Part shown: in pieces, positions 1 through 64,000 of the stretch
Numbering within the stretch: position 1 is the stretch's first letter
How the letters are laid out: the number at the start of each line of letters is the position of its first letter
NCBI RefSeq assembly: GCF_012979235.1
Contig: NZ_JAATWC010000001.1
Location: 563,001-627,000 of the forward strand
Length of the DNA stretch: 64,000 bases
DNA from: Dissulfurirhabdus thermomarina
GTDB taxonomy: Bacteria; Desulfobacterota; Dissulfuribacteria; Dissulfuribacterales; Dissulfurirhabdaceae
Direction: 5' to 3'
The notes under the pieces: model-generated
Seen by the model: the letters and a program-made list of their open reading frames with translations, nothing else
Told to the model about the DNA's origin: nothing
The model's database searches: none
Position numbers and translations under genes: made by a program

Positions 1-950
1 ACCGCCGCCGGTGCCACGAGCGGGAGCGGCCGCCCGTCCGGCCCCTTCCAACCGCAGAGGTCCCCCGCCACGAAGACCTCCAGCCGTCCCGGCACCTGGA
101 GCGTCGGGAGGACCTCCACCCGCCCGTCCGGCGTGACCGGGAGGCCGAGGGCCCCGGCCAGGGGATGCCCCCGGACGCCGGCGCTCCAGACCACCGTCTC
201 GGTGGCGAGCCGGGGGGCGCCGGCAAGCTCGATGCCGTCGGGGTCCACCCGGGTGACCGCGGCGCCGAGGCGGACCTCGACCCCGATGCGCCGCAGGCGC
301 CGGGCCGCGTACCGGCCCAGTTTTTCCGGGTAGCCGGGCAGGAGCCCGTCCGTGGCTTCGAGGAGCACCACCCGCGCCGCTCCGGGGTCGAGGTCGGGGA
401 AGTCCTTGGCCAGGGGCCCCCGCACGAGCTCCGCCAGGGCCCCGGCATATTCCACCCCCGTGGGCCCGCCCCCGATGATCACGAAGGTGAGCAGCCGCGT
501 TCGGGTCTTTGCCTCCGGGGTCACCGCGGCCCGCTCGAAGCAGGTGAGGATGTGGTTGCGGAGTTCGATTCCCTGCTCGAGCTCCTTGAGCTGGAAGCAA
601 TGCGCGTCGGCGCCGGGGATCCCGTGGAACCGGGGGACGCTCCCCGGGGCCAGGAGCAGGTGGTCGTAGGCCAGGGCCGGGCCGTCGGTGAAGAGAACCC
701 GCCGGTCGAGGTCCGCCCCCCGGACCTCCGCCATCACGAACCGGATCCCGCGCCGGCGGCGGAAGATGCCCCGGGCCGGGTAGGCGATGTGTTCGGGCTC
801 CACCTCCGCGGCGGCCACCTGGTAGAGCAACGGGAGGAAGGTGTGGTAGTTGTTGCGGTCCACCAGGGTCGCGTCGGCTCCGGCCGCGGCCAGGGTGCGA
901 GCGGCCCAGAGCCCAGCGAAGCCCGCCCCCACGATGACCACCCGGCTCAC
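1..950 (-). CDS. ndh: Type II NADH:quinone oxidoreductase (NDH-2), N-terminal part, runs off the left edge
   Basis: This FAD enzyme oxidises NADH and reduces membrane quinone without pumping protons. About 316 N-terminal residues are visible. The FAD-binding loop GAGFAG lies at residues 8-13, a second nucleotide-binding loop GGGPTG near residue 158, the family motif VVWSAGV near residue 252, and GDLCGW just before the edge. The start is GTG at 948-950, which overlaps the stop of the upstream kinase as GTGA, so the two are probably translated together. The C-terminal membrane-anchoring part is outside the window, so length and completeness cannot be judged. A related pyridine nucleotide-disulfide oxidoreductase is possible, but the motif set fits NDH-2 best. 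Confidence 0.85.
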   Translation of the reverse strand, partial: MSRVVIVGAGFAGLWAARTLAAAGADATLVDRNNYHTFLPLLYQVAAAEVEPEHIAYPARGIFRRRRGIRFVMAEVRGADLDRRVLFTDGPALAYDHLLLAPGSVPRFHGIPGADAHCFQLKELEQGIELRNHILTCFERAAVTPEAKTRTRLLTFVIIGGGPTGVEYAGALAELVRGPLAKDFPDLDPGAARVVLLEATDGLLPGYPEKLGRYAARRLRRIGVEVRLGAAVTRVDPDGIELAGAPRLATETVVWSAGVRGHPLAGALGLPVTPDGRVEVLPTLQVPGRLEVFVAGDLCGWKGPDGRPLPLVAPAA

Positions 951-3676
951 GGCGTTCCTCCCAGGGCGTTCTTCACCGCGGCGAGGAGGGCCTCCAGGGT
1001 GAAGGGCTTCTGGAGGAAGGGGACGGCCGCCTCGCGGATGTGGCGCCACTGGGCCTTCTGGTCGGTGTAGCCGCTGGTGAGGAGCACCTTCATGCCGGGC
1101 GCCCGGGCCGCGAGGTCCCGGACGAGGTCCAGCCCCGTGGCGTCGGGGAGGACCACGTCGCTCAGGAGGAGGTCGAACCCGCCGCCGGCCGACTCGAAAC
1201 ACTCCCGGGCCTCCGCCCCGGAGGCCGCGGCGGTCACCTCGTAGCCGTTTCCGGCGAGGGCCATGGCGGCGAAGTCCCGCACCGACGCCTCGTCTTCCAC
1301 CAGGAGGATGCGTTCCCCCCGCCCCCTGAGCCCGCCGAGGTCGGCCCGGGGCCGGTCCTCCGGGCCGGCGGCCGTCGCGGCGGCCGGGAAGTAGACGGTG
1401 AAGGCGGTCCCGCGCCCGGGTTCGCTCCGGACGTCGATCCAGCCGCCGTGTTCCTGGACGATCCCGTAGACCACCGAGAGACCGAGCCCGGTGCCCCGTC
1501 CCGCCTCCTTGGTGGTGAAGAAGGGCTCGAAGACGTGGGAGAGGGTCTCGGCGTCCATGCCGAGGCCGGTGTCCGCCACCGTGAGGGCCACGAAGCGCCC
1601 CCGGCGCCCGGGGGCGGCCTCGGGTGGGTCCTCGACCCGGACGTTGCGGGTCCGGAGGGTGAGGACCCCGCCCTCCGGCATGGCGTCGCGGGCGTTGACC
1701 GCGAGGTTCATGATCACCTGGTCGACGTTGGCGGCGTCGCCCCGGACGGGCCAGGGGGCGGGCTCGAGGTCGGTCTCCACGGTGATGTCCTCCCCGATGA
1801 GCCGGGTGAGCATCTTCAGGAGGTCCCGGATGGTGGCGTTGAGGTCGATGGAGGTGAACTCCATGGGCTGGCGCCGGCTGAAGAGGAGGAGCTGGCGCAC
1901 GAGGTTGCCCGCCCGGACCGCCGCCCGGTGGATGTAGCGGAGGTCCGCGTGGACGGGGTCCTCCTCCGGGATCTTGAGCAGCGCCAGGTCCGTGTAGCCC
2001 TGGATGGCCGTCAGGAGGTTGTTGAAGTCGTGGGCCACCCCCCCGGCCAGGGTGCCGATGGCCTCCATCTTCTGGGCGTGGAGGAGCTGGGCCTGCATCC
2101 GTTCCCGCTCCTGCCAGGCGCGTTTTCGCTCGGAGATGTCCGAGAAGGTGAGCACCGCGCCGGTGACCTCGCCGTCCTCGAGGATGGGGGTGGCCCGGTA
2201 TTCCACCGGCAGCGGCGAGCCGTCCAGCCGGCGGAGCCCGGCGTCCTCCGCCCGGTGCGGGCGGCCCTGCGCCAGGGTCACCCGCACCGGGTTTCCGGGC
2301 CCTCCAGCCTCCCCGGCCAGCCAGAACTCGTCGACGTCGCGCCCCGTCAGCGCCGCGGGATCGCCCGCCCCCAGGAGGGCGGCGGCGGCGGTGTTGGCGA
2401 AGGTGACCGATCCACCGGCGTCCACGCCGATGATGCCTTCCCCGGCGGAGTTCAGGATGAGCTCGTGGCGGCGGAGCAGCCGGGCCAGGGCCGCCTCCGC
2501 CGCCTTCCGGTGGGTGACGTCCCGGAAGATCCCGCGGGTGGAGACGGGGCGGCCCTCCACGTACTTCGAGTTGCAGCTCCCCTCGAGATGCACCGCCCGC
2601 CCGTCCTTGGCCCGGAAGATGGTCTCCACGTGGGGCATCGCCTTGCCTTCCAGGGCCTCCTGGATGTGGCGGAGACAGGCCTCCCGGCAGGCCGGGTCGA
2701 TGATGTCCTGGAGCTTCAGGGTCTCGAGGTCCTCGTCGGTGTAGCCCAGGACCTCCTTCCAACTGCGGTTGACGAAGAGGAAGGTGCCGTCCGGGGCCAC
2801 GCTCTGGATGAGGTCGCTGGCGTTCTCGAAGAGGTCCCGGAAGAGTTCCTCGCGTTCCTTGAGGGCCTCGGCGGTCTCCCGGCGCTCGGTGACGTCCTCC
2901 AGGGTGCCCTCCAGGTGATCGAGGGCGTCCCCTTCTTCCGCCCGGACGGGCGCGGCGTGGAGCTCGGCCCACAGGATGCGCCCGTCGAGGGCGCGGAGCC
3001 GGGTCTCGAGGGCGGTCTCGGCCTCGCCATCGAGGAGGGCCTTGATCCAGAGCGGGTAGACCTCGGGGTCCAGGAAGAGGTCCGGGAGCCGGCGGCCCAC
3101 CAGGGTGCCGGGCGCCGGGGCGCCGAGGATGCGGACCAGGGCCCGGTTGACGTCGGTGAAACGGCCGTCTGCGTCGCATCGGAAGAGGCCCACGGGGAGG
3201 TTCTGGAAGAGGGCCTGGTAGCGCCGCTCGGCCCTCCGACGGGCCTGCTTGGCCGCGGCCTTGTCGAGGGCGGACCGGGCGGCGGCCGCCAGGCGCACGA
3301 AGTGTTTCGGGGACTTCAGGATGTAGTCGTCGAGCCCCGCCTTCATGGCGGCCACGGCCACCTCCTCGTTGCCCGTCCCTGTGAACATGAGGACCGGGAC
3401 GTCGGGCAGGCGGCGCCGGACCGACCGGAGGACGTCCAGCCCCGTGGTCCAGTGGAGCTGGTAGTCCGTGATGACGAGGTCGAGGTCGCCGGCGGCGATC
3501 CCGGCGTCGAGGGCGCCGGGATCCGAGGCCTGGCGGACCTCGACGCCCGGGAATTCCTTCCGGAGTTCCCGGGTGACCAGCTCCCGGTCGTCCGGGTCGT
3601 CGTCCACCAGGAGGATGCGGGGTGCCGGCTCCGCGGGGGCGGCGCGGGCGGTGGGATCCTTCGTCTTTTTCGTCAT
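947..3676 (-). CDS. Hybrid sensor histidine kinase: REC-PAS-PAS-PAS-HisKA-HATPase-REC
   Basis: The 909-residue protein opens with a receiver domain (residues about 20-140, phosphoacceptor Asp71 in VITDY). Three PAS domains follow, each with a PAC-like tail (about 165-285, 290-410, 420-530). The HisKA domain has His549 in [11 protein letters not shown], then a HATPase domain (N-box [13 protein letters not shown]-box GTGLGLSVV), then a C-terminal receiver with Asp840 in LLLSDVVLP. No transmembrane segment is seen, so it is probably a cytoplasmic sensor. ATG at 3676 was chosen because the upstream in-frame sequence is low-complexity and runs antisense-free into the next gene. It lies 110 bp after the GAF-domain kinase and overlaps the NDH-2 start by GTGA. 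The signal and downstream partner are unknown. Confidence 0.9.
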
Positions 3677-3786
3677 CTCGGTGGATCCGGGTCCGTTTCC
3701 AGGCCCTTTCAGCCGTGGTCCCTCGTCTTCGGGCGATCCGGGGGTCGGTTCGTCGTACCGGTGGTCTCCGCTCGTTCCTTTCTTTT

Positions 3787-5064
3787 TTATCCCTCGGCCA
3801 GGGGGATTTCCAGCCAAAAGGCGCTGCCGCCGCCCTCGGCCGGCGCCACCCCCGTCGCGCCGTCCATCCGCTCGGCGGCGCGGCGGACCAGGGCGAGGCC
3901 GATCCCCGTGCCCGGGTAGGTCTCGCGGCCGTGGAGGCGCTCGAAGGGCCGGAAGATCCGGTCCCGCGCCTCCGGCGGGACGCCGATTCCGTTGTCGGTC
4001 ACGGTGATCCGGACCCGGCCGTCCGGGGCGGCGTCGCAGCGGATCCGGACCCTCGGGGCCACCCCGGGGGCGGTGAACTTGAGGGCGTTGTCCACAAGGT
4101 TCGAGAGGGCGAGGAGCAGGGTCTCCCGGTGGCCGCGGACCACGGGGAAGGAACCCTCCGCGGTCAGCTCGCCGCCGCCGGCCCGGGCGGCGGGGGCCGC
4201 GAGCTCCAGGACCTCCGCCACCACGGCCTCCAGGGGGACGGGGCCGGTCGGCAGCTTGGCCCGGCGCAGGCGGGCATAGGAGAGGAGGCCGTGGATGAGG
4301 CCTTCCATCCGGGCCGAGGCCTGGAGGATGCGGTCGAGGTAGTCCCGGCCGGTGGCGTCGAGGCGGGGGCCCTGGTCGTCCGCCAGGGCGCGGGCGAAGC
4401 CCTGGATGGCCCGGAGGGGGGCCCTGAGGTCGTGGGAGACGGAGTCGGCGAAGGCCTCGAGGTCTTCGTTGGCGGCCCGGATCTCGGCGGTCCGCCGGGT
4501 CACCTCGGCCTCGAGGTCCGCGGCGTAGTGGCGCAGGCGTTCGACGAGCTGGGCGTTCTGGAGCCCGAACCCGGCCTGGCGGCCGAGGATGTCGTAGAAG
4601 GGGGCGCTTTCGTCGAAGGACCGCGGCCGGCGCCAGGCGAGGCCGAGGACCCCCACGCAGGCCGACCGGCCCGTGAGGGGGAGGGCGACGAAGGCCTTGT
4701 ACCCGGCCAGCTTGCAGGCTTCGAGGGTGCACCGGGGGTCGGCGTGGATGTCGCCCGAGAAGACCGGCCCATCGCCGGCGGCCAGGCCGCAGAGGCATTC
4801 GCCGAGGCGGAGGTCGGGTTCCTGTGCCGCCTGCTCCGGGGCGTCGGGGCGGGTGCGGAGCAGGCGGAGGCGGTCATCCTCCCGTACGAAGAACAGGGCG
4901 AGGTCGGGGGCCGCCGCCCGGGCCGCGGCCTCGAGGGCGGCCTCGGCCACCTCCTCGAGGCCGCGGCTCGAGGCGATCCGGGCGCCCATGGCGCCGAGGG
5001 CCTCGAGCTCCCGGAGCCGTTCCCGGAGTAACCGGGCCTCGCGGCTGGACGGCCGCTGGGACAT
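3787..5064 (-). CDS. GAF-domain sensor histidine kinase
   Basis: The 425-residue protein has an N-terminal GAF domain (residues about 25-165), a short coiled-coil linker (YAADLEAEVTRRTAEIRAA), a HisKA domain with His211 in SVSHDLRAPLRAIQGF, and a HATPase domain (about 305-420; DNGIGVPPEARDRIF and GTGIGLALV). There is no membrane segment. The ATG at 5064 has the ribosome site GGAGGT seven bases upstream. An ATG 18 bases earlier is in frame but would bury that site. The kinase part resembles phytochrome-like and bacteriophytochrome kinases; no chromophore cysteine can be assigned. It sits directly upstream of the hybrid kinase, and the two may form one signalling pathway, which is inference. 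Confidence 0.88.
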   Translation of the reverse strand: MSQRPSSREARLLRERLRELEALGAMGARIASSRGLEEVAEAALEAAARAAAPDLALFFVREDDRLRLLRTRPDAPEQAAQEPDLRLGECLCGLAAGDGPVFSGDIHADPRCTLEACKLAGYKAFVALPLTGRSACVGVLGLAWRRPRSFDESAPFYDILGRQAGFGLQNAQLVERLRHYAADLEAEVTRRTAEIRAANEDLEAFADSVSHDLRAPLRAIQGFARALADDQGPRLDATGRDYLDRILQASARMEGLIHGLLSYARLRRAKLPTGPVPLEAVVAEVLELAAPAARAGGGELTAEGSFPVVRGHRETLLLALSNLVDNALKFTAPGVAPRVRIRCDAAPDGRVRITVTDNGIGVPPEARDRIFRPFERLHGRETYPGTGIGLALVRRAAERMDGATGVAPAEGGGSAFWLEIPLAEG

Positions 5065-5137
5065 GCCGGCACCTCCCTCCATCCCTGCCCGGCGGGGCAG
5101 CGGAGACAGGCATATTATAGCACGGCCCGGCGGCGGG

Positions 5138-7105
5138 TCAGATCACGCGGTCGTTTCCGCCATCCACGGGGACCTGGGCCCCGGTGGTCCGGGCGAAGAG
5201 GGGGCCGAGCATCTCGGCGGCCATCTCCGCCACGTGGGTCCGGGAGACCTCGGCCCGGAGGATGTTCTTCCGCTTGTACTCGGCCACGCTGAGTCCGTAG
5301 GCCTCGGCGCGCGACCGGAGGACCTCCTCGGTCCAGATGCCGGTGTCGAAGACGGCGTCGGGGTGGATGACGTTGACCCGGATTCCCTCCGCCCCCCATT
5401 CCAGGGCCGCCACCCGGGCCAGCTGGGTGAGGGCGGCCTTGGAGGCGGAGTAGGCCGCGGCGCCCGGCCCGGGGGCGGGGACGTTCTTCGAGCCGATGGC
5501 CACCACCCGGCCGCCGCCGGGCGCGAGGGCGAGGAGGGGATGGCAGAGGCGCAGGAGGTCGAGGTTGGCGTCGAGGTTCACACGGAGGACGCGGCGCCAT
5601 TCCGTTCCCTCGAGTTCGGCGATGGGTCGGCTCCGGGGGAAGACGCCGGCGTTGAGCACCAGCATGTCCACGCCGCCGAAGCGCTCGCAGGCGGCATCCA
5701 GCGCCGCCTCGAGGGCCGCCGGGTCGGTGATGTCACAGGCGAGGCCCAGGTAGGCGGGGGCGTCGTGGCGGTCCGCCACAGAGGGGTCCACGTCGAGGCC
5801 CACCACGGCGGCCCCCCGGCGGAGGAGAGCCTCGACGCAGGCCGCCCCGATCCCCGAGGCCGCGCCCGTCACCAGGGCCGTCTCGCCGGCGAAGACGGGC
5901 GGCGGGCCGGCCCGCCGGAGCTTGGCCTGCTCGAGGTCCCAGTACTCCACGGCGAAGATGGCCTCGGGGGGGAGCGCCCGGTACCCGCCGAGGCAGGTCG
6001 CCCGCTCGATGACGTCCATGGTGTGGCGGTAGATGTCGGCCACGATCCCGGCCTCCCGGGCGCTCCGGCCGGCGGCGGCCATGCCGAGCTCCGGGTCCAG
6101 GACGACCCTGGGGGCGGGGTCGAGCATGGTGACCGGGGCCCGGGCCGAGGCCGAAAGGGCCTCGAACTCGGCCCGGTAGGCCCGGGCGTAGGCCGCCACG
6201 TCGCGGCCGAGGAGGGGGAGCCGCTTGGTCCGGATCACGTGGTCGGGGGTGGCGGGGCCCTCACGGGCGATCACGTCCAGGTCCGGCCGGGTGACGAAGG
6301 CGAAGGTGCGCGGGCTCCGGTCGAAGTGGAGGAGGAAGGGGACCCCGGCCGCTTCGGAGACCGCGCGCCGGAGCCGCGCCGCCTCAAGCCGCGGGAAGGG
6401 CGGCGGGGCCTCGGCCGGGGCGGTGGTCACCCGGGCCCCCCGGGTCTCGAGCTCGGCATCGGCCATCTCCACCAGGCGGATCATGCGGTCGTAGGCCTCC
6501 TTGGCCGTTTCGCCGAAGCTGAAGACCCCGTGGTTCATGAGGACCATGCCGATGGTGCGCGGGGTGCGCTCCCCGGGGAAACGCTCGGCGCAGGCCCGGG
6601 CGAGGTCGAAGCCCGGCATCACGTAGGGGATCACCACCACGAGGTCCCCGTAGAGGTCCCGGACCCGGCGCTCGCCGTCCGCGGTGTTGGTGAGGGTGAC
6701 CACCGCGTCGGCGTGGGTGTGGTCCACGTACCTGAAGGGGAGCAGGGCGTGGAGGATGGCCTCGATGGAGGGCGTGGGGGCGTCCGCCCGGGTGAGGGCG
6801 GTCCGGAGCTCGTTCACCATCTCCGGGTCGGAGAGGCGCTCGAGGCCCGCCAGGTGGAGGAGCCGCGAGAGGCGGACCGGTGCGAAGCCCGCCGGCTCGA
6901 TGGTGGCCAGGTCCCACCCCGATCCCTTGACGTAGAGGATGTCGTCCTCCCCGTAGAGGGTGGTCTCCCGGATCTTGACCGAGGTGTTGCCCCCGCCGTG
7001 GAGGACGAGGCTCGCGTCGCGGCCGAGGAGACGTGAGGTGTAGACCCGGAGACCGAGGTCGCCCTCGAAGCCCCGGGCCTCGCGGTCGTCCCAGAGGTTG
7101 CGCAT
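5138..7105 (-). CDS. Bifunctional class II aldolase / short-chain dehydrogenase (RhaD-like)
   Basis: The 655-residue protein has an N-terminal class II aldolase domain (about residues 1-400) with the metal-binding HTHAD motif and MNHGVF. Its C-terminal short-chain dehydrogenase domain (about 420-655) has the NAD-binding loop TGAASGIG and the catalytic YSASK. Family members such as RhaD/RhaL-type fusions cleave rhamnulose 1-phosphate or related deoxy-ketose phosphates and oxidise the lactaldehyde product. The exact sugar cannot be read from sequence. ATG at 7105 was chosen for its AGGAG site; the open frame extends 27 residues further upstream in arginine-rich sequence. No kinase, isomerase or sugar transporter is adjacent, so it may act on a scavenged or internally made sugar phosphate. 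Confidence 0.85.
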   Translation of the reverse strand: MRNLWDDREARGFEGDLGLRVYTSRLLGRDASLVLHGGGNTSVKIRETTLYGEDDILYVKGSGWDLATIEPAGFAPVRLSRLLHLAGLERLSDPEMVNELRTALTRADAPTPSIEAILHALLPFRYVDHTHADAVVTLTNTADGERRVRDLYGDLVVVIPYVMPGFDLARACAERFPGERTPRTIGMVLMNHGVFSFGETAKEAYDRMIRLVEMADAELETRGARVTTAPAEAPPPFPRLEAARLRRAVSEAAGVPFLLHFDRSPRTFAFVTRPDLDVIAREGPATPDHVIRTKRLPLLGRDVAAYARAYRAEFEALSASARAPVTMLDPAPRVVLDPELGMAAAGRSAREAGIVADIYRHTMDVIERATCLGGYRALPPEAIFAVEYWDLEQAKLRRAGPPPVFAGETALVTGAASGIGAACVEALLRRGAAVVGLDVDPSVADRHDAPAYLGLACDITDPAALEAALDAACERFGGVDMLVLNAGVFPRSRPIAELEGTEWRRVLRVNLDANLDLLRLCHPLLALAPGGGRVVAIGSKNVPAPGPGAAAYSASKAALTQLARVAALEWGAEGIRVNVIHPDAVFDTGIWTEEVLRSRAEAYGLSVAEYKRKNILRAEVSRTHVAEMAAEMLGPLFARTTGAQVPVDGGNDRVI

Positions 7106-7320
7106 GGCAGGCTCCTGTCGGGCCCGGGCCCGGCGGTGCGCGCCGGCCCGGCGGGGTATGGCGGCGCCCGCCCGCCGGCGGGTCACCGCGCCGGCAGTCT
7201 ACCGGATGGCGGCGGGGCGCATCAACCGGGCGGCGCGCCGCGGGCGCCGTTGAGTGTAACTCCTTGACGCCAAAGAGAAAAACCAGGCATTTCCCCGCTC
7301 CGATCCGCCCGGGCCCTTGC

Positions 7321-7349
7321 TTGACTTCGATTTTTCGCTCGATTAGATT
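7321..7349 (+). promoter_or_regulatory. Sigma-70-type promoter for tRNA-Leu (and possibly tig)
   Basis: TTGACT (7321-7326) and TAGATT (7344-7349) are separated by 17 bases. The mature tRNA begins 17 bases after the -10 box. The rest of 7106-7320, between the divergent aldolase gene and this promoter, shows no gene. Confidence 0.7.
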
Positions 7350-7365
7350 GCAACACTTCGAAAGT

Positions 7366-7450
7366 GCGAGAGTGGCGGAATTGGTAGACGCACTGGATTT
7401 AGGATCCAGCGGCCCCGGCCGTGCGAGTTCGACTCTCGCCTCTCGCACCA
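7366..7450 (+). tRNA. tRNA-Leu (anticodon UAG)
   Basis: The 85-base class II tRNA has acceptor arms GCGAGAG and CTCTCGC, a discriminator A and an encoded CCA end. The anticodon stem is CTGGA/TCCAG around loop TTTAGGA, giving anticodon TAG, which reads CUA codons. The long variable arm and the GTTCGACTC T-arm fit leucine. It is followed by trigger factor. Confidence 0.97.
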
Positions 7451-7550
7451 GGCACCGGCGGGGCGGGGGCCCACCCCGGGCGGGTGGACCGGGCCGCCGG
7501 CGGCCGTCCCGCCTCCCGAGAAATCCCAGGAAAAGGTGAGCAGGGAATCG

Positions 7551-8852
7551 ATGAAAGTGACCTTCGAGGACATCAGCCCCGTGGAGAAACGGGTGTCGGT
7601 GGAAGTTCCGGCCGAAGAGGTGGACGCCGAGCTGGACCGGGCCTTCCGCCGGCTCAACCGCCAGGTTTCCATCAAGGGGTTTCGAAAGGGAAAGGCGCCG
7701 CGCAGCGTCTTGGAACGGCACTACGGGGCCGAGATCCAGGATCAGGTCATCGAACGGCTCGTCCAGCGGACGCTTCCCAAGGCGCTGGACGAGGCGAAGC
7801 TGGTGCTGGTGCTCCAGCCGGTCCTGGACGGCGCCTCCGAGGTACGGGCCCACCGGCCCTTCACCTACTCCGCCCGCCTGGATCTCTGGCCGGAGTTCGA
7901 CGTGCCCGAGTACAAGGGGATCGAGCTGGAGGAACCCGAGACCGAGGTCACGGAAGAGGAGATGCAGGAGCAGCTCGAGGCCCTTCGCACCCACTACGCC
8001 ACCGTGGAGACGGTGGCGGAGGACCGGCCCGTGGAGACCGGCGACCTGGTCATCCTCGACTACGAGGGGTTCGTTGACGGGCAGCCCGTCGAGGGGCTGA
8101 CGGAGGAGAACGCCTACCTCGAGGTGGGTTCCCACCACTTCAACCCCGACTTCGAGGCGGGATTGGTGGGGATGCGCCGGGATGCCGAAAAGGAGATCGA
8201 GGTCACCTACCCGGAGGACGCCGTCAACGAGAAGCTGGCCGGCAAGACCGTCCGCTACCGGGTGCGCCTCAAGGAGATCAAGCAGCGGGTGCTGCCCGAG
8301 CTCGACGACGAGTTCGCCCGGGGCCTCGGCGTCGGCTTCGAGACCCTGGAGGACCTCCGCGAGCGCCTCCGGGCGCAGCTGGCCCACGACAAGCAGGAGG
8401 CCGCCCGGTCGAGCCTGCGGCGCCAGCTCTTGGACATCCTGTGCGAGCGGGTGGACTTCCCGGTGCCGGGGCGGCTCGTGGAAGAGAAGGTGACCCAGAT
8501 GGTGGACAACGTCGCCGGGCATCTCCAGGAGCGCGGGCTGGATCTCGAGCGGGCCGGGCTCTCCGAGAACCGGCTCCGGGAGAAGATGCGCGGGGACGCC
8601 GAGCGCCAGGTGAAGGCCGAGATGATCCTGGACCGGATCGCCGAGGCGGAGAACATCACCCTGTCCCGGGAGGAGGTCTCGGGGCACGTCGAGGGGACCG
8701 CCGCCGAGCTCGGAATGCCCCCCGACCAGGTGGCCTCGGCGGTGGCGCGGCACGTGCTGCCGAAGCTCCGGGCCAAGAAGACCGTGGATTTCCTCCTGGA
8801 GCACGCGGTGATCCGCCGGGCCGGGGCCGCCGAGGCGGCGGCCGGCGGCTAG
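7551..8852 (+). CDS. tig: Trigger factor, ribosome-associated chaperone and peptidyl-prolyl isomerase
   Basis: This chaperone binds nascent chains at the ribosome exit tunnel. The 433 residues match the usual length, with the ribosome-binding N domain (residues 1-145), an FKBP-type isomerase domain (about 155-245; GDLVILDYEGFVDG and EVGSHHFNPDFEAGLVGM) and the helical C domain. The ATG at 7551 gives the canonical family start MKVTFEDISPVEK. A GTG 15 bases upstream is also in frame. It heads the tig-clpP-clpX-lon block, 71 bp before clpP, and links folding of new proteins to their degradation. Confidence 0.97.
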   Translation: MKVTFEDISPVEKRVSVEVPAEEVDAELDRAFRRLNRQVSIKGFRKGKAPRSVLERHYGAEIQDQVIERLVQRTLPKALDEAKLVLVLQPVLDGASEVRAHRPFTYSARLDLWPEFDVPEYKGIELEEPETEVTEEEMQEQLEALRTHYATVETVAEDRPVETGDLVILDYEGFVDGQPVEGLTEENAYLEVGSHHFNPDFEAGLVGMRRDAEKEIEVTYPEDAVNEKLAGKTVRYRVRLKEIKQRVLPELDDEFARGLGVGFETLEDLRERLRAQLAHDKQEAARSSLRRQLLDILCERVDFPVPGRLVEEKVTQMVDNVAGHLQERGLDLERAGLSENRLREKMRGDAERQVKAEMILDRIAEAENITLSREEVSGHVEGTAAELGMPPDQVASAVARHVLPKLRAKKTVDFLLEHAVIRRAGAAEAAAGG

Positions 8853-8923
8853 ACCGGCGCGGTCCGGGCATCGATCTTGCTTCATAACGGGACGAGCCGG
8901 CCGGCCGGCAGGGAGTTGCAGAC

Positions 8924-9528
8924 ATGCCGTTGATACCTATGGTAATAGAGCAGAGCCCGAGGGGTGAACGGGCCTACGATATCTACTCCCGGCTGCTCAA
9001 GGAACGGATCATCTTCCTGGGGTCGCCGGTGGACGACGAGGTGGCCAACCTGGTCATCGCCCAGCTCTTGTTCCTCGAGGCCGAGGATCCGGGGCGGGAC
9101 ATCACCCTGTACATCAACTCCCCAGGGGGGCTGGTGACGGCGGGGCTGGCCATCTACGATACCATGCAGTACATCAAGCCCGACGTCAGCACCCTGTGCC
9201 TGGGCCAGGCGGCCAGCATGGGTGCGTTGCTTTTGGCGGCGGGCGCCCCCGGCAAGCGTTACACCCTGCCCAACGCCCGGATCCTCATCCATCAGCCCAT
9301 GGGCGGTTTCCAGGGGCAGGCCACCGACGTGGACATCCAGGCCCGGGAGATCCTGCGCCTTCGGGAGCGGCTGAACGAGATCCTCTCTCGTCACACCGGC
9401 CAGCCCATCGAGCGCATCCAGCAGGACACGGAGCGGGATTTCTTCATGGGCGGCGAAGAGGCGAAGGCCTACGGCCTGGTGGACGAGGTGATCGTCCAGC
9501 GGCCGTCCGAGAGCCAGGAGGAAGCCTG

Positions 9529-9529
<1 letters not shown>
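8924..9529 (+). CDS. clpP: ATP-dependent Clp protease proteolytic subunit
   Basis: ClpP forms the tetradecameric serine protease barrel fed by ClpX. The protein has 201 residues, the normal size. The catalytic serine lies in [11 protein letters not shown], the histidine in LIHQPMGG and the aspartate in [10 protein letters not shown]. The N-terminal [11 protein letters not shown] is typical and includes the short processed leader. Its stop overlaps the start of clpX as TGATG, giving translational coupling of protease and unfoldase. Confidence 0.98.
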
Positions 9530-10788
<1,259 letters not shown>

Positions 10789-10875
10789 AAGCCCCGCGGG
10801 GGGCCTTAATGTAGAATCGATCCCCGGCGGATCCCGAGATCGCGGCTGGCGAGCCCTTGAAACACGCGGTACTTC

Positions 10876-13293
10876 ATGACGAAACACTCGGAAACCCTCA
10901 CCGTTCCCCTCCTGCCCCTCCGGGACATCGTGCTCTTCCCGCACATGGTGGCGCCGCTCTTCGTGGGCCGGGAGAAGTCCGTCCAGGCCATCGAGCACGC
11001 CATGGCCGCCGACGAGGAGATCTTCCTGGCGACCCAGCGGGACGCCAAGGTGGACGATCCCCGCGAGGCCGACATCCACCGGGTGGGGACCCTGGGGACC
11101 ATCCTGCAGCTCCTGCGCCTCCCGGACGGGACGGTGAAGGTCCTGATCGAGGGCAAGCGCCGGGCCCGGATCACCGCCTACCGGAGCGGGGAGCGCTTCT
11201 TCCTGGTGGACGTGGCGCCCCTGGTGGAGGTGCCCGGCACCGGCCCCGAGATCGAGGCCGTGATGCGGGTGACCATCGGGGCCTTCGAGGAGTACGTCAA
11301 GCTCAACAAGAAGATCCCCTCCGAGGTGGCGCTCTCCATCTCTTCCATCGATGACCCGGCCCGGCTCAGCGACACCATCGCCGCGCACATCCCGCTCAAG
11401 GTGCACGACAAGCAGTCGCTGCTCGAGCAGGTACACGCCGGGCGCCGGCTGGAACGGCTCCTCACCCTGATGCGCACCGAGATCCAGGTCGCCCAGACCG
11501 AGCAGCGGATCAAGGAGCGCGTCAAGAAGCAGATGGAGAAGAACCAGCGCGATTACTACCTCAACGAGCAGATGCGGGCCATCCAGAAGGAGATGGGCCA
11601 GAAGGACGAGGGCCAGAGCGAGCTCATCGAGCTCGAGCGGCGGATCAAGCGCAAGCGCCTCCCCCGCGAGGCCGCCGCCAAGGTGCGCCAGGAGTTCAAG
11701 AAGCTCAAGATGATGGCCCCCATGTCCGCCGAGGCCACGGTGGTCCGCAACTACATCGACTGGATCCTCTCTCTGCCCTGGCTGGAGCGCACCCGCGACA
11801 AGAACGACATCGCCGAGGCCGAGCGGATCCTCAACGAGGACCACTACGGCCTGGAGAAGCCCAAGGAGCGCATCCTCGACTACCTCGCCGTCCAGACCCT
11901 CGTCAAGAAGATGAAGGGCCCCATCCTCTGCCTGGTGGGGCCGCCGGGCGTGGGCAAGACCTCCCTGGCCCGTTCCGTGGCTCGGGCCCTGGGGCGGAAC
12001 TTCGTGCGGCTGTCCCTGGGCGGCGTCCGGGACGAGGCCGAGATCCGGGGTCACCGGCGGACCTACATCGGGGCGCTTCCCGGCAAGATCATTCAGTCCC
12101 TCCGGCGGGCGGGGACCAAGAACCCGGTCTTCTGCCTCGACGAGGTGGACAAGATGAGCATGGACTTCCGGGGCGACCCGGCGGCCGCCCTGCTCGAGGT
12201 CCTGGACCCGGAGCAGAACGCCACCTTCAACGACCACTACCTCGACCTGGACTACGACCTCTCCGAGGTGCTCTTCATCACCACGGCCAACGCGCTCCAC
12301 ACCATCCCCCTGCCCCTCCAGGACCGGATGGAGATCATCGAGCTCGAGGGCTACACCGAGGAGGAGAAGCTCGAGATCGCCAAGGGTTTCCTCCTCCCCC
12401 GGCAGATCGAGGCCCACGGGCTCACCCCCGACCGGATGCAGGTGAGCGACGGGGCCATCCTGGAGATCATCCGTTCCTACACCCGGGAGGCGGGGGTGCG
12501 GAGTCTCGAGCGGGCCCTGGCCACCATCTGCCGCAAGGTGGCCCGGGAGGTGGCCAAGGACTCGGAGGGCGACCGGGTCGTCAAGGTGAACCAGGCCTCC
12601 CTGAACCGGCACCTGGGGGTCCCCAAGTACCGCCAGAAGAAGAAGGAAGAGAAGTCCGAGATCGGCGTGGTGACGGGCCTGGCCTGGACGGAGACGGGCG
12701 GGGCCATCCTGGAGATCGAGGCCGCCGTCATGCCCGGCAAGGGCCGGCTCACCATCACCGGCAAGCTCGGCGACGTCATGCAGGAGTCGGTCCGGGCCGC
12801 CATGAGCTACGTCCGGTCCCGGGCCCACCAGTTCGGGCTGCCCTGGGATTTCTACCAGAAGGTGGACATCCACGTGCACGTCCCGGAGGGGGCCATCCCG
12901 AAGGACGGCCCCTCGGCGGGCATCACCATCGCCACCGCCATCGTCTCGGCCCTGCTCCGGATCCCGGTCCGAAACGACGTGGCCATGACGGGCGAGATCA
13001 CGCTCCGGGGCCGGGTGCTGCCCATCGGGGGTCTGAAGGAGAAGCTGCTCGCCGCCCGGCGGAGCGGGGTGGAGACCGTCCTGATCCCCGAGGAGAACGA
13101 GCGGGACCTCAAGGAGATCCCGCCCAAGCTGGCCCGTTCCCTCGCCATCGAGCGGGTGGAGCACATGGACGAGGTGCTCCGGCGCGCCCTCGACATGGAA
13201 GACCCGGACAGCCTCTTCACCGGGCTCGGGCCCGCCGAGGCCCCCGACTGCTTCCAGCGGCCGGAGGCGGCGGAGGTCCACGCCCCCCACTGA
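10876..13293 (+). CDS. lon: ATP-dependent protease La (Lon)
   Basis: The 805-residue cytoplasmic protease removes damaged and short-lived regulatory proteins. It has the N-terminal LAN domain ([15 protein letters not shown]), a coiled region, an AAA+ domain (Walker [10 protein letters not shown]), and the C-terminal protease domain with the catalytic dyad Ser680 ([12 protein letters not shown]) and Lys723 ([10 protein letters not shown]). Length is normal for bacterial LonA. It ends the proteolysis block and is followed by a strong terminator. A CTTGAAA box at 10784-10790 could be part of a heat-shock promoter, but its partner box is weak. Confidence 0.98.
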
Positions 13294-13315
13294 GCGCGCC
13301 AGATTCGAGGCGATC

Positions 13316-13343
13316 AGGCCGCCGGCCCCCCGGCGGCCTTTTT
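13316..13343 (+). terminator. Rho-independent terminator after lon
   Basis: A perfect 9-bp stem, AGGCCGCCG/CGGCGGCCT, with a 6-base loop is followed by five T residues. It separates lon from the converging radical SAM gene and may also serve that gene from the other side. Confidence 0.9.
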
Positions 13344-13352
13344 GCGTCCAGC

Positions 13353-14357
13353 TCAGGCGTCGGGACCCTCGAAGGGGTGTCCCGCCCGGTCGAAGTCTGG
13401 GCGGTAGTGGTCCCGGGCCTCGAGCTCCTGGACGTAGCCCTCCGTGAGGCCGACGGCCTCCAGGGCGGCCAGGGCCCGGCGGTATTCCCCGGGCCGGAGG
13501 GGCCGGTGGAGGGGCGGTCGGGCGGCGGCCCGGTGGGCGGGAAAGTACTGGGCCATGAGGCTCACGGCGGCCGCCGGGCCGAGTTCCCGGCCGATCCAAC
13601 CGAGTACCTCCGCGGTGCCCGAAAGATCCCCGGGCAGGACCAGGTGGCGCACCAGGAGGCCACGGGCGGCGAGGCCGTCGGCGTCCACTTCGAGCGGCCC
13701 GGCCTGGCGCCACATCTCGCCCACGGCGGCCCGGGCGGCCGCCGGGTAGTCCCGGGCCCCGGAGAGGCGGCGGGCGGTCGCCGGGTCCCAGTACTTGAAG
13801 TCCGGCAGGTAGACGTCCACGATGCCCTCGAGGAGACGGAGCGTCGCCACCGCCTCATAGCCGCCGGAGTTCAGGACCACCGGCAGGCGGAGGCCGCGGC
13901 GGGCCGCAATCCCGAGGGCCGCCACCGCCACGGGCAGGACGTGGGTCGCGCTCACCCAGTTCAGGTTGTGGGCCCCCTGCCGTTCGAGCTCCAGATAGAC
14001 CTCCGCCAGGGCCGGGGCGTCCATCTCCCCCCTCCCCGCCGGCCATTCCTGGCTGATCCGGTGGTTCTGGCAATAGGCGCAGGCCAGGGTGCACCGGGCG
14101 AAGAAGACCGTCCCCGAGCCCCCTCGACCGCTGAGGCAGGGTTCCTCGCCCCGGTGCCGGCACCAGGCCGCCACCGGGGCGAGGCGGCCGGTGCGGCAGA
14201 ACCCGGTCTCGCCCCGGCCCCGGCGGGCCCCGCACGCCCTGGGACAGAGCCGGCAGGGGTCCGACCGGGCCTCGAGGGCCCGGACCCGGCGGTCGAACTC
14301 TCCCGTCTCGATGAGCCGCAGATAGCCTGGGCGGCGCGAAGGAGCGGCGGCGTGCAC
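13353..14357 (-). CDS. PflX-like radical SAM protein (COG1313 type)
   Basis: The 334-residue protein carries the radical SAM cluster motif C89-x3-C93-x2-C96 (CTLACAYC). An N-terminal cysteine set (C35, C38, C42, C54, in CRLCPRACG and GETGFC) could hold another metal site. Homologues are called putative pyruvate formate-lyase activating enzymes, but no glycyl radical enzyme is nearby, so the target is unknown. The GTG start at 14357 has no clear ribosome site, and no better start is visible. It begins 12 bases after modC ends, so it is probably co-transcribed with modABC. That suggests a link to molybdenum or tungsten metabolism, which is inference. Confidence 0.75.
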   Translation of the reverse strand: MHAAAPSRRPGYLRLIETGEFDRRVRALEARSDPCRLCPRACGARRGRGETGFCRTGRLAPVAAWCRHRGEEPCLSGRGGSGTVFFARCTLACAYCQNHRISQEWPAGRGEMDAPALAEVYLELERQGAHNLNWVSATHVLPVAVAALGIAARRGLRLPVVLNSGGYEAVATLRLLEGIVDVYLPDFKYWDPATARRLSGARDYPAAARAAVGEMWRQAGPLEVDADGLAARGLLVRHLVLPGDLSGTAEVLGWIGRELGPAAAVSLMAQYFPAHRAAARPPLHRPLRPGEYRRALAALEAVGLTEGYVQELEARDHYRPDFDRAGHPFEGPDA

Positions 14358-14369
14358 GGGGGGGGCGGG

Positions 14370-15161
14370 TCAGGGGGCCCGGCCCCGGGAGCGGGGGCGG
14401 CGGCCTTCCAGGGGGATCACCTTCTCGCCCGTGTCCGCCTCCCGGTCCAGGCCCTCGAGGTAGCGCCAGAGGGGGTCCCGGGTGCGGGCGGAGCCGCCCT
14501 CCCGAATCCCGGGCGGGACCGGGCGGCAGCCGAGGCACCGTCCCGACCGGAAGACGGCCACCTCTTCTCCCACGGCGCGGACGTCTTCCGGGTCGTGGGT
14601 CACGAGGACGAGGGGGAGGTCGAGGTCGGCGGCCAGTCGGGAGAAGCCCTCCCGGAGGCGTTCCCGGAGCCCGGCGTCCAGGGCGCTGAAGGGCTCGTCC
14701 AGGAGGAGGAGCCGGGGGCGGGCGAGGAGCGCCCGGCCCAGGGCCACCCGCTGGCGCTGGCCGCCGGAGAGCTGGCCGGGGCGGAGCCGGAGCAGCGGTT
14801 CGAGTTCGAGCCGGCGGGCGGCGGCGCGGACCATCTCGTCGCGGTCGGCCCCGGCGGGGATCCCGAAGGCCAGGTTCTCGGCCACCGTGAGGTGGGGGAA
14901 GAGGGCGTAGTCCTGGAAGACGAGGCCGACCCGCCGGTGCTGCGGGGGGAGGTCGATGCCCCGGCGCGCGTCGAAGAGCACCGTTTTGCGGACGCGGACG
15001 TGGCCCGTGTCCGGGCGGAGGAGGCCGGCGATCATCTGGAGGGTGAGGCTCTTCCCGGCGCCGGAGGCCCCCCAGATGACGAGGCGGCGGGAGCGGGCCT
15101 GGAAGGCGGCCTCGAGGCGGAAGGCGCCGAGGTTCTTCTCCAGATGGACGTCCAGGATCAT
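14370..15161 (-). CDS. modC: Molybdate ABC transporter ATP-binding protein
   Basis: The 263-residue ATPase of the ModABC importer has Walker A GASGAGKS, Q-loop FQDYALFPHL, signature LSGGQRQR and Walker B LLLLDEPFSALD. Classical ModC proteins are near 350 residues because of a C-terminal molybdate-binding MOP/TOBE domain. Here the chain ends soon after the ATPase core, with a short tail containing GRCLGC and a basic end, so that regulatory domain is missing. The ATG at 15161 overlaps the modB stop as ATGA. Assignment to molybdate rather than tungstate or another anion rests on the neighbouring permease and binding protein. Confidence 0.85.
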   Translation of the reverse strand: MILDVHLEKNLGAFRLEAAFQARSRRLVIWGASGAGKSLTLQMIAGLLRPDTGHVRVRKTVLFDARRGIDLPPQHRRVGLVFQDYALFPHLTVAENLAFGIPAGADRDEMVRAAARRLELEPLLRLRPGQLSGGQRQRVALGRALLARPRLLLLDEPFSALDAGLRERLREGFSRLAADLDLPLVLVTHDPEDVRAVGEEVAVFRSGRCLGCRPVPPGIREGGSARTRDPLWRYLEGLDREADTGEKVIPLEGRRPRSRGRAP

Positions 15162-15829
15162 GCCGGCGCCTCCGACCCCCGGGCGCCCCGGACCAGCCAC
15201 AGGAAGAAGAGGGCCACCCCGGTGTGGATCAGGACCAACGTCCCTGCCGTGGCCATCCGGCCGGAGATGAAGGCGTTGTAGATGGCCACGGGCATGGTGG
15301 TGGTCCGGCCGGGGATGTTGCCGGCCACCATGAGGGTGGCGCCGAATTCCCCCATGGCCCGGGCGAAGGCGAGCACCACCCCGGCCAGGAGCCCCCGGCG
15401 GGCGAGCGGCAGGGTGACCCGCCAGAAGGTGCGCCACCGGGAGTGGCCCAGGGTGAAGGCCGCTTGCTCGAGCCGGGGGTCCACGGCGGCGATGGCGGCG
15501 ACCGCCGTGTGGAAGAGGAGCGGGAAGGCCACCACCGCGGAGGCGAGCACGGCCCCCCACCACGAAAAGACCGGCGTCCATCCCGTGGTCTCGTAGAGCC
15601 AGCGGCCCACCAGGCCCCGGCGTCCCACCAGCGCCACCAGGTAGTAGCCGAGGACCGTGGGCGGCAGCACCAGGGGGAGCGAGAAGAGCACCTCGAGGAG
15701 GCGGCGGCCCGGAAAGCGGCCCCGGGCGAAGGCATAGGCCAGGGGGACCGTGACCGCCACCAGGACGGCCGTGGCCGTGGCGGCCACCTGGAGGGAGAGC
15801 CGGACGGGGAAGAGGACCGCCTCGTTCAC
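15158..15829 (-). CDS. modB: Molybdate ABC transporter permease
   Basis: The 223-residue inner-membrane protein has about five hydrophobic helices. It carries the cytoplasmic EAA loop characteristic of ModB/CysT-type permeases (AFARAMGEFGATLMVAGN), where it docks on ModC. Its length is typical. Its start overlaps the modA stop, and its own stop overlaps the modC start, both as ATGA, so the three are translated as one unit in the order A-B-C. Confidence 0.93.
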   Translation of the reverse strand: MNEAVLFPVRLSLQVAATATAVLVAVTVPLAYAFARGRFPGRRLLEVLFSLPLVLPPTVLGYYLVALVGRRGLVGRWLYETTGWTPVFSWWGAVLASAVVAFPLLFHTAVAAIAAVDPRLEQAAFTLGHSRWRTFWRVTLPLARRGLLAGVVLAFARAMGEFGATLMVAGNIPGRTTTMPVAIYNAFISGRMATAGTLVLIHTGVALFFLWLVRGARGSEAPA

Positions 15830-16602
15830 GGCCGGGGCTCCCCGGGGACGGCGCCGAAGCCGAATCGTTCGAGGATGGCCCGGCCCTCGCCGGAGCGGAG
15901 GAAGGCCACGAAGGCGCGCCCGGCGGCGGGGTGGGCCGCGTCTTTCAGGACCGCCGCGGGGTAGCGGATGGGGGCGTGGAGCCCGTCCGCGAAGACGTGG
16001 ACCACCCGGAGGCCCGGAACCCGGGCGTCGGTGGCGAAGACCACGCCCGCGTCCACCTCGCCCCGGGCGACGTAGTCCCGGACCTGGCGGACCGAGACCC
16101 CGAGGACCAGCCGGCCCTGGAGCCGGGGCCAGAGCCCGAGCCCCTCCAGGGCCTCCCGGGCGTAGCGCCCGGCCGGGACGTGGGCGGGATCACCCACGGC
16201 CACGCGCCGGACCTCCGGCCGGAGGAGATCCCGCGGCGTTGCGACGCGGGAGGCGCCGGCGGGGACCACCAGCACGATCCGGTTGGCGGCGAAGTCGGCC
16301 CGGGTTCCGGGCAGGAGGCGGCCCGCCCGCTCCAGGCGGTCCATGTAGCGATGGGAGGCCGAGGCGTAGACGTCAACCGGGGCCCCCTGCTCGATCTGGA
16401 CGTACAGGGTGCCGGAGGAGGCGAGATCCAGCACCACCCGGTCCCCGGGGTGGGCGGCCTCGAAGGCCCGGGCCTCGGCGCGGAAGGCATCGGAGAGGCT
16501 GGCCGCCGCGGCCACCACGAACTCGGCCGCCGCGGCCCGCCCGGCGGCGGACACCGAGAGGCCCAGGGCGAGGAGGGCGCAGATGGCGGTCCGGCGGTCC
16601 AT
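15826..16602 (-). CDS. modA: Molybdate-binding periplasmic protein
   Basis: The 258-residue protein begins with a signal peptide (residues 1-25, MDRRTAICALLALGLSVSAA, cleaved after AAA). It then shows the ModA hallmarks AAASLSDAFR, LASSGTLYVQIEQGAPVDVY and GDPAHVPAGRYA. It captures molybdate or tungstate for ModBC. ATG at 16602 is supported by the signal peptide; the longer open frame upstream is not. A ModE-type operator was looked for upstream and not found. Confidence 0.92.
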   Translation of the reverse strand: MDRRTAICALLALGLSVSAAGRAAAAEFVVAAAASLSDAFRAEARAFEAAHPGDRVVLDLASSGTLYVQIEQGAPVDVYASASHRYMDRLERAGRLLPGTRADFAANRIVLVVPAGASRVATPRDLLRPEVRRVAVGDPAHVPAGRYAREALEGLGLWPRLQGRLVLGVSVRQVRDYVARGEVDAGVVFATDARVPGLRVVHVFADGLHAPIRYPAAVLKDAAHPAAGRAFVAFLRSGEGRAILERFGFGAVPGEPRP

Positions 16603-16671
16603 GATGCCCGAATTTAAGCCGGGGCCCGGCGGCACGCAAGCGCCGGGGCGGACCGCGGAGCGGGCCGGGGC

Positions 16672-16758
16672 CCGCGGCAGGGGGGGCGCCGCGATCCCCT
16701 TGCCCCGGCGGGTGCCTCCCGGGGTCGCTTCGCCTCCCCCGGGGACGTGTCGCGTGCG
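16672..16758. repeat. Copy A of an 85-bp duplicated GC-rich intergenic segment
   Basis: This stretch is about 95% identical to 18481-18563, with four substitutions and one 4-base length difference in a G run. Homology resumes further on as a short shared block (CAAAATTGT then A/T-rich then CTCAG) at 16899-16920 and 18595-18617. Both copies lie upstream of nitrogen-island genes. The segment contains CCCCGG/CCGGGG symmetry and no coding signal. Confidence 0.85.
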
Positions 16759-16786
16759 CCGGGGGCCGCGCGTTCGCCCCGGGAAA

Positions 16787-16904
16787 GCATCAAGGATGCA
16801 AGGCGCGAGGATGTCGTGGAATGCTGCGTGCTCAGGTGCGTCGCAATGAGACGAGGACATCCGAAGCAGCACGGCAGCCGCGACTTTTTGCGACGCCATC
16901 AAAA
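16787..16904 (+). repeat. Hairpin-forming interspersed element inserted in duplicated intergenic DNA
   Basis: This 118-bp stretch lies between the two homology blocks shared with 18481-18617 and is absent from that second copy. It contains an inverted repeat, GGATGTC (16809-16815) with GACATCC (16856-16862). Inner arms can pair with G-T wobbles. It ends in the sequence GACTTTTTGCGACGCCATCA. The same 25-base end (one mismatch) recurs inverted at 18095-18119, and a diverged form lies at 59838-59858. It looks like a small non-coding mobile or RNA-forming repeat rather than a gene. Confidence 0.65.
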
Positions 16905-17046
16905 TTGTCATTTTTCTCAGGGTATGAGGAAAGTATTTCCCTCCTTGTGTACTTTCGGCGACTTGCGTTCGGTGGCCGTTGGGCGCCCGCTCGGGGATTC
17001 GCCCCAAATTTGTTAGCATCTTAATTTATTTTGAAAAATTAATAAG

Positions 17047-17076
17047 TTGCCCGTGTGGCGCCGTTCGATTTATATA
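17047..17076 (+). promoter_or_regulatory. Candidate promoter of the first porin gene
   Basis: TTGCCC (17047-17052) and TATATA (17071-17076) are 18 bases apart in an AT-rich island 118 bases before the porin start. A sigma-54 site with correct spacing was not convincing here; the best, at 17082-17097, has CCGCC in place of TTGC. Confidence 0.4.
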
Positions 17077-17193
17077 GCTTTTGGCCGTTCATCCGCCGGA
17101 TGAGGATCGCCGCGGGATCGTCTCCGGCGGGCGGGGAGGCGGCCTTTGGCATGACCTGCAGCGATGGAGAAAAAAGGAGAAGGAGGAATGACG

Positions 17194-18030
17194 ATGAAGC
17201 GACATGACGGTGCAAGATGCAAGATGGTGGTACGGGTTTTGGTCCTGGCGGTTGGGGCCCTCTGCGGGTTCACGATGGCCGCCTCGGCCTTGGCGGCGGA
17301 AGAGAAGCCTGCCGCAGCGCTCTCCGTGGATGTCCTCAGCCAGTACATCTTCCGGGGCTTCGCGCTCTCGGAGGACAGCGTGGTGATCCAGCCCGCGATC
17401 TCCGTGGACTACATGGGGTTCGAGGCCGAGCTCTGGGGCAACGTGGATACCAACCGGGATTCGGCCGCGGCGGGAAACCACCTGAACAGCTGGACCGAGA
17501 CGGAGGCCACCCTTGCCTATTCCCACGCCTTCGGCCCCGTGGAGGTGACCGGCGGTTTCATCTACTATGCCTTCGATGACCCCGCCATCGACGATGCCGA
17601 GGAGTTCTTCGCCAAGCTGGCCCTGCCCGATCTTCCCCTGGCCCCCACGCTGACCGCCTACCGCGAGGTGGCCCACAAGCCGAGCTGGTACATCGCCCTC
17701 GAAGTCTCCCAGGACTTCGCCTTGGCCCACGGGATGAGCCTCGAACTGGGGGCCCGGGCCGCCTACCTCATCTCCAACGATCGTGACGAGTTTCCCGAGA
17801 TCGACGACCACGGCGTCATCCACGGCAAGTTCAACGACTTCGACGACGGCCGCGTCTCGGCCGCCCTCTCGATCCCGGTCACGGAATATGTCACCGTGCG
17901 GCCGGAGGTGTTCTGGTCCTTCCCGCTCTCGAGCGACGCCGAGTCCCTCATCCGGGATGCCGGCCTCAGCGTGACCACCGACAGCGCCTCCTACGTCTAC
18001 GGAGGCATCGGGGCCGTGATGCGGTTCTAG
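17194..18030 (+). CDS. TorF-family putative porin, copy 1
   Basis: The 278-residue protein has a signal peptide (hydrophobic run VVRVLVLAVGALCGFTMA, cleavage near ALAAEE). Beta-rich repeats follow, opening with LSVDVLSQYIFRGFALSE and ending in aromatic phenylalanine (GAVMRF), as outer-membrane barrels do. The family (TIGR02001 type) is uncharacterised but predicted to be a porin. The start at 17194 sits seven bases after AAGGAGG; an ATG six bases earlier is too close to that site. It is strongly similar to the protein at 20659-21483, sharing for example LNSWTET, GVIHGKFNDF and VFWSFPLS. Location beside Amt channels suggests ammonium or small-amine uptake, which is inference. Confidence 0.8.
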   Translation: MKRHDGARCKMVVRVLVLAVGALCGFTMAASALAAEEKPAAALSVDVLSQYIFRGFALSEDSVVIQPAISVDYMGFEAELWGNVDTNRDSAAAGNHLNSWTETEATLAYSHAFGPVEVTGGFIYYAFDDPAIDDAEEFFAKLALPDLPLAPTLTAYREVAHKPSWYIALEVSQDFALAHGMSLELGARAAYLISNDRDEFPEIDDHGVIHGKFNDFDDGRVSAALSIPVTEYVTVRPEVFWSFPLSSDAESLIRDAGLSVTTDSASYVYGGIGAVMRF

Positions 18031-18062
18031 GCCGGGGGGCGCGACCCTTTCGGGATGCCCGC

Positions 18063-18098
18063 GGGGGGCCGGTTTGCACCGGCCCCCCATTCGTTTTT
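18063..18098 (+). terminator. Rho-independent terminator after porin copy 1
   Basis: A perfect 10-bp stem GGGGGGCCGG/CCGGCCCCCC with loop TTTGCA (18063-18088) is followed by ATTCGTTTTT. The T run is shared with the adjacent inverted repeat. Confidence 0.85.
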
Positions 18099-18119
18099 GA
18101 TGGCGTCGCAGAAAGTCGC
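18095..18119 (-). repeat. Inverted copy of the repeat end found at 16880-16904
   Basis: Read on the minus strand, 24 of 25 bases match 16880-16904 (GCGACTTTCTGCGACGCCAT and five more). The pair therefore forms a long-range inverted repeat around porin copy 1. The rest of the 118-bp element is not present here; the sequence beyond leads into transposase remains. Confidence 0.8.
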
Positions 18120-18251
18120 CTCTGTGTGAATTTTGGCCCTGGAAAGGGCCACGTTCAGTAAAGTGTACGCCCTTGGACCGTTCGGAATAGATCAAGCAGG
18201 ATCTGCTTGATACCCTCCCTTCTCCCTTTCTTTTTCTTCGATTTGACTGCG

Positions 18252-18433
18252 TTACGCCGACTCCATGGCCTCGATCGACATGTGCTCGTTCCGTCGTTCT
18301 GCTCGGCCAACATCGCGTCCACTTTCATCAGCCTGATGACGGCAGCCCGATTGGGGAAGATGCCTACCACGTCGGTGCGTCGCCTGGCCTTGTGAGTCAA
18401 GCGCCCCTGGGGATTGTCGGACCATATCTGCCG
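18252..18433 (-). pseudogene. Remnant of an IS256-family (Mutator-type) transposase C-terminus
   Basis: Minus-strand translation gives [12 protein letters not shown] followed by [18 protein letters not shown] and AEQND. These match the conserved C-terminal end of IS256-type transposases (typical [22 protein letters not shown]). The final piece [11 protein letters not shown] is in a different frame, and a stop lies just upstream of RQIW, so the gene is frameshifted and truncated. The catalytic DDE residues and both terminal repeats are absent. It is a dead relic lying between the porin and amt1, next to duplicated DNA. Confidence 0.82.
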
Positions 18434-18480
18434 TCACATGGCCCTGGAGAACAAGATATTCTCCTTCTCCGCCGCCGGGC

Positions 18481-18563
18481 CCGCGGCAGGGCGCCGCGAT
18501 CCCCTTGCCCCGGTGGGTGCTTCCAGGGGTCGCTTCGTCTCCCCCGGGGACGTGTCGCGTGCG
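18481..18563. repeat. Copy B of the duplicated intergenic segment
   Basis: This is the partner of 16672-16758, about 95% identical. It abuts the transposase relic on one side and an AT-rich region leading to the amt1 promoter on the other. Unlike copy A, it carries no 118-bp insertion before the shared end block at 18595-18617. Confidence 0.85.
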
Positions 18564-18708
18564 TGGAGGGTGCACGCCCAACCCGGCAGAATTTCAAAAT
18601 TGTAATTTTTTTCTCAGAAAAAAATACAGAAAAGTAATAAACAGGAAAATGGTTTTCCACAGGAATTTATAATATATTGATTTAATATAATTTTTTGTTG
18701 ACCGGTGC

Positions 18709-18724
18709 TGGCCTCCTTGTTGCA
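18709..18724 (+). promoter_or_regulatory. Sigma-54 (RpoN) promoter of amt1-glnK
   Basis: TGGCCTCCTTGTTGCA has GG and GC at the exact -24/-12 spacing and a full TTGCA. It lies 63 bases before the amt1 start, below a long AT-rich stretch. Sigma-54 control of amt-glnK operons by NtrC-type activators is well known; no activator gene is in the window. Confidence 0.75.
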
Positions 18725-18787
18725 GTTACCGGTAGCCGGCGGGCGGTGCTGAGACCAGCCCGGAATCATCACCAAGGAGGCAGTGAC

Positions 18788-20176
18788 ATGGAACGAGGAA
18801 ATGGGCGGTATTTCTGGGCGCGGGTGGCGGCCGCGGGGGGGCTCCTGGGAGCCATGCTCACGGCGGTGCCCGCGGCGGCCGGGGATCCCACGGGGGTGGC
18901 GGCGCTCAAGGCCGACCCCGGCAAGGCGGTGGACTTCGTGTGGGTCCTTCTGTGCGGTTTTCTCGTCATGTTCATGCAGGCGGGCTTCGCCTGCGTGGAG
19001 TCCGGCTTCTGCCGGAGCAAGAACGTGACGAATCTCCTGGCGAAGAACCTCATGGACTTCGTGGTGGGGTCCCTGGCCTACTGGGCCGTGGGCTACGGGG
19101 TCATGATGGGGGCGGATCGCCTCGGGCTCTTCGGGACCTCGGGCTTCTTCCTCGCCGGGGACGGCTACGACGTGGACACCTACCTCGGTTTCTTCTGGCA
19201 GATGGTCTTCGCGGCCACCGCCGCCACCATCGTCTCCGGGGCGGTGGCCGAAAGGCTCAAGTTCCAGGCCTACCTGGGCTACGCCGCCGCCGTCTGCCTC
19301 GTTATCTACCCGGTCTACGGCCACTGGGCCTGGGGCGGGGGCTGGCTCACGAAGCTGCCCTTCGGGGTCGGCTTCGCGGATTTCGCCGGCTCGGGCGTGG
19401 TGCATGCCGTTGGGGGCGTCGTGGGGCTCGCGGGCGCCATGGTGCTCGGGCCGAGGTTCGGCAAGTATGACAAAAATGGAAGGCCGAGGGCCATCCCGGG
19501 CCACAGCCTAACGCTCGCGGCCCTCGGGACCTTCATCCTCTGGTTCGGGTGGTTCGGCTTCAACCCGGGCAGCACCTTCAGCGCCCACCACCTGCGGATC
19601 GCTGTGATCGCAGTGAACACGACCCTGGCCGCCTCGGCCGCCTCGCTGGTGGCCATGCTCGTCGTGCTGGCCCGGACGGGCAAGTTCGACGTGGGGATGT
19701 CCCTGAACGGCGCCCTGGCCGGCCTCGTGGCCATCACCGCCCCGTGCGCCTGGGTGAACGCCACCAGCGCCGTGATCATCGGCGCCGTGGCCGGCGCCCT
19801 CGTGGTGGCCGGGGTCCTCTTCCTCGAGGACCGGGGCGTGGACGACCCGGTGGGCGCCGTGAGCGTGCACGGGCTGAACGGTCTCTGGGGGCTCGTCGCC
19901 GTGGGGCTCTTCGCCGACGGGACCTACGGCCTCTACAGCACCGAGGCCCCCTTCGTCCGCGGGCTCTTCTTCGGTGGCGGCGCGGACCAGCTCGTCGCGC
20001 AGCTCATCGGGGTCCTGGCCCTGGTGGCCTGGGCCTTCTCCACCGGCTGGATCGCCTTCAAGGTCCTCGACGCCCTGATCGGCATCCGCGTCAGCCCCAG
20101 GGAGGAGATCCAGGGCCTCGACATCATCGAACACGGGACGCCGGCCTACCCGGAGTTCTATACCCTGCGCTCGTAG
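18788..20176 (+). CDS. amt: Ammonium channel (Amt/MEP/Rh family), copy 1
   Basis: The 462-residue inner-membrane channel has a cleavable N-terminal signal (residues 1-31, ending AAAGD) and about eleven transmembrane helices. The twin histidines lining the pore appear in DFAGSGVVHAVGG and SVHGLNGLWGLV. The phenylalanine gate region and GAVAERLKFQAY are conserved. The ATG at 18788 follows AAGGAGGCAGTGAC, a good ribosome site. It is followed after 77 bp by a PII gene, the usual partner that plugs the channel. The signal peptide and long sequence distinguish it from copy 2, and both pore histidines are kept in each. Confidence 0.95.
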   Translation: MERGNGRYFWARVAAAGGLLGAMLTAVPAAAGDPTGVAALKADPGKAVDFVWVLLCGFLVMFMQAGFACVESGFCRSKNVTNLLAKNLMDFVVGSLAYWAVGYGVMMGADRLGLFGTSGFFLAGDGYDVDTYLGFFWQMVFAATAATIVSGAVAERLKFQAYLGYAAAVCLVIYPVYGHWAWGGGWLTKLPFGVGFADFAGSGVVHAVGGVVGLAGAMVLGPRFGKYDKNGRPRAIPGHSLTLAALGTFILWFGWFGFNPGSTFSAHHLRIAVIAVNTTLAASAASLVAMLVVLARTGKFDVGMSLNGALAGLVAITAPCAWVNATSAVIIGAVAGALVVAGVLFLEDRGVDDPVGAVSVHGLNGLWGLVAVGLFADGTYGLYSTEAPFVRGLFFGGGADQLVAQLIGVLALVAWAFSTGWIAFKVLDALIGIRVSPREEIQGLDIIEHGTPAYPEFYTLRS

Positions 20177-20253
20177 GAGGGGCGGGGCCGGCCCCGGACC
20201 CCTTGCAGCCGGTGCCGTGATCCGGGAGGTCGCGGCGGAAAGGAGCACGCGTC

Positions 20254-20592
20254 ATGAAGGAGATCAAGGCGATCGTTCGCCTGGAGAAACTGGAGGCGGT
20301 CAAGGAGGCCCTCGAGGGGATCGGGCTTCCGGGCCTCATGGTGAGCCGCATTGAGGGCCACGGCCGGCAGAGCGGCCTGGTGGAACAGTTCCGGGGGCGG
20401 GAGTTCAAGGTGGACCTCCTCCCCAAGGCGCGGCTCGAGATCGTCTGCGCGGACGACGCGGTGGAACGGATCGTCGTCACCATCGCGGAGGCCGCCCGGA
20501 CCGGGGAGATCGGGGACGGGAAGATCTTCGTCTCCGACGTGGTGGATGCCGTGCGCATCCGGAGCATGGAACGGGGCGAGGCGGCGGTCTAG
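20254..20592 (+). CDS. glnK: PII signal-transduction protein with Phe at position 51 (GlnK-like)
   Basis: The 112-residue PII protein senses ATP/ADP and 2-oxoglutarate and normally blocks its cognate Amt channel. Gln39, Arg47 and Lys58 of the family are kept (GRQSG, FRGREF, LLPK). The T-loop residue uridylylated by GlnD, Tyr51, is Phe51 here, Tyr46 is Phe46 and Lys40 is Ser40. It therefore cannot be uridylylated at the usual site. It lies between amt1 and porin copy 2, and its Amt-blocking arginine is intact. That suggests channel control set by nucleotide and 2-oxoglutarate binding only. ATG at 20254 gives the standard start MKEIKAIVR. Confidence 0.93.
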   Translation: MKEIKAIVRLEKLEAVKEALEGIGLPGLMVSRIEGHGRQSGLVEQFRGREFKVDLLPKARLEIVCADDAVERIVVTIAEAARTGEIGDGKIFVSDVVDAVRIRSMERGEAAV

Positions 20593-20658
20593 GCCGCGGG
20601 CCCCGGAGAGGGAGAAAGGAACAACGCGATGAGAGAGATGAGAGAAAGGAGTCACCCG

Positions 20659-21483
20659 ATGACCCATGCGATGAACGCCGTGGCGGCCGTCCTGGCCGCC
20701 ACGGTCCTGGCCCTGGGGATGACGGCCGCCCTGCCGGCCCCCGCCCCGGCGGCGGAGGATCGGCCCACCGCCGGGCTCACCGTGGACGTCCTCAGCCAGT
20801 ACGTGTGGCGGGGTTTCGCCCTCACGGAGGACAGCGTGGTGGTCCAGCCGTCCCTCACGGTGGGCTACCGCGGGTTCGAGGCCAACCTGTGGGGCAACGT
20901 GGACACCGACCGGCGCGGGGCCCTCGCCGGGCAACACCTCAACAGCTGGACGGAGACGGACGCGACCCTGTCCTACACCGCCTCGCTGGGCCCCGTGGCC
21001 CTCACCGGGGGCTACATCTACTACGCCCTGGACGGCGTGGCGGTCGACGACTCGGAGGAGGTCTTCGCGGCCGTCGCCCTGGACGCGCCCCTCAACCCGA
21101 CCCTCACCGTCTACCGGGAGGTGGCGCACCTTCCGAGCTGGTACGTGACCCTGGCGGTCTCGCATTCCGTTGCCCTCCCCCACGGGATGAGCCTCGATCT
21201 CGGCGCCCAGGCGGCCTACCTCGTCTCCGGGGACCGCGACGGCTACCCCGAGGTGGACGACCGGGGCGTGATCCACGGAAAGTTCAACGACTTCCGGGAC
21301 GGCCTGGTCTCCGCCGCCCTGGCCATCCCGGTCTCCCCTGACCTGACCGTGACGCCGGAGGTCTTCTGGTCGTTCCCGCTCTCCGCCGATTCCGAGGCCC
21401 TCACCCGGGACTCGGGGCTCAGCGTGACGAACGACAAGGACAACTTCGTCTACGGCGGGGTCTCGGTGAGCCTGGCCTTTTGA
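20659..21483 (+). CDS. TorF-family putative porin, copy 2
   Basis: The 274-residue outer-membrane barrel candidate has a signal peptide (MTHAMNAVAAVLAATVLALG, cleavage near APAAEDR) and the family opening VDVLSQYVWRGFALTEDS. It ends in phenylalanine. It is a close paralogue of the protein at 17194-18030. The start at 20659 has AAGGAG eight bases upstream; a start 30 bases earlier at 20629 also has a plausible site and cannot be excluded. It follows glnK by 36-66 bp and is likely part of the amt1-glnK transcript. That ties this porin family to ammonium uptake more firmly than sequence alone can. Confidence 0.8.
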   Translation: MTHAMNAVAAVLAATVLALGMTAALPAPAPAAEDRPTAGLTVDVLSQYVWRGFALTEDSVVVQPSLTVGYRGFEANLWGNVDTDRRGALAGQHLNSWTETDATLSYTASLGPVALTGGYIYYALDGVAVDDSEEVFAAVALDAPLNPTLTVYREVAHLPSWYVTLAVSHSVALPHGMSLDLGAQAAYLVSGDRDGYPEVDDRGVIHGKFNDFRDGLVSAALAIPVSPDLTVTPEVFWSFPLSADSEALTRDSGLSVTNDKDNFVYGGVSVSLAF

Positions 21484-21503
21484 GGCGGGCGCTGCGCGCC
21501 GGT

Positions 21504-21534
21504 GCCGGGCCCGGGGCGCCTCCCCGGGCCCGGC
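21504..21534 (+). terminator. Strong hairpin after porin copy 2
   Basis: A perfect 13-bp stem, GCCGGGCCCGGGG with its complement, surrounds loop CGCCT. No T run follows immediately (a T-rich tract comes about 20 bases later), so termination or mRNA stabilisation are both possible. Confidence 0.55.
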
Positions 21535-21671
21535 CGAATCGGCGCTTAATTCATTTTTGTAAGGAAATGGGTCTTGTTTTTGCAAATTTGTCATGATCGT
21601 GCCTCCGGCATCTCTGCCGCCGCCGTCCTGGATCGCCCGCCTGCCGGGCATCTTCGCACGGGCGCCGGTCT

Positions 21672-21687
21672 TGGCATCGCGCCTGCT
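21672..21687 (+). promoter_or_regulatory. Sigma-54 promoter candidate of amt2-glnB
   Basis: TGGCATCGCGCCTGCT keeps the GG and GC at exact -24/-12 spacing, 152 bases before the amt2 start. The -12 box is CTGCT rather than TTGCA, so it is weaker than the site before amt1. The rest of 21535-21838 shows no gene. Confidence 0.55.
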
Positions 21688-21838
21688 ATAGCCGGAGAGG
21701 ATCTGTGCCTGGGCTGGGCAACCGTGGCGGTGCCGAAACGGGCGCCGACCGCCGCGGCCGGCGTCGGTGTTGAGCCGTCCCGTCGATCTGCCGCGGGTCC
21801 AAGGGCCGGGGATCCTTATCAGCAACGGAGGCACGCAC

Positions 21839-23062
21839 ATGATCCAAGCCGGAGATACCGCATTCATCCTGGTGGCGGCGGCGCTGGTGTTGCTCATGAC
21901 GCCGGGGCTCGCCCTCTTCTACGGTGGCATGGTCCGGGGCAAGAACGTGCTCGGGACCATCATGCAGAGCTTCATCATGATCGCGGTGGTGAGCCTGGAA
22001 TGGGTGTACCTGGGCTACAGCCTCTCCTTCGGCCCGGACGTGGGCGGGCTCATCGGCGGGCTGGCCAAGGCGGGGCTCTCCGGGGTGGGCGCGGCGCCCA
22101 ATCCGGACTACGCCGCCACCATCCCCGAGTCCGTCTTCATGATCTACCAGTGCATGTTCGCGGTCATCACCCCGGCCCTCATCACCGGGGCCTTCGCCGA
22201 GCGGATGCGGTTCGGCCCCTTCCTGCTCTTCTCCCTGCTCTGGACCGTCCTGGTCTACGATCCCGTCTGCCACTGGATCTGGGGGGCCGGCGGCTGGCTC
22301 AAGGCCCGGGGCGTCCTCGACTTCGCCGGGGGGCTGGTGGTGCACCTCACCTCCGGCACGGCGGCCCTGGCCGCGGCCCTGGTCCTCGGCCGGCGCAAGG
22401 GCTACGGCCGGGAGCAGTTCCTGCCCCACAACCTCCCCATGACGCTCCTCGGGGCCGGGCTCCTCTGGTTCGGCTGGTTCGGCTTCAACGGCGGCAGCGC
22501 CCTGGCCGCCGACGGGGTGGCCGCCACGGCCTTCGTGGCCACGCACCTGGCGGGCATGGCGGGCATGGCCATGTGGGTGCTGGTGGAGTGGGTCCACCGC
22601 GGCCGGCCCACCACCCTGGGCGCGGCCTCCGGGGCCATCGCGGGGCTGGCCACCGTGACGCCGGCCTCGGGTTTCGTGGGGCCGAACGCCGCCGTCGTCA
22701 TCGGCCTCCTCGCCGGGGGACTCTGCTACGTGGGGGTCCTGGCCAAGGGCTGGTTCCGCTACGACGACAGCCTCGACGTGGTGGGGATCCACGGCCTCGG
22801 CGGCGTGCTGGGCACCCTGTGCCTCGGGCTCTTCGCCTCCAAGGCGGTGAACCCCGGCGGGGCCGACGGCCTGCTGGCCGGCAACGCGGCCTTCCTCGGG
22901 ACCCAGGCCTTCGCCGTGGCCGTGGTGGCCGGCTATGCCTTCGTGCTCTCCTTCGTCCTGCTCAAGGCCATCGACCTCGCCTGGGGGCTCCGGCTCGCCC
23001 CGGAGGCCGAGACCGAGGGGCTGGACCTGAGCGAGCACAACGAGGCGGCCTACAATGCCTGA
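21839..23062 (+). CDS. amt: Ammonium channel (Amt/MEP/Rh family), copy 2
   Basis: The 407-residue channel has no signal peptide and begins MIQAGDTAFILVAAALVLLM, as in typical AmtB proteins after processing. The pore histidines lie in GGLVVHLTSGTAAL and GIHGLGGVLGTL. PGLALFYGGMVR and GAFAERMRF are conserved. The ATG at 21839 follows GGAGG with eight-base spacing. It is followed by a Tyr51-containing PII gene and glnD, so this second channel has a uridylylatable partner, unlike copy 1. Confidence 0.95.
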   Translation: MIQAGDTAFILVAAALVLLMTPGLALFYGGMVRGKNVLGTIMQSFIMIAVVSLEWVYLGYSLSFGPDVGGLIGGLAKAGLSGVGAAPNPDYAATIPESVFMIYQCMFAVITPALITGAFAERMRFGPFLLFSLLWTVLVYDPVCHWIWGAGGWLKARGVLDFAGGLVVHLTSGTAALAAALVLGRRKGYGREQFLPHNLPMTLLGAGLLWFGWFGFNGGSALAADGVAATAFVATHLAGMAGMAMWVLVEWVHRGRPTTLGAASGAIAGLATVTPASGFVGPNAAVVIGLLAGGLCYVGVLAKGWFRYDDSLDVVGIHGLGGVLGTLCLGLFASKAVNPGGADGLLAGNAAFLGTQAFAVAVVAGYAFVLSFVLLKAIDLAWGLRLAPEAETEGLDLSEHNEAAYNA

Positions 23063-23233
23063 GGATCGGTCCGGCCGGGGTGCGCCTTGGATGTGGAGGG
23101 CGTTCGTGGTATCGGTGGGCCGTGGGGACACCGGGGCCCGGCCCGAAACGGCGAGATCGGCGGCGCCCTCGAGGGCTGTCCCCGGGCGGCGGAAGACGGC
23201 CCGCGGGGCATCCAGGCGTCCGCGCCTTCCTGA

Positions 23234-23584
<351 letters not shown>

Positions 23585-23630
23585 GGCGGGCGGCGGATCG
23601 GTGCCCGCCGGGGCTCGGATCGAGGGACGC

Positions 23631-26216
23631 ATGGGCATGACCACGGGCCAGACGGCGGCCGGGGCGAGGCACGCGGGGGCGCCCCCGGCGGGCCCCGGTG
23701 CGGAGCTCGCCGTGCGCGGCGAGGCCCTGGCGGACCTCTGGGCCCGGGGCCTTTCCGGGCGGGCGCTGCTCCATGCCCACGCGGACCGGATGGACGCCTG
23801 GTTGGCCGAGCGCTTCCGCGAGGCGTGGGGCGAGGCCCCCGGCATGGCCCTCGTGGCCCTCGGGGGCTACGGGCGCCGCGAGCTCTTCCCCTACGCGGAC
23901 GTGGACCTCCTGGTGCTCTACGACGAGGCGGCCTCGGGCCGGGTGGCCGGCGTGGCGGAGCGGATCCTGTACCCCCTCTGGGACCTGGGCCTCGAGGTGG
24001 GTCACGGCGTCCGGACCGTGGCGGACTGCCTCGAGCAGGCGGGGCGGGATTTCTTCTTCCAGGTGGCCCTGCTCGAGGCGCGCCGCCTGGCCGGGGACCG
24101 GGGGCTCTTCGACGGGCTCCGGTCGGCCTTCGCCGCCGCCGTCCTGGAAGACCGGCGCGCCGAGTTCGCTCGGGCCATGGCGGCCCACCGGGCGGAACGG
24201 CTCCGGCGCTTCGGGGGCCACGCCTACCTCCTGGAGCCGCACCTCAAGGAGAGCCCCGGGGGGCTCCGCGACGTGAACGCCGTGTTCTGGACCGGGAAGG
24301 CCGTCTTCGGCCTCGCGGACCCCGGCGCCTTCGAAGAGGCGGGGCTCTTCACCGCCGAGCAGCGGGCGCGGTTCGAGGCCGCCTGGGACGCCCTGGTCCG
24401 CCTCCGAAACCGCCTCCACCTGGCGGCCGGCCGCCGCAACGACCGGCTCTACTTCGAGCGGCAGCAGGAGCTGGCGGCCGCCCTCGGCTACCGGGGCGGC
24501 GACGGGATGCTGGGGGTGGAGCGCTTCATGCGCGAGGTCTACGGGCACCTCGAGACGGTCCGGGTCACCGCCGATCTCTTCTTCGAGCACGTGGAGGAGG
24601 TCCTCGAGCCGGGCGCCGCCGGCGGGGCCGGCCGCCGGCTCGAGCCCGGCCTGGAGGTCCGCGGCGGCCGCGTCCGCTTCGCCGACCCGGAAGCCCCCCG
24701 GCGCCGCCCCTGGCTCCTCATGCGGGCCTTCGCCTGGTCCGCGAGGACGGGGGCCCCGCTCCACCACTCGGCCCGGACCCTGGTCCGGGACCACCTCGAT
24801 CTCGTGGACGACCGCCTCCGCCGCTCGCGCCGGATGGCCGCCGCCTTCCTGGCCGCCCTCACCGAGGCGGCGGACCCGCGGCGGGTCCTGGACCCCATGC
24901 TGGAGACCGGGCTGCTGGCCGCCTACATCCCGGAGTTCGCGCAGGTGGTGGCACTCGCCCAGCACGACGTCTACCACGTCTTCACCGTGGACCGGCATCT
25001 CCTCCAGACGGTGGCCGAGGTGCGGCGGCTTCGGGACGAAGAGCCCCACCTCTTCGCGGACCTCGCCTCGCCCCACGTCCTCTTCTTGGCCGCGCTGTTC
25101 CACGACATCGGCAAGGGAGGCGGCGGCGGGCACGCGGAACGGGGCGCCAAGGCGGCCGAGACCATCGGCCGGCGGATGGGACTGGCCCCGAAGGAGAGGG
25201 CCTGCCTCGCCTTCCTCGTCCGGCATCACCTCTTTCTCACCGATACCGCGCTCCGGCGCGATCTCGACGACGAGGACCTCATCCTCCGCTGCGCCCGGAC
25301 CATCCGGGATCCCGACCGCCTCCGCATGCTCTATCTCCTTTCCATCGCCGACGGGCGGGCCACCGGGCCGGCGGCCTGGACGCAGTGGCGGGCGGTCCTG
25401 GTGCAGGAGCTCTTCCTGAAGGTGGCCCACCTCCTGGAACGGACGGACCTGGCGAGCCCCGACCGGATCCAGGCCGTGGAATGGATGCGGCGGCAGGTGG
25501 CGGAGCGGCTCCGCGGCAGCGACGCCCCGGCCCCCGGGGTCTTCCCCGAGGACTACCTCCTGGCCTTCGGCCCCGACGAGGTGGCCGGGCACGTGCGTCT
25601 TGCCGCCCGGGTGGCCGAGGGACGCGGCCCGGTGGTGGTCCCCGCCGACCAGGGGACCTGCTGGTCGGTGCTGGTCATGGCCCGGGACCGGGCAGGACTG
25701 CTCGCGCGCATCTGCGGCGTCTTCGCCCTCCACAACCTCCGGGTCCTCGGGGCCCGGATCTTCACCTGGTCGGACGGCACCGCGGTGGACGTCCTGGAGG
25801 TGGCCCCGGCCCTCGAGGGGGAGGCGCTCGGCGACCACGACTGGGAGCGGCTCCGGGCGGACATGGCGGCGGCCCTCTCGGGCCGGCTCGGCCTCACCTA
25901 CCGGATCCGCGGCAAGCGGCCCCCGGTGGGGGAGCGGGGGTGCCTGCGGCCCGAGGTCCGGGTGGAGGTGGACGATACCGTCTCGGACTTCCACACGGTG
26001 GTCGAGGTCTACGCCCCGGCCCGGGCGGGGCTCCTCTACGACATCACCCGGACGCTGGCCGAGTTCGGGGTGGACATCTCGCGGGCGCGGGTGAGCACCC
26101 ACGTGGACCAGGTGGTGAACGTCTTCTACGTGCGGGACCGGCACGGGGCCAAGATCGACGATCCCGACCTCCGGGAGGAGATCCGGCGGGCCCTGGCCGA
26201 TGCCGCCGCTTGTTGA
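23631..26216 (+). CDS. glnD: Bifunctional PII uridylyltransferase/uridylyl-removing enzyme
   Basis: GlnD senses glutamine and adds UMP to PII at low glutamine or removes it at high glutamine. The 861-residue protein has a nucleotidyltransferase domain (GGYGRRELFPYADVDLL), a central GlnD-type helical region, an HD phosphohydrolase domain (LAALFHDIGKG and VRHHLF) and two C-terminal ACT domains (starting near VLVMARDRAGLLARIC and VEVYAPARAGLLYDIT). The start is uncertain; ATG at 23631 after GAGGG is preferred over a GTG at 23601 or ATG at 23637. It lies 46 bp after the Tyr51 PII gene, its substrate. Confidence 0.95.
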   Translation: MGMTTGQTAAGARHAGAPPAGPGAELAVRGEALADLWARGLSGRALLHAHADRMDAWLAERFREAWGEAPGMALVALGGYGRRELFPYADVDLLVLYDEAASGRVAGVAERILYPLWDLGLEVGHGVRTVADCLEQAGRDFFFQVALLEARRLAGDRGLFDGLRSAFAAAVLEDRRAEFARAMAAHRAERLRRFGGHAYLLEPHLKESPGGLRDVNAVFWTGKAVFGLADPGAFEEAGLFTAEQRARFEAAWDALVRLRNRLHLAAGRRNDRLYFERQQELAAALGYRGGDGMLGVERFMREVYGHLETVRVTADLFFEHVEEVLEPGAAGGAGRRLEPGLEVRGGRVRFADPEAPRRRPWLLMRAFAWSARTGAPLHHSARTLVRDHLDLVDDRLRRSRRMAAAFLAALTEAADPRRVLDPMLETGLLAAYIPEFAQVVALAQHDVYHVFTVDRHLLQTVAEVRRLRDEEPHLFADLASPHVLFLAALFHDIGKGGGGGHAERGAKAAETIGRRMGLAPKERACLAFLVRHHLFLTDTALRRDLDDEDLILRCARTIRDPDRLRMLYLLSIADGRATGPAAWTQWRAVLVQELFLKVAHLLERTDLASPDRIQAVEWMRRQVAERLRGSDAPAPGVFPEDYLLAFGPDEVAGHVRLAARVAEGRGPVVVPADQGTCWSVLVMARDRAGLLARICGVFALHNLRVLGARIFTWSDGTAVDVLEVAPALEGEALGDHDWERLRADMAAALSGRLGLTYRIRGKRPPVGERGCLRPEVRVEVDDTVSDFHTVVEVYAPARAGLLYDITRTLAEFGVDISRARVSTHVDQVVNVFYVRDRHGAKIDDPDLREEIRRALADAAAC

Positions 26217-26369
26217 AATCCGGCGCCGGGGCGCGGCCCGGAAAGGGCCGGGGGACCCGGGGGCGGGGAGCGACGGCCGAAGGAAAGAGGCACAACTGAG
26301 AATCACCTACGGCGGGGGGCAGCGGCCCCGCCGCCCAACAAACTCTCTCAAGATCCAAAAGGAGGCACC

Positions 26370-27782
26370 ATGAAGGCGAAGGACGTATTGGAACTGGCCA
26401 AGGACAAAGGGATCAAGGTGGTGGATATCCGCTTCCTCGACTTCCCGGGGCAATGGCAGCATTTTTCCGTTCCCATCGGGGAGTTGACGGAGGGGAGCTT
26501 CGAGGACGGCTTCGGCTTCGACGGCTCGAGCATCCGGGGCTGGCAGCCCATCCACGCCAGCGACATGCTGGTGGTGCCCGACCCGGCCACGGCCCAGATC
26601 GATCCCTTCTTCGAGGAGCCGACCCTGGTCCTCATCGGTGACATCGTGGACCCGGTGACCCGCGAGCCCTACAGCCGCGATCCCCGCAACATCGCCAAGA
26701 AGGCCGAGGCCTATCTCAAGGGCACCGGCGTGGGGGACACCTGCTTCATCGGCCCCGAGGCGGAGTTCTTCATCTTCGACGACGTCCGCTACGATGCGGC
26801 CTCCAACGGCTGCTTCTACGAGGTGGACTCCGTGGAGGGCATCTGGAACACCGGCCGCGACGAGTGCCCCAACCAGGGCTACAAGCCCCGGCACAAGGAG
26901 GGTTACTTCCCCGTGCCCCCCGTGGACAAGTTCCAGGACATGCGGACCGAGATGCTGCTCACCCTCCAGGAACTCGGCATCGACGTCGAGTGCCAGCACC
27001 ACGAGGTGGCCACCGCCGGCCAGGCCGAGATCGACATGCGGTTCAAGCCCCTGCTCCAGATGGGCGACCAGCTCATGTGGTTCAAGTACGTCCTGAAGAA
27101 CGTGGCCTACCGCCACGGCCGGACCGTGACCTTCATGCCCAAGCCCCTCTACGGCGACAACGGCACGGGCATGCACACCCACATCAGCATCTGGAAGGGC
27201 GGGCAGCCGGTCTTCGCCGGTGACAAGTACGCCGGCCTCTCCCAGGAGGCCCTCTACGCCATCGGCGGCATCCTGAAACACGGCCGCGCCCTCTGCGCCA
27301 TCTGCAATCCCACCACCAACTCCTACAAGCGGCTCGTGCCCGGCTTCGAGGCCCCGGTGAACCTGGCCTACTCCAGCCGGAACCGCTCCGCCTCGGTCCG
27401 GATTCCCATGTACTCCCAGTCGCCCAAGGCCAAGCGGATCGAGTACCGGACCCCGGATCCCTCCTGCAACGGGTACCTGGCCTTCTCCGCCATGCTCATG
27501 GCGGTCCTCGACGGGATCGAGAACAAGATCGACCCCGGCGAGGCCATGGACAAGAACATCTACGGCCTGCCGCCCGAGGAGCTGGCCAAGATCCCCTCCG
27601 CGCCGGGCTCCCTCGAGGAGGCCATCGAGGCGCTCAAGGCGGACCACGCCTTCCTCCTCAAGGGCGACGTCTTCACCCAGGACGTGATCGACATGTGGAT
27701 CGAGTACAAGACGGAGAACGAGGTGAACCCCGTCAAACTCCGCCCGCATCCCTACGAGTTCTTCCTTTACTACGACATCTGA
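26370..27782 (+). CDS. glnA: Glutamine synthetase type I
   Basis: GlnA joins ammonium to glutamate using ATP, as a cytoplasmic dodecamer. The 470-residue protein has [12 protein letters not shown] at the subunit interface, metal/ATP ligands in [11 protein letters not shown] and [12 protein letters not shown], and [13 protein letters not shown]. Tyr398 in [12 protein letters not shown] corresponds to the adenylylated Tyr397 of enteric GSI-beta. Control by GlnE-type adenylylation is thus possible, but glnE is not in the window. The start has AAAAGGAGGCACC directly upstream. The 153-bp leader contains a GGCGGGG/CCCCGCC hairpin; no sigma-54 site with correct spacing was found there. Confidence 0.98.
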
Positions 27783-27811
27783 TCCCCGCCCCGTCGCGGC
27801 GGCGTCTTTCC

Positions 27812-27843
27812 GGCCCCGGGGCCCTTCAGCCCCGGGGCCTTTC
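27812..27843 (+). terminator. Rho-independent terminator after glnA
   Basis: A perfect 10-bp stem GGCCCCGGGG/CCCCGGGGCC with an 8-base loop is followed by TTTCC. The short T run suggests moderate strength. Confidence 0.8.
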
Positions 27844-27871
27844 CGTCTGCCGGCCCGGTCCCTTTGCTGGA

Positions 27872-27900
27872 TTGACGCTCAATTTTGAGCATGCTAAGTA
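27872..27900 (+). promoter_or_regulatory. Promoter of cysK-cysE with palindromic spacer
   Basis: TTGACG (27872-27877) and TAAGTA (27895-27900) are 17 bases apart. The spacer contains GCTCAATTTTGAGC, a perfect 6-bp inverted repeat that could be a repressor site. It lies 64 bases before the cysK start. Confidence 0.65.
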
Positions 27901-27963
27901 ATTGGCAGGCCCCGCCGTTTTCTCCCGCCGCCTCTTCTTCCCGGCGGGGCGGAAGGAGGCCCC

Positions 27964-28899
27964 ATGGCCCGCATCGCCCCTGACGTCTCCCGCCTGGTCG
28001 GCGGCACCCCCCTGGTGGAGCTGGGCCGGGTGGGCCGGGGCCTCCCGGCCCGCCTGGTGGCCAAGCTCGAGAGCTTCAACCCCTGTTCCAGCGTGAAGGA
28101 CCGGATCGGGCTCGGGATGCTCGAGGCGGCCGAGGCCGCGGGGTCCATCGGGCCCGGCACCGTCCTGCTCGAGGCCACCAGCGGCAACACCGGCATCGCC
28201 CTGGCCTTCCTCTGCGCGGCCCGAGGCTACCGGCTGGTCCTCGTCATGCCCGAGACCATGAGCGTGGAACGCCGGAAGCTGCTCGCCGCCTTCGGCGCGG
28301 AGCTGATCCTCACCCCGGGGGCGGAGGGGATGGCCGGGGCCGTGCGCCGGGCCGAGGAGATGGCGGCCGCCGACGGCCGTTACCTGGTGCTCCGCCAGTT
28401 CGCCAACCCGGCCAACCCCGAGGCGCACCGGCGGACCACCGCCGAGGAGATCTGGCGCGACACCGGCGGGGCGGTGGACGTCGTGGTGGCCGGGGTGGGG
28501 ACCGGGGGCACCCTCACCGGGGTGGCCGAGGTCCTCAAGGCCCGCAAGCCCTCGGTGCGGGCCGTGGCGGTGGAGCCGGCCGCCTCGCCGGTGCTCTCGG
28601 GCGGCCGGCCGGGGCCCCACAAGATCCAGGGGATCGGGGCGGGGTTCGTCCCCGAGGTGTTGCGGATGGACCTCGTGGACGAGGTGATCCCGGTGGCGGA
28701 CGAGGCGGCTGGCCGGGCGGCGCGGCGCCTGGCCCGGGAGGAGGGGATCCTCGCCGGCATCTCTTCCGGGGCGGCCCTGCAGGCGGCCCTGGAGGTGGCG
28801 GCCCGCCCGGAGCTGGACGGCGCCGTGGTGGTGGTGGTGCTCCCCGACACCGGGGAGCGGTATCTGAGCACCTGGCTCTTCGAGTCGGAGGCGGTGTGA
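27964..28899 (+). CDS. cysK: Cysteine synthase (O-acetylserine sulfhydrylase)
   Basis: This PLP enzyme makes cysteine from O-acetylserine and sulfide. The 311-residue protein has Lys45, the PLP Schiff-base lysine, in [11 protein letters not shown], the phosphate-binding substrate loop TSGNTGIAL, and [10 protein letters not shown]. The ATG follows GGAAGGAGGCCCC. It overlaps or abuts cysE, forming the two-gene pathway and possibly a cysteine synthase complex. CysK and CysM forms are not separated with certainty by sequence alone. Confidence 0.95.
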
Positions 28900-28901
28900 C
28901 C

Positions 28902-29849
28902 ATGCCGGAGACCTTCATGAAGAAGGCCCAGTTCGCCCGGAAGGTGGCCTCGGACCTCGCCGCCGTGGTCCGCCGGCTGTGCGAGGCGAGCCGGGGGCTC
29001 CACCCGCAGCGCACCTGCATGGAGCACCGGGAGCCCATGCCGTCCCGGGCGGTCCTGGTGGAGATGGTGGAAGACCTCCGGTCCGTGCTCTTCCCGGGCT
29101 ACTTCGGCCTTGCCGAGCTGGACGCCGAGAGCATGGAATTCCACGTGGGGGCCACCCTCGACCGGGTGCTCCGGGTCCTCAGGGAGCAGGTGAAGCGGGG
29201 TCTCTGCTTCGCCTGCACCGAGGCCCAGGAGTGCGAGCTCTGCGACCTCCAGGCCCTGGAGACCACCTACGCCTTCCTCGGGCGCCTGCCGGAGGTGGCC
29301 CGGATCCTGGCCACGGACGTCCAGGCGGCCTACGAGGGCGACCCGGCGGCCACCTCTCCGGCCGAGGCCATCTTCTGCTACCCCGGGGTGCTCGCCGTCA
29401 TGAACTACCGCCTCGCCCACGAGCTCCACCGGCTGGGCATCCCCCTCATCCCCCGCATCATCACCGAGCACGCCCACAGCATCACGGGGATCGACATCCA
29501 CCCGGGTGCACGGATCGGGGAGAGCTTCTTCATCGACCACGGCACGGGGGTGGTGATCGGCGAGACCTGCATCATCGGGAACCGGGTGCGGATCTACCAG
29601 GGGGTGACCCTCGGGGCCAAGAGCTTCCCGCTGGACGAGGAGGGACGCCCGGTGAAGGGCATCCCCCGCCATCCCATCGTGGAGGACGACGTCATCATCT
29701 ACTCGGGCGCCACCATCCTCGGCCGGGTCACCATCGGCCGGGGTTCGGTCATCGGGGGCAACGTGTGGCTCACGGAGAGCGTGCCCCCGGGGACCCGGGT
29801 GGTCCAGGCCCCGCCGCCCCACCGGAAGCGGACGCCGGGGGAGGACTGA
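28902..29849 (+). CDS. cysE: Serine O-acetyltransferase with an N-terminal cysteine cluster
   Basis: The enzyme makes O-acetylserine, the substrate of CysK. The 315-residue protein has a helical N-terminal part and a C-terminal left-handed beta-helix of hexapeptide repeats, with catalytic HAHSITGIDIHPGA and FFIDHGTGVVIGET. Residues 102-114 carry four cysteines spaced CxxC-x5-CxxC (LCFACTEAQECELCD), a pattern suited to metal binding that enteric CysE lacks. The ATG at 28902 is placed about ten bases after GGAGG; a GTG at 28896 overlapping the cysK stop is also possible. It converges on nifS with a one-base gap. Confidence 0.92.
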   Translation: MPETFMKKAQFARKVASDLAAVVRRLCEASRGLHPQRTCMEHREPMPSRAVLVEMVEDLRSVLFPGYFGLAELDAESMEFHVGATLDRVLRVLREQVKRGLCFACTEAQECELCDLQALETTYAFLGRLPEVARILATDVQAAYEGDPAATSPAEAIFCYPGVLAVMNYRLAHELHRLGIPLIPRIITEHAHSITGIDIHPGARIGESFFIDHGTGVVIGETCIIGNRVRIYQGVTLGAKSFPLDEEGRPVKGIPRHPIVEDDVIIYSGATILGRVTIGRGSVIGGNVWLTESVPPGTRVVQAPPPHRKRTPGED

Positions 29850-29850
29850 C

Positions 29851-31041
29851 CTAGCCGCAGGCCCGGGGCGGGACGGCGGCCTCGTCGCCGTCCCGGTAGG
29901 GGGAGATGGCCCGGAGGCCGGCGATGATCCCCGGCAGCTCCCGCACCACGAGGTCCACCTCCTCCCGGGTGTTGAACCGGCCCAGGCTGAAGCGGATGGA
30001 GCCGTGGGCGTAGGTGAAGGGCACGCCCATGGCCCGCAGCACGTGGGAGGGCTCGAGGCTCCCCGAGGTGCAGGCCGACCCCGAGCTGGCGCAGACGCCC
30101 AACCGGTCCAGGTGGAGCAGGATGGCCTCCCCCTCCACGTACTTGAAGGAGAGGTTCACGGTGTTGGGCAGGCGCTCGGTGGGGTGGCCGTTCAGGCGCG
30201 TGTCGGGGATGGCCGCCACGAGCCCCTGCTCGAGCCGGTCGCGCAGGGCCCGGACGGTGGTGTTCTCGGCCTCGAGGTGGGCCTTGGCGAGCTCGCACGC
30301 CTTGCCGAGCCCGATGATGCCCGGGACGTTCTCGGTGCCCCCCCGCCGGCCGCGCTCCTGGTGGCCGCCGATGACGAAGGGCCGGAACGGCGTCCGCTTC
30401 CGCACGAAGAGGGCGCCGACGCCCTTCGGGGCGTGGATCTTGTGGCCGGAGAGGGCGAGGAGGTCGGCGGGCAGGCGCCGGAGGTCCAGGGGGATCTTCC
30501 CCACGGCCTGAACGGCGTCGGTGTGGAACAGGATGCCGCGGGCCTTGACGATCTCGGCGATCTCGGGGATGGGGAAGACGGTCCCCGTCTCGTTGTTGGC
30601 GTACATGATGGAGACCAGGGCGGTGTCGTCCCGGAGGCTCGCCCTGAGCTCGTCGAGGTCCAGCATCCCCTGGGCGTCCACGCCGAGGAAGGTCACCTGG
30701 TAGCCCTTCTTGGCGAGGTGCTTGGCGAGGTTCCGCACCGCCGGGTGCTCCACCTTGGTGGTCACCAGGTGCCGCTTGTCGGGCTGCGCGTTCAGGGCGG
30801 ACCAGATGGCGGTGTTGTCGCCCTCGGTGCCGCACGAGGTGAAGACGATCTCGTCGGGTTCGCAGCCGAGGAGGTCCGCGACCCGTTCCCTGGCCTCTCG
30901 GAGCTTCTTCCCCACCTGGCCCCCGAAGGTGTGCATGCTGGAGGGGTTGCCGTAGAGGTCGGAGAAGTAGGGGGCCATCTCCTCGAAGACGGCCGGGTCC
31001 ACCCGGGTGGTGGCGTTGTTGTCGAAGTAGATGACGGCCAT
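29851..31041 (-). CDS. nifS: Cysteine desulfurase NifS
   Basis: This PLP enzyme takes sulfur from cysteine for Fe-S cluster assembly. The 396-residue protein begins [16 protein letters not shown] and has the PLP lysine in LSGHKIHAPKG and the active-site cysteine in SSGSACTSGSLEPS, the short-loop class I pattern. The ATG at 31041 overlaps the nifU stop as TGATG, so the desulfurase and scaffold are made together. No nitrogenase genes are nearby. In many anaerobes NifUS serves general Fe-S assembly. Confidence 0.95.
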   Translation of the reverse strand: MAVIYFDNNATTRVDPAVFEEMAPYFSDLYGNPSSMHTFGGQVGKKLREARERVADLLGCEPDEIVFTSCGTEGDNTAIWSALNAQPDKRHLVTTKVEHPAVRNLAKHLAKKGYQVTFLGVDAQGMLDLDELRASLRDDTALVSIMYANNETGTVFPIPEIAEIVKARGILFHTDAVQAVGKIPLDLRRLPADLLALSGHKIHAPKGVGALFVRKRTPFRPFVIGGHQERGRRGGTENVPGIIGLGKACELAKAHLEAENTTVRALRDRLEQGLVAAIPDTRLNGHPTERLPNTVNLSFKYVEGEAILLHLDRLGVCASSGSACTSGSLEPSHVLRAMGVPFTYAHGSIRFSLGRFNTREEVDLVVRELPGIIAGLRAISPYRDGDEAAVPPRACG

Positions 31042-31883
31042 CAGTTCGCCTCCAGGACCTGGATCTCGGGGTCGACCACCTCGCGGAGGCGTTTTTCCAC
31101 GCCGTCCTTCAGGGTGAGCTCGCTGGCGGGGCAGTGGGTGCAGGCCCCGCGGAGGCTTACGTAGACCCGGGTCCGGTCCACGTCCACCAGCTCGAGGTCG
31201 CCCCCGTCGGCCTGGAGCCGCGGGCGGATCTCCTCGTCGATGACCTTCTGGATGAGCTGGATCCGCTCGATGTTGGTGAGCTTCTTCGGGGGGCCCTCGG
31301 GGGCCTTCTTCTCCGGGGCCGTGCCCCGGACCTCGGCGAGGATCCGCTCGATCTCCGGGATGCAGTTGCCGCAGCCGCCGCCGGCCTTGGTGTAGTAGGT
31401 GACGTCCTCGGCGGTCTTGAGGTCGTTTTCCTCGATGGCCCGGCGGATCTGGACGTCGGTGACGCCGAAGCATTCACAGACCAGTTCGCCCTCGAGCTCC
31501 GGGGTGGGGACGGCCTCGCCGCGGAGCTGGCGGATGGCCGCCTCGAGGGCCTCCCGCCCCATGACGGAGCAGTGCATCTTCTCCTTCGGCAACCCCCCGA
31601 GGTAGTCCGCGATGTCCTTGTTGGTGATCTTGAGGGCCTCGTCCAGGGTCTTTCCCTTGACGAGCTCGGTGAGCGCGGAACTCGAGGCGATGGCGCTGGC
31701 GCAGCCGAAGGTCTGGAACCGGGCGTCGGTGATGCGGCCCTGGTCGTCCACCTTGAGGTAGAGGCGCAGGGCGTCGCCGCAGGCGAGGCTCCCCACCTCG
31801 CCCACGGCGTCGGCGTCCGGGATCTCGCCGACGTTCTTCGGGTGGAGGAAGTGTTCCTTGACCTTGTCCGTATATTCCCACAT
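31041..31883 (-). CDS. nifU: Fe-S cluster scaffold NifU
   Basis: The 280-residue, three-part scaffold starts with an IscU-like domain (residues 1-125, cysteines in [20 protein letters not shown] and MHCSVMG). A central [2Fe-2S] BFD-like domain follows (VCECFGV and GGGCGNC). The C-terminal Nfu domain carries the CxxC in GACTHCPAS. This full-length architecture is typical of NifU rather than IscU. The ATG at 31883 has GGAGG eight bases upstream. It is first in the nifU-nifS operon and has its own promoter. Confidence 0.96.
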
Positions 31884-31935
31884 GGCGGGGCCTCCGGGTT
31901 CTGGCGGGATGCGGCCGACGGGCCGTTTGATAAGC

Positions 31936-31964
31936 AATCTAATGATGGCGGCGGACCGTGTCAA
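31936..31964 (-). promoter_or_regulatory. Sigma-70-type promoter of nifU-nifS
   Basis: On the minus strand, consensus TTGACA (31964-31959) and TAGATT (31941-31936) are 17 bases apart, 52 bases before the nifU start. No IscR-type site was recognised. Confidence 0.75.
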
Positions 31965-32001
31965 AGGCCCGCCGCCGAGGGTCCCCGAAGGCCCCGCGCC
32001 G

Positions 32002-32496
32002 CTAGTCCACCTTGGAGAAGGCCTTGGCGGCGGCGCCGCAGACCGGGCACTTGGCCGGGGGCGCCCCCTCGGCGGTATAGCCGCAGACGGAACAGACGTA
32101 GTAGTCCGTCTCCTCGAGGTCGCCCATCTTCTCAAGGGCCTTCCGGTAGAGGTCCGCGTGGACCTTCTCCACCTCGTTGGCGAAGGTGAAGGAGCGCTCG
32201 GCGGCCTTCTCGCCCTCGGCCTTGGCCTCCTCGATCATCCGGGGGTACATCTCGGTGAACTCGTGGGTCTCGCCCTCGATGGCCTCTTTCAGGTTGGCGG
32301 CGGTGTCCTTGACGGCCTTGAGGGCGCGCAGGTGGGCATGGGCGTGGACGGTCTCGGCCTCGGCCGCCGCCCGGAAGAGCCGGGCGATCTGCGGGTAGCC
32401 CTCCTTCTCCGCCTGGGCGGCGAAGGCGAGGTAGCGGCGGTTGGCCTGGGATTCGCCGGCGAAGGCCTCGAGGAGATTCTTCTCGGTCTTTGTCAT
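32002..32496 (-). CDS. rbr: Rubrerythrin
   Basis: This non-heme iron protein reduces hydrogen peroxide in anaerobes. The 164-residue protein has a diiron ferritin-like domain ([23 protein letters not shown] and [12 protein letters not shown] supply Glu and His ligands) and a short C-terminal rubredoxin-like domain with two CxxC pairs ([10 protein letters not shown] and CPVCG). The ATG at 32496 has AGGAGG upstream. It lies on its own transcript beside nifUS; both protect or build iron sites, and that grouping is the only hint of shared regulation. Confidence 0.96.
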
Positions 32497-32550
32497 GGGG
32501 TCCTCCTGACGCGGGTTTTCCGGGATGGTCCCGATGTGTCTCCTGGGTGG

Positions 32551-32579
32551 ATAGTACGGGGCCCTTCGGCGGAGGGCAA
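32551..32579 (-). promoter_or_regulatory. Promoter of rubrerythrin
   Basis: On the minus strand TTGCCC (32579-32574) and TACTAT (32556-32551) are 17 bases apart, 54 bases before the gene start. No PerR or Fur box was recognised. Confidence 0.55.
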
Positions 32580-32709
32580 CGGGTTTCTCCCCGCGCCGTC
32601 CCGGACGGCGCGGCCGGATCCGCGGCATCGCTGCAGGCGCCGCCGGGGCGCCTGGGCGGGTTCCCCCGGCGATTTGTCGTGGGGCCGGCACCTCTGCTAT
32701 GAAATACCT

Positions 32710-33291
32710 ATGGGTCGTTCCGCATCCGTCCTGATCCTGTGGGCCCTCCTCGGGGGCGCCGCCGGTTACCTGCTCTTCCACCCCTACGCCATGGCGGTGT
32801 GGCGGTGGACCGGCGGGCCTGCCGCCTTCCCGGGTGCCTTCGCGGCCGGTATGACCGCCATGGCCCTGGCCTTCGCCCTGCTGTCCGCGGCGGTGGGGTT
32901 CCTCGCCGGGCTCGCGGCGCTGCACCGCCGCCGGCTCCTGGAGCGGAGGTTCGAGGCGGACCTCCGGCGGGAGGTCCTGGAGGTCTACCGGCGCCTGGTG
33001 GGGGTGCTGTCCCATTACTTTCTGAACGCCGCCCTGGCCACGGAGGGGGCGGTCCGCCGCCTCCGGCGCCTGCCGCCGGGCGAGGCCGAGGAACCGCTCC
33101 GGGTCATCGAGGCCCATGCCCGCCAGGGAGAGGCCGTGATCCGGGTGCTCCAGGATCTGCCGCCCGAGGTCTTCGGGGCCGGGGACCCGGGTGACCCGGC
33201 GGCCCTCCTGGCCGCCACGCGCGAGATCGAGGCCCTGGTGGCCGCGGCGGCGGACGCCGCCGCCGGGGCGGAGAGAGGAGGTGACCCGTGA
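32710..33291 (+). CDS. Hypothetical two-helix membrane protein with a long helical tail
   Basis: The family is not recognised. The 193-residue protein has two hydrophobic helices (residues about 6-26 and 42-72) and then an arginine/glutamate-rich helical region (RRRLLERRFEADLRREVLEVYRRLVGVLSH is split here only by description). An alanine-rich end follows. The middle segment, with VLSHYFLNAALATEGA followed by a Glu/Arg helix, loosely recalls a dimerisation and phosphotransfer-like helix but has no ATPase domain. The start at 32710 fits a coding frame with no strong ribosome site. It overlaps the next gene by GTGA, so the pair is probably one operon and may form a membrane complex. Confidence 0.6.
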   Translation: MGRSASVLILWALLGGAAGYLLFHPYAMAVWRWTGGPAAFPGAFAAGMTAMALAFALLSAAVGFLAGLAALHRRRLLERRFEADLRREVLEVYRRLVGVLSHYFLNAALATEGAVRRLRRLPPGEAEEPLRVIEAHARQGEAVIRVLQDLPPEVFGAGDPGDPAALLAATREIEALVAAAADAAAGAERGGDP

Positions 33292-33587
33292 CGGAAAGGA
33301 CGCTTCGCCTCTGGCACCGGCGGCTGGGGATGGTGCTCTTCGTCTTCCTCCTCGTCCAGGCGGGAAGCGGCCTGGCCCTTTCCCTCCGGCACGCCCTCGG
33401 CGGCCCCCCGGCCGGGGAGGGCGTGCACCGGCTGGCGGCGGCCGCCGCCGACCTCCACCACGGCGGCGGGGAAGCCGGGGACCTCGGGCGGGTACTGCTC
33501 GCCGCCGGGATCCTCGTCCAGGCGGGCCTGGGGGCGGGCATCGGCGCCAAGGCCAGGGGCCGGCGGCGCCCTTCCTTAAGGCTCTGA
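33288..33587 (+). CDS. Small membrane protein resembling a PepSY-associated transmembrane helix region
   Basis: The 99-residue protein opens with TERTLRLWHRRLGMVLFVFL, a pattern seen at the first helix of PepSY-associated membrane proteins, and has a second hydrophobic helix (GRVLLAAGILVQAGLGAGIG). Histidines in WHRRLG and DLHHGGG could bind heme or metal, but this is not established. It starts at GTG overlapping the preceding stop, and its 3' end overlaps the converging antiporter gene by 12 bp. Function is unknown. Confidence 0.6.
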   Translation: MTERTLRLWHRRLGMVLFVFLLVQAGSGLALSLRHALGGPPAGEGVHRLAAAAADLHHGGGEAGDLGRVLLAAGILVQAGLGAGIGAKARGRRRPSLRL

Positions 33588-34826
33588 GCCGGCGGGTCCC
33601 GACCCTCCCGCGGCCGGGATCTCTCCCGCCTTTCGCAGGGCCAGGCCCGCCAGGGCGGGTCCCGCTATCTCGTGGATGACCGTGGCTCCGATCACCACGC
33701 TGATGAGGGTGTCGGCCACCGGGGCGAAGGCCGGCTCGCCCCGCATCATGAGGGCCAGGCCGATGACGATGCCGCCCTGCGGGATGAGCCCCGGGGCCAC
33801 GTAGCGCCGGACCTTCTCCGGGGCGCCGGAGAGCCGGGCGCCCAGGGCCGCCCCCCCGAACTTTCCCGCCGCCCGGGCCACCACGAAGAGGACCACCAGG
33901 ACGGGGCCGGCCGCCAGGGCCCCGAAGTCGAGGTGCATGCCGCTCAGGGTGAAGAAGAGGACGAAGACCAGCTCCTCCGTGTAGCGCTGGAGCAGGCCGA
34001 AGATCCGGCGGCGCCTCGGGTGGAAGTTGGCCACCACGGCGCCGAAGGTCATGGTGGCGAGGAGCTCGTCCACGCCGAGGGCGGCGGCGGTGCCGAAGCA
34101 GAGCCCCAGCAGCGCCAGCATGAGCACGATGATCTCGCCCTCCGTCTCGCGGCGCAGCAGCGGTGTCAGCGCCACGAGGGCGGCACCGAAGAAGACCCCG
34201 AGCAGCACCCCGCCGCCGATGGCCCGGGCGGGGCCGGCGGCCAGGTCCAGCGGGCCGAACCCGCCGCCGGCGGCCAGGACCCGGGCGATGGCCGTGGCCA
34301 GGGCGTAGTTGACGATGCCGAAGGCGTCGTCGAAGGCCGCCACCCCCATGATGGTGGTGGCGACGTCGCCCCTGGCCCGGTACTCGTGGGCCACCGCCAG
34401 GGTGGCGGTGGGGTCGGTGGGGCAGGCCAGGGCCCCCATGAGGAGGCTCAGGGGAAGCGCGGCCCCCGCCGGTATCCCGAAGGCGCCGGGGCGGAGGAGC
34501 CTCAGGGCCGCGAAGGCGAGGACCACGCAGGCGAAGGCCAGCTCGGCCTCGAAGAAGGTCACCGAGAGGATGGTCCGGCCCAGGCGCCGGAGGCGGTCCC
34601 GGGCGAGGGTGCCCCCCACGGAGAAGGTGATGAAGGCCAGGGCGAGGTGGGTGACGGGGTCGGTCCGGTCGGGGAACGCGGCCGGCACCAGGGGGAGCAG
34701 GTGCGGGTTGAGGCAGATCCCGGCCACGATGTAGCCGGTGACCTTGGGAAGCCGACACCGCCGGGCCAGCTCCCCGAAGGCGAGGCCGGCCGCGAGGATG
34801 ACGCCGACGATGAGGGCCGTGTCCAT
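33576..34826 (-). CDS. Cation:proton antiporter (CPA2-like, Na+/H+ exchanger domain)
   Basis: The 416-residue inner-membrane protein has about twelve hydrophobic helices. It has an early KVTGYIVAGICLNPHLLP helix, a discontinuous-helix motif ACPTDPTATLAVA, and the paired aspartates of AAFDDAFGIVNYA expected in exchangers. No cytoplasmic TrkA-N domain is present, so it is the short form. The ATG at 34826 has GGAGGT seven bases upstream; a GTG six bases earlier is in frame. It probably exchanges Na+ or K+ for H+; the ion is not deducible. It is transcribed towards the small membrane protein pair. Confidence 0.85.
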   Translation of the reverse strand: MDTALIVGVILAAGLAFGELARRCRLPKVTGYIVAGICLNPHLLPLVPAAFPDRTDPVTHLALAFITFSVGGTLARDRLRRLGRTILSVTFFEAELAFACVVLAFAALRLLRPGAFGIPAGAALPLSLLMGALACPTDPTATLAVAHEYRARGDVATTIMGVAAFDDAFGIVNYALATAIARVLAAGGGFGPLDLAAGPARAIGGGVLLGVFFGAALVALTPLLRRETEGEIIVLMLALLGLCFGTAAALGVDELLATMTFGAVVANFHPRRRRIFGLLQRYTEELVFVLFFTLSGMHLDFGALAAGPVLVVLFVVARAAGKFGGAALGARLSGAPEKVRRYVAPGLIPQGGIVIGLALMMRGEPAFAPVADTLISVVIGATVIHEIAGPALAGLALRKAGEIPAAGGSGPAGSEP

Positions 34827-35206
34827 GGGCACACCTCCGGCGGGCCGCGGGCCCGGCGTCCATCTTCCCCCGGGGGGCGGGCGGCCGTCAAGGCGGTGCC
34901 GCTGGCACGGGCCTTGCTTGAATCAGGGAGCGATGGGTGACGGCGGCCCCCGGCCTCCGGGCCGGGAACGAACCGGCATATTGAATGATAACAAGATGTT
35001 GATGTAACAGCCGGCGCCGCCGTCCACCCCGAAGAAGGAGGTCAGAACTGCCCAAGTTCGACACGGAGTGACGAATTTGGGCACCGCTCCAAGGGCTGCA
35101 GGCACCACGAGCCGTTTCTTCCGGGTATCGTGGGCGCGTGCGGCCTTTTTACGGTGCGGGGACGACAGAAGAGGGCCGCGGGCCCTCGAGCGTGAAGGAG
35201 GGACGT
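34827..35206. other. 380-bp divergent intergenic region with an inverted repeat
   Basis: No gene is seen. An AT-rich pocket (ATATTGAATGATAACAAG near 34978) may hold a promoter, but no -35/-10 pair of good spacing was found. TGCCCAA and TTGGGCA near 35049-35083 form a 7-bp inverted repeat over about 20 bases, upstream of the secreted protein gene. It was compared by eye with c-di-GMP, cobalamin and glycine riboswitch cores and does not match. Confidence 0.5.
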
Positions 35207-36001
35207 ATGGGCAAGCACTTTTCGCTTCTGGGGAAGGTGGCGTTGCTGGTGTCGCTCGTCGGCGGAACCGCCTTCGCCGGGGAACCGGTCCTGGTCAACG
35301 GCGGCTTCGAGACCGGCGACTACTCGGGCTGGACCCTGCGGGAGGGGAGGCCCGCCTACTTCGGCACCTGGGGCATCGCCCGGCACGGGGAGACCATCAA
35401 CCGCTACCAGGCCGTCTTCGACTACTGCGACGCCATGATGGTGCAGGAGAACTCCGCGGGCCTGCCCCACACCTACGAGGCCACCGAGGGCGGCCTCATG
35501 GCGCTCCAGCTCCAGAACGGGGGCCAGGAGCACCGGATGTACCAGGACGTGGTCCTTCCCGACTATGCCCGTGCCCTGAGCTGGGATATGTTCTACAAGA
35601 ACCACGCGGGCAGCTTCGGGCCGGACCAGTGCATCGCGGTCCACATCCGTGACCTGTCCGACAATGTCCTCGAGACGCTCTTTCTCACCGACGGGACCCA
35701 GCCCCAGGAGATCCCCATGACCCACTTCGTCTACGACATCTCCGCCTACGCCGGAAAGGCCGTGCGGATCGACGTGGACATGAAGGTCTACCGGAACTTC
35801 CTGGACGCCGGCTTCGACAACTTCCGGGTGGAGCTCGCCGACGTTCAGGCCCCTCCGGGATGGAGCCGGAAGAACAGGGGCAAGAAGGTCGGCTGGGGCG
35901 ATGCCGCCATGCCGCCGGGTCTCGCCAAGAAGGGAAAGACGCCCAAGGGCTTCGACCAGGGCGACAAGACCGGTTGGCAGAAGGAGGCCGGAACGCCCTG
36001 A
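35207..36001 (+). CDS. Secreted protein with a carbohydrate-binding-like beta-sandwich domain, function unknown
   Basis: The 264-residue protein has a signal peptide (KVALLVSLVGGTAFAGE). The mature part then opens with EPVLVNGGFETGDYSGW, the entry motif of many jelly-roll, carbohydrate-binding-like and PEP-CTERM-linked domains. A lone C-terminal tail (about residues 215-264) is rich in Lys, Gly and Pro (PPGWSRKNRGKKVGWGD), unlike the acidic domain before it. No catalytic motif was seen and there is no PEP-CTERM sorting tail. It is a single-gene transcript with a strong terminator. It could bind polysaccharide or a cell-surface partner, which is inference. Confidence 0.7.
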   Translation: MGKHFSLLGKVALLVSLVGGTAFAGEPVLVNGGFETGDYSGWTLREGRPAYFGTWGIARHGETINRYQAVFDYCDAMMVQENSAGLPHTYEATEGGLMALQLQNGGQEHRMYQDVVLPDYARALSWDMFYKNHAGSFGPDQCIAVHIRDLSDNVLETLFLTDGTQPQEIPMTHFVYDISAYAGKAVRIDVDMKVYRNFLDAGFDNFRVELADVQAPPGWSRKNRGKKVGWGDAAMPPGLAKKGKTPKGFDQGDKTGWQKEAGTP

Positions 36002-36031
36002 ACCGGCTCCCGTCCTTCGGACGAGATGTCA

Positions 36032-36065
36032 GGGGCCGCGCCCGATCCGGGCGCGGCCCCTTTTT
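36032..36065 (+). terminator. Strong Rho-independent terminator after the secreted protein
   Basis: A perfect 13-bp GC-rich stem (GGGGCCGCGCCCG and its complement) with a 3-base loop is followed by TTTTT. Confidence 0.93.
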
Positions 36066-36195
36066 CGGCGGGGCCGCCCCTTCCCCGGAGCCACGCCGGG
36101 CCGTTCCGCCCCGCGCCCCCGGCCCTAAAGTATCCGCCGTGCCGGATCGATAAGGCGGGAAAGGAAGGGGCGCTACCGCGCGGTACCGCCCCGGG

Positions 36196-37698
36196 ATGGA
36201 GGACGCCACGGCCGTCTCCTGCGACAGCCACCCGACCCGGCCGGCCCACTGGGCCTGCCCCCGGTGCCGGACGCATCTCTGCCCGGAATGCGTGGTCCCG
36301 GCCCCCGCGGGCTCCGCCCCCGGCACCGGCCGCCTCCGCCTCTGCCCCGGGTGCAACCTCCCCGTGGAGCCCTTGCCGGTCTCGAACTTCCTGCCCCCCT
36401 TCTGGCGGCGGCTGCCCCGGATCTTCCGCTATCCCCTCCGGCCCAGGCCCCTGGTCGTGATCCTGGGGGTGGCCGGCGCCAACCTCCTGGTCCGGGCCCT
36501 CCCGGTCCCGCTGCCCTGGCTCACGTTCCTCCTCCTCTTCCTGCTCTGGGGCGTCCTCTTGAACTACGCCTACGTGGTGCTCCAGGAGACCGCCCGGGGG
36601 AACTTCGAGCCGCCGTCGCCGGGGCGGGTCTCCACGGAGCAGTTCCCCGTGGTCTTCAAGATGGTCGCCCTCTACGCCGTGGTGGGCGGGGCCATCGGCC
36701 TGGTCGCCGGGGTGGCGGGAGGCCTGGCGGTGGCGTTCCTCGGGCGCGCCTCCGCGTCGGCGGTGGCCTGGGTGGCGATCCCCCTCGCCCTCGCCGCCTT
36801 CTGCTACATGCCGTCGATGCTGATGATCCTCGTCGTGACGGGGAGCCTCGTCCAGGCCCTCCACCCCGGCCGCTTCGGGGCCCTGGTGGCGCGGACCGGC
36901 CGGGGGTACCTGGTGCTCCTCGCCTTCCTGCTCCTCCTGGGGGCCGCCCCCGCCGCCCTCCTTCGGCTGACGGGCGGCGTGCTGCCGCCGGTCCTCCTCT
37001 TCTTCCTGGGGCAGGCCGCCTCGAACTACTACCTCCTGGTCACCTACCACCTCATGGGGTGCTTCATCCTCCAGTACCACGAGGAGCTGGGCTTTCCCGT
37101 GGAGACCGACCTCCTGGAACGGGCGGCCGGGGCCGGGGCGGGCGGTCCCGGCGCCGGCGGCGGTAGCCGTGCCCGGGTGGACGCCCTGATCCAGCAGGGC
37201 CGCTACGACGAGGCGGCGGCGTGGCTCCAGGGGCCGGCCCGGGCCGAGGTCCGGGACGACCCGGAGCTCTCGGACCGGCTCTTCCGGCTGCTCCGGCGCC
37301 GGCCGGACCCCGCCGCGGCCCTCGCCCACGCGGGAGAGTACCTGGACCTCCTCGTCCGGGTCGGGGACCGGGCCGGCGCCCGCCGCGCCTACCTCGAGTG
37401 CCTGGAGCTGGACGCCGACTTCGCCCCGGCCGCCGAGGTCCTCTACCGGGTCGGCGGGTGGCTGATGGAGGCCGGGGACCTCAAGCGGGGGGCGGCGGCC
37501 CTCCAGCGCCTCGTCCGGCGGTATCCCGAAAGCCCCCGCGTCCCGGAGGCCTGCTTCCGCCTGGCCCAGGTGATCCACGAGCGGCTCATGAAGCCCGCGC
37601 AGGCCCGGTCCATCCTGGAGGGGGTCCTCCGGCGGTTCCCCGGGCACGAGATCGCCCCGCGGATCCGGCGCTACCTCGAGCAGATGCCGGCCGCCTAG
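36196..37698 (+). CDS. Zinc-ribbon / multi-helix membrane / TPR protein, function unknown
   Basis: The 500-residue protein starts with a cysteine/histidine-rich B-box-like zinc-binding region (residues about 9-55: CDSHP, ACPRCRTHLCPEC, LCPGC). It continues with about five to six hydrophobic helices (about 85-300) resembling DUF4013-type membrane proteins. It ends with TPR-like repeats (about 325-500; for example PEACFRLAQVIHERLMKPAQA). The family role is not established. Its stop overlaps by 4 bp the stop of the converging rhomboid-TPR gene, which also combines membrane helices with a C-terminal TPR region. No ribosome site stands out at the ATG. Confidence 0.7.
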   Translation: MEDATAVSCDSHPTRPAHWACPRCRTHLCPECVVPAPAGSAPGTGRLRLCPGCNLPVEPLPVSNFLPPFWRRLPRIFRYPLRPRPLVVILGVAGANLLVRALPVPLPWLTFLLLFLLWGVLLNYAYVVLQETARGNFEPPSPGRVSTEQFPVVFKMVALYAVVGGAIGLVAGVAGGLAVAFLGRASASAVAWVAIPLALAAFCYMPSMLMILVVTGSLVQALHPGRFGALVARTGRGYLVLLAFLLLLGAAPAALLRLTGGVLPPVLLFFLGQAASNYYLLVTYHLMGCFILQYHEELGFPVETDLLERAAGAGAGGPGAGGGSRARVDALIQQGRYDEAAAWLQGPARAEVRDDPELSDRLFRLLRRRPDPAAALAHAGEYLDLLVRVGDRAGARRAYLECLELDADFAPAAEVLYRVGGWLMEAGDLKRGAAALQRLVRRYPESPRVPEACFRLAQVIHERLMKPAQARSILEGVLRRFPGHEIAPRIRRYLEQMPAA

Positions 37699-39173
37699 CC
37701 CTCTTCCCCCAGCCGCGTCTCGGCGAGGCGGGCCTCCGGGGCCCGGGGGAACCGGGCCAGGATCGCCTGGAGACACCGGCGGCCCCTCTCCGGCTCGCCG
37801 TGCTCGAGGCAGTGGCGCCCCAGGTGGAGGAGGGCGGTGGGAAGGGCGGGGTGGCCGGGCGCTTTTCGGAGGAGGTCCGCCACCTGGCCCTCCGCCTCGC
37901 GGACCTCCCCGAGGGAGAGAAAGACCTGGACCAGCCGGGCGCGCAGCTCCGGCGTCGCGGGCGGGTCCAGGCCCAGCTCCCGGGAGGTCCGCCAGACCTT
38001 CGCCGCCTCGGCCCAGGTGGACCGGTCCCGGGCCAGGCGGGCGAGAAGCCGCCCGGCGGTGCGGGCGAAGCGGGGGTCGCGGGGGGTCTCCCGGTCCACG
38101 AGGAAGAGCTGGCGGAGGGCCCCCACGTGGTCCGGCTCATGGGCCAGGATCTCCTCGAGGATGGGCCGGGCACCCGCAAGATCCAGCCGGCGGACCTTGA
38201 CGAGGGCCGCCTCGTAGAGGGCCGGGACGGGGTCCTCGGGCGGCGGCTCGAAGGCCTCCGGGTCCGAGCGGTGGAGGAGGCGCCGGTCCAGGAGGCCGAG
38301 GAGCGCCCCGCCGGCCAGCCCCCCCACGTGGGCCGCGTAGGCCACGTGGGTGTCGCCGCCCAGGGCGAGCTGGGCGATCTCGTTCCCCACCCAGGCGGGG
38401 AAGAGGGCCAGGGCCGGCACCGTGGCGGTGCCGAAGTAGAAGCCCAGGGAGTAGAAGACCGGGATCCGCCGCCGGCCGTAGAGCACGGCGAAGGCCCCCA
38501 TGAGGCCCGCCACGGCCCCCGAGGCCCCGATGAGCGGCATGGGGCTCCGGGGATAGGCCGCCCAGAAGAGCCCCGCGGCGGCCAGGCCGCCGAGGAGGTA
38601 GAGCGCGGCGTAGAAGGGGCGCCCGCAGCCGCCCTCGAGGGCGGTCCCCACCAGCCACAGGAAGACCATGTTCCCGATGAGGTGCCAGAAGCCCCCGTGG
38701 AGGAACATGTAGGTGACGGCGGTGAGCGGCGTGGCCGCGGCGGGCCGGAAGCCGAACCGCCAGGAGGTGACCCGGGCGCGGAGCGCGGTGTAGCGCTGGC
38801 GGAGCCGGCGCCACTCCGGCCAGCCCCGGGCCGGGGCGGGCCGGAGGCGCCCCGCCTCGAGCCGTTCCAGGAAGTCCGCGTCGGCCTCCATGGCCCGGTG
38901 GAGGCGAAGGAGGTCGGGCTCGGAGAGCCGGTCCGGGGGGGTCTTTCCCGGGATCGGCGGCCGATCCCCCCGTTCTTCGAGGTAGCGGAGGTAGAGGGGC
39001 GCCTCCATCCGGGCGAGGCCCGATTCCAGGTAGAAGGACTCGGCCTGCCGGTAGCGTTTCCCGTCCCCGAGCTGGAAGAGGACGAAGACGAGGCAGTTGG
39101 CGAGGAGGATCGCCAGGGTGGCCAGCGGCCGGTGCCGCCGGCCGGTGTCTCGGAGGACGGGGAGGAGGAGCAT
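37695..39173 (-). CDS. Rhomboid-family intramembrane protease with C-terminal TPR region
   Basis: The 492-residue protein has one N-terminal membrane helix (residues about 18-36), a charged soluble insert (about 40-150), and a rhomboid core. The core carries YMFLHGGFWHLIGNMVFLW, the serine in LIGASGAVAGLMGAF and the histidine in AHVGGLAGG, so the Ser-His dyad is intact. From about residue 320 it has helical TPR-like repeats (for example PALYEAALVKVRRLDLAGA and PTALLHLGRHCLEHGEPER). Rhomboids cut single-pass membrane proteins; the TPR part probably selects partners. ATG at 39173 follows GGAGGAGG. The substrate is unknown. Confidence 0.85.
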   Translation of the reverse strand: MLLLPVLRDTGRRHRPLATLAILLANCLVFVLFQLGDGKRYRQAESFYLESGLARMEAPLYLRYLEERGDRPPIPGKTPPDRLSEPDLLRLHRAMEADADFLERLEAGRLRPAPARGWPEWRRLRQRYTALRARVTSWRFGFRPAAATPLTAVTYMFLHGGFWHLIGNMVFLWLVGTALEGGCGRPFYAALYLLGGLAAAGLFWAAYPRSPMPLIGASGAVAGLMGAFAVLYGRRRIPVFYSLGFYFGTATVPALALFPAWVGNEIAQLALGGDTHVAYAAHVGGLAGGALLGLLDRRLLHRSDPEAFEPPPEDPVPALYEAALVKVRRLDLAGARPILEEILAHEPDHVGALRQLFLVDRETPRDPRFARTAGRLLARLARDRSTWAEAAKVWRTSRELGLDPPATPELRARLVQVFLSLGEVREAEGQVADLLRKAPGHPALPTALLHLGRHCLEHGEPERGRRCLQAILARFPRAPEARLAETRLGEEG

Positions 39174-39270
39174 GGCGGTTCGGGGCGGGGCGCCCGGTCT
39201 GGGCCGGCGGCCCCGCTGCCTTCCTTGTCGGCCCCCGGCGCCCGCCCCTTGAGGCCGGCCCCCGGTCTCC

Positions 39271-40713
39271 TCAGCCCGGTTCGGCCGGCTCCGCCGCGTC
39301 GCCGTCGCGGCGGAGCGGCAGCCACAGGCGGAAGCGGGCCCCGGGCCCGGGGTGCTCCTCGAGGGTGAGCCGCCCCCCGTGGGCCTCGACGTAGGCGCGG
39401 GCCAGGGCGAGGCCGAGGCCGCGCCCGGATCCCGCGCGGCTCGGGTCTCCGCGGGTGAAGCGCCGGAAGATCCGTTCCCGGTCGGCGGGCGGGACCCCCG
39501 GCCCGGAGTCCTGGACGAGGAGGCCCAGGCCGCCCGGGCCGGCCTCGGCCCAGAGCCGGATCCGCCCGCCCGGCGGGGTGAAACGGATCGCGTTCTCGAG
39601 CAGGTTGGCCAGGGCCTGGCGGAGGCGGACCCGGTCGGCGGCGACGGCGGCTGGAGCACCGGGGCCCGGGGCCTCCACGAGGAGCTCGATGCCCCGATCC
39701 CGCGCGGCCGGGCCGAAGAAGGCCGCCAGCTCTCCGAGGAGCGCCCCGACGTCCATCGGTTCCACGCGAAGCCGCAGGAGCCCGGCCTCGGCCTCCGACA
39801 GGTCGAGCAGGGCGTTGAAGAGGGCGGTGCAGCGGTCGCACTCCTCCATGATGTGGGCGAGCGGTTCCTGGGCCCCGGGAGCCTGGGCCGCCGCCAGGGC
39901 GGTCTCGGCCATGGCGCGGATCCGGGTGATGGGGGTCCGGAGGTCGTGGGCCACGTTGTCCAGCATCTCCCGCTGCGTGCGGAGCAGGGCCTCGATCCGG
40001 CCGAGCATGGCGTTGAAGGTCGCGGCGAGGCGTGCCGGTTCGTCCCGGGCACCGCCTTCCGGCACGCGTCGGGAGAGGTCTCCCCCGCCGGCGATGTCGG
40101 CGGCCACCCGCCGGATCTCTTCCACCGGCCGGAGTCCCCGGCGGGTCACGAACCAGCCCAGGGGCAGCGCCAGGGCCAGGGCGAGCACGGTGCCCCAGGC
40201 CATGAGGTTCCGGATCGGGTTCAGGAGGCGGACGTCCCAGGCGGCGGGCAGGGCCACCTGGCAGGTGTAGCCCCCGCCGACGGGGAGGGTGAGCAGGCGG
40301 GCCTCCCGCCACGGCCGGGCGGGGATGGCGAGGCGCCGGATCCGGCCGGCGGCGCCGCCCGCCGGGTCGAGGGCCGGAAGCGGCACCTCGCCCCAGGGCC
40401 GGCGGTCCGTCTCGAGGACGACGCGGCCCGCAGGGTCGAAGAGGCGGGCGTAGTAGTTCTCGGGTCCCTCGCCGGCCGCCTCGTCGAGGATCTCGGCACG
40501 CACGGCCGCGAGGCCGCCCTCCCGGAAGGCGAGGCGGTATTCCCCGATCTCCTCCCGGAGCTCCGCCCCCACGTCCTGGTCGAGGACGCGGCCGAGGAAG
40601 TGGTAGGTCCCCCAGAAGAGGCCGAGCGTCGCCATCGCGAAGACGCCCGCTGTGAAGAGCGTCATCCGCGCCGCCAGGGAGAGCCGGCGCCTAGGGCTCG
40701 TCGCGGAGGACAT
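39271..40713 (-). CDS. Membrane sensor histidine kinase (CusS/IrlS-like)
   Basis: The 480-residue sensor has a first transmembrane helix (LFTAGVFAMATLGLFWGTY), a periplasmic sensor of about 150 residues, a second helix near residue 185, a HAMP linker (RRGLRPVEEIRRVA), a HisKA domain with His256 in DNVAHDLRTPITRIR, and a HATPase (NLLENAIRFTPPGG and GRGLGLALA). It partners the response regulator it overlaps by 23 bp. ATG at 40713 is used; ATG at 40665, after the regulator's stop, is the main alternative. Similarity is closest to metal-sensing kinases, but position opposite an arn-like operon suggests an envelope or cation signal. Confidence 0.88.
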   Translation of the reverse strand: MSSATSPRRRLSLAARMTLFTAGVFAMATLGLFWGTYHFLGRVLDQDVGAELREEIGEYRLAFREGGLAAVRAEILDEAAGEGPENYYARLFDPAGRVVLETDRRPWGEVPLPALDPAGGAAGRIRRLAIPARPWREARLLTLPVGGGYTCQVALPAAWDVRLLNPIRNLMAWGTVLALALALPLGWFVTRRGLRPVEEIRRVAADIAGGGDLSRRVPEGGARDEPARLAATFNAMLGRIEALLRTQREMLDNVAHDLRTPITRIRAMAETALAAAQAPGAQEPLAHIMEECDRCTALFNALLDLSEAEAGLLRLRVEPMDVGALLGELAAFFGPAARDRGIELLVEAPGPGAPAAVAADRVRLRQALANLLENAIRFTPPGGRIRLWAEAGPGGLGLLVQDSGPGVPPADRERIFRRFTRGDPSRAGSGRGLGLALARAYVEAHGGRLTLEEHPGPGARFRLWLPLRRDGDAAEPAEPG

Positions 40714-41368
40714 AGCCGACGCCACGGATGGTGTGGATGAGGGGGGAGGCGAAGCCGCGGTCGACCTTGTTCCGGAGCCGGCAGATGTGGACGTCCACCA
40801 CGTTGGTCCCGGCGTCGTAGAGGTAGCCCCAGACGTGCTCGAGGATCTGCGTGCGGGTGAGGACGCGCCCCGCGTTCCGGGCCAGCGCCACCAGGAGGTC
40901 GAACTCCTTGGGCATGAGGTCGAGGCGGCGGCCCGCCCTGGAGACGCGGCGCGCGGCCAGGTCGATCTCGAGGTCGCCGGTCCGGATCCGCGCCGCCGAT
41001 GGCTGCCCGGCGCCCCGGCGGACCAGGGCACGGACCCGGGCCAGGAGCTCGCTGAAGGAGAAGGGCTTCGAGAGGTAGTCGTCGGCCCCGTCTTCGAGGC
41101 CCCGAACCTTGTCCTCCACCGCGCCCCGGGCGCTCAGGATGAGGATGGGGACGGAGGGGTTGCCCCGCCGCACCGACCGGACCAGGGAGAGGCCGTCGAT
41201 CCCGGGCAGCATGACGTCCACCACGAGGCAGTCGAAGACCTCTTCGCGGGCGCGTTCGAGTCCCGAGGGGCCGTCGGCCGCCGTCACCACGGCGCAGCCC
41301 GCCTCGCGGAGCCCCTTGGCGAGGTAGCGCGCCGTCTGGCGGTCGTCTTCCACGACGAGGATCTTCAT
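40691..41368 (-). CDS. OmpR-family response regulator (CusR/PmrA-like)
   Basis: The 225-residue regulator begins MKILVVEDDRQTARYLAKGL. It has phosphoacceptor Asp51 in VVDVMLPG, the switch lysine in YLSKPFSF, and a C-terminal winged-helix DNA-binding domain (PKEFDLLVALARNAGRVLTR; VVDVHICRLRNKVD). It is transcribed with its kinase and divergently from the arn-like operon. The shared intergenic DNA carries an inverted/direct repeat that suits an OmpR-type dimer. In enteric bacteria PmrA, of the same family, activates arn; here that is inference from position and site. Confidence 0.93.
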   Translation of the reverse strand: MKILVVEDDRQTARYLAKGLREAGCAVVTAADGPSGLERAREEVFDCLVVDVMLPGIDGLSLVRSVRRGNPSVPILILSARGAVEDKVRGLEDGADDYLSKPFSFSELLARVRALVRRGAGQPSAARIRTGDLEIDLAARRVSRAGRRLDLMPKEFDLLVALARNAGRVLTRTQILEHVWGYLYDAGTNVVDVHICRLRNKVDRGFASPLIHTIRGVGYVLRDEP

Positions 41369-41590
41369 GGTCCTTCGGCGCCCCCGGCCGCACGAAGCGG
41401 CCGGGGGCCTCTGGGCCCTTCGCCCTTCCGCGCCGCGCCGCCGGACCGCGGGGCGGCCCCTCGGGAGATGGCCGGGTCCGTCGTCTGTCCCGGTGGGGCC
41501 ATGGTGCCGCAGCCGGCGCCGGAGGTCAACACGGCCGGGGGGAGGGGACGGCGATCGGGGCCCCGCGGCGATGGCGGCGGGGCCATCGAA

Positions 41591-41620
41591 GATGACAGAA
41601 ATTTCATCCACCTGTCATCC
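41591..41620. promoter_or_regulatory. Candidate response-regulator binding site between the two-component system and the arn-like operon
   Basis: GATGACAG (41591-41598) and CTGTCATC (41612-41619) form a perfect 8-bp inverted repeat. The same DNA also holds a direct repeat, TTTCATCC (41602-41609) and TGTCATCC (41613-41620), with an 11-bp step, the spacing OmpR-type dimers use. ATGACA/TGTCAT halves recall CusR/CopR boxes. It is 69 bases before the preferred start of the first arn gene. The rest of 41369-41688 shows no gene. Confidence 0.55.
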
Positions 41621-41688
41621 TCGTTCAAGAAAGGCCGCCTAGGATGTCCGCCGTGGGCCCCGCGGGCCGGGGCCCGTGGAGGATACGG

Positions 41689-43386
41689 GTGGCGGAACGA
41701 TCGGCGGACATATCCCCCCGGGATGGGCGGCGGGTTTCCGCGGCGGCGGTCCTCTTCTGGGCGGCGGCCGTGGTCGTGCTCTTCTGGGGGCTCGGCGGCC
41801 GGGCCCTCTGGGGGCCGGAGGGCCGCTGGGCCGAGATCGTCCGGGAGATGTTCCTCGCGGGTGACTTCTTCCACCCCCGCCTGAACGGTTTTCCCTACTT
41901 CGACAAGCCACTCTTCTCCTACTGGGGCATCGCGCTGGCCTCCGTCGTGACGGGCGGGCTCGACGAGTGGGCGGTCCGCCTGCCCTCGGCCGTGGCCGGC
42001 CTCGTGGCCCTCTGGGCCACGGTGACCCTGGGTGCCCGGCTCTGGTCCCGGCGGGCCGGGTGGATCGCCGGGTGGATCCTGCTCACCACCGCCGGGTTCG
42101 CCGGGTGGGCCCGGGTCGGGAGCGCCGACGCCGCCAACCTGGCCGCCGTCATGGCGGCCGTGGCCTGGTACTGGGCGCGACGGGACGAGACGGGGTTCGG
42201 CGCCTACCTCGGCTTCTACCTGATCTGTGCCCTCGGCGCCCACTTCAAGGGGCTCACCGCGGTGGCCGTACCGGCGGCGGCCCTTCTCCCCGACCTCGCC
42301 CGGGGCGGCCGCTGGCGCCGCCACCTCAACCCGGCCCACGCCGCCGCCCTCTCCCTGGGGGTCGTGGCCTATCTCCTCCCCTTCCTCTACGCGGACCTGG
42401 CCGCCGGCGCCTACGGCGAAAGGGGGCTCTTCATGGCCTTCCGGGAGAACGTGGTCCGCTATGTCCACCCCTTCGACCACCGGGAGCCCTTCTACGTCTA
42501 CTTCCGTTATCTCCCGGTGCTGCTGCTCCCGTGGACGCCGCTCTCGGCGGGGGCCCTCGCCGACATGGCCGCCGGGTACCGCCGGCTGGATCCCCGGGCC
42601 CGCTGGGTGCTCGAGGCGGCCGGGGCGGTCTTCCTCTTCTTCACCCTCTCCGGTTCCCGCCGAAGCTACTACATCCTGCCGGTGATCCCATTCTGCGCCC
42701 TGGCCGGCGCCGCCTACCTCGACGGGATCGGGGGACGGACGCGGTGGCGGGAGGCGGCCGTCCGCCTCCAGGCGGGGGTCTTCGCCGTCCTCGCCGCCGC
42801 CGAGATCGCCGGGGCCCTGGCCTGGCCCTGGATCCGGGCGAAGGCGGGCTGGCCCGAGGTCCCCGGCCTCCGGCTCGGCGGAGCCGCCGTCGGCACGGGC
42901 ATGCTGCTGGCCCTCTGGGCCCCCAGGCGCCTCCGCCCGGCCCCGGGGTGGCCCCCGGCCGTGATGGGCCTCTTGGCCTCGGCGGCGGTGGCGGCCGCCG
43001 GCGTCTTCGCGGTGCAGCAGCCCCAGTTCGAGGCCTTCCGGACGGAGAAGCCCTTCCTCCTCGGGCTCAAGGCGGCCGCCCGGGGGGTGCCCCCCGAGCG
43101 GATCGGGGTCTACGGCAAGCTGATGTCCAACCTCTACTTCTACCTCGACGAGCCGCGCCCGGTGGCCCTCTTCCTCGGCACCGGGGACCTGTGCCGTTTC
43201 CTCGAGGCGCCGGGGCCGAAGGTGATCGTGGCCCGGGCCGAGGACCTCGACGTCATCCGCTGGGCCCTGCCGGCCGCGGTCGTCGAAAGGCCCCTCCTCG
43301 TCTCCCGGGCCTGGCCCCGGCTCGGGAAGGAGGCGGCCCGGCTCTTTGCTTGGCGGCTGGAGGGGGATGTCCGCTGCCACCGCTAA
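41689..43386 (+). CDS. ArnT-like glycosyltransferase (GT39/PMT family), copy 1
   Basis: The predicted inner-membrane enzyme moves a lipid-linked sugar to a target such as lipid A. The 565 residues (from GTG at 41689) contain about twelve hydrophobic helices. The first periplasmic loop has the family acidic motif WGPEGRWAEIVREM; FPYFDKPLFSYW and FRTEKPFLL are conserved. GTG at 41689 has GGAGG six bases upstream; ATG at 41644 gives 580 residues but lacks a good site. It is clearly homologous to the second copy at 46032. ArnT transfers 4-amino-4-deoxy-L-arabinose; whether this copy or the second does so is open. Confidence 0.82.
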   Translation: MAERSADISPRDGRRVSAAAVLFWAAAVVVLFWGLGGRALWGPEGRWAEIVREMFLAGDFFHPRLNGFPYFDKPLFSYWGIALASVVTGGLDEWAVRLPSAVAGLVALWATVTLGARLWSRRAGWIAGWILLTTAGFAGWARVGSADAANLAAVMAAVAWYWARRDETGFGAYLGFYLICALGAHFKGLTAVAVPAAALLPDLARGGRWRRHLNPAHAAALSLGVVAYLLPFLYADLAAGAYGERGLFMAFRENVVRYVHPFDHREPFYVYFRYLPVLLLPWTPLSAGALADMAAGYRRLDPRARWVLEAAGAVFLFFTLSGSRRSYYILPVIPFCALAGAAYLDGIGGRTRWREAAVRLQAGVFAVLAAAEIAGALAWPWIRAKAGWPEVPGLRLGGAAVGTGMLLALWAPRRLRPAPGWPPAVMGLLASAAVAAAGVFAVQQPQFEAFRTEKPFLLGLKAAARGVPPERIGVYGKLMSNLYFYLDEPRPVALFLGTGDLCRFLEAPGPKVIVARAEDLDVIRWALPAAVVERPLLVSRAWPRLGKEAARLFAWRLEGDVRCHR

Positions 43387-43526
43387 AGGCACGCGGGGCG
43401 CCGGGATCCGTGGCGGCCACGGCGGGGGGGTTCCCTTGGCCCCTTCCGGGCGCTATAAAGACGGGAACGGCGCCCCCTGCACCGCCGCGCCGTCGAGGCC
43501 CTTCCGGTGGAGGCGACAACGAATCC

Positions 43527-43898
43527 ATGAACCGGTATCTCCCTCTCATCCTCGCCGGGGTGCTGCTCAACGCCCTGGCCCAGCTCGCCCTCAAGCAGGG
43601 CATGCGGGTGGTGGGCCCCTTCGCCTTTCGCCTCGAGGGGCTGGCCGGCCTCTGCCTCGAGGTGGCCCTGAACCCCTACGTGCTCGCGGGCCTGGCCTGC
43701 TACGTGGTGAGCGTGGTGGTGTGGCTCATGGTGCTCTCCCGGGTGGATGTGAGCTACGCCTACCCGCTGCTCAGCGTGGGCTACATCGTGACGGCTCTGG
43801 CCGGGAAGGCCTTCTTCGGCGAGGCCCTCGGCCCGGTCCGCTGGGCCGGGATCCTGGTGATTTGCCTCGGCGTCTACCTCGTCACCCGGAGCGCCTGA
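43527..43898 (+). CDS. arnE: SMR/EamA-type small flippase subunit (ArnE/ArnF-like)
   Basis: The 123-residue, four-helix protein of the small multidrug resistance type has LPLILAGVLLNALAQLALKQG at the start, and WLMVLSRVDVSYAYPLLSVG then VRWAGILVICLGVYLV in the second half. In Escherichia coli ArnE and ArnF form a heterodimer that flips undecaprenyl-phosphate-aminoarabinose across the inner membrane. Only one such gene is present here, so a homodimer, or a second subunit elsewhere, is needed. The ATG at 43527 lies 140 bp after the ArnT-like gene and two bases before the arnB start. Confidence 0.8.
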   Translation: MNRYLPLILAGVLLNALAQLALKQGMRVVGPFAFRLEGLAGLCLEVALNPYVLAGLACYVVSVVVWLMVLSRVDVSYAYPLLSVGYIVTALAGKAFFGEALGPVRWAGILVICLGVYLVTRSA

Positions 43899-43900
43899 AG

Positions 43901-45085
43901 ATGACCCCGACGGATCGGCCCGTCCGCGAGACGTTCCTCCCGTTTTCGCGTCCCACCATCGGCCAGGCGGAGATCGACGAGGTGGTGGACTCGCTCCGTT
44001 CGGGCTGGATCACCACGGGGCCCAAGGTGGCCGCCCTGGAAAAGGCCTTCTCCGACTGGAGCGGGGGGCGCGAGGCGGTGGCCGTGAACTCCGCCACGGC
44101 CGGGCTCCACATCCTGTTGTGCACCCTCGACCTCGCCCCGGGCGATGAGGTGATCACGACGCCCATCACCTGGCCCTCCACGGTGAACAACATCGAGATT
44201 CTGGGCGCCCGGCCGGTCTTCGCCGACGTGGACCGGGAGACCCTCCAGATCGACCCCGCCGAGGTGGAGCGGCGGCTCTCCCCGCGGACCCGGGCGGTGA
44301 TCCCCGTCCACTTCGCCGGCGCCCCGGCCGATCTCGACGCCCTCCGGGCCCTCTGCGAGCCCCGGGGCATCCCGGTCCTGGAGGACGCCGCCCACGCCGT
44401 GGGCACCCGGTACAAGGGCCGGCTCGTGGGCGCCGAGGGCGAGGCCGCGGTCTTCAGCTTCCACCCCATCAAGAACATGACCACCGGGGAGGGGGGGATG
44501 GTGCTCTGCGCCGACCCGGAGCGGGCCGCCCGGATGCGCCGGCTCCGGTTCCACGGGATCTCCCGCGACGCCTGGCGGCGCTACGCCAAGGGCGGCGTCC
44601 CCCAGTACGAGGTGGAGGAGCCCGGCTTCAAGTACAACATGCTCGACATCCAGGCCGCCATCGGGCTCCACCAGTTCGCCCGGCTCGAGGAGTTCAACCG
44701 GCGCCGGGCGGAACTGGCCGCCCGGTACCACGAGCTCCTCGCCGGCATCCCCGAGGTCCGGCCTCTGGGCGGGGTCCCCTATCCCCACGTCCACGCCTGG
44801 CACCTCTACGTGGTCCGCCTGGAGCTCGAGGCCCTCGCCGTGGACCGGGACCGGTTCATCGCCGAACTCCAGGCCGAAAACATCGGGATCGGGCTCCACT
44901 TCCCGGCGGTGCACCTCCAGAAGTACTACCGGGAACGCTACGGCTTCCGGCCCGGGGATCTCCCCCGGGCGGAGTGGAACGGGGAACGGCTCTTTTCGCT
45001 CCCCCTCTACCCGCTGCTGGAGGAGGCCGACCAGGCGGACGTCGCGGCGGCGCTCGAGCGGCTCGTCCGTCGGTTCCGGAGGTAG
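43901..45085 (+). CDS. arnB: UDP-4-amino-4-deoxy-L-arabinose--oxoglutarate aminotransferase
   Basis: This PLP-dependent DegT/DnrJ/EryC1-family enzyme adds the amino group to the UDP-4-keto-pentose. The 394-residue protein has the standard family start FLPFSRPTIGQAEIDEVVD, the loop NSATAGLHILL, VLEDAAHAVGTRYKG, and the PLP lysine in FSFHPIKNMTTGEGG. The start follows the flippase stop by two bases. The next gene follows after six bases, consistent with one operon. Confidence 0.95.
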   Translation: MTPTDRPVRETFLPFSRPTIGQAEIDEVVDSLRSGWITTGPKVAALEKAFSDWSGGREAVAVNSATAGLHILLCTLDLAPGDEVITTPITWPSTVNNIEILGARPVFADVDRETLQIDPAEVERRLSPRTRAVIPVHFAGAPADLDALRALCEPRGIPVLEDAAHAVGTRYKGRLVGAEGEAAVFSFHPIKNMTTGEGGMVLCADPERAARMRRLRFHGISRDAWRRYAKGGVPQYEVEEPGFKYNMLDIQAAIGLHQFARLEEFNRRRAELAARYHELLAGIPEVRPLGGVPYPHVHAWHLYVVRLELEALAVDRDRFIAELQAENIGIGLHFPAVHLQKYYRERYGFRPGDLPRAEWNGERLFSLPLYPLLEEADQADVAAALERLVRRFRR

Positions 45086-45091
45086 CGCAGG

Positions 45092-46051
45092 ATGCCCGGC
45101 GAGACGGCCCCCCGGCTCTCCATCGTGGCCCCCATGTACAACGAGGCGGCCAACGTCGCCGAGTTCTGCCGGCGGCTCTTCGCCGTTCTGGCGGAGGTGC
45201 CCGAGCCGTGGGAGGTGGTCTGCGTGGACGACGGCTCCACGGACCGGACCCTCGAACTCCTCCGGGCGGAGCAGCGCCGGCGCCCCGGGCTCCGGGTGGT
45301 GCGGCTCGCCCGCAACTGCGGCCAGCACGGGGCCGTCATGGCGGGCTTCGCCGAAAGCCGCGGGGAGTGGGTGATCACCCTGGACGCCGACCTCCAGAAC
45401 CCGCCGGAGGAGATCCCGAGGCTCCTGGCCGCCTTCCGCGAGGGGCACGACCTGGTGGGGACCTACCGGGTGGGGCGCCGCGACACCCGGTTCCGGAAGT
45501 GGGCCTCTCGGGTCACCAACCGGCTCATCACGCGGATCTCCGGGATCTCGCTCCGGGACTTCGGCTGCATGCTCCGGGGATACAGCCGCCGCGTGGTGGA
45601 TGGCATCCTCCGAAACCCCGAGTACCGGACCTTCATCCCGGCCCTGGCCACCTTCTTCGCGGCGAACCCCGTGGAGATCCCGGTCCGACACGAGGCGCGG
45701 GCCGGGGGCGACTCCAAGTACTCGCTCCTCAAGCTCCTCGGCCTCCAGCTGGACCTCATGACGGGCTTTTCGCTCTGGCCGCTCCGACTCCTCTTCCTGG
45801 TGGGGTCGGGGCTGGCGGTGGCGGGGCTCGCCATGGCGGCCCTCATCCTGGTGCTCCGGTTCGTCCTGGGGGCGGAGTGGGCCGCCCAGGGGGTCTTCAC
45901 CCTCTTCGCGGTGCTGTTCTTCTTCGTGGGCGGGCAGTTCTTCGCCCTGGGGCTCCTCGGGGAATACATCGGGCGGATCTTCCAGGCGGTCCGGCGGCGG
46001 CCGGCCTACCTCGTCGGAGAGGTGTACGAGCATGGCGACGACGCTCCTTGA
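45092..46051 (+). CDS. arnC: Undecaprenyl-phosphate 4-deoxy-4-formamido-L-arabinose transferase
   Basis: The 319-residue GT2-family enzyme has the donor-binding APMYNEAANV and VCVDDGSTDRT motifs and the metal-binding DADLQNPPEE. Two C-terminal membrane helices (about residues 230-295) anchor it to the inner membrane. In the arn pathway it moves the formylated sugar from UDP to undecaprenyl phosphate on the cytoplasmic face. Its 3' end overlaps the second ArnT-like gene by 20 bp. Confidence 0.93.
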   Translation: MPGETAPRLSIVAPMYNEAANVAEFCRRLFAVLAEVPEPWEVVCVDDGSTDRTLELLRAEQRRRPGLRVVRLARNCGQHGAVMAGFAESRGEWVITLDADLQNPPEEIPRLLAAFREGHDLVGTYRVGRRDTRFRKWASRVTNRLITRISGISLRDFGCMLRGYSRRVVDGILRNPEYRTFIPALATFFAANPVEIPVRHEARAGGDSKYSLLKLLGLQLDLMTGFSLWPLRLLFLVGSGLAVAGLAMAALILVLRFVLGAEWAAQGVFTLFAVLFFFVGGQFFALGLLGEYIGRIFQAVRRRPAYLVGEVYEHGDDAP

Positions 46052-47720
46052 GCGCCGGCAGACGGCCGGAGACCTGCTCTTCTGGACCGCGGCCGCGGTC
46101 CTCCTCTTCTGGGGGCTCGGGGACCGTGGGCTCTGGACGGCGGAGGGCCGGTGGGCCGAGATCGTCCGGGAGATGTTCCGCTCCGGCGACTACTTCCACC
46201 CCACCATCAACGGGGCGGCCTACTTCGACAAGCCGCTTCTCACCTACTGGCTCATCGCGGCGGCCGCCAAGGTGCTGGGCGCCCTGGACGAGCTGGCGCT
46301 CCGGCTGCCCAGCGCGGCGGCGGGGCTTGCGGCCCTGTGGGGGCTCCGCGACATGGGCGCCCGCCTCTTCTCGCCCGGGGTGGGGCGGGCGGCGGGCTGG
46401 ATGCTGCTCACCTCCTACGGTTTCCTCTTCTGGGCCCGGGCCGGGACCGCCGACATGGAGAACCTCGCCGCCGTCACCCTGGCCGTGGCCTGGTACCTTG
46501 CACACCGGGAGCGGCCGGGGTTCTGGAACTATCTGGCCTTCTGGCTCATCTGCTTCGTCGGCGCCGAGACCAAGGGGCTCACCGCCGTGGTGGTGCCGGT
46601 CCTGGCCGTGGCGGCCGACCTCTACCTCCGGCGGGACTGGTCCGCGCTCCGGGACCCTCGGAACATCGCCGCGGCCCTGCTGGCCGCCGGGGTCTACCTC
46701 GTCCCCTTCGTCTATGCCGGCCTCACCCGGCCCGGCTACGAGGAGAGCGGCCTCGCCCTGGTCTTCCGGGAGAACGTCCAGCGCTTCTTCCAGCCCTTCG
46801 ACCACAAGGAGCCCTTCTACGTCTACCTCTACTACCTCCCCATGCTGCTGCTCCCGTGGGCGCCGCTTTTCCTGGCCTCGCTGGCCGGCGCGCCCCGCTG
46901 GTGGCGCGGGGTCCGGGACGGGGCCTCCCGGGCCGCGCCGGAGACCTGGGTCTTCCTGGCCCTGGTGCTGGTCTTCTGCTTCTTCACCGCCTCGGGGTCG
47001 CGCCGCAGCTACTACATCCTGCCGGCGCTGCCCTTCGCCGCGTTGTGGATGGCCGCCGGGTTCGAGCACCCGGCGGCGGTCTTCGGCCGGTGGGCGGGCG
47101 CGGCCCTCCGGGTGCAGGGCGGGTTCCTGGCACTGGCGGGCCTTGCGGCCCTGGCCGCGGCCGCCGCGACCCCCCTCTGGGAACGGCGCCTGGGGTTCGT
47201 GCCCCCGCCGGGCCTTGCGGCCCTGGTGGCGGGGATGGGGCTCGCCGCGGCCGCAGCCGGTGCCGCGGCGGCCTTCTCCTCCCGCCGCCTCGGGCCCGGC
47301 GGCCGGGCCCGGGCCGCCGTCGCCGCCGCGGCCGTCCTCATGGGGGGGTATTTCCTCGGCTGCCTCGGGCTCCTCGAACCGTACCGGACCGAGAAGCCCT
47401 TCGCCCTGGCCCTCAAGCGGGAGCTCGCCGCGACACCGGGGGCCCGGGCGGCCTTCTACCGGAAGGCCTCCCCGAACACCATCTTCTACCTCGATCCGCC
47501 GGCGGACATCCCGGTGCTGGCCGACGCCGCGGCGGTCCGGGCCTTTCAGGAGGGGCCGGGGGTCCCGGTCCTCGTCTCGCGGAGGAAGTATCTGGCGGAA
47601 CTCGCCCCCCTGGGCCTCGACCCGGCGGCGGCGTCTCTCGCCGAGCCGGTCCGCCCCTGGGAGGGGCGGGCCCGGAGAAAGCTCGTGGCCTGGCGGCTGC
47701 GGGCGGGCGGGGGGAGGTAG
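46032..47720 (+). CDS. arnT: ArnT-like glycosyltransferase (GT39/PMT family), copy 2
   Basis: The 562-residue multi-helix inner-membrane transferase has the acidic loop WTAEGRWAEIVREM, DKPLLTYWLIA and YRTEKPFALAL. It shares the same overall plan as the copy at 41689 and is of similar length. It starts inside the end of arnC, as is common for tightly coupled genes, and sits directly before the formyltransferase. In enteric arn operons arnT follows arnD. ArnT uses undecaprenyl-phosphate-aminoarabinose to decorate lipid A phosphates. Which of the two copies does this, or whether both act on different acceptors, cannot be told. Confidence 0.85.
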   Translation: MATTLLERRQTAGDLLFWTAAAVLLFWGLGDRGLWTAEGRWAEIVREMFRSGDYFHPTINGAAYFDKPLLTYWLIAAAAKVLGALDELALRLPSAAAGLAALWGLRDMGARLFSPGVGRAAGWMLLTSYGFLFWARAGTADMENLAAVTLAVAWYLAHRERPGFWNYLAFWLICFVGAETKGLTAVVVPVLAVAADLYLRRDWSALRDPRNIAAALLAAGVYLVPFVYAGLTRPGYEESGLALVFRENVQRFFQPFDHKEPFYVYLYYLPMLLLPWAPLFLASLAGAPRWWRGVRDGASRAAPETWVFLALVLVFCFFTASGSRRSYYILPALPFAALWMAAGFEHPAAVFGRWAGAALRVQGGFLALAGLAALAAAAATPLWERRLGFVPPPGLAALVAGMGLAAAAAGAAAAFSSRRLGPGGRARAAVAAAAVLMGGYFLGCLGLLEPYRTEKPFALALKRELAATPGARAAFYRKASPNTIFYLDPPADIPVLADAAAVRAFQEGPGVPVLVSRRKYLAELAPLGLDPAAASLAEPVRPWEGRARRKLVAWRLRAGGGR

Positions 47721-47723
47721 CCC

Positions 47724-48641
47724 GTGTCCGTGGTCCTCTTCGGCTACGGCGACATGGGGCGGACGGCCTACCGGGTGCTCCGGGGGCTGGGCGTGTCCGT
47801 CCCGGCGGTCTTCACCCACCGCGACGACCCGGGGGAGACCCGGTGGTTCGGGTCGCTGGCGGAACTCGCCGATGGGGACGGGGTCCCGGTCTTCGCCCCG
47901 GAAGACGTGAACCGCCCGGAGTGGGTGGCGCAGATCCGGGACCTGGCGCCGGACGTCATCCTTTCCTGCTACTACCGGCGGATGATCGGCGAGGAGATCC
48001 TCCGCCTGCCCCGGATCGCCGCCTTGAACCTCCACGGCTCGCTCCTTCCCAGGTACCGCGGCCGGTGCCCGGTGAACTGGCAGATCCTCCACGGCGAGCG
48101 GGAGGGCGGGGTGACCCTGCACCACATGGTGCGCCAGGCGGACGCAGGCGACATCGTGGGCCAGCGGGCCGTCCCCATCGCCGAGACCGACACCGCCCTC
48201 GACCTCTTCCGCAAGTGCGAGCAGGCGGCGGCGGAGCTCCTGCGCGAGATGATCCCGAGGGTCCTCGACGGCACGGCGCCGCGGGTTCCCCAGGATTCGT
48301 CCCGGGCCACCTACTTCGGCGGCCGGCGGCCGGAGGACGGCCGCATCGACTGGTCGTGGCCGGCCCGCCGCATCTACAACCTGGTCCGGGCCGTGGCCTG
48401 GCCCTACCCCGGGGCCTTCGGGTTTCTCCGGGGGCGGCGGCTCATCGTCTGGTGGGCGGAACCGGCCCCGGCCGCCCCCGGTCCCGCCCCGCCGGGCACG
48501 GTGCTGGAGGGGGGCGCCGCACCGGTGGTGGCCGCGGGGGAGGGGGCGCTGCGGCTCGTGACCGTGAGCGAGGCCGGGGCCGGCCCCGACACTCCCCTGG
48601 ATCTCGCCGCCCTGGTCCGGCCGGGGGACCGGTTCGAGTGA
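47724..48641 (+). CDS. arnA: UDP-4-amino-4-deoxy-L-arabinose formyltransferase (ArnA N-terminal half as a separate gene)
   Basis: The 305-residue enzyme transfers a formyl group from N10-formyltetrahydrofolate. Its N-terminal Rossmann part begins VVLFGYGDMGRTAY. The active-site motif LNLHGSLLPRYRGRCPVNW has Asn and His, and the Asp comes from QADAGDIVGQ. It ends with the C-terminal formyltransferase domain. In E. coli this domain is fused to the decarboxylase in one ArnA protein; here the protein stops after domain one and the decarboxylase is the next gene, 80 bp on. GTG start at 47724. Confidence 0.92.
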   Translation: MSVVLFGYGDMGRTAYRVLRGLGVSVPAVFTHRDDPGETRWFGSLAELADGDGVPVFAPEDVNRPEWVAQIRDLAPDVILSCYYRRMIGEEILRLPRIAALNLHGSLLPRYRGRCPVNWQILHGEREGGVTLHHMVRQADAGDIVGQRAVPIAETDTALDLFRKCEQAAAELLREMIPRVLDGTAPRVPQDSSRATYFGGRRPEDGRIDWSWPARRIYNLVRAVAWPYPGAFGFLRGRRLIVWWAEPAPAAPGPAPPGTVLEGGAAPVVAAGEGALRLVTVSEAGAGPDTPLDLAALVRPGDRFE

Positions 48642-48721
48642 CCCATCGCGGCCGCCCGGCGGCCGCCCCGGATTGCAAGTCGGCCGGGCCGAGGGGCCCG
48701 GCCCAGCCAAGGAGCCGTCTC

Positions 48722-49777
48722 ATGAAACTGCTCGTCCTGGGAGTCAACGGATTCATCGGCAGTCACCTCACCCGGCGGGTCGTGGCCGAGACCGACTGGG
48801 AGATCTACGGGATGGATCTCGCCGCCGACCGGCTCGGCGACATGGTGGACCACCCCCGGGTGCACTACATCGAGGGCGACATCTCCATCAACAAGGAGTG
48901 GATCGAGTACCACGTGAAGAAGTGCGACGTGTGCCTCCCCCTGGTGGCCATCGCCACCCCGGCCAGCTACGTCCGCGACCCCCTGGCCGTCTTCGAGCTC
49001 GACTTCGAGGAGAACCTCCGGGTGGTGCGCCAGTGCGCCCGCTACGGGACCCGGGTGATCTTCCCCTCCACCAGCGAGGTCTACGGGATGTGCCCGGAGC
49101 CGCCCTTCAACGAGGAGACGAGCCTCCTGGTCTACGGTCCCATCCACAAGCAGCGCTGGATCTACGCCTGCGCCAAGCAGATGATGGACCGGGTCATCTG
49201 GGCCATGGGGCAGCACCGGGGCCTGCGCTTCACCTTGATCCGGCCCTTCAACTGGATCGGGGCCGGGCTCGACACCCTGGCCACCCCCAAGGAGGGCAGC
49301 TCCCGGGTGGTGACCCAGTTCCTGGGCCACCTGCTCCGGGAGGAGCCCATCAACCTGGTGGACGGGGGGCGCCAGCGGCGCAGCTTCACCTACGTGGACG
49401 ACGGGCTCGACTGCCTGCTCGCCATCCTCCGGAACGAGGGCGGGCGGTGCGACGGCCGGATCTTCAACATCGGCAACCCCGCCAACGACGTCTCCATCCG
49501 GGAGCTGGCGGAGCTCATGATCGACGTCCTCAAGGAGTTCCCGGACCTCGCTCCCCTGGCGGAGAAGGCCGAGCTGCGCGAGGTCTCCGCCGAGGCCTTC
49601 TACGGCAAGGACTACCAGGACATCGGCGCCCGGGTGCCGGACATCACCGCCGCCCGCGAGGTGCTGGGCTGGGAGCCCAAGATCGGCCTCCGGGAGGCCC
49701 TCCGGCGCACCATCGCGGCCTACGTGGCCGACTGGCGCGCGGCACGGGAGGCCCTGGACCCGGCCGGGGGCGCATGA
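48722..49777 (+). CDS. UDP-glucuronate C4-decarboxylase (ArnA C-terminal half as a separate gene)
   Basis: The 351-residue short-chain dehydrogenase/epimerase-type enzyme oxidises and decarboxylates UDP-glucuronate to the UDP-4-keto-pentose used by ArnB. It has GVNGFIGSHLTRRVV for NAD binding, the catalytic PSTSEVYGMC segment and the YxxxK pair in IYACAKQMMD. The arginine of RRSFTYVDDG matches the ArnA decarboxylase residue, unlike ordinary UDP-glucose epimerases. ATG at 48722 starts a compact protein with no formyltransferase domain. Its stop overlaps the next start as ATGA. Confidence 0.9.
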   Translation: MKLLVLGVNGFIGSHLTRRVVAETDWEIYGMDLAADRLGDMVDHPRVHYIEGDISINKEWIEYHVKKCDVCLPLVAIATPASYVRDPLAVFELDFEENLRVVRQCARYGTRVIFPSTSEVYGMCPEPPFNEETSLLVYGPIHKQRWIYACAKQMMDRVIWAMGQHRGLRFTLIRPFNWIGAGLDTLATPKEGSSRVVTQFLGHLLREEPINLVDGGRQRRSFTYVDDGLDCLLAILRNEGGRCDGRIFNIGNPANDVSIRELAELMIDVLKEFPDLAPLAEKAELREVSAEAFYGKDYQDIGARVPDITAAREVLGWEPKIGLREALRRTIAAYVADWRAAREALDPAGGA

Positions 49778-50682
49778 GCCGCGGCGCCCCCGTGGCCCTC
49801 AAGGTGGACGTGGACACCCACGACGGCATGCGCCGCGGGGTGCCCGTCCTCCTGGAGATCCTGGCCCGCCGCGGGGTCCGGGCCACCTTCTTCCTCTCCT
49901 TCGGGCCGGACAACGCCGGCAAGGCCGTCTTCCGCCTCCTGCGAGAGCCGGTCTTCCTGAAGAAGATGCTCCGGACCGGGGCCCCGAGCCTCTACGGCTG
50001 GCGCACGGTGCTGTCCGGGACGCTGCTCCCGGCCCGGCCCATCGCCTCGGCCTTCCCGGATCTCGTGCGCCGGATCGAGGCGGAGGGCCACGAGGCGGCG
50101 GTGCACGCCTGGGACCACCGGCGCTGGCAGGACCACCTGGACCGGATGGACCGGGCGGCGGTGGCGGCGGAGTTCGGGCGGGCCTTCGCGGCCTTCTCCG
50201 GCATCCTTGGGCGCCCGCCCCGGGCCACCGCCGCCCCGGGGTGGCAGGCCACGGCGGTGAGCCTCGAGGTCCAGGACGGGCTGGGGTTGCGGTACGCGAG
50301 CGATCTCCGGGGCGGCCCGCCCTGCCGCCTGCGCGCGGCGGGGCGGGCCTTCCGGACCCTCCAGGTCCCCACCACCGGGCCCTGCATCGAGGAGCTGCTG
50401 GCCGTGGGGGTCCGGCGGGCGGCGGATCTCCGCCGCGCCCTCCTGGATGCCCTGGCGGGCGAGCCCTTCCCGGTGCTCGCCGTGCACGCCGAGGTGGAGG
50501 GGGGACCCTACGCCGAGTTCTTCGATGCGCTCCTTTCGGAGCTCCTCGCCCGCCACGCGGGGATCCGCACCCTGGAAGCGACGGCCGAACGGGTGCTCGC
50601 CCGGCCGGAGGCCGTCCCCGTCCGCGAACTGGCCCGGGCGTGTCTTCCGGGCCGGGCCGGCACGGTGGCGACCTCGGGCTGA
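49774..50682 (+). CDS. arnD: 4-deoxy-4-formamido-L-arabinose-phosphoundecaprenol deformylase
   Basis: The 302-residue polysaccharide deacetylase-type enzyme removes the formyl group from the lipid-linked sugar. The opening ALKVDVDTHDGMRRGVPVLLE contains the catalytic Asp pair typical of ArnD. HAWDHRRWQDH supplies metal-binding histidines, and ATAAPGW is the conserved deacetylase loop. It overlaps the decarboxylase gene as ATGA. This makes the pathway complete from UDP-glucuronate to the lipid carrier; transfer to lipid A needs the ArnT-like proteins. Confidence 0.92.
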   Translation: MSRGAPVALKVDVDTHDGMRRGVPVLLEILARRGVRATFFLSFGPDNAGKAVFRLLREPVFLKKMLRTGAPSLYGWRTVLSGTLLPARPIASAFPDLVRRIEAEGHEAAVHAWDHRRWQDHLDRMDRAAVAAEFGRAFAAFSGILGRPPRATAAPGWQATAVSLEVQDGLGLRYASDLRGGPPCRLRAAGRAFRTLQVPTTGPCIEELLAVGVRRAADLRRALLDALAGEPFPVLAVHAEVEGGPYAEFFDALLSELLARHAGIRTLEATAERVLARPEAVPVRELARACLPGRAGTVATSG

Positions 50683-50685
50683 GCC

Positions 50686-51648
50686 GTGGCGGCGGCGAAG
50701 GCAAGGGGCGGCGCGGTGCTCACCCGGTGGTTCGTCCTCTGGGTGCTCCTCGCCTCGGCGGCGGCGGTCCGCTTCCCCGGGGCCTTCACCGGGATCCGGC
50801 CCTGGATCGCACCGTTGCTCGGGCTCATCATGTTCGGCATGGGGATGACCCTCGAGGCCGAGGCCTTCCGGCGGGCCCTCCGCTCCCCCGTCCCCCTGGC
50901 CCTCGGCGTGGTGCTCCAGTTCCTCGTGATGCCGCTGGCCGGCTTCGGGATCGCCGCCGGGTTCCGGCTGCCGCCCCAGATCTCGGCCGGGCTGGTCCTC
51001 GTGGGGGCCTGCCCCGGGGGGACGGCCTCCAACGTCATGGTCTACCTCTCGCGGGGCAACGTGGCCCTCTCCATCGCCATGACCACGTGCTCCACGCTGC
51101 TGGCGCCGCTGGTCACCCCCTGGCTCACCCTGCTCTATGCCCGCCGGTGGCTCCCGGTGGACCCGGCGGCCCTCTTCCTCTCCATCCTCGAGGTGGTGCT
51201 CGTGCCCGTGGTCCTGGGGCTCGCGGTGAAGCGCCTGGCCCCGGGGGCGGCGGCCCGGGCGGAGGCCTGGACGCCCGCCGTCTCGGTGCTCGCCATCGTG
51301 GCCATCGTGGGGTGCGTGGTGGCGCTCAACGCCGGCAACCTGCGGGCCACGGGCCCCCTGGTGCTGGGGGCCGTGGTGCTCCACAACGGGCTGGGGCTGG
51401 CCCTGGGCTACGCCGGGGCGTGGATCCTCGGCCAGGACACCGCCGACCGCCGCGCCATCGCCCTGGAGGTGGGGATGCAGAACTCGGGGCTCGGGGCGGC
51501 GCTGGCCCACGCCCACTTCGGGGCGCTGGCGGCGCTGCCGAGCGCGGTCTTCTCCGTCTGGCACAACGTGTCGGGGGCGCTGCTGGCCGGGATCTGGCGG
51601 CGCCGGCCGGCCGGCCCGGGGGAAGGGGGGCGGGCGGATCCGGCGTGA
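50686..51648 (+). CDS. Bile acid:sodium symporter family (BASS) membrane protein
   Basis: The 320-residue protein with about nine hydrophobic helices belongs to the SBF/BASS family. It has the central crossover motif GACPGGTASNVMVYLSRGN and the later MQNSGLGAALA. Family members carry bile acids, pantothenate, pyruvate or other organic anions with sodium; the substrate is not deducible. The GTG start lies three bases after the arnD stop, so it is co-transcribed. Whether it serves the lipid A pathway or is a passenger is unknown. Confidence 0.85.
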   Translation: MAAAKARGGAVLTRWFVLWVLLASAAAVRFPGAFTGIRPWIAPLLGLIMFGMGMTLEAEAFRRALRSPVPLALGVVLQFLVMPLAGFGIAAGFRLPPQISAGLVLVGACPGGTASNVMVYLSRGNVALSIAMTTCSTLLAPLVTPWLTLLYARRWLPVDPAALFLSILEVVLVPVVLGLAVKRLAPGAAARAEAWTPAVSVLAIVAIVGCVVALNAGNLRATGPLVLGAVVLHNGLGLALGYAGAWILGQDTADRRAIALEVGMQNSGLGAALAHAHFGALAALPSAVFSVWHNVSGALLAGIWRRRPAGPGEGGRADPA

Positions 51649-51655
51649 AACCGGG

Positions 51656-51732
51656 TGGTGCGCCTGGAGGGATTCGAACCCCCGGCCTCCGGATTCGAAG
51701 TCCGGCGCTCTATCCAATTGAGCTACAGGCGC
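51656..51732 (-). tRNA. tRNA-Arg (anticodon UCG)
   Basis: The 77-base tRNA on the minus strand has acceptor arms GCGCCTG/CAGGCGC, a discriminator A and an encoded CCA end. The anticodon stem CCGGA/TCCGG encloses loop CTTCGAA, giving anticodon TCG. It lies just after the symporter gene on the opposite strand. Confidence 0.96.
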
Positions 51733-52067
51733 GGCGAGGTCCGGGTTCGCCGGCGCCGCAAGGCGGCGCCGGCTGCGGCGGTGCTCCGGATGCCCGCGTC
51801 ACCGAGGGGTACCCGGGGCGGGCCTCGTTGTCAATAACCTGTCAGTCCCGGATGATGGCGCATCTTTTGGCGAAGATCTGGGCCGTTTCGTCTCCCAGTC
51901 CTCCAGGGCATCAATGGCGCCCGTGCGTTCAACCGCCGTTGAACGCTGCGCGTCCAGTGGACGGCATCGCGCATGGCGCGGGCTCCCATCCGGGTGATCG
52001 GGCTCGTCTTCCCGGTCGCCACGCCCCCGGCACACACGGCGGCAGGTGCGTCAAGGTAGGTGCCGCC
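51733..52067. other. 335-bp intergenic region rich in palindromes
   Basis: No gene is credible here. It holds GTTCAAC/GTTGAAC (51927-51944, four-base loop), GTCCA/TGGAC close by, and several GGCGC-type symmetries (for example around ATGGCGCGGGCT). The base composition near 51840-51940 is lower in GC than the surrounding genes. It may be a decayed mobile or repeat element, but no transposase fragment was recognised. Confidence 0.4.
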
Positions 52068-52748
52068 TTATCGCGTAGATCTGGGAGTTGATCGACGGCC
52101 CGGCGGCCCCGGGCTGGTTTCATCCAGGCCGCCGGCCTTGAGCGCCGCGGCCAGGTGTCGGGCCTGGCGGGCCAGGTCCGCCGCGTCTCCGTGGTTGCGG
52201 ACCACCAGGTCCGCCCGGCGGGCCTTCTCCTCCTGGGGCATCTGGGCGCGGAGCCAGCGCCGGGCCTCCCCGGGCGGGATCCGGTGGCGGCGGGCGAGGC
52301 GGGCCTCCCGCACGTCGTCCGGGGCCGTCACCGCGATGACCCCGTCGAAACGGTCTTCCCATCCGGCCTCGTAGAGGAGGGGCACCTCCACCACGGCGAC
52401 CCGGTGGCCCCGGGCGGCCAGGGCCTCGAGCCGCCGTTCGAGCCGGTCCCGCACCTCGGGGTGGACGATGGCCTCGAGCCGGCTCCGCGCCCCTGGGTCG
52501 TCCAGGACGAGGCGCCGCAGCCGGTTCCGGTCGAGGGAGCCGTCCGGGGCGAGCACTTCTTCGCCGAAGGCGCGGACCACGGCGGCGTGGCCCGGGGCCC
52601 CCGGGGCGACGGCCGCCCGGGCCAGCTCGTCGGTGTCCACCACGGGGATTCCCTCCGCGGCCAGGGCCGCGGCGAGGGTGCTCTTCCCGGCCGCAAGGCC
52701 CCCGGTGACGGCATAGACCTTGAGCGGTGGTCGGCTGGACGTATCCAC
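52068..52748 (-). CDS. coaE: Dephospho-CoA kinase
   Basis: The enzyme performs the last step of coenzyme A synthesis. The 226-residue protein (from GTG at 52748) has the P-loop TGGLAAGKST, the substrate motif VVDTDELAR, and VVEVPLLYEAGWEDRFD followed by the lid region QEEKARRAD. GTG at 52748 has AAAAGG six bases upstream. A further ATG upstream would extend it through the divergent promoter and is unlikely. It shares its upstream region with the FKBP gene. Confidence 0.93.
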   Translation of the reverse strand: MDTSSRPPLKVYAVTGGLAAGKSTLAAALAAEGIPVVDTDELARAAVAPGAPGHAAVVRAFGEEVLAPDGSLDRNRLRRLVLDDPGARSRLEAIVHPEVRDRLERRLEALAARGHRVAVVEVPLLYEAGWEDRFDGVIAVTAPDDVREARLARRHRIPPGEARRWLRAQMPQEEKARRADLVVRNHGDAADLARQARHLAAALKAGGLDETSPGPPGRRSTPRSTR

Positions 52749-52754
52749 GGCCTT

Positions 52755-52783
52755 TTGCAAAACGTTAGAGGAAAAGCTATAAT
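52755..52783 (+). promoter_or_regulatory. Strong sigma-70-type promoter of the FKBP gene
   Basis: TTGCAA (52755-52760) and a perfect TATAAT (52778-52783) are 17 bases apart in a short AT-rich pocket. The site is 69 bases before the FKBP start and immediately upstream of the divergent coaE. Confidence 0.85.
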
Positions 52784-52851
52784 GATTGTTGAATAAAAAA
52801 CGGCATACGCCGGTATCCACGAAGAAGGATCAACGAGGTCATCCGAGCGAC

Positions 52852-53331
52852 ATGAAGATCACCCCCGACACCGTCGTCACGTTGCACTATACCCTCTCGG
52901 TCAACGGGGGGGAAACGCCCGAGGAACTGACCCGGCCCTACCGGGTTCAGTTCGTCTACGGGCGCGAACCCATCCTCCCCGCCCTCGAGAAGGTCCTCCA
53001 TGGCCGCGAGCCGGAGGACGAGGTGGAGGTCACCATCCCCCCCGAGCAGGCCTTCGGCAACTACGACGGCAACCTGGTCAACGAGGTGCCGCTGTCCACC
53101 TTCCGTCGCCCGGAGGCCATCCGGGAGGGGGAGGTCTACGAGGAGGTCACCGCCGACGGGCGCAAGGTCCGTTTCGTGGCCCGCGAGGTCCGCGCCGATT
53201 CCGTGGTGGCCGACTTCAACCATCCCGCCGCCGGCAAGTCCCTCACCCTGAAGGGGCGGGTGGCCGAGGTCCGGATGGCCACCGCCACGGATCTGCTCCG
53301 GGTGCTCAACCTGAACCGCGGCGGCGGGTGA
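52852..53331 (+). CDS. slyD: SlyD-type FKBP peptidyl-prolyl cis-trans isomerase
   Basis: The 159-residue cytoplasmic isomerase and chaperone has an FKBP core split by an insert-in-flap domain: TVVTLHYTLSVNGG, then PPEQAFGNYDGNLV, then VVADFNHPAAGKSLTLKGRV. No C-terminal histidine/cysteine metal-binding tail is present, unlike E. coli SlyD. It ends at NLNRGGG. ATG at 52852 is preferred to the upstream frame because it starts the family fold directly. It is a single-gene transcript ending at a bidirectional terminator. Confidence 0.9.
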   Translation: MKITPDTVVTLHYTLSVNGGETPEELTRPYRVQFVYGREPILPALEKVLHGREPEDEVEVTIPPEQAFGNYDGNLVNEVPLSTFRRPEAIREGEVYEEVTADGRKVRFVAREVRADSVVADFNHPAAGKSLTLKGRVAEVRMATATDLLRVLNLNRGGG

Positions 53332-53376
53332 GCCTGCTGACGGGGCCCGGCGGGTCCCGCTCCTTTCGAGGCAGAT

Positions 53377-53409
53377 GGCCCTGTCCGTCACCAGGCGGAC
53401 AGGGCCTTT
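53377..53409. terminator. Bidirectional terminator between the FKBP and DJ-1-like genes
   Basis: A perfect 11-bp stem GGCCCTGTCCG/CGGACAGGGCC with an 8-base loop has T residues on the plus side. The 3' end of the converging DJ-1-like gene falls inside the loop. Confidence 0.85.
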
Positions 53410-53894
53410 CCTATGGCGGCCATGAAGGCGGGGAGGTCCGGCGGCCGCCGCGAGGTGATGAAGACGCCGTCCACCACCACGGGGGCGTCCTCGTACCGGG
53501 CGCCGGCGGCGATGAGCTCCCGGGAGATCTTCGGGTGGCCCGTCACCCGGCGCCCGGCCAAGAGCCCCGCCGCCGCCAGGAGCTGCGGGCCGTGACAGAT
53601 GGCGGCCAGGGGCCGCCCGGCGGCGGCCTGGGCCCGGACGAGGTCCAGGGCCCGAGGCAGCGTCCGGAGGGCCGCCGGCGCCGTGCCGCCGGGGACCACC
53701 AGGAGCTCGTGCCCGGCGGGCGGAACGTCGTCGAGGGTGAGGTTGGCGGTCACCGAGTAGCCGTGCAGGCCCCGCACCGCCCCCCATTCCGGCGCGGCCA
53801 CGTCCACCTGGAGCCCCGCCTCCCGGAGGCGGTAGAGGGGGCAGAGGAGCTCCGTGTCCTCGAACCCGGCGGCGGTGAGGACGAGGGCCTTCAC
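53388..53894 (-). CDS. DJ-1/PfpI-family protein
   Basis: The 168-residue protein has the flavodoxin-like fold of the DJ-1/ThiJ/PfpI superfamily. It begins VKALVLTAAGFEDTELLCPLYRLR and carries the nucleophile-elbow cysteine in AICHGPQLLAAAG and the glutamate near GFEDTE. Members act as glyoxalases, deglycases or stress proteins; the activity here is not deducible. GTG at 53894 overlaps the upstream CoA-binding gene's stop as GTGA. The pair is one unit and may handle damage or CoA-linked metabolites, which is inference. Confidence 0.88.
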   Translation of the reverse strand: MKALVLTAAGFEDTELLCPLYRLREAGLQVDVAAPEWGAVRGLHGYSVTANLTLDDVPPAGHELLVVPGGTAPAALRTLPRALDLVRAQAAAGRPLAAICHGPQLLAAAGLLAGRRVTGHPKISRELIAAGARYEDAPVVVDGVFITSRRPPDLPAFMAAIGKALSAW

Positions 53895-54322
53895 GGCGCC
53901 CCCGGCCCGGCGGCCCGGCCGGCCATGACGCCGAGGCAGGCGCCGGTGACGAGGTCCAGCCGGTCGGCGTAGCGCCGGATCACCTCCGGGTTCTCCGTCC
54001 CGGGCTGGAACCAGACCGCCCGGGCCCCCGCGGCCAGGGCGTCTTTCACGATGGGCTCCACCGCATCGGGCCGTCGGAAGACGTCCACGATGTCCACCGG
54101 TTCCGGGACCTCGGCCAGGGAGGCGAGGATGGGCCGCCCGAAGAGTTCCCGGCCGGCGTAGACGGGGTTGACCAGGTGCACCCGCCACCGGCCGGCGTCC
54201 AGAACCCGCCGGGCGATGTCGTGGCTGGTGCGCTCGGGGTTGGTGGAGACGCCCACCACCGCGATGACCCGCGCCGCCTGGAGGAGCCGCCGGATGTCCG
54301 CGTCGTCGGTGAGGATGGCCAT
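53891..54322 (-). CDS. CoA-binding domain protein (YccU-like)
   Basis: The 143-residue protein has a single Rossmann-like CoA-binding domain (VIAVVGVSTNPERTSHDIA; HLVNPVYAGRELFGRPILA; VDIVDVFRRPDAV; AVWFQPGTENPE). Family members of this size bind CoA or acyl-CoA, and no catalytic site is established. It is the first gene of the two-gene unit with the DJ-1-like protein and starts 36 bp from the nucleoside transporter's stop. Confidence 0.9.
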   Translation of the reverse strand: MAILTDDADIRRLLQAARVIAVVGVSTNPERTSHDIARRVLDAGRWRVHLVNPVYAGRELFGRPILASLAEVPEPVDIVDVFRRPDAVEPIVKDALAAGARAVWFQPGTENPEVIRRYADRLDLVTGACLGVMAGRAAGPGAP

Positions 54323-54358
54323 GGTCTCCTCCCTGCCGGGGTCTTCCCGGGCCGTGTC

Positions 54359-55597
54359 CTAGACCAGTATGCCCACCACCGCCCCGGTCATGCAAGTGGC
54401 CAGGGTGCCGGAGACCAGGCACTTCGGCCCCAGGGCCACGATCTCCCCGCGCCGTTCGGGGACCATGGTGGCCAGGCCGCCGATGAGGATGCCGAGGCTG
54501 CCGGGGTTGGCGAAGCCGCAGAGGGCATAGGTCAGGATGATCCGGCTGCGGGGCGAGAGCGCGGCGCCCGGCAGGCGGGCCAGGTCGAGGTAGGCCAGGA
54601 ACTCGTTCAGGACGGTCTTGGTGCCGAGGAGGGCGCCGGCCGCCTGCGCCTCCCGCCAGGGGATGCCGGTGAGCCAGGCCACCGGGGCCATGGCCCGGCC
54701 GAGGAGCCCCTGGAGGGTGAACGGGCCGCCGCCCGGCCGGGGCAGGAGGGCGAGGGCCTGGTTGGCCAGGTGCACCAGGGCCACGAAGACCACCAGCATG
54801 GCCACGATGTTCAGGAGGAGGGCCGCGCCCTGGACCGTGCCGCGGGCGACGGCGTCCATGGCCCCGGCGGCCTCCGAGGGCGGGACGTCGCCGCCGCCGG
54901 TGGGCGGTGCCGCCTCCGGCACCATGATCCGGGCCACGGTCACGGCGGCCGGGGCGCTGATGAGGGAAGCGGTGAGGATGTGGCCCATGGCGTCCGGGAG
55001 CACCCCCCGGAGGATCTCGGCGTAGAGCACCATGACCGTTCCCGCGATGGTGGCCATGCCGCAGGTCATCACCGTGAAGAGTTCGCCCCGGGTGAGCCGG
55101 GCCAGGTAGGGCCGGACCAGGATCGGGGCCTCCACCATCCCCACGAAGACGTTGGCCGCGGCGGCGACCCCCACGGCACCGCCGACGCCGAGCCCCCGCT
55201 GGAGCAGCCGGGCGAAGGCCCGGACCACCGCGGGAAGGATGCGCCAGTGGAAGAGCAGGGCGGACAGGGCGCTCATCACGAGGACCAGGGGGAGGGCGCG
55301 GAAGGCCAGGACGTAGGTGGCCTCCGGCACCGTGACCGGGAAGGGCGGCGGCCCGCCGCCGAGGTAGCCGAAGACGAAGGCGGTGCCGGCCTGGGTGGCG
55401 TCTCCCAGGGCGGTCACGAGGCGGTTGAGGCCCAGGAAGACGGCCTTGCACGGGGGGAGCTTGAGCAGCAGAATAGCAAGGAGCAGCTGGAGCCCGAGCC
55501 CCGCCCCCGCCACCCGGAAGGGGAACCGGCGCCGGTCTTCGCCCAGGGCCCAGGCCAGGCCGGTGAGCACCAAGAGGCCGAAGAGACTCTGCCACAC
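54359..55597 (-). CDS. nupC: NupC-family nucleoside transporter
   Basis: The 412-residue concentrative nucleoside transporter has many hydrophobic helices. Motifs include the ANVFVGMVEAPILVRPYL region that binds nucleoside and sodium, GTKTVLNEFLAYLDL, and the C-terminal LCGFANPGSLGILIGGL. It brings nucleosides in with H+ or Na+. GTG at 55597 follows AGGAGGCGACGTC. It lies on its own or with the CoA-binding gene that begins 36 bp downstream. Confidence 0.93.
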   Translation of the reverse strand: MWQSLFGLLVLTGLAWALGEDRRRFPFRVAGAGLGLQLLLAILLLKLPPCKAVFLGLNRLVTALGDATQAGTAFVFGYLGGGPPPFPVTVPEATYVLAFRALPLVLVMSALSALLFHWRILPAVVRAFARLLQRGLGVGGAVGVAAAANVFVGMVEAPILVRPYLARLTRGELFTVMTCGMATIAGTVMVLYAEILRGVLPDAMGHILTASLISAPAAVTVARIMVPEAAPPTGGGDVPPSEAAGAMDAVARGTVQGAALLLNIVAMLVVFVALVHLANQALALLPRPGGGPFTLQGLLGRAMAPVAWLTGIPWREAQAAGALLGTKTVLNEFLAYLDLARLPGAALSPRSRIILTYALCGFANPGSLGILIGGLATMVPERRGEIVALGPKCLVSGTLATCMTGAVVGILV

Positions 55598-55688
55598 GAC
55601 GTCGCCTCCTTATTCTCGGGGCGGCGGCCGCCGCCCGGTGTCGCTCCACCTTACGCGGAGGGCGGCCCGCCGGGCAAGCCGGTGAAAC

Positions 55689-56837
55689 ATGCGGACCCCC
55701 CGGATCCTGGTCATAGAACCCTACCTCGGCGGCTCCCACGCGGCCTTTCTCCGGGGGCTCCAGCGGGCGGTTGCCGCCGAGTGGACCGTGATGGGGCTCC
55801 CGGCCCGGCAGTGGAAGTGGCGGATGCGCCTTGCGGCGCCCTTCTTCGCCGAGCGCCTGGCCGGGTGCCGGGACCGGTTCGACCGGGTCCTCTCTTCCAC
55901 CTACCTGGACGCCGCGGCCTTCCGGGGGCTCGCCCCGGCCTGGACCCGGTGCGTGCCGCTCCTCGCCTACTTCCACGAGAACCAGTTCGCCTACCCGGTG
56001 CAGGCGGAGGACGAGCGGGACTTCCACTTCGCCCTCACGAACCTCACCACGGCCCTGGCCGCCGACCGGCTGGCCTTCAACTCCGCCCACAACCTCGCAA
56101 CCTTCCTCGAGGGGGCCCGGCGCCTCCTCCGCGTGCCCCGGGACCTCGCCCTCGACGACCCGGCCGGCCGGATCCGTGCCCGGAGCACGGTGCTGCCCCC
56201 CGGGGTGGACTTCGCCGACATCGACCGGGCCCCGCGGCCGCCCCGCGACGGGGGGGCGCCGGTGGTGGTCTGGAACCACCGGTGGGAGCACGACAAGGAC
56301 CCGGAGACCTTCTTCGAGGTCCTCTTCCGGCTCGACCGGCGGGGTGTGCCCTTCCGGCTCGTGGTGCTCGGGCAGTCCTTCGAGCGGCAGCCGGCCGTCT
56401 TCCGGGCCGCCCGGCGGCGGCTGGGCCACCGGATCCTCCACTTCGGGACGGCCCCGGACCGGGCCTCCTACGCGGCCTGGCTGCGCCGGGGCGACGTGGC
56501 GGTCTCCACGGCGCGGCACGAGTTCTTCGGGATCGCCGTCCTCGAGGCGGTCCGGGCGGGATGCCGGCCGCTGCTCCCCCGGCGGCTCGCGTACCCGGAA
56601 CTCTTCCCCGGCGAGTTCCTCTACGAGGAGGGGACGCTCGAGGCGCGGCTCGAGGCCCTTCTGCGGGAGGGGTGCCCGGGGCTCGGCGCGGAGCGGGCCC
56701 GCGCCCTCACGGAACCCTTTTCCTGGGCCGCCCTGGGGGAGAGGTACCGGGCCTGGATCCTCGACGGCGCGGCGGGGGAGGCCGGGGGGCGGCCCGGCGG
56801 CGGGAAGGAGGCGGCAGATGCGGCCCCCCTGGGATGA
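55689..56837 (+). CDS. tRNA-queuosine alpha-mannosyltransferase-like glycosyltransferase (DUF3524, QTMAN/GTDC1 family)
   Basis: The 382-residue, two-domain GT4-like enzyme has an N-terminal DUF3524 domain. It begins RILVIEPYLGGSHAAFLRGL, with LPARQWKWRMRLAAPFF and LAYFHENQFAYPVQ, and is strikingly similar to human GTDC1/QTMAN, which mannosylates queuosine in tRNA-Asp. The C-terminal GT domain has WNHRWEHDKDPETFF and HEFFGIAVLEAVRAGC. In vertebrates this is a tRNA modification enzyme; whether bacterial relatives modify Q-tRNA is not shown by sequence. It overlaps the next gene by 20 bp. The divergent nucleoside transporter may be coincidental. Confidence 0.85.
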   Translation: MRTPRILVIEPYLGGSHAAFLRGLQRAVAAEWTVMGLPARQWKWRMRLAAPFFAERLAGCRDRFDRVLSSTYLDAAAFRGLAPAWTRCVPLLAYFHENQFAYPVQAEDERDFHFALTNLTTALAADRLAFNSAHNLATFLEGARRLLRVPRDLALDDPAGRIRARSTVLPPGVDFADIDRAPRPPRDGGAPVVVWNHRWEHDKDPETFFEVLFRLDRRGVPFRLVVLGQSFERQPAVFRAARRRLGHRILHFGTAPDRASYAAWLRRGDVAVSTARHEFFGIAVLEAVRAGCRPLLPRRLAYPELFPGEFLYEEGTLEARLEALLREGCPGLGAERARALTEPFSWAALGERYRAWILDGAAGEAGGRPGGGKEAADAAPLG

Positions 56838-57579
56838 GATCGCCGACGGCGTGCTTCGTTTCGTGGCGGCGCGGCGGAAGGCGGCCGGGGGCTACGCCGC
56901 CACCCCGCTCCTGCCCGCCACGGCGGAGGACACCTATCACGCCCTCCGGACCCTGGAGGCCCTGGAGGCGGCGGGGGCGGCCGTCCCGCCCCCGGATGCC
57001 GGCCTCCGGGAATGGATCGCCGGGGAGCTCGGGGTGCCGGGGCGCGACCCCCGCACGCTGTACCACCTGTGCTGGAGCGCCCGGCGGGTGGGGGTGCCGG
57101 CGGCCGGGCCCGCCCCGGGGGTGGGGGGGCGGGACACCCTTGAGGCCCGCTTCTGGCGCCACCGGCTCCGGGAGGCGGGGTGCGTCGCGGCCGGCCCGGC
57201 GGGGGCGCCGGCCCCGGCGCGGCGGCCCCCCGTGGTGCGCGAGGTATGGATGGCGCTGGTGCTCGCCCGGGCGGCGGGGGAGGCCCCCGGATGGGCCGCC
57301 GGCGCGGCGGCCTGGGTCCGGGCCTGCCAGAACGGCGACGGGGGCTTCGGGTGCCGGCCGGGGACGACCTCCTTCGTGGAACACTGCCACACGGCCCTCC
57401 GCGTACTGGCGATGCTCGGGGCCGTGCCCCGCGACCTGGCGGCCGCCCGGACCTACGTCCTCGCCTGCCGCACCGGCGCCGGCGGATTCGCCCGCATCCA
57501 CGGGGCGGCGGCCTTCCTCGACGCCACCCGCCATGCCGTGGGGGCCCTCCGGCTCCTCGACCGCTGGCGCCCCGCCTGA
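56818..57579 (+). CDS. Prenyltransferase/squalene-oxidase-repeat protein, function unknown
   Basis: The 253-residue protein has two or three alpha-helical repeats of the PF00432 type, including ACQNGDGGFGCRPGTTSFVE and ACRTGAGGFARIHGAAAFLD. It has no signal peptide. It is shorter than squalene cyclases and protein prenyltransferase beta-subunits, and the catalytic DxDD or zinc residues were not identified. ATG at 56818 follows GGAAGGAGGC and lies inside the end of the QTMAN-like gene, so the two are translationally coupled and probably share a pathway. No substrate is suggested. Confidence 0.72.
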   Translation: MRPPWDEIADGVLRFVAARRKAAGGYAATPLLPATAEDTYHALRTLEALEAAGAAVPPPDAGLREWIAGELGVPGRDPRTLYHLCWSARRVGVPAAGPAPGVGGRDTLEARFWRHRLREAGCVAAGPAGAPAPARRPPVVREVWMALVLARAAGEAPGWAAGAAAWVRACQNGDGGFGCRPGTTSFVEHCHTALRVLAMLGAVPRDLAAARTYVLACRTGAGGFARIHGAAAFLDATRHAVGALRLLDRWRPA

Positions 57580-57663
57580 GGCCCGCCGCCCCCTTCCCGG
57601 GCCGCACGTTGGGCGCCCCCGCCGGGCCATCCACGCCCTTTTGACAAGGCCCTGCCATCGCCC

Positions 57664-57691
57664 TTGACTTATTCAATCGTTTGTTTAAAAT
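57664..57691 (+). promoter_or_regulatory. Promoter and likely operator of the TetR-efflux operon
   Basis: TTGACT (57664-57669) and TAAAAT (57686-57691) are 16 bases apart. The spacer holds TCAATCGTTTGTTTAAA, an imperfect half-palindrome (TTTAAACAAACGATTGA on the other strand) typical of TetR autoregulation. It is 55 bases before the regulator. Confidence 0.6.
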
Positions 57692-57746
57692 GCATGTATA
57701 AAAACGCCGCCCCCTGCCCGGCCACGGCGGGGGGCGGGGAGGGCCC

Positions 57747-58382
57747 GTGACCGAACCCGACACCAAGACCCGTCTCTTGGACGCCGCCGAGCGGCTCTTC
57801 GCCCGCGACGGCTACCACGGCACCTCGCTCCGGGCCATCACGGGGGCCGCCGGGGTGAACCTCGCCGCCGTGAACTACCACTTCGGCTCCAAGGAGGCCC
57901 TCATGGTGGCGGTCCTCGAACGGCGCCTGGTGCCGCTCAACCGGGCCCGGTCCCGGGGGGTGGCCGAGGCGGTGGCGGCGGCCCGGGCGCGCGGGCACCG
58001 GCCCCGGCCCCGCGAGATCCTCCGGGCCGTCCTCGTGCCGACCCTCCGGTTCATGGCGTCGGAGCCCGGGGCGCGGCACTTCGTGGCGCTGGTGGGGCGG
58101 GCCCACGCGGACCCCGACCCCACGGTCCGCGACACCTTCCGCCGCCTGGTGGCGCCGCTCCACCGGCAGGTCTTCTCGGCGCTGTCCGAGGCCCTGCCGC
58201 ACCTGCCGCCGGGGGTCCTCTACTGGCGGATCCTCTTCTTCCTGGGGGCCATGAACATCACCTTCCACGCCTGGACCACGCTGCCCCTGGTCCCGGAGGG
58301 GGTCCGGCCGCCCACCGGGGCGGACGAGCTGGTGGAGATCCTCCTCGACTTCGCGGCCGCGGGGATGGAGGCGCCGGCATGA
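57747..58382 (+). CDS. TetR/AcrR-family transcriptional repressor
   Basis: The 211-residue regulator has an N-terminal helix-turn-helix (RLLDAAERLFARDGYHGTSLRAIT; AAGVNLAAVNYHFGSKEAL) and a helical ligand-binding C-terminus. It is the first gene of an RND efflux operon and overlaps the outer-membrane factor gene by ATGA, so it most likely represses the pump. The ligand is unknown. GTG start at 57747 follows the promoter with the spacer palindrome noted just before it. Confidence 0.93.
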   Translation: MTEPDTKTRLLDAAERLFARDGYHGTSLRAITGAAGVNLAAVNYHFGSKEALMVAVLERRLVPLNRARSRGVAEAVAAARARGHRPRPREILRAVLVPTLRFMASEPGARHFVALVGRAHADPDPTVRDTFRRLVAPLHRQVFSALSEALPHLPPGVLYWRILFFLGAMNITFHAWTTLPLVPEGVRPPTGADELVEILLDFAAAGMEAPA

Positions 58383-59836
58383 GGGCCGGGGACGGCGCGG
58401 CCCGGTGGCGGGGCGCGGCGGCCCTCTGCGTCCTCGCGGCGGTGGCGGGGCTCTCCGGCTGCGCCCGCTACGGGGACCGCGTCCCCGGGGCCCCCGTGGC
58501 CGTCCCGGCGGCCTACGCCGAGGCCGGCGCCGCCGCCAACGCCACGGCGGCCCGGATCGGCCGCTGGTGGGAGCGCTTCGGCGATCCAAGCCTCGACGCC
58601 CTGGTGGCGGCGGCGCTGCGGCACAACCCGGGGCTGGGCCAGGCCCTGGCCCGGCTCCGGCAGGCCGAGGCCCGTCTCCGCGTCGCGGGGGCGCCCCTCT
58701 TGCCCACCCTGGACGCCTCCGGCGAGCTCAGCCGCGACAAGCAGACGGGCTTCTTCGGCCCCACCACCGGGACCAACTACCGGTATTCCCTGGCCGCGGG
58801 CTACGAGCTGGATCTCTGGGGAAAGCTCCGCAACCGCCGGAAGGCCGCCCGGTTCGAGGCCGGGGCGGCCCGCGAGGACGCCAAGGCCCTCTTCCTCTCC
58901 CTGACCTACCAGGTGGCCGACCTCTACTTCGAGGCCCGGGAGACGGCGGCCCGGCACACCCTGGCGGAGCGCCGGGCGGCGGTGGCGGCGGAGATCCTCC
59001 GGCGCGTGGAGGCGCGCTACCGGGAGGGGCTCGTGGACGCGGGCGAGGTCTACCGGGCCCGGCGGGACCTCGCCGCCGCGGAGACGGCCCGCGCGGCCCT
59101 CGCGGCCGAGTCCGCCGCGGCCCGGCACGCCCTGGCGGTGCTCACCGGCCGGTTCCCGGCACAGCTCGAGGCCCTGCCCGGCGGGCCGCTCCCGGCCCCC
59201 CCGCCGCTTCCTGCCGTGGGCCTCCCGTCGGATCTCCTCGTCCGGCGGCCGGACATCGAGGCGGCGCTCCTCCGGATCCGGGCCCGGGACGCCGAGCTCG
59301 GCGCCGCCGTGGCCGACCGGTTCCCGTCGGTGAATCTCCTGGCGACCCTGGGCGAGAGCCGGGTGGACTACGGGGCCGGCGCGGTGACCGGCCCCTTCTG
59401 GCGCCTCGCCGCCGACCTCGCCCTCCCCCTGGTGGACGGGGGGCGGCGGCGGGCCGAGGCGGCGCGTTCGCGGGCGGCGGTGGCGGAGGCCTTCGAGGCC
59501 TACCGCGAGGCCCTCCTCCGGGCGGCCCGGGAGGTGGAGGACGCCCTGGCCCGGGAGCGGGCCGAGGCGGGACACGCGGCGGCGGCGGAGCGGGACTGGG
59601 CCGCGGCCCGGTTGGCGGCCGACCGGGAGGCGAATCGCTACCGGGCGGGCCTTTCCGACTGGCTCTCCCTCCAGCAGGCGCGCCTGGCGGCGCTGGCCGC
59701 CGAGTCGGACCTCGCCGCCGCCCGCCGGGCGTGGCTCTCCGCCCGGCTGGGCCTCGTCCGGGCCCTCGGCGGCGACTGGATGGACGAGACCCTGGCCCGG
59801 GCGCAGGGGACCGAAGGCGATGGAGAATACCGATGA
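58379..59836 (+). CDS. NodT-family outer-membrane efflux lipoprotein (TolC/OprM-like)
   Basis: The 485-residue outer-membrane factor of tripartite pumps starts with a lipoprotein signal ending in LSGC at about residue 29, the acylated cysteine. Two TolC-type repeat halves follow, each with long helices; GRWWERFGDPSLDALVAAAL and ALRHNPGLGQALARLRQAEARL are typical. It forms the exit duct for the downstream RND pump. Unlike most such operons, 622 bp of repeat-rich DNA separate it from the adaptor gene. Confidence 0.92.
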   Translation: MRAGDGAARWRGAAALCVLAAVAGLSGCARYGDRVPGAPVAVPAAYAEAGAAANATAARIGRWWERFGDPSLDALVAAALRHNPGLGQALARLRQAEARLRVAGAPLLPTLDASGELSRDKQTGFFGPTTGTNYRYSLAAGYELDLWGKLRNRRKAARFEAGAAREDAKALFLSLTYQVADLYFEARETAARHTLAERRAAVAAEILRRVEARYREGLVDAGEVYRARRDLAAAETARAALAAESAAARHALAVLTGRFPAQLEALPGGPLPAPPPLPAVGLPSDLLVRRPDIEAALLRIRARDAELGAAVADRFPSVNLLATLGESRVDYGAGAVTGPFWRLAADLALPLVDGGRRRAEAARSRAAVAEAFEAYREALLRAAREVEDALARERAEAGHAAAAERDWAAARLAADREANRYRAGLSDWLSLQQARLAALAAESDLAAARRAWLSARLGLVRALGGDWMDETLARAQGTEGDGEYR

Positions 59837-59837
59837 A

Positions 59838-60321
59838 GATGGCGTCACAAAAATACGCAGGCTGGGGCGGTGCCCCGGGCGCCGCGCGCATCCCCGCGGC
59901 GTCCTCCGGTGTCACCCCTTCCCACGGGATCTTCGAACGCCCATGGGGCCAGGGCCCAGCCATCCGTGCCGATGCCGGAATGTTATTGCCGGGCCATGCC
60001 ATGCAGGTTCCGGGGGACGGCACAAGAGGCCGATCATGGGCCGCGGCGGCTCTTGCCTGGCCATCCACGCAGAGGACCTTTCGGGCCATCGCCGCCCCCC
60101 GCCCTCTGTGGTGCCGAAGGCGTCGGCAGCGGGGCCGGAAGGAGCGCGACGAACTGTTCGAGCCCCGCGGAGCGGGGCGAGTCCTCGTCGCGCCCGGCCC
60201 CGCCGAGACGCCGAGGGGACCCCGCCCCGCCCCGCCTTGGCGGAGCAGGCCGGGGCGGGGCGCCACAGTGGGCTGCCTTTTCTTTTGGTTACTTTTCTTT
60301 GGGCACGCAAAGAAGAGTAAC
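59838..60321 (+). repeat. Hairpin-rich non-coding element between two efflux genes
   Basis: Three strong stems follow each other: GCGCGACGA/TCGTCGCGC (60144-60193) enclosing GCCCCGC/GCGGGGC; an 11-bp GCCCCGCCCCG stem (60224-60261); and GTTACTTTTCTTTG/CAAAGAAGAGTAAC (60288-60321), a 14-bp stem with one mismatch. The last stem matches a repeat with TTACTTTTCTTTGG hairpins scattered through many proteobacterial genomes. The left end, 59838-59858, resembles the 25-base repeat at 16880 (three mismatches in 21). No protein-coding signal is seen through 60458. Confidence 0.65.
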
Positions 60322-60458
60322 GCCCGCCGCAGGAGGCCGCCGTCCCGAGCCGGCACCACAACTGGCGGCTGGGCGGCAATCGCATCGCAGCGGCGTTTCT
60401 TCGGCTGTTCTCGTCATGGCTTCGCCTTTCATTCCGAGCACTTTTCGCGAGGCCGCCC

Positions 60459-61646
60459 ATGAAGACCAAGCGACGCATCTTCCTCGTGGGGCTGCCGCTG
60501 GCGGTGATTCTCGCGGGGGCTCTCGCCATGAAGGGGCTCGAGGTCCTGCGGCCCGCGCCGCGGAAGGCCGCCCCGCCCCCGGCCGGGGCCCTGGTCCGGG
60601 TCATCGAGGTGCACCGGGTGGACCGGACGGCCCGGGTCCTCGGCACCGGCACGGTCCAGCCCCTCCGGGAGGTGACCCTCGTGCCCCAGGTGGGCGGCAA
60701 GGTGGTGGAGGTGGCCCCCGGGTTCGTGGCGGGGGGCTTCTTCCGGGCCGGGGATCTCCTCTTCCGGATCGAGGACGCGGACTACCGGCTCGCGGTCCGC
60801 AAGGCCCGGGCGGCCCTGGCCCGGGCGAAGGTGGAGTTGGCCCAGGTGGAGGGCAAGGCCCGGGTGGCCCGGGAGGAATGGGAGCGGATCGAGGGCAAGG
60901 GGGCGCCGCCGCCGAGCCCGCTCGTCCTCTACGGCCCACAGCTCGAGGAGGCCCGGGCCGCCGTGGCCGCCGCCGAGGCCGATCTTGCAAAGGCCGAGCT
61001 GGATCTCGCCCGCACCCGGGTCTCGGCCCCCTTCGACTGCCGGGTTCGCTCCGAGCAGGTGGAGGTGGGCCAGGTGGTGAACCCCGGCGCCCAGGTGGCC
61101 GTCCTCGCCGGGACGGCCGCCGCCGAGATCGTCGTTCCGCTGCCGGTGGCGGAACTCGCCTGGATCCGCTTCCCCCCGGCGGGGTCGGACGAGGGCGGCT
61201 CCCCGGCCCGGGTGCGCTACCGGGCCGCGGGGGTCGACCTGTCGTGGCGGGGCCGGGTGGTGCGGGCCCTGGGCGAGGTGGACCCAAAGGGCCGCATGGC
61301 CCGGGTGGTGGTCCGGGTGGACCACCCCTACGGGGGCCGGGCGGGCGACCCCGGCCCGGCCGGCGACCTCGCCGAGGGACTCTTCGTGGCGGTGGAGATC
61401 GAGGGGCGGTCCCTTCGGGGGGTGGTGGCCGTGCCGAGGAGCGTCCTCCACGAGGGGGAGACCGTGTGGATCATGGACGGGGCCCGCCGGCTCAGGGTCC
61501 GCCGGCTGCAGGTGGCCCGTTACGAAGGCGACGAGGTCCTGGCGGCCGGGGGCCTCGACGACGGCGACCGGGTGGTGGTGACCCCCCTCGTGGGGGCCGC
61601 CGACGGCATGCGGCTGCGCCTGGCGGCGGGGGGAGGCGGCCGGTGA
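60459..61646 (+). CDS. RND efflux membrane-fusion (adaptor) protein
   Basis: The 395-residue, AcrA-like periplasmic adaptor has an N-terminal membrane helix (LPLAVILAGALAMKG), the lipoyl/barrel-sandwich halves (LVPQVGGKVVEVAPGFVAGG and ARTRVSAPFDCRVRSEQV), a coiled-coil hairpin (about residues 105-190) and beta-barrel parts (VAVPRSVLHEGETVWIM). It links the inner-membrane pump to the outer-membrane factor. Its stop overlaps the pump gene start as GTGA. The start ATG at 60459 follows the repeat-rich stretch. Confidence 0.93.
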   Translation: MKTKRRIFLVGLPLAVILAGALAMKGLEVLRPAPRKAAPPPAGALVRVIEVHRVDRTARVLGTGTVQPLREVTLVPQVGGKVVEVAPGFVAGGFFRAGDLLFRIEDADYRLAVRKARAALARAKVELAQVEGKARVAREEWERIEGKGAPPPSPLVLYGPQLEEARAAVAAAEADLAKAELDLARTRVSAPFDCRVRSEQVEVGQVVNPGAQVAVLAGTAAAEIVVPLPVAELAWIRFPPAGSDEGGSPARVRYRAAGVDLSWRGRVVRALGEVDPKGRMARVVVRVDHPYGGRAGDPGPAGDLAEGLFVAVEIEGRSLRGVVAVPRSVLHEGETVWIMDGARRLRVRRLQVARYEGDEVLAAGGLDDGDRVVVTPLVGAADGMRLRLAAGGGGR

Positions 61647-64000
61647 AGGGTCCCATGGCCTGGATGGCCCGGAACCCCGTGGCCGCCAATCTCCTCATGA
61701 TGGTCTTCGTGGTGGGGGGCGTGGTCATGGGGACCGCCATCAAGCAGGAGATCTTCCCCGAGGTTCTCCTGGACCGGATCCGGATCTCCGTGGCCTACCC
61801 CGGGGCCACCCCCGCGGACGTGGAGGAGGGGGTGATCCTTCCCATCGAGGAGAACATCCGGGCGGTGGACGGCATCAAGGAGGTCCAGGCCGTGGCCGCC
61901 GAGGGCCTCGGCACGGTGGTCGCCGAGATCCACGCCGGGGAGGACGCCGACCGGATCCTCCAGGACATCAAGAGCGAGGTGGACCGCATCACCACCTTCC
62001 CCCGGGACGCGGAGGAGCCGGTGATCGCCAAGGTGGTGAACCGGCGCCAGGTCCTCTCCGTGGTGGTCTACGGGGACGTTCCGGAGCGGACCCTCAGGGA
62101 GCAGGCCGAGCGGATCCGGGACGATCTCCTCGCCCTTCCGGAGATCAGCCAGGTGGACCTCGGCGGGGTCCGGCCCTACGAGATCGCCGTGGAGATCCCG
62201 GAGGAGAACCTGCGCCGCTACAACCTCACCCTCGAGCAGGTGGCCCAGCGGATCCGCCGGGCCTCCCTGGACGTCCCCGGCGGCGTGGTGAAGGCCGAGG
62301 GCGGCGAGATCCTGCTGCGGACCAAGGAACGGCGGGATTTCGCCCCGGGCTACGCCGACATCGTGGTGGTGGAGGCGGCGGACGGGACCCGGGTGCGCCT
62401 GGGCGAGATCGCCCGGGTGCGGGACACCTTCGAAGAGACGGACACCTCGGCCCGCTTCGACGGGATGCCCGCGGCCATGGTGGACGTCTTCCGGATCGGC
62501 GACCAGAAGCCCATCGACATCTCGCGGGCCGTCCGCCGCTACGTCGCCCGGAAGGCGCCGGAGCTGCCGCCCTCCCTCCACCTGGCCACCTGGAACGACC
62601 GCTCGGAGATCCTCCGGGACCGCGAGCGGCTGCTCCTCAAGAACGCCGCCATGGGCTTCGTCCTGGTCTTCGTGACCCTGGGGCTCTTCCTCCAGATCCG
62701 GCTCGCCTTCTGGGTGATGCTGGGGATCCCCATCTCCTTCCTGGGGGCCCTCTTCTTCATGCCGGCCCTCGACGTCTCCATCAACATGATCTCCCTCTTC
62801 GCCTTCATCATGGCCCTCGGGATCGTGGTGGACGACGCCATCGTTGTGGGGGAGAACGTCTTCGAGCACCGCCAGCGGGGGAAGGACTACCTCCGCGCCG
62901 CCGTGGACGGGGTCCGGGAGGTGGGCGTCCCGGTGATTTTCTCGGTGCTCACCACGGTGGCGGCCTTCGTCCCGCTCGCCGCCGTCTCGGGCATGATGGG
63001 GAAGTTCATCCGGGTGATCCCCCTGGTGGTGATCTCCATCCTCTCGGTCTCGCTGGTGGAGTCGCTCTTCGTGCTCCCGGCCCACCTCGGCCACGGCCGG
63101 CCCCGGCCGCCCAGGCCCGGCGGTTTCGCCGCGCGCTGGGTGGACCGGCCCCGCCGGTGGGTGGCGGCCCGGCTCGACGGGTTCATCCGGGGGCCCTACG
63201 CCCGGCTCCTGGCTCTCTCTCTCAAGTGGCGCTACGTCTCGGTGGCCGTGGCGGTGGCGGTGCTCCTCGTGACCTTCGGGCTCGTCAAGGGCGGCATCCT
63301 CAAGTTCCGGTTCATGCCCGAGGTGGACGGGGACGTCATCCGGGTCCACCTCGAGATGCCCAGGGGGACCCCGGTGGACGAGACGGCCCGGGCCGTGGCC
63401 GAGATCGTCCGCAAGGGTCGACGGGTGGCGGCCCGGTTCGACAAGGACGCCGAGGGCGGGCGCATCCTTCGCCATGTCTACACCGTGGTGGGGGGGACCA
63501 TGGCCGCCGGCGGCCCGGGCGCCACCGGCGCCACCAGCTCCGGCGGGCACCTCGCCGACATCGCCATGCTGCTCGTCAAGAGCGAGTACCGCGACGTGGC
63601 CGCGGCCGACGTGAACGACGCCTGGCGGCGGGCGGTGGGGGAGGTCCCCGGGGCCGAGGTCCTCACCTTCACCTCCAACGTCATGCGGCTCGGGGCCAAC
63701 ATCGACGTCCGGCTCGCCCACGAGGATTTCGCGGTGCTCAAGGCCGCGGCCCGGCGGGTCAAGGCGGCGCTGGCCGGCTTCCGGGGCGTGGGCGACATCG
63801 CCGACGACAACCCGCCGGGGAAGCGGGAGTTTCGGTTCCGGCTCACGCCGGCGGCCCTGACCCTCGGGGTCACCGAGGAGGACCTCGGCCGCCAGATCCG
63901 CTCCTTCTACTACGGGGCCGAGGCGCTGCGGCTCCAGCGGGGCCGCAACGAGGTGAAGGTCATGGTGCGCTACCCGGCCGGGGAGCGGCACCGGCTGGCC
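61643..64000 (+). CDS. RND-family efflux permease (AcrB-like, HAE1 type), runs off the right edge
   Basis: The first 786 codons of an inner-membrane drug/proton pump are visible. The N-terminal helix MAWMARNPVAANLLMMVFVV is followed by the first periplasmic domain and then the transmembrane segments. The proton-relay aspartate pair lies in MALGIVVDDAIVVGENVFEH, typical of HAE1 pumps and unlike metal-efflux HME pumps. The start GTG at 61643 overlaps the adaptor stop. The C-terminal third and any following genes are outside the window. The substrate is unknown. Confidence 0.95.
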   Translation, partial: MKGPMAWMARNPVAANLLMMVFVVGGVVMGTAIKQEIFPEVLLDRIRISVAYPGATPADVEEGVILPIEENIRAVDGIKEVQAVAAEGLGTVVAEIHAGEDADRILQDIKSEVDRITTFPRDAEEPVIAKVVNRRQVLSVVVYGDVPERTLREQAERIRDDLLALPEISQVDLGGVRPYEIAVEIPEENLRRYNLTLEQVAQRIRRASLDVPGGVVKAEGGEILLRTKERRDFAPGYADIVVVEAADGTRVRLGEIARVRDTFEETDTSARFDGMPAAMVDVFRIGDQKPIDISRAVRRYVARKAPELPPSLHLATWNDRSEILRDRERLLLKNAAMGFVLVFVTLGLFLQIRLAFWVMLGIPISFLGALFFMPALDVSINMISLFAFIMALGIVVDDAIVVGENVFEHRQRGKDYLRAAVDGVREVGVPVIFSVLTTVAAFVPLAAVSGMMGKFIRVIPLVVISILSVSLVESLFVLPAHLGHGRPRPPRPGGFAARWVDRPRRWVAARLDGFIRGPYARLLALSLKWRYVSVAVAVAVLLVTFGLVKGGILKFRFMPEVDGDVIRVHLEMPRGTPVDETARAVAEIVRKGRRVAARFDKDAEGGRILRHVYTVVGGTMAAGGPGATGATSSGGHLADIAMLLVKSEYRDVAAADVNDAWRRAVGEVPGAEVLTFTSNVMRLGANIDVRLAHEDFAVLKAAARRVKAALAGFRGVGDIADDNPPGKREFRFRLTPAALTLGVTEEDLGRQIRSFYYGAEALRLQRGRNEVKVMVRYPAGERHRLA

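Follow-up and report, generated by a model that had tools for sequence, protein, structure and literature searches.

A CusR/AgrR-like operator candidate between a two-component system and an arn-like operon in Dissulfurirhabdus thermomarina

The divergent gap between a two-component system and an arn-like operon of Dissulfurirhabdus thermomarina carries a site that resembles CusR/AgrR-type operators, and we consider it likely, from its sequence and setting, that this site is an activator-binding element of the arn promoter that serves the adjacent CusR-like regulator. The site lies in a 64,000-nucleotide stretch of DNA (hereafter the window; G+C content, 72.4%) of a 2.46-Mb genome in 34 contigs. 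Most of what is known about the regulation of aminoarabinose addition to lipid A comes from PmrAB, PhoPQ and a handful of Pseudomonas systems. If our reading is correct, the same output would depend here on another branch of the OmpR family, that of the copper-type regulators, and a switch with the construction of the E. coli copper-response switch would do a different job, decorating the outer membrane with a positively charged sugar. The locus is organized as follows.

39271..40713, minus strand: sensor histidine kinase; the 5' end of its gene overlaps the 3' end of the regulator gene
40691..41368, minus strand: OmpR/PhoB-type response regulator, nearest to the CusR/CopR/SilR (heavy metal) subfamily
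41369..41688: divergent intergenic region, bounded by the regulator start (41368, on the minus strand) and the GTG at 41689, which is the predicted arnT-like start
41678..41682, plus strand: Shine-Dalgarno-like GGAGG ahead of the first arn gene
41689..43386, plus strand: ArnT-like GT39 transferase 1
43527..43898, plus strand: ArnF/ArnE-like EamA subunit
43901..45085, plus strand: ArnB-like aminotransferase
45092..46051, plus strand: ArnC-like glycosyltransferase
46032..47720, plus strand: ArnT-like GT39 transferase 2
47724..48641, plus strand: ArnA-like formyltransferase
48722..49777, plus strand: ArnA-like UDP-glucuronate oxidase/decarboxylase
49774..50682, plus strand: ArnD-like deformylase

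For each activity of the operon, an Arn-type model was the best or second-best NCBIfam match. The cut-off was passed only by the formyltransferase (PRK06988, 352.8/316) and the oxidase/decarboxylase (PRK11908, 564.7/294), the scores for ArnB (492/631), ArnC (362/529), ArnD (226/382), ArnF (61/99) and ArnT (105/567) lying below theirs. Because most of the operon proteins fall under the Arn-model cut-offs, 4-amino-4-deoxy-L-arabinose is the sugar that we infer. The operon contains two ArnT-like GT39 transferases that are 49% identical to each other, and the second (46032–47720) may act with another sugar or another acceptor. The ArnF-like product of 43527–43898 was the sole small EamA flippase subunit seen in the operon; enterics have ArnE plus ArnF as flippase subunits. 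An Rfam search returned two tRNAs and nothing else.

The original prediction proposed a symmetric operator in the divergent region, made of a perfect 8-bp inverted repeat and accompanied by an 11-bp-stepped direct repeat. Both repeats are present in the gap at 41369–41688, between the two-component regulator and the arn-like operon. The inverted repeat, exact over 41591–41619, consists of GATGACAG (41591–41598) and CTGTCATC (41612–41619) separated by a 13-bp spacer, and the direct repeat of TTTCATCC and TGTCATCC at 41602 and 41613. The arrangement GATGACAG-N13-CTGTCATC occurs once in the window (0/100 shuffles) and once in the genome. Inverted repeats as such are cheap in this GC-rich gap, which holds eight perfect ones of 8 bp with spacers of up to 30 bp, mostly GC-rich and several of them overlapping; at least one was obtained in 54.5% of 2000 shuffles of the gap. 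An inverted-repeat arm with at least four A/T was found in 0.95% of the shuffles, an 11-bp-stepped 6-mer repeat alone in 22.75%, and the latter combined with such an arm in 0.4%.

Read as an operator of the CusR/AgrR type, the same sequence is ATGACA-GAAA-TTTCAT-CCACC-TGTCAT, that is, a 6-4-6 box at 41592–41607 followed by a further half-site in phase. The elements of this reading are listed below.

41592..41597, minus strand: inverted half-site, left half of the 6-4-6 box (ATGACA on the plus strand, TGTCAT on the minus strand)
41602..41607, plus strand: half-site TTTCAT, which closes the 6-4-6 box on the right and is the first of the tandem half-sites
41613..41618, plus strand: TGTCAT, the second of the tandem half-sites, in phase after a downstream step of 11 bp
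41624..41629, plus strand: degenerate third half-site position TTCAAG, weak
41640..41645, plus strand: predicted −10 TAGGAT, beginning 38 nt after the first base of TTTCAT

In Cupriavidus metallidurans, the OmpR-family regulator AgrR, which controls silver resistance, binds the 6-4-6 box ATKACANNNNTGTMAT, and at its promoters an extra in-phase direct half-site aids activation and a good −10 goes with a poor −35 (PMC7380067). The window agrees with this consensus at 11/12 positions, the lone mismatch being TTTCAT for TGTCAT, a score reached in 0/2000 shuffles of the gap and in 1/2000 shuffles of its 70-bp AT-rich island. Two further reports give TGACA-N4-TGTCA as a binding site of both CopR and CusR (PMC12428095) and AAAATGACAAnnTTGTCATTTT as the site of E. 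coli CusR (PMC11195947). From the E. coli cusC operator, ATGACA-N4-TGTCAT with TGTCAC 11 bp on, the window deviates at two of 18 positions, and a score of 16/18 was found in 0/2000 shuffles of either the gap or the AT-rich island. When up to 3/18 mismatches were allowed, the cusC pattern matched once in the 2.46-Mb genome, at the window site, and its reversed control did not match; the template likewise gave a single match within the window (0/100 shuffles). These two comparisons bear out the resemblance to CusR-type TGACA/TGTCA boxes that the original prediction had noted. Other near matches in the genome were set aside, the one on contig C7 lying inside a ferredoxin-like frame and the one on C8 inside a glycosyltransferase-like frame.

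A consensus scan of the gap found no σ70-type −35/−10 pair. TAGGAT at 41640–41645 is likely to be the −10 of the arn operon, in which case transcription would start near 41652. On the side of the regulator gene, TANNNT was absent at the corresponding distance from the box, so autoregulation from this box is unsupported. In the mechanism that we propose, the divergently encoded CusR-like regulator, when phosphorylated, would bind both the 6-4-6 box and the in-phase half-site at 41613–41618, which would occupy the −35 position. The bound regulator would recruit RNA polymerase to a promoter with a fair −10 and no −35, and the partner kinase, by sensing envelope stress, would switch on the modification of lipid A with 4-amino-4-deoxy-L-arabinose; binding, activation, phosphorylation and signal are here what we infer, as is the sugar.

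The assignment of the regulator is consistent with such a site. It contains a receiver domain (PF00072) and a winged-helix domain (PF00486, Trans_reg_C), both over cut-off, and its score against the CusR/CopR/SilR model TIGR01387, 253 bits, is below the cut-off of 279.2 yet the best among 99 matching models; it scored 198 bits against a PhoB model and 176.4 bits against a PmrA model (cut-off 330). The kinase scored 209.7 bits against TIGR01386 (CusS), under the cut-off of 292.55, and heavy-metal two-component models still gave its best scores. Its extracytoplasmic loop is about as long as that of CusS but lacks the His-rich HGHGHMEH stretch, and beyond residue 35 the N-terminal region of the kinase has one His as against 12 in CusS. 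Because the His-rich loop is absent, CusS-type sensing is unlikely, and we regard copper or silver sensing by this kinase as doubtful. A paralogue of the regulator, 53% identical to it, is encoded near one end of contig C13, with the 6-4-6 palindrome CGACATAAATGTCG just before its frame (L072:9317–9331).

Several known systems share part of this arrangement. The likeness to AgrR consists of the 6-4-6 inverted repeat, the extra half-site in phase and the good −10 with a poor −35; the regulator is a different one, and the AgrR targets named in its description are of the metal-resistance type (PMC7380067). E. coli CusRS has the same divergent layout of regulator and target, but it controls an RND copper pump rather than arn, and the sensor loops differ as described above. 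In the PmrAB–arnBCADTEF system, an OmpR-type regulator activates arn, a feature that the window system would presumably share; the sensor loop of E. coli PmrB/BasS is much shorter than that of the window kinase. The PmrA consensus is YTTAAKN5YTTAAK. The window site differs from this consensus at three positions, a level expected about 17 times in the window by chance, which supports the original prediction in regarding it as unlike the PmrA site. ColRS of Pseudomonas and RaxRH of Xanthomonas are likewise two-component systems near lipid A remodelling genes, being tied to that process and located close to PAP2/LpxE and ArnT genes (PMC4074579, PMC8306577). The ColR site is the T-tract motif ACGNNTTTTTNAC (PMC2689224), which differs from the window site. 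No CusR/CopR-type regulator of arn was found in the literature searched, which omits most subscription journals and is therefore weak evidence of novelty.

We compared the locus with 45 other genomes of the same order (46 with the window's own), order being the nearest level tested; the relatives' regulators that were used are about 48–59% identical to the window regulator. A regulator–kinase pair of this kind shares the analysed stretch with arn genes in seven relatives (G004, G013, G016, G020, G023, G039 and G040), and in G031 it lies on a contig without arn genes. In G004 and G013, which represent two genera of one family, the arn operon is directly behind the regulator and kinase genes, with a site in between. 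A site precedes the regulator gene of G016, divergent from arnC, and the same site precedes that of G031; the unlinked arnA operons of these two genomes, on contigs other than those of the regulators, are also preceded by sites, as are arnC and arnA in G040 and arnC in G023. The pattern ATKAMA-N4-KKTMAT, derived from the window, G016 and G031, gave eight matches without mismatch in 40 stretches; six of them adjoined this two-component system or its arn operon, two of the six being the pattern's own sources. In all six, a −10-like hexamer (TATAAT in G004, TATACT in G012) begins 38 nt past the second box half, as in the window. Upstream of 23 other regulator loci, an AgrR-like box stood above shuffles in some only, so that it is no general feature of the sequence immediately ahead of this gene. 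In a tree of 26 regulators, the arn-linked ones were clustered (4 changes; 3/500 shuffles as low) without forming one clade, and the window regulator, on a long branch, joined G003b and G012b (93/89) and not the arn-linked clades.

The half-site sequence behaves differently from the spacing. A sequence-only model, R1, was built on ten sites of the relatives, with the window left out; six of the ten form three pairs whose members resemble each other and come from related genomes. Run on the window with filters off, R1 returned nothing up to E 10; it misses the window site because the half-sites of the relatives are KGTAAT-like and those of the window TGTCAT. Both versions fit the AgrR consensus, the two changed positions being its K and M. 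At the columns conserved between G016 and G031 the window agreed in 23/44, as did 5/20000 same-base shuffles in the fixed register; the value became 0.0015 once all offsets and both strands were allowed. Outside the 16-bp box, 11/26 conserved columns agreed, a level equalled at 3333/127886 window positions (2.6%). A search with the exact pattern and up to three mismatches found matches in 45/46 genomes, which makes it uninformative about conservation; fewer than two mismatches occurred at the window site only. The conservation in relatives that the original prediction had called for therefore holds for the geometry and spacing before arn genes and not for the exact half-site sequence: within the order, the layout is kept, the half-site sequence is not.

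These comparisons also bear on other readings of the site. It is very unlikely that we are dealing with a chance AT-rich island devoid of any regulatory role: composition alone gives the gap many repeats, but two independently published operators are matched beyond nearly all shuffles, and the cusC template matches nowhere else in 2.46 Mb. We consider it highly improbable that the outer 8-bp palindrome is the functional element, bound by a symmetric dimer across its 13-bp spacer, with the inner repeats incidental. Although the palindrome is exact and unique in the genome, its match follows from the presence of two good half-sites in the array, and the relatives have in common the 6-4-6 box, the half-sites 11 bp apart and the distance to the −10 but do not share the outer spacing. 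We thus rejected it as the operator and replaced the symmetric element of the original prediction with the inner box and tandem half-sites, which fit better.

The 11-bp step is shared by PhoB-family sites, and the direct-repeat pair has one mismatch to TGTCAYN5TGTCAY, as would suit a Pho box from which PhoB drives arn under phosphate starvation; moreover, the triple-repeat pattern described below matches two sites on a phoU-carrying contig of G011. However, the genome's own pst-phoU region contains no TGTCAYN5TGTCAY match at up to two mismatches, and the gaps before its porin and pstS genes carry, by eye, TAAC repeats with an 11-bp step in place of TGTCAT (contig C10, L267:3850–4030 and 5324–5397; probable Pho boxes). 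These repeats argue against a Pho box at the window site, as do the inverted half-site ATGACA, an AgrR/CusR feature, and the higher score of the adjacent regulator on the heavy-metal model than on that of PhoB, and we hold this reading to be quite unlikely. Another CusR-family regulator, such as the contig C13 paralogue, could instead be the main binder. This close paralogue has a 6-4-6 palindrome of its own, and in Pseudomonas one site is common to CusR, CopR and CzcR (PMC11195947). Nevertheless, the palindrome of the paralogue uses a different half-site, the window site adjoins its own two-component pair, and in relatives, too, this regulator subfamily is linked to arn, making a non-adjacent binder unlikely.

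In the preferred reading, the adjacent CusR-like regulator would activate arn. The fixed spacing between half-sites and −10 offers a simple rule with which the regulon could be found and its driving signal tested. The box with TANNNT at the fixed distance and no mismatch matched 26 times in the 46 genomes, compared with nine matches of the reversed pattern. Of the 26, ten were the window site or fell at loci with arn, PAP2/RND or two-component genes, and they include the G016 and G031 arnA operons; four of the other 16 were examined, comprising one glycosyltransferase-like frame, one ABC-transporter-like frame and two unremarkable places. Over the 46 genomes, R1 gave 23 rows at E up to 0.011: its ten training sites, two matches overlapping these on the opposite strand, and 11 others, all intergenic and 26–371 bp ahead of the next reading frame. 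Ten of these 11 have arn, PAP2, RND, GT39 or two-component genes as neighbours, and the eleventh (G004:C1:1325725) is ahead of a different, lipid-type cluster. Several of the sites consist of three half-sites 11 bp apart, as before arnC of G040 (GGTAAT-N5-GGTAAT-N5-GGTAAT-N10-TATGCT). A triple-repeat pattern with a −10 matched 90 times at up to two mismatches, against 50 for reversed controls; of 14 matches with at most one mismatch, 11 were examined and nine were beside arn, GT39, RND or two-component genes. Phylum-wide, a cusC-like pattern with at most one mismatch occurred in 3/395 genomes, the window's own among them, and the 1.5-kb flanks of the two other sites contained no match to arn, regulator, kinase, PAP2 or RND genes.

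Evenly poised, in our judgement, is the wider proposal that a CusR/CopR-derived system has been rewired throughout the order to a cationic-stress/lipid A regulon (arn, PAP2 phosphatase, GT39, RND pump and the system's own genes, plus a small lysine-rich exported protein in one family) by means of half-sites 11 bp apart and a −10 at fixed distance, the half-sites having changed in step from KGTAAT to TGTCAT in the window lineage while the layout stayed the same. Two of the triple-repeat matches, in two genera, provide a promoter with −10 before a small lysine/alanine-rich exported protein (L262:4525–4794 in G004; L265:5138–5404 in G013). This layout is also seen in sites ahead of a PAP2-like gene, behind which lie outer-membrane-factor and efflux genes (L193:2024–8260 in G020, L206 in G035 and L100 in G023). 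In G036 a site is directly behind the kinase gene and is followed by the gene for an 878-aa protein that starts with a GT2-like domain (L074:3840–6476). G040 contains two copies of a divergent arnA/arnC pair (L068:5716–8569 and L101:12509–14581), each with triple half-site promoters facing both ways.

What the first reader, a model, noticed from the sequence alone, without database searches (positions are those of the whole stretch)
55689..56837. Bacterial homologue of the vertebrate tRNA-queuosine mannosyltransferase
The N-terminal DUF3524 domain closely resembles GTDC1/QTMAN (EPYLGGSH, LPARQWKW, FHENQFAYPVQ). If active it would add mannose to queuosine in tRNA-Asp, or modify another molecule.
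Basis: partly seen in the sequence, partly recalled or inferred. Interest (0 to 1): 0.62.

Follow-up and report, generated by a model that had tools for sequence, protein, structure and literature searches.

The report
Bacterial homologue of animal tRNA-mannosylating enzyme
A bacterium carries an intact, well-conserved relative of the animal enzyme that attaches mannose to the tRNA base queuosine, in a genome that can make queuosine, so bacteria may also sugar-coat this base, but nobody has measured it here.

Summary
ORF 55689-56837 (+, 382 aa) is an intact two-domain protein: Pfam QTMAN_N (PF12038, full length, 177 bits, E 2.6e-52) followed by a GT4 glycosyltransferase domain. The AlphaFold model (pLDDT 90.9) is a GT-B fold whose nearest solved structures are retaining GT4 enzymes, several using GDP-mannose. 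QTMAN_N is patchy in bacteria: 23/198 genomes of the phylum, 11/296 Nitrospirota, 0/14 controls, 0/6 sampled same-order genomes. Nearly all carriers have tgt, but so do non-carriers, so co-occurrence does not discriminate. No Q gene lies beside the gene in about 90 loci. Of 45 columns conserved in at least 97% of bacterial members, 42 match human GTDC1/QTMAN (human sequence recalled from memory, checked only by its Pfam score). The window protein carries the human-type HEFFG motif; a minority of bacterial members has QENFG or HDFFG. Best explanation: a retaining alpha-mannosyltransferase acting on Q34 of tRNA, probably tRNA-Asp. Family and predicted fold are shown; donor, acceptor and tRNA specificity are inferred. 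Reviews read describe mannosyl-Q as eukaryotic only. Pfam already covers the family.

The parts
55689..56837 (+). QTMAN-family glycosyltransferase gene, 382 aa
55701..56207 (+). N-terminal QTMAN_N (PF12038, ex-DUF3524) domain, residues 5-173
   Evidence: 177.5 bits, profile 1-168 of 168
56244..56759 (+). C-terminal GT4 domain (PF00534, matched at residues 186-293; domain drawn to 357 from alignment and model)
55716..55739 (+). EPYLGGSH motif, residues 10-17; E10, G15, S16, H17 invariant in the family
55797..55820 (+). LPARQWKW motif, residues 37-44
55971..56003 (+). FHENQFAYPVQ motif, residues 95-105; H96, E97, Q99, Y102, P103 invariant
56271..56315 (+). WNHRWEHDKDPETFF motif, residues 195-209, one of the most conserved stretches of the family
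56517..56546 (+). HEFFGIAVLE, residues 277-286: the E-x7-E element of GT4 enzymes (E278, E286), human-type HEFFG variant
   Evidence: role of E-x7-E from general knowledge of GT4
56818..57579 (+). Downstream ORF (253 aa, PF00432 prenyltransferase toroid repeat) overlapping the gene's stop by 20 nt; probably co-translated, not conserved beside the gene elsewhere
54359..55597 (-). Divergently transcribed CNT-type nucleoside transporter; not conserved beside the gene elsewhere

Best explanation
The gene encodes a bacterial member of the QTMAN (GTDC1) family: a GT-B fold, GT4, retaining glycosyltransferase. It most likely takes mannose from GDP-mannose and attaches it with alpha configuration to the cyclopentenediol of queuosine at position 34 of tRNA, most likely tRNA-Asp, after QueA, QueH and Tgt have made Q. 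Shown here: intact gene, family, predicted fold, conserved motifs, presence of the Q pathway and of GDP-mannose synthesis. Inferred: donor sugar, acceptor, linkage and tRNA specificity.
For: QTMAN_N over full length plus GT4 domain. Confident GT-B model, pLDDT 90.9, nearest to retaining GT4 structures including GDP-mannose users 7qsg (Z 28.8), PimB' 3oka (Z 25.7) and PimA 2gej (Z 23.5). A retaining enzyme fits the alpha linkage of natural manQ (PMC8654956). Own genome: tgt 494 bits, queA 380 bits, queH 203 bits, ManC beta-helix two hits. 42 of 45 bacterial near-invariant columns are identical in human GTDC1, with 44% identity over the C-terminal 167 aligned residues and 31% over the N-terminal 175 (human sequence recalled from memory, scoring 228 bits to PF12038), whereas the solved GT4 structures listed are only 10-20% identical. 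The window protein has the human-type HEFFG motif. Carriers with tgt and queA: 22 of 23 in the phylum; the exception, G041, is 85% complete and has queH. 45 of 50 further carriers have tgt, as do 11 of 11 in Nitrospirota.
Against: No measured mannosyl-Q in any bacterium in the papers read. Q genes are as common in non-carriers, so co-occurrence has no discriminating power. No Q gene beside the gene in about 90 loci. Five of 50 carrier genomes show no tgt (completeness unknown). One family of carriers (f50) shows no ManC hit, though the f50 enzyme examined is of the other motif type. tRNA-Asp specificity was not testable.
Confidence: 0.6

Rival explanations
1. It glycosylates Q in tRNA but with another sugar, another hydroxyl or another tRNA than animal QTMAN (for example Tyr, His or Asn, or all four).
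For: Bacterial members split into HEF[FY]G, QENFG and HDFFG motif types, suggesting some change of donor or acceptor in the family; three f50 genomes lack a ManC hit and have a true GluQRS, and the one f50 enzyme examined is QENFG.
Against: The window protein is of the human-type HEFFG class and its genome has ManC.
Confidence: 0.2
2. It is a GT4 enzyme recruited to a non-tRNA acceptor such as a lipid, polysaccharide or small molecule, with no role in tRNA.
For: GT4 is a family with very varied acceptors; nearest structures act on many small acceptors; no linkage to Q genes.
Against: The QTMAN_N domain and almost all family-invariant residues are kept between bacteria and human. The gene is not in a polysaccharide or lipid gene cluster here or in most relatives examined, whose recurrent neighbours are mixed housekeeping genes. 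Carriers nearly all have Q genes.
Confidence: 0.17
3. Inactive or relic gene.
For: Absent from the six sampled relatives of the same order.
Against: Intact, all family-invariant residues present, GC-rich like its surroundings with GC3 of 95%.
Confidence: 0.03

Closest known systems
tRNA-queuosine alpha-mannosyltransferase (QTMAN, GTDC1) of animals
   Same: Same domain order (QTMAN_N then GT4), same motifs, 42 of 45 family-conserved columns, Pfam PF12038
   Different: Bacterial; lacks the long insert between the two domains seen in the recalled human protein; activity unmeasured
Retaining GT4 GDP-mannose enzymes (PimA, PimB', methylmannose polysaccharide mannosyltransferase)
   Same: GT-B fold, E-x7-E element, probable donor
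   Different: 19-20% identity, lipid or sugar acceptors (general knowledge); not in the QTMAN_N family
GluQRS (YadB), bacterial glutamyl-Q tRNA-Asp synthetase
   Same: Modifies Q of tRNA-Asp (PMC7694415)
   Different: Unrelated protein, adds glutamate; in this genome only a sub-threshold hit in a 524-residue open frame, as expected of ordinary GluRS

Membership tests
QTMAN family (PF12038 + GT4) | QTMAN_N domain above curated cut-off | tested here: met
   177.5 bits against 25, full length
QTMAN family (PF12038 + GT4) | C-terminal GT4 domain with E-x7-E | tested here: met
   PF00534 38.8 bits against 26.4; E278/E286 in alignment
QTMAN family (PF12038 + GT4) | GT-B fold | tested here: met
   predicted model pLDDT 90.9, Z 23-30 to GT4 structures
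QTMAN family (PF12038 + GT4) | Residues conserved with the characterised human enzyme | tested here: inconclusive
   42 of 45 columns identical, but the human sequence was recalled from memory and supported only by its Pfam score
QTMAN enzyme (function) | Q pathway present in the host | tested here: met
   tgt, queA, queH in G000; Q itself not measured
QTMAN enzyme (function) | GDP-mannose synthesis present in the host | tested here: met
   ManC beta-helix domain, two hits in G000; by gene content only
QTMAN enzyme (function) | Carriers of the gene always have the Q pathway, more than non-carriers | tested here: inconclusive
   22/23, 45/50 and 11/11 carriers have tgt, but so do 191/198 and 274/296 of all genomes
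QTMAN enzyme (function) | Transfers alpha-mannose to the allylic hydroxyl of Q34 of tRNA-Asp | not testable with these tools
   needs mass spectrometry or an in vitro assay

The most novel reading that the evidence does not exclude
Bacteria make mannosyl-queuosine (or another hexosyl-Q), a modification described as eukaryotic, and animal QTMAN belongs to a family that is also bacterial; subfamilies with QENFG or HDFFG motifs may make further, unknown Q glycosides.
Probability: 0.6. Interest if true: 0.7.

Novelty: new member of a known kind. Interest (0 to 1): 0.5.

Why it matters
If active, it would place a tRNA modification described as eukaryotic (PMC7694415; vertebrate in PMC12710937) in bacteria. 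It would also give a simple microbial system that makes its own Q for asking what mannosyl-Q does in decoding GAU/GAC, and would bear on the origin of animal QTMAN. The homology itself is already recorded in Pfam, so the surprise is moderate.

Tried and rejected
Q-pathway co-occurrence as a test: near-universal Q genes in Desulfobacterota (191/198) and Nitrospirota (274/296) leave no power; 11/11 in Nitrospirota carriers would occur by chance about 40% of the time. GluQRS exclusivity: the sampled phylum genomes mostly lack GluQRS, so uninformative; three f50 carriers have both. Second tgt copies seemed linked to carriers in the first set of 36 genomes but are common in non-carriers: rejected. 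ManC on the same contig as the gene in G145 turned out to be about 7 kb away with unrelated housekeeping genes between them. Neighbourhood analysis found FtsY, IspH, AlgH, RlmH, shikimate kinase and aminotransferase-like neighbours (named from their sequence by eye, not scanned), none pointing to Q. Plasmids, phages and viral contigs: only generic GT4 matches or none. PDB by sequence: no chain for the protein alone, and the profile found only generic GT4s plus weak, chance-like hits; no QTMAN structure appeared in the fold lists. Paper searches for bacterial QTMAN: nothing. In one search three probes were picked from wrong frames; repeated correctly. The tree is the quick one; the window gene has no well-supported close sister in it.

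Full report
Observation. The ORF at 55689-56837 (+) is real and intact: 382 aa, ATG start. Its first 173 residues match Pfam PF12038 QTMAN_N, the former DUF3524, end to end (177.5 bits, cut-off 25, E 2.6e-52), followed by a GT4 domain (PF00534, E 9e-10). It is the only such gene in the 2.46 Mb, 99% complete genome.

Relatives. A scan of genome contigs found at least 444 relatives; the best 80 (46-61% identity) are in Nitrospirota and Desulfobacterota, mostly Desulfobulbales. In the window's own phylum 23 of 198 genomes carry the domain, including 0 of 6 sampled from the same order. I take the phylum to be Desulfobacterota, because the G041 locus (L006) matches a 'Syntrophobacteria bacterium' record (L020) with identical coordinates, length and identity. 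In the phylum of G203, a Nitrospiraceae record, 11 of 296 carry it, and 0 of 14 well-known control genomes do. It is absent from plasmids, phages and viral contigs except for generic GT4 matches. So it is a patchy, chromosomal gene. The gene's GC3 is 95% in a 72% GC window, so no recent foreign composition is visible.

Fold and mechanism. AlphaFold2 on a 58-sequence alignment gave pLDDT 90.9 and pTM 0.89. The model is a GT-B fold; the best structural matches are retaining GT4 enzymes, among them the GDP-mannose users 7qsg, PimB' and PimA. Residues 277-286 (HEFFGIAVLE) carry the E-x7-E element of GT4 enzymes (role from general knowledge). A retaining enzyme using GDP-alpha-mannose gives an alpha-mannoside, which is the linkage established for natural manQ: alpha, on the allylic hydroxyl (PMC8654956; also PMC12518689).

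Comparison with the animal enzyme. No eukaryotic sequence was available in the collections, so I used the human GTDC1 sequence as I recall it. It scores 228 bits to PF12038, which shows the recall is at least family-faithful. BLASTP against the window protein gives 44% identity over the C-terminal 167 aligned residues and 31% over the N-terminal 175. Of 45 columns conserved in at least 97% of the bacterial proteins, 42 are identical in the human protein. The solved GT4 structures listed are only 10-20% identical. This is far more than shared fold; it suggests the donor and acceptor sites are kept. Because the human sequence is recalled, this step is a strong lead rather than a test and should be repeated with the database entry.

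Subfamilies. The GT4 motif at 277-281 is HEF[FY]G in 85 of the 94 aligned sequences, including the window protein and human. It is QENFG in five, HDFFG in three and QEYFG in one. In the quick tree these variants fall outside the well-supported 81-row clade that holds the window protein; the recalled human sequence also falls outside it, on a long branch. The f50 genome examined (G123) has the QENFG type. All three f50 genomes have a true GluQRS and no ManC hit, so the variant types may differ in donor or target. This is a lead, not a result.

Host pathway. The own genome has tgt (494 bits), queA (380 bits) and queH (203 bits) over their cut-offs, and two ManC beta-helix hits. No queG match was found, but QueH does the same step (PMC7694415). 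GluQRS is only a sub-threshold match in a 524-residue open frame, as expected for GluRS. The refuter 'no Q pathway in the genome' is therefore not met. Across carriers, 22 of 23 phylum genomes have tgt and queA; the exception is 85% complete and has queH. 45 of 50 other carriers have tgt, and 11 of 11 in Nitrospirota. However 191 of 198 and 274 of 296 of all genomes in these phyla have tgt, so this is consistency, not evidence of linkage.

Context. Downstream at 56818-57579 an ORF with a prenyltransferase toroid domain overlaps the stop by 20 nt; upstream, divergent, is a CNT nucleoside transporter. Neither is conserved beside the gene elsewhere. In the relatives the recurrent neighbours look like housekeeping genes, and no tgt, queA, queH or gluQRS lies within the held flanks of the QTMAN loci.

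Known or new. Reviews assign manQ to eukaryotes and not bacteria (PMC7694415) or to vertebrates (PMC12710937). Searches of the held library found no paper on a bacterial QTMAN; the library is incomplete and the original QTMAN paper was not found in it. The Pfam family already names the domain after QTMAN and matches these bacterial proteins, so the homology is not new. A measured bacterial manQ would, as far as I could check, be new.

Verdict. A genuine member of the QTMAN family, in a host equipped with the genes for Q and GDP-mannose. Likelihood that it glycosylates Q in tRNA: about 0.8, of which mannose on tRNA-Asp about 0.6; both are my judgement, not computed.

Noticed in passing
L002, L003, L005, L008, L009, L105 (QENFG); L004, L007, L011 (HDFFG); L013 (QEYFG): QTMAN-family subgroups in bacteria with a changed GT4 motif; three f50 genomes, one confirmed to have the QENFG type, have true GluQRS and no ManC hit.
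   Followed up: partly
L103, L106, L107: A second full-length tgt lies near what look like branched-chain amino-acid ABC transporter genes (clearest in L103 and L106); two-tgt genomes are common in the phylum.
   Followed up: partly
window 56818-57579: Small protein with a prenyltransferase alpha-alpha toroid domain, overlapping the QTMAN stop codon by 20 nt; no relative beside QTMAN in other loci.
   Followed up: partly
window 54359-55597: Divergent CNT-type nucleoside transporter next to the gene; whether it imports Q-related nucleosides is unknown.
   Followed up: no
window 57747-61646: TetR-family regulator followed by an outer-membrane efflux protein and an HlyD-type fusion protein: a typical efflux operon.
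   Followed up: no
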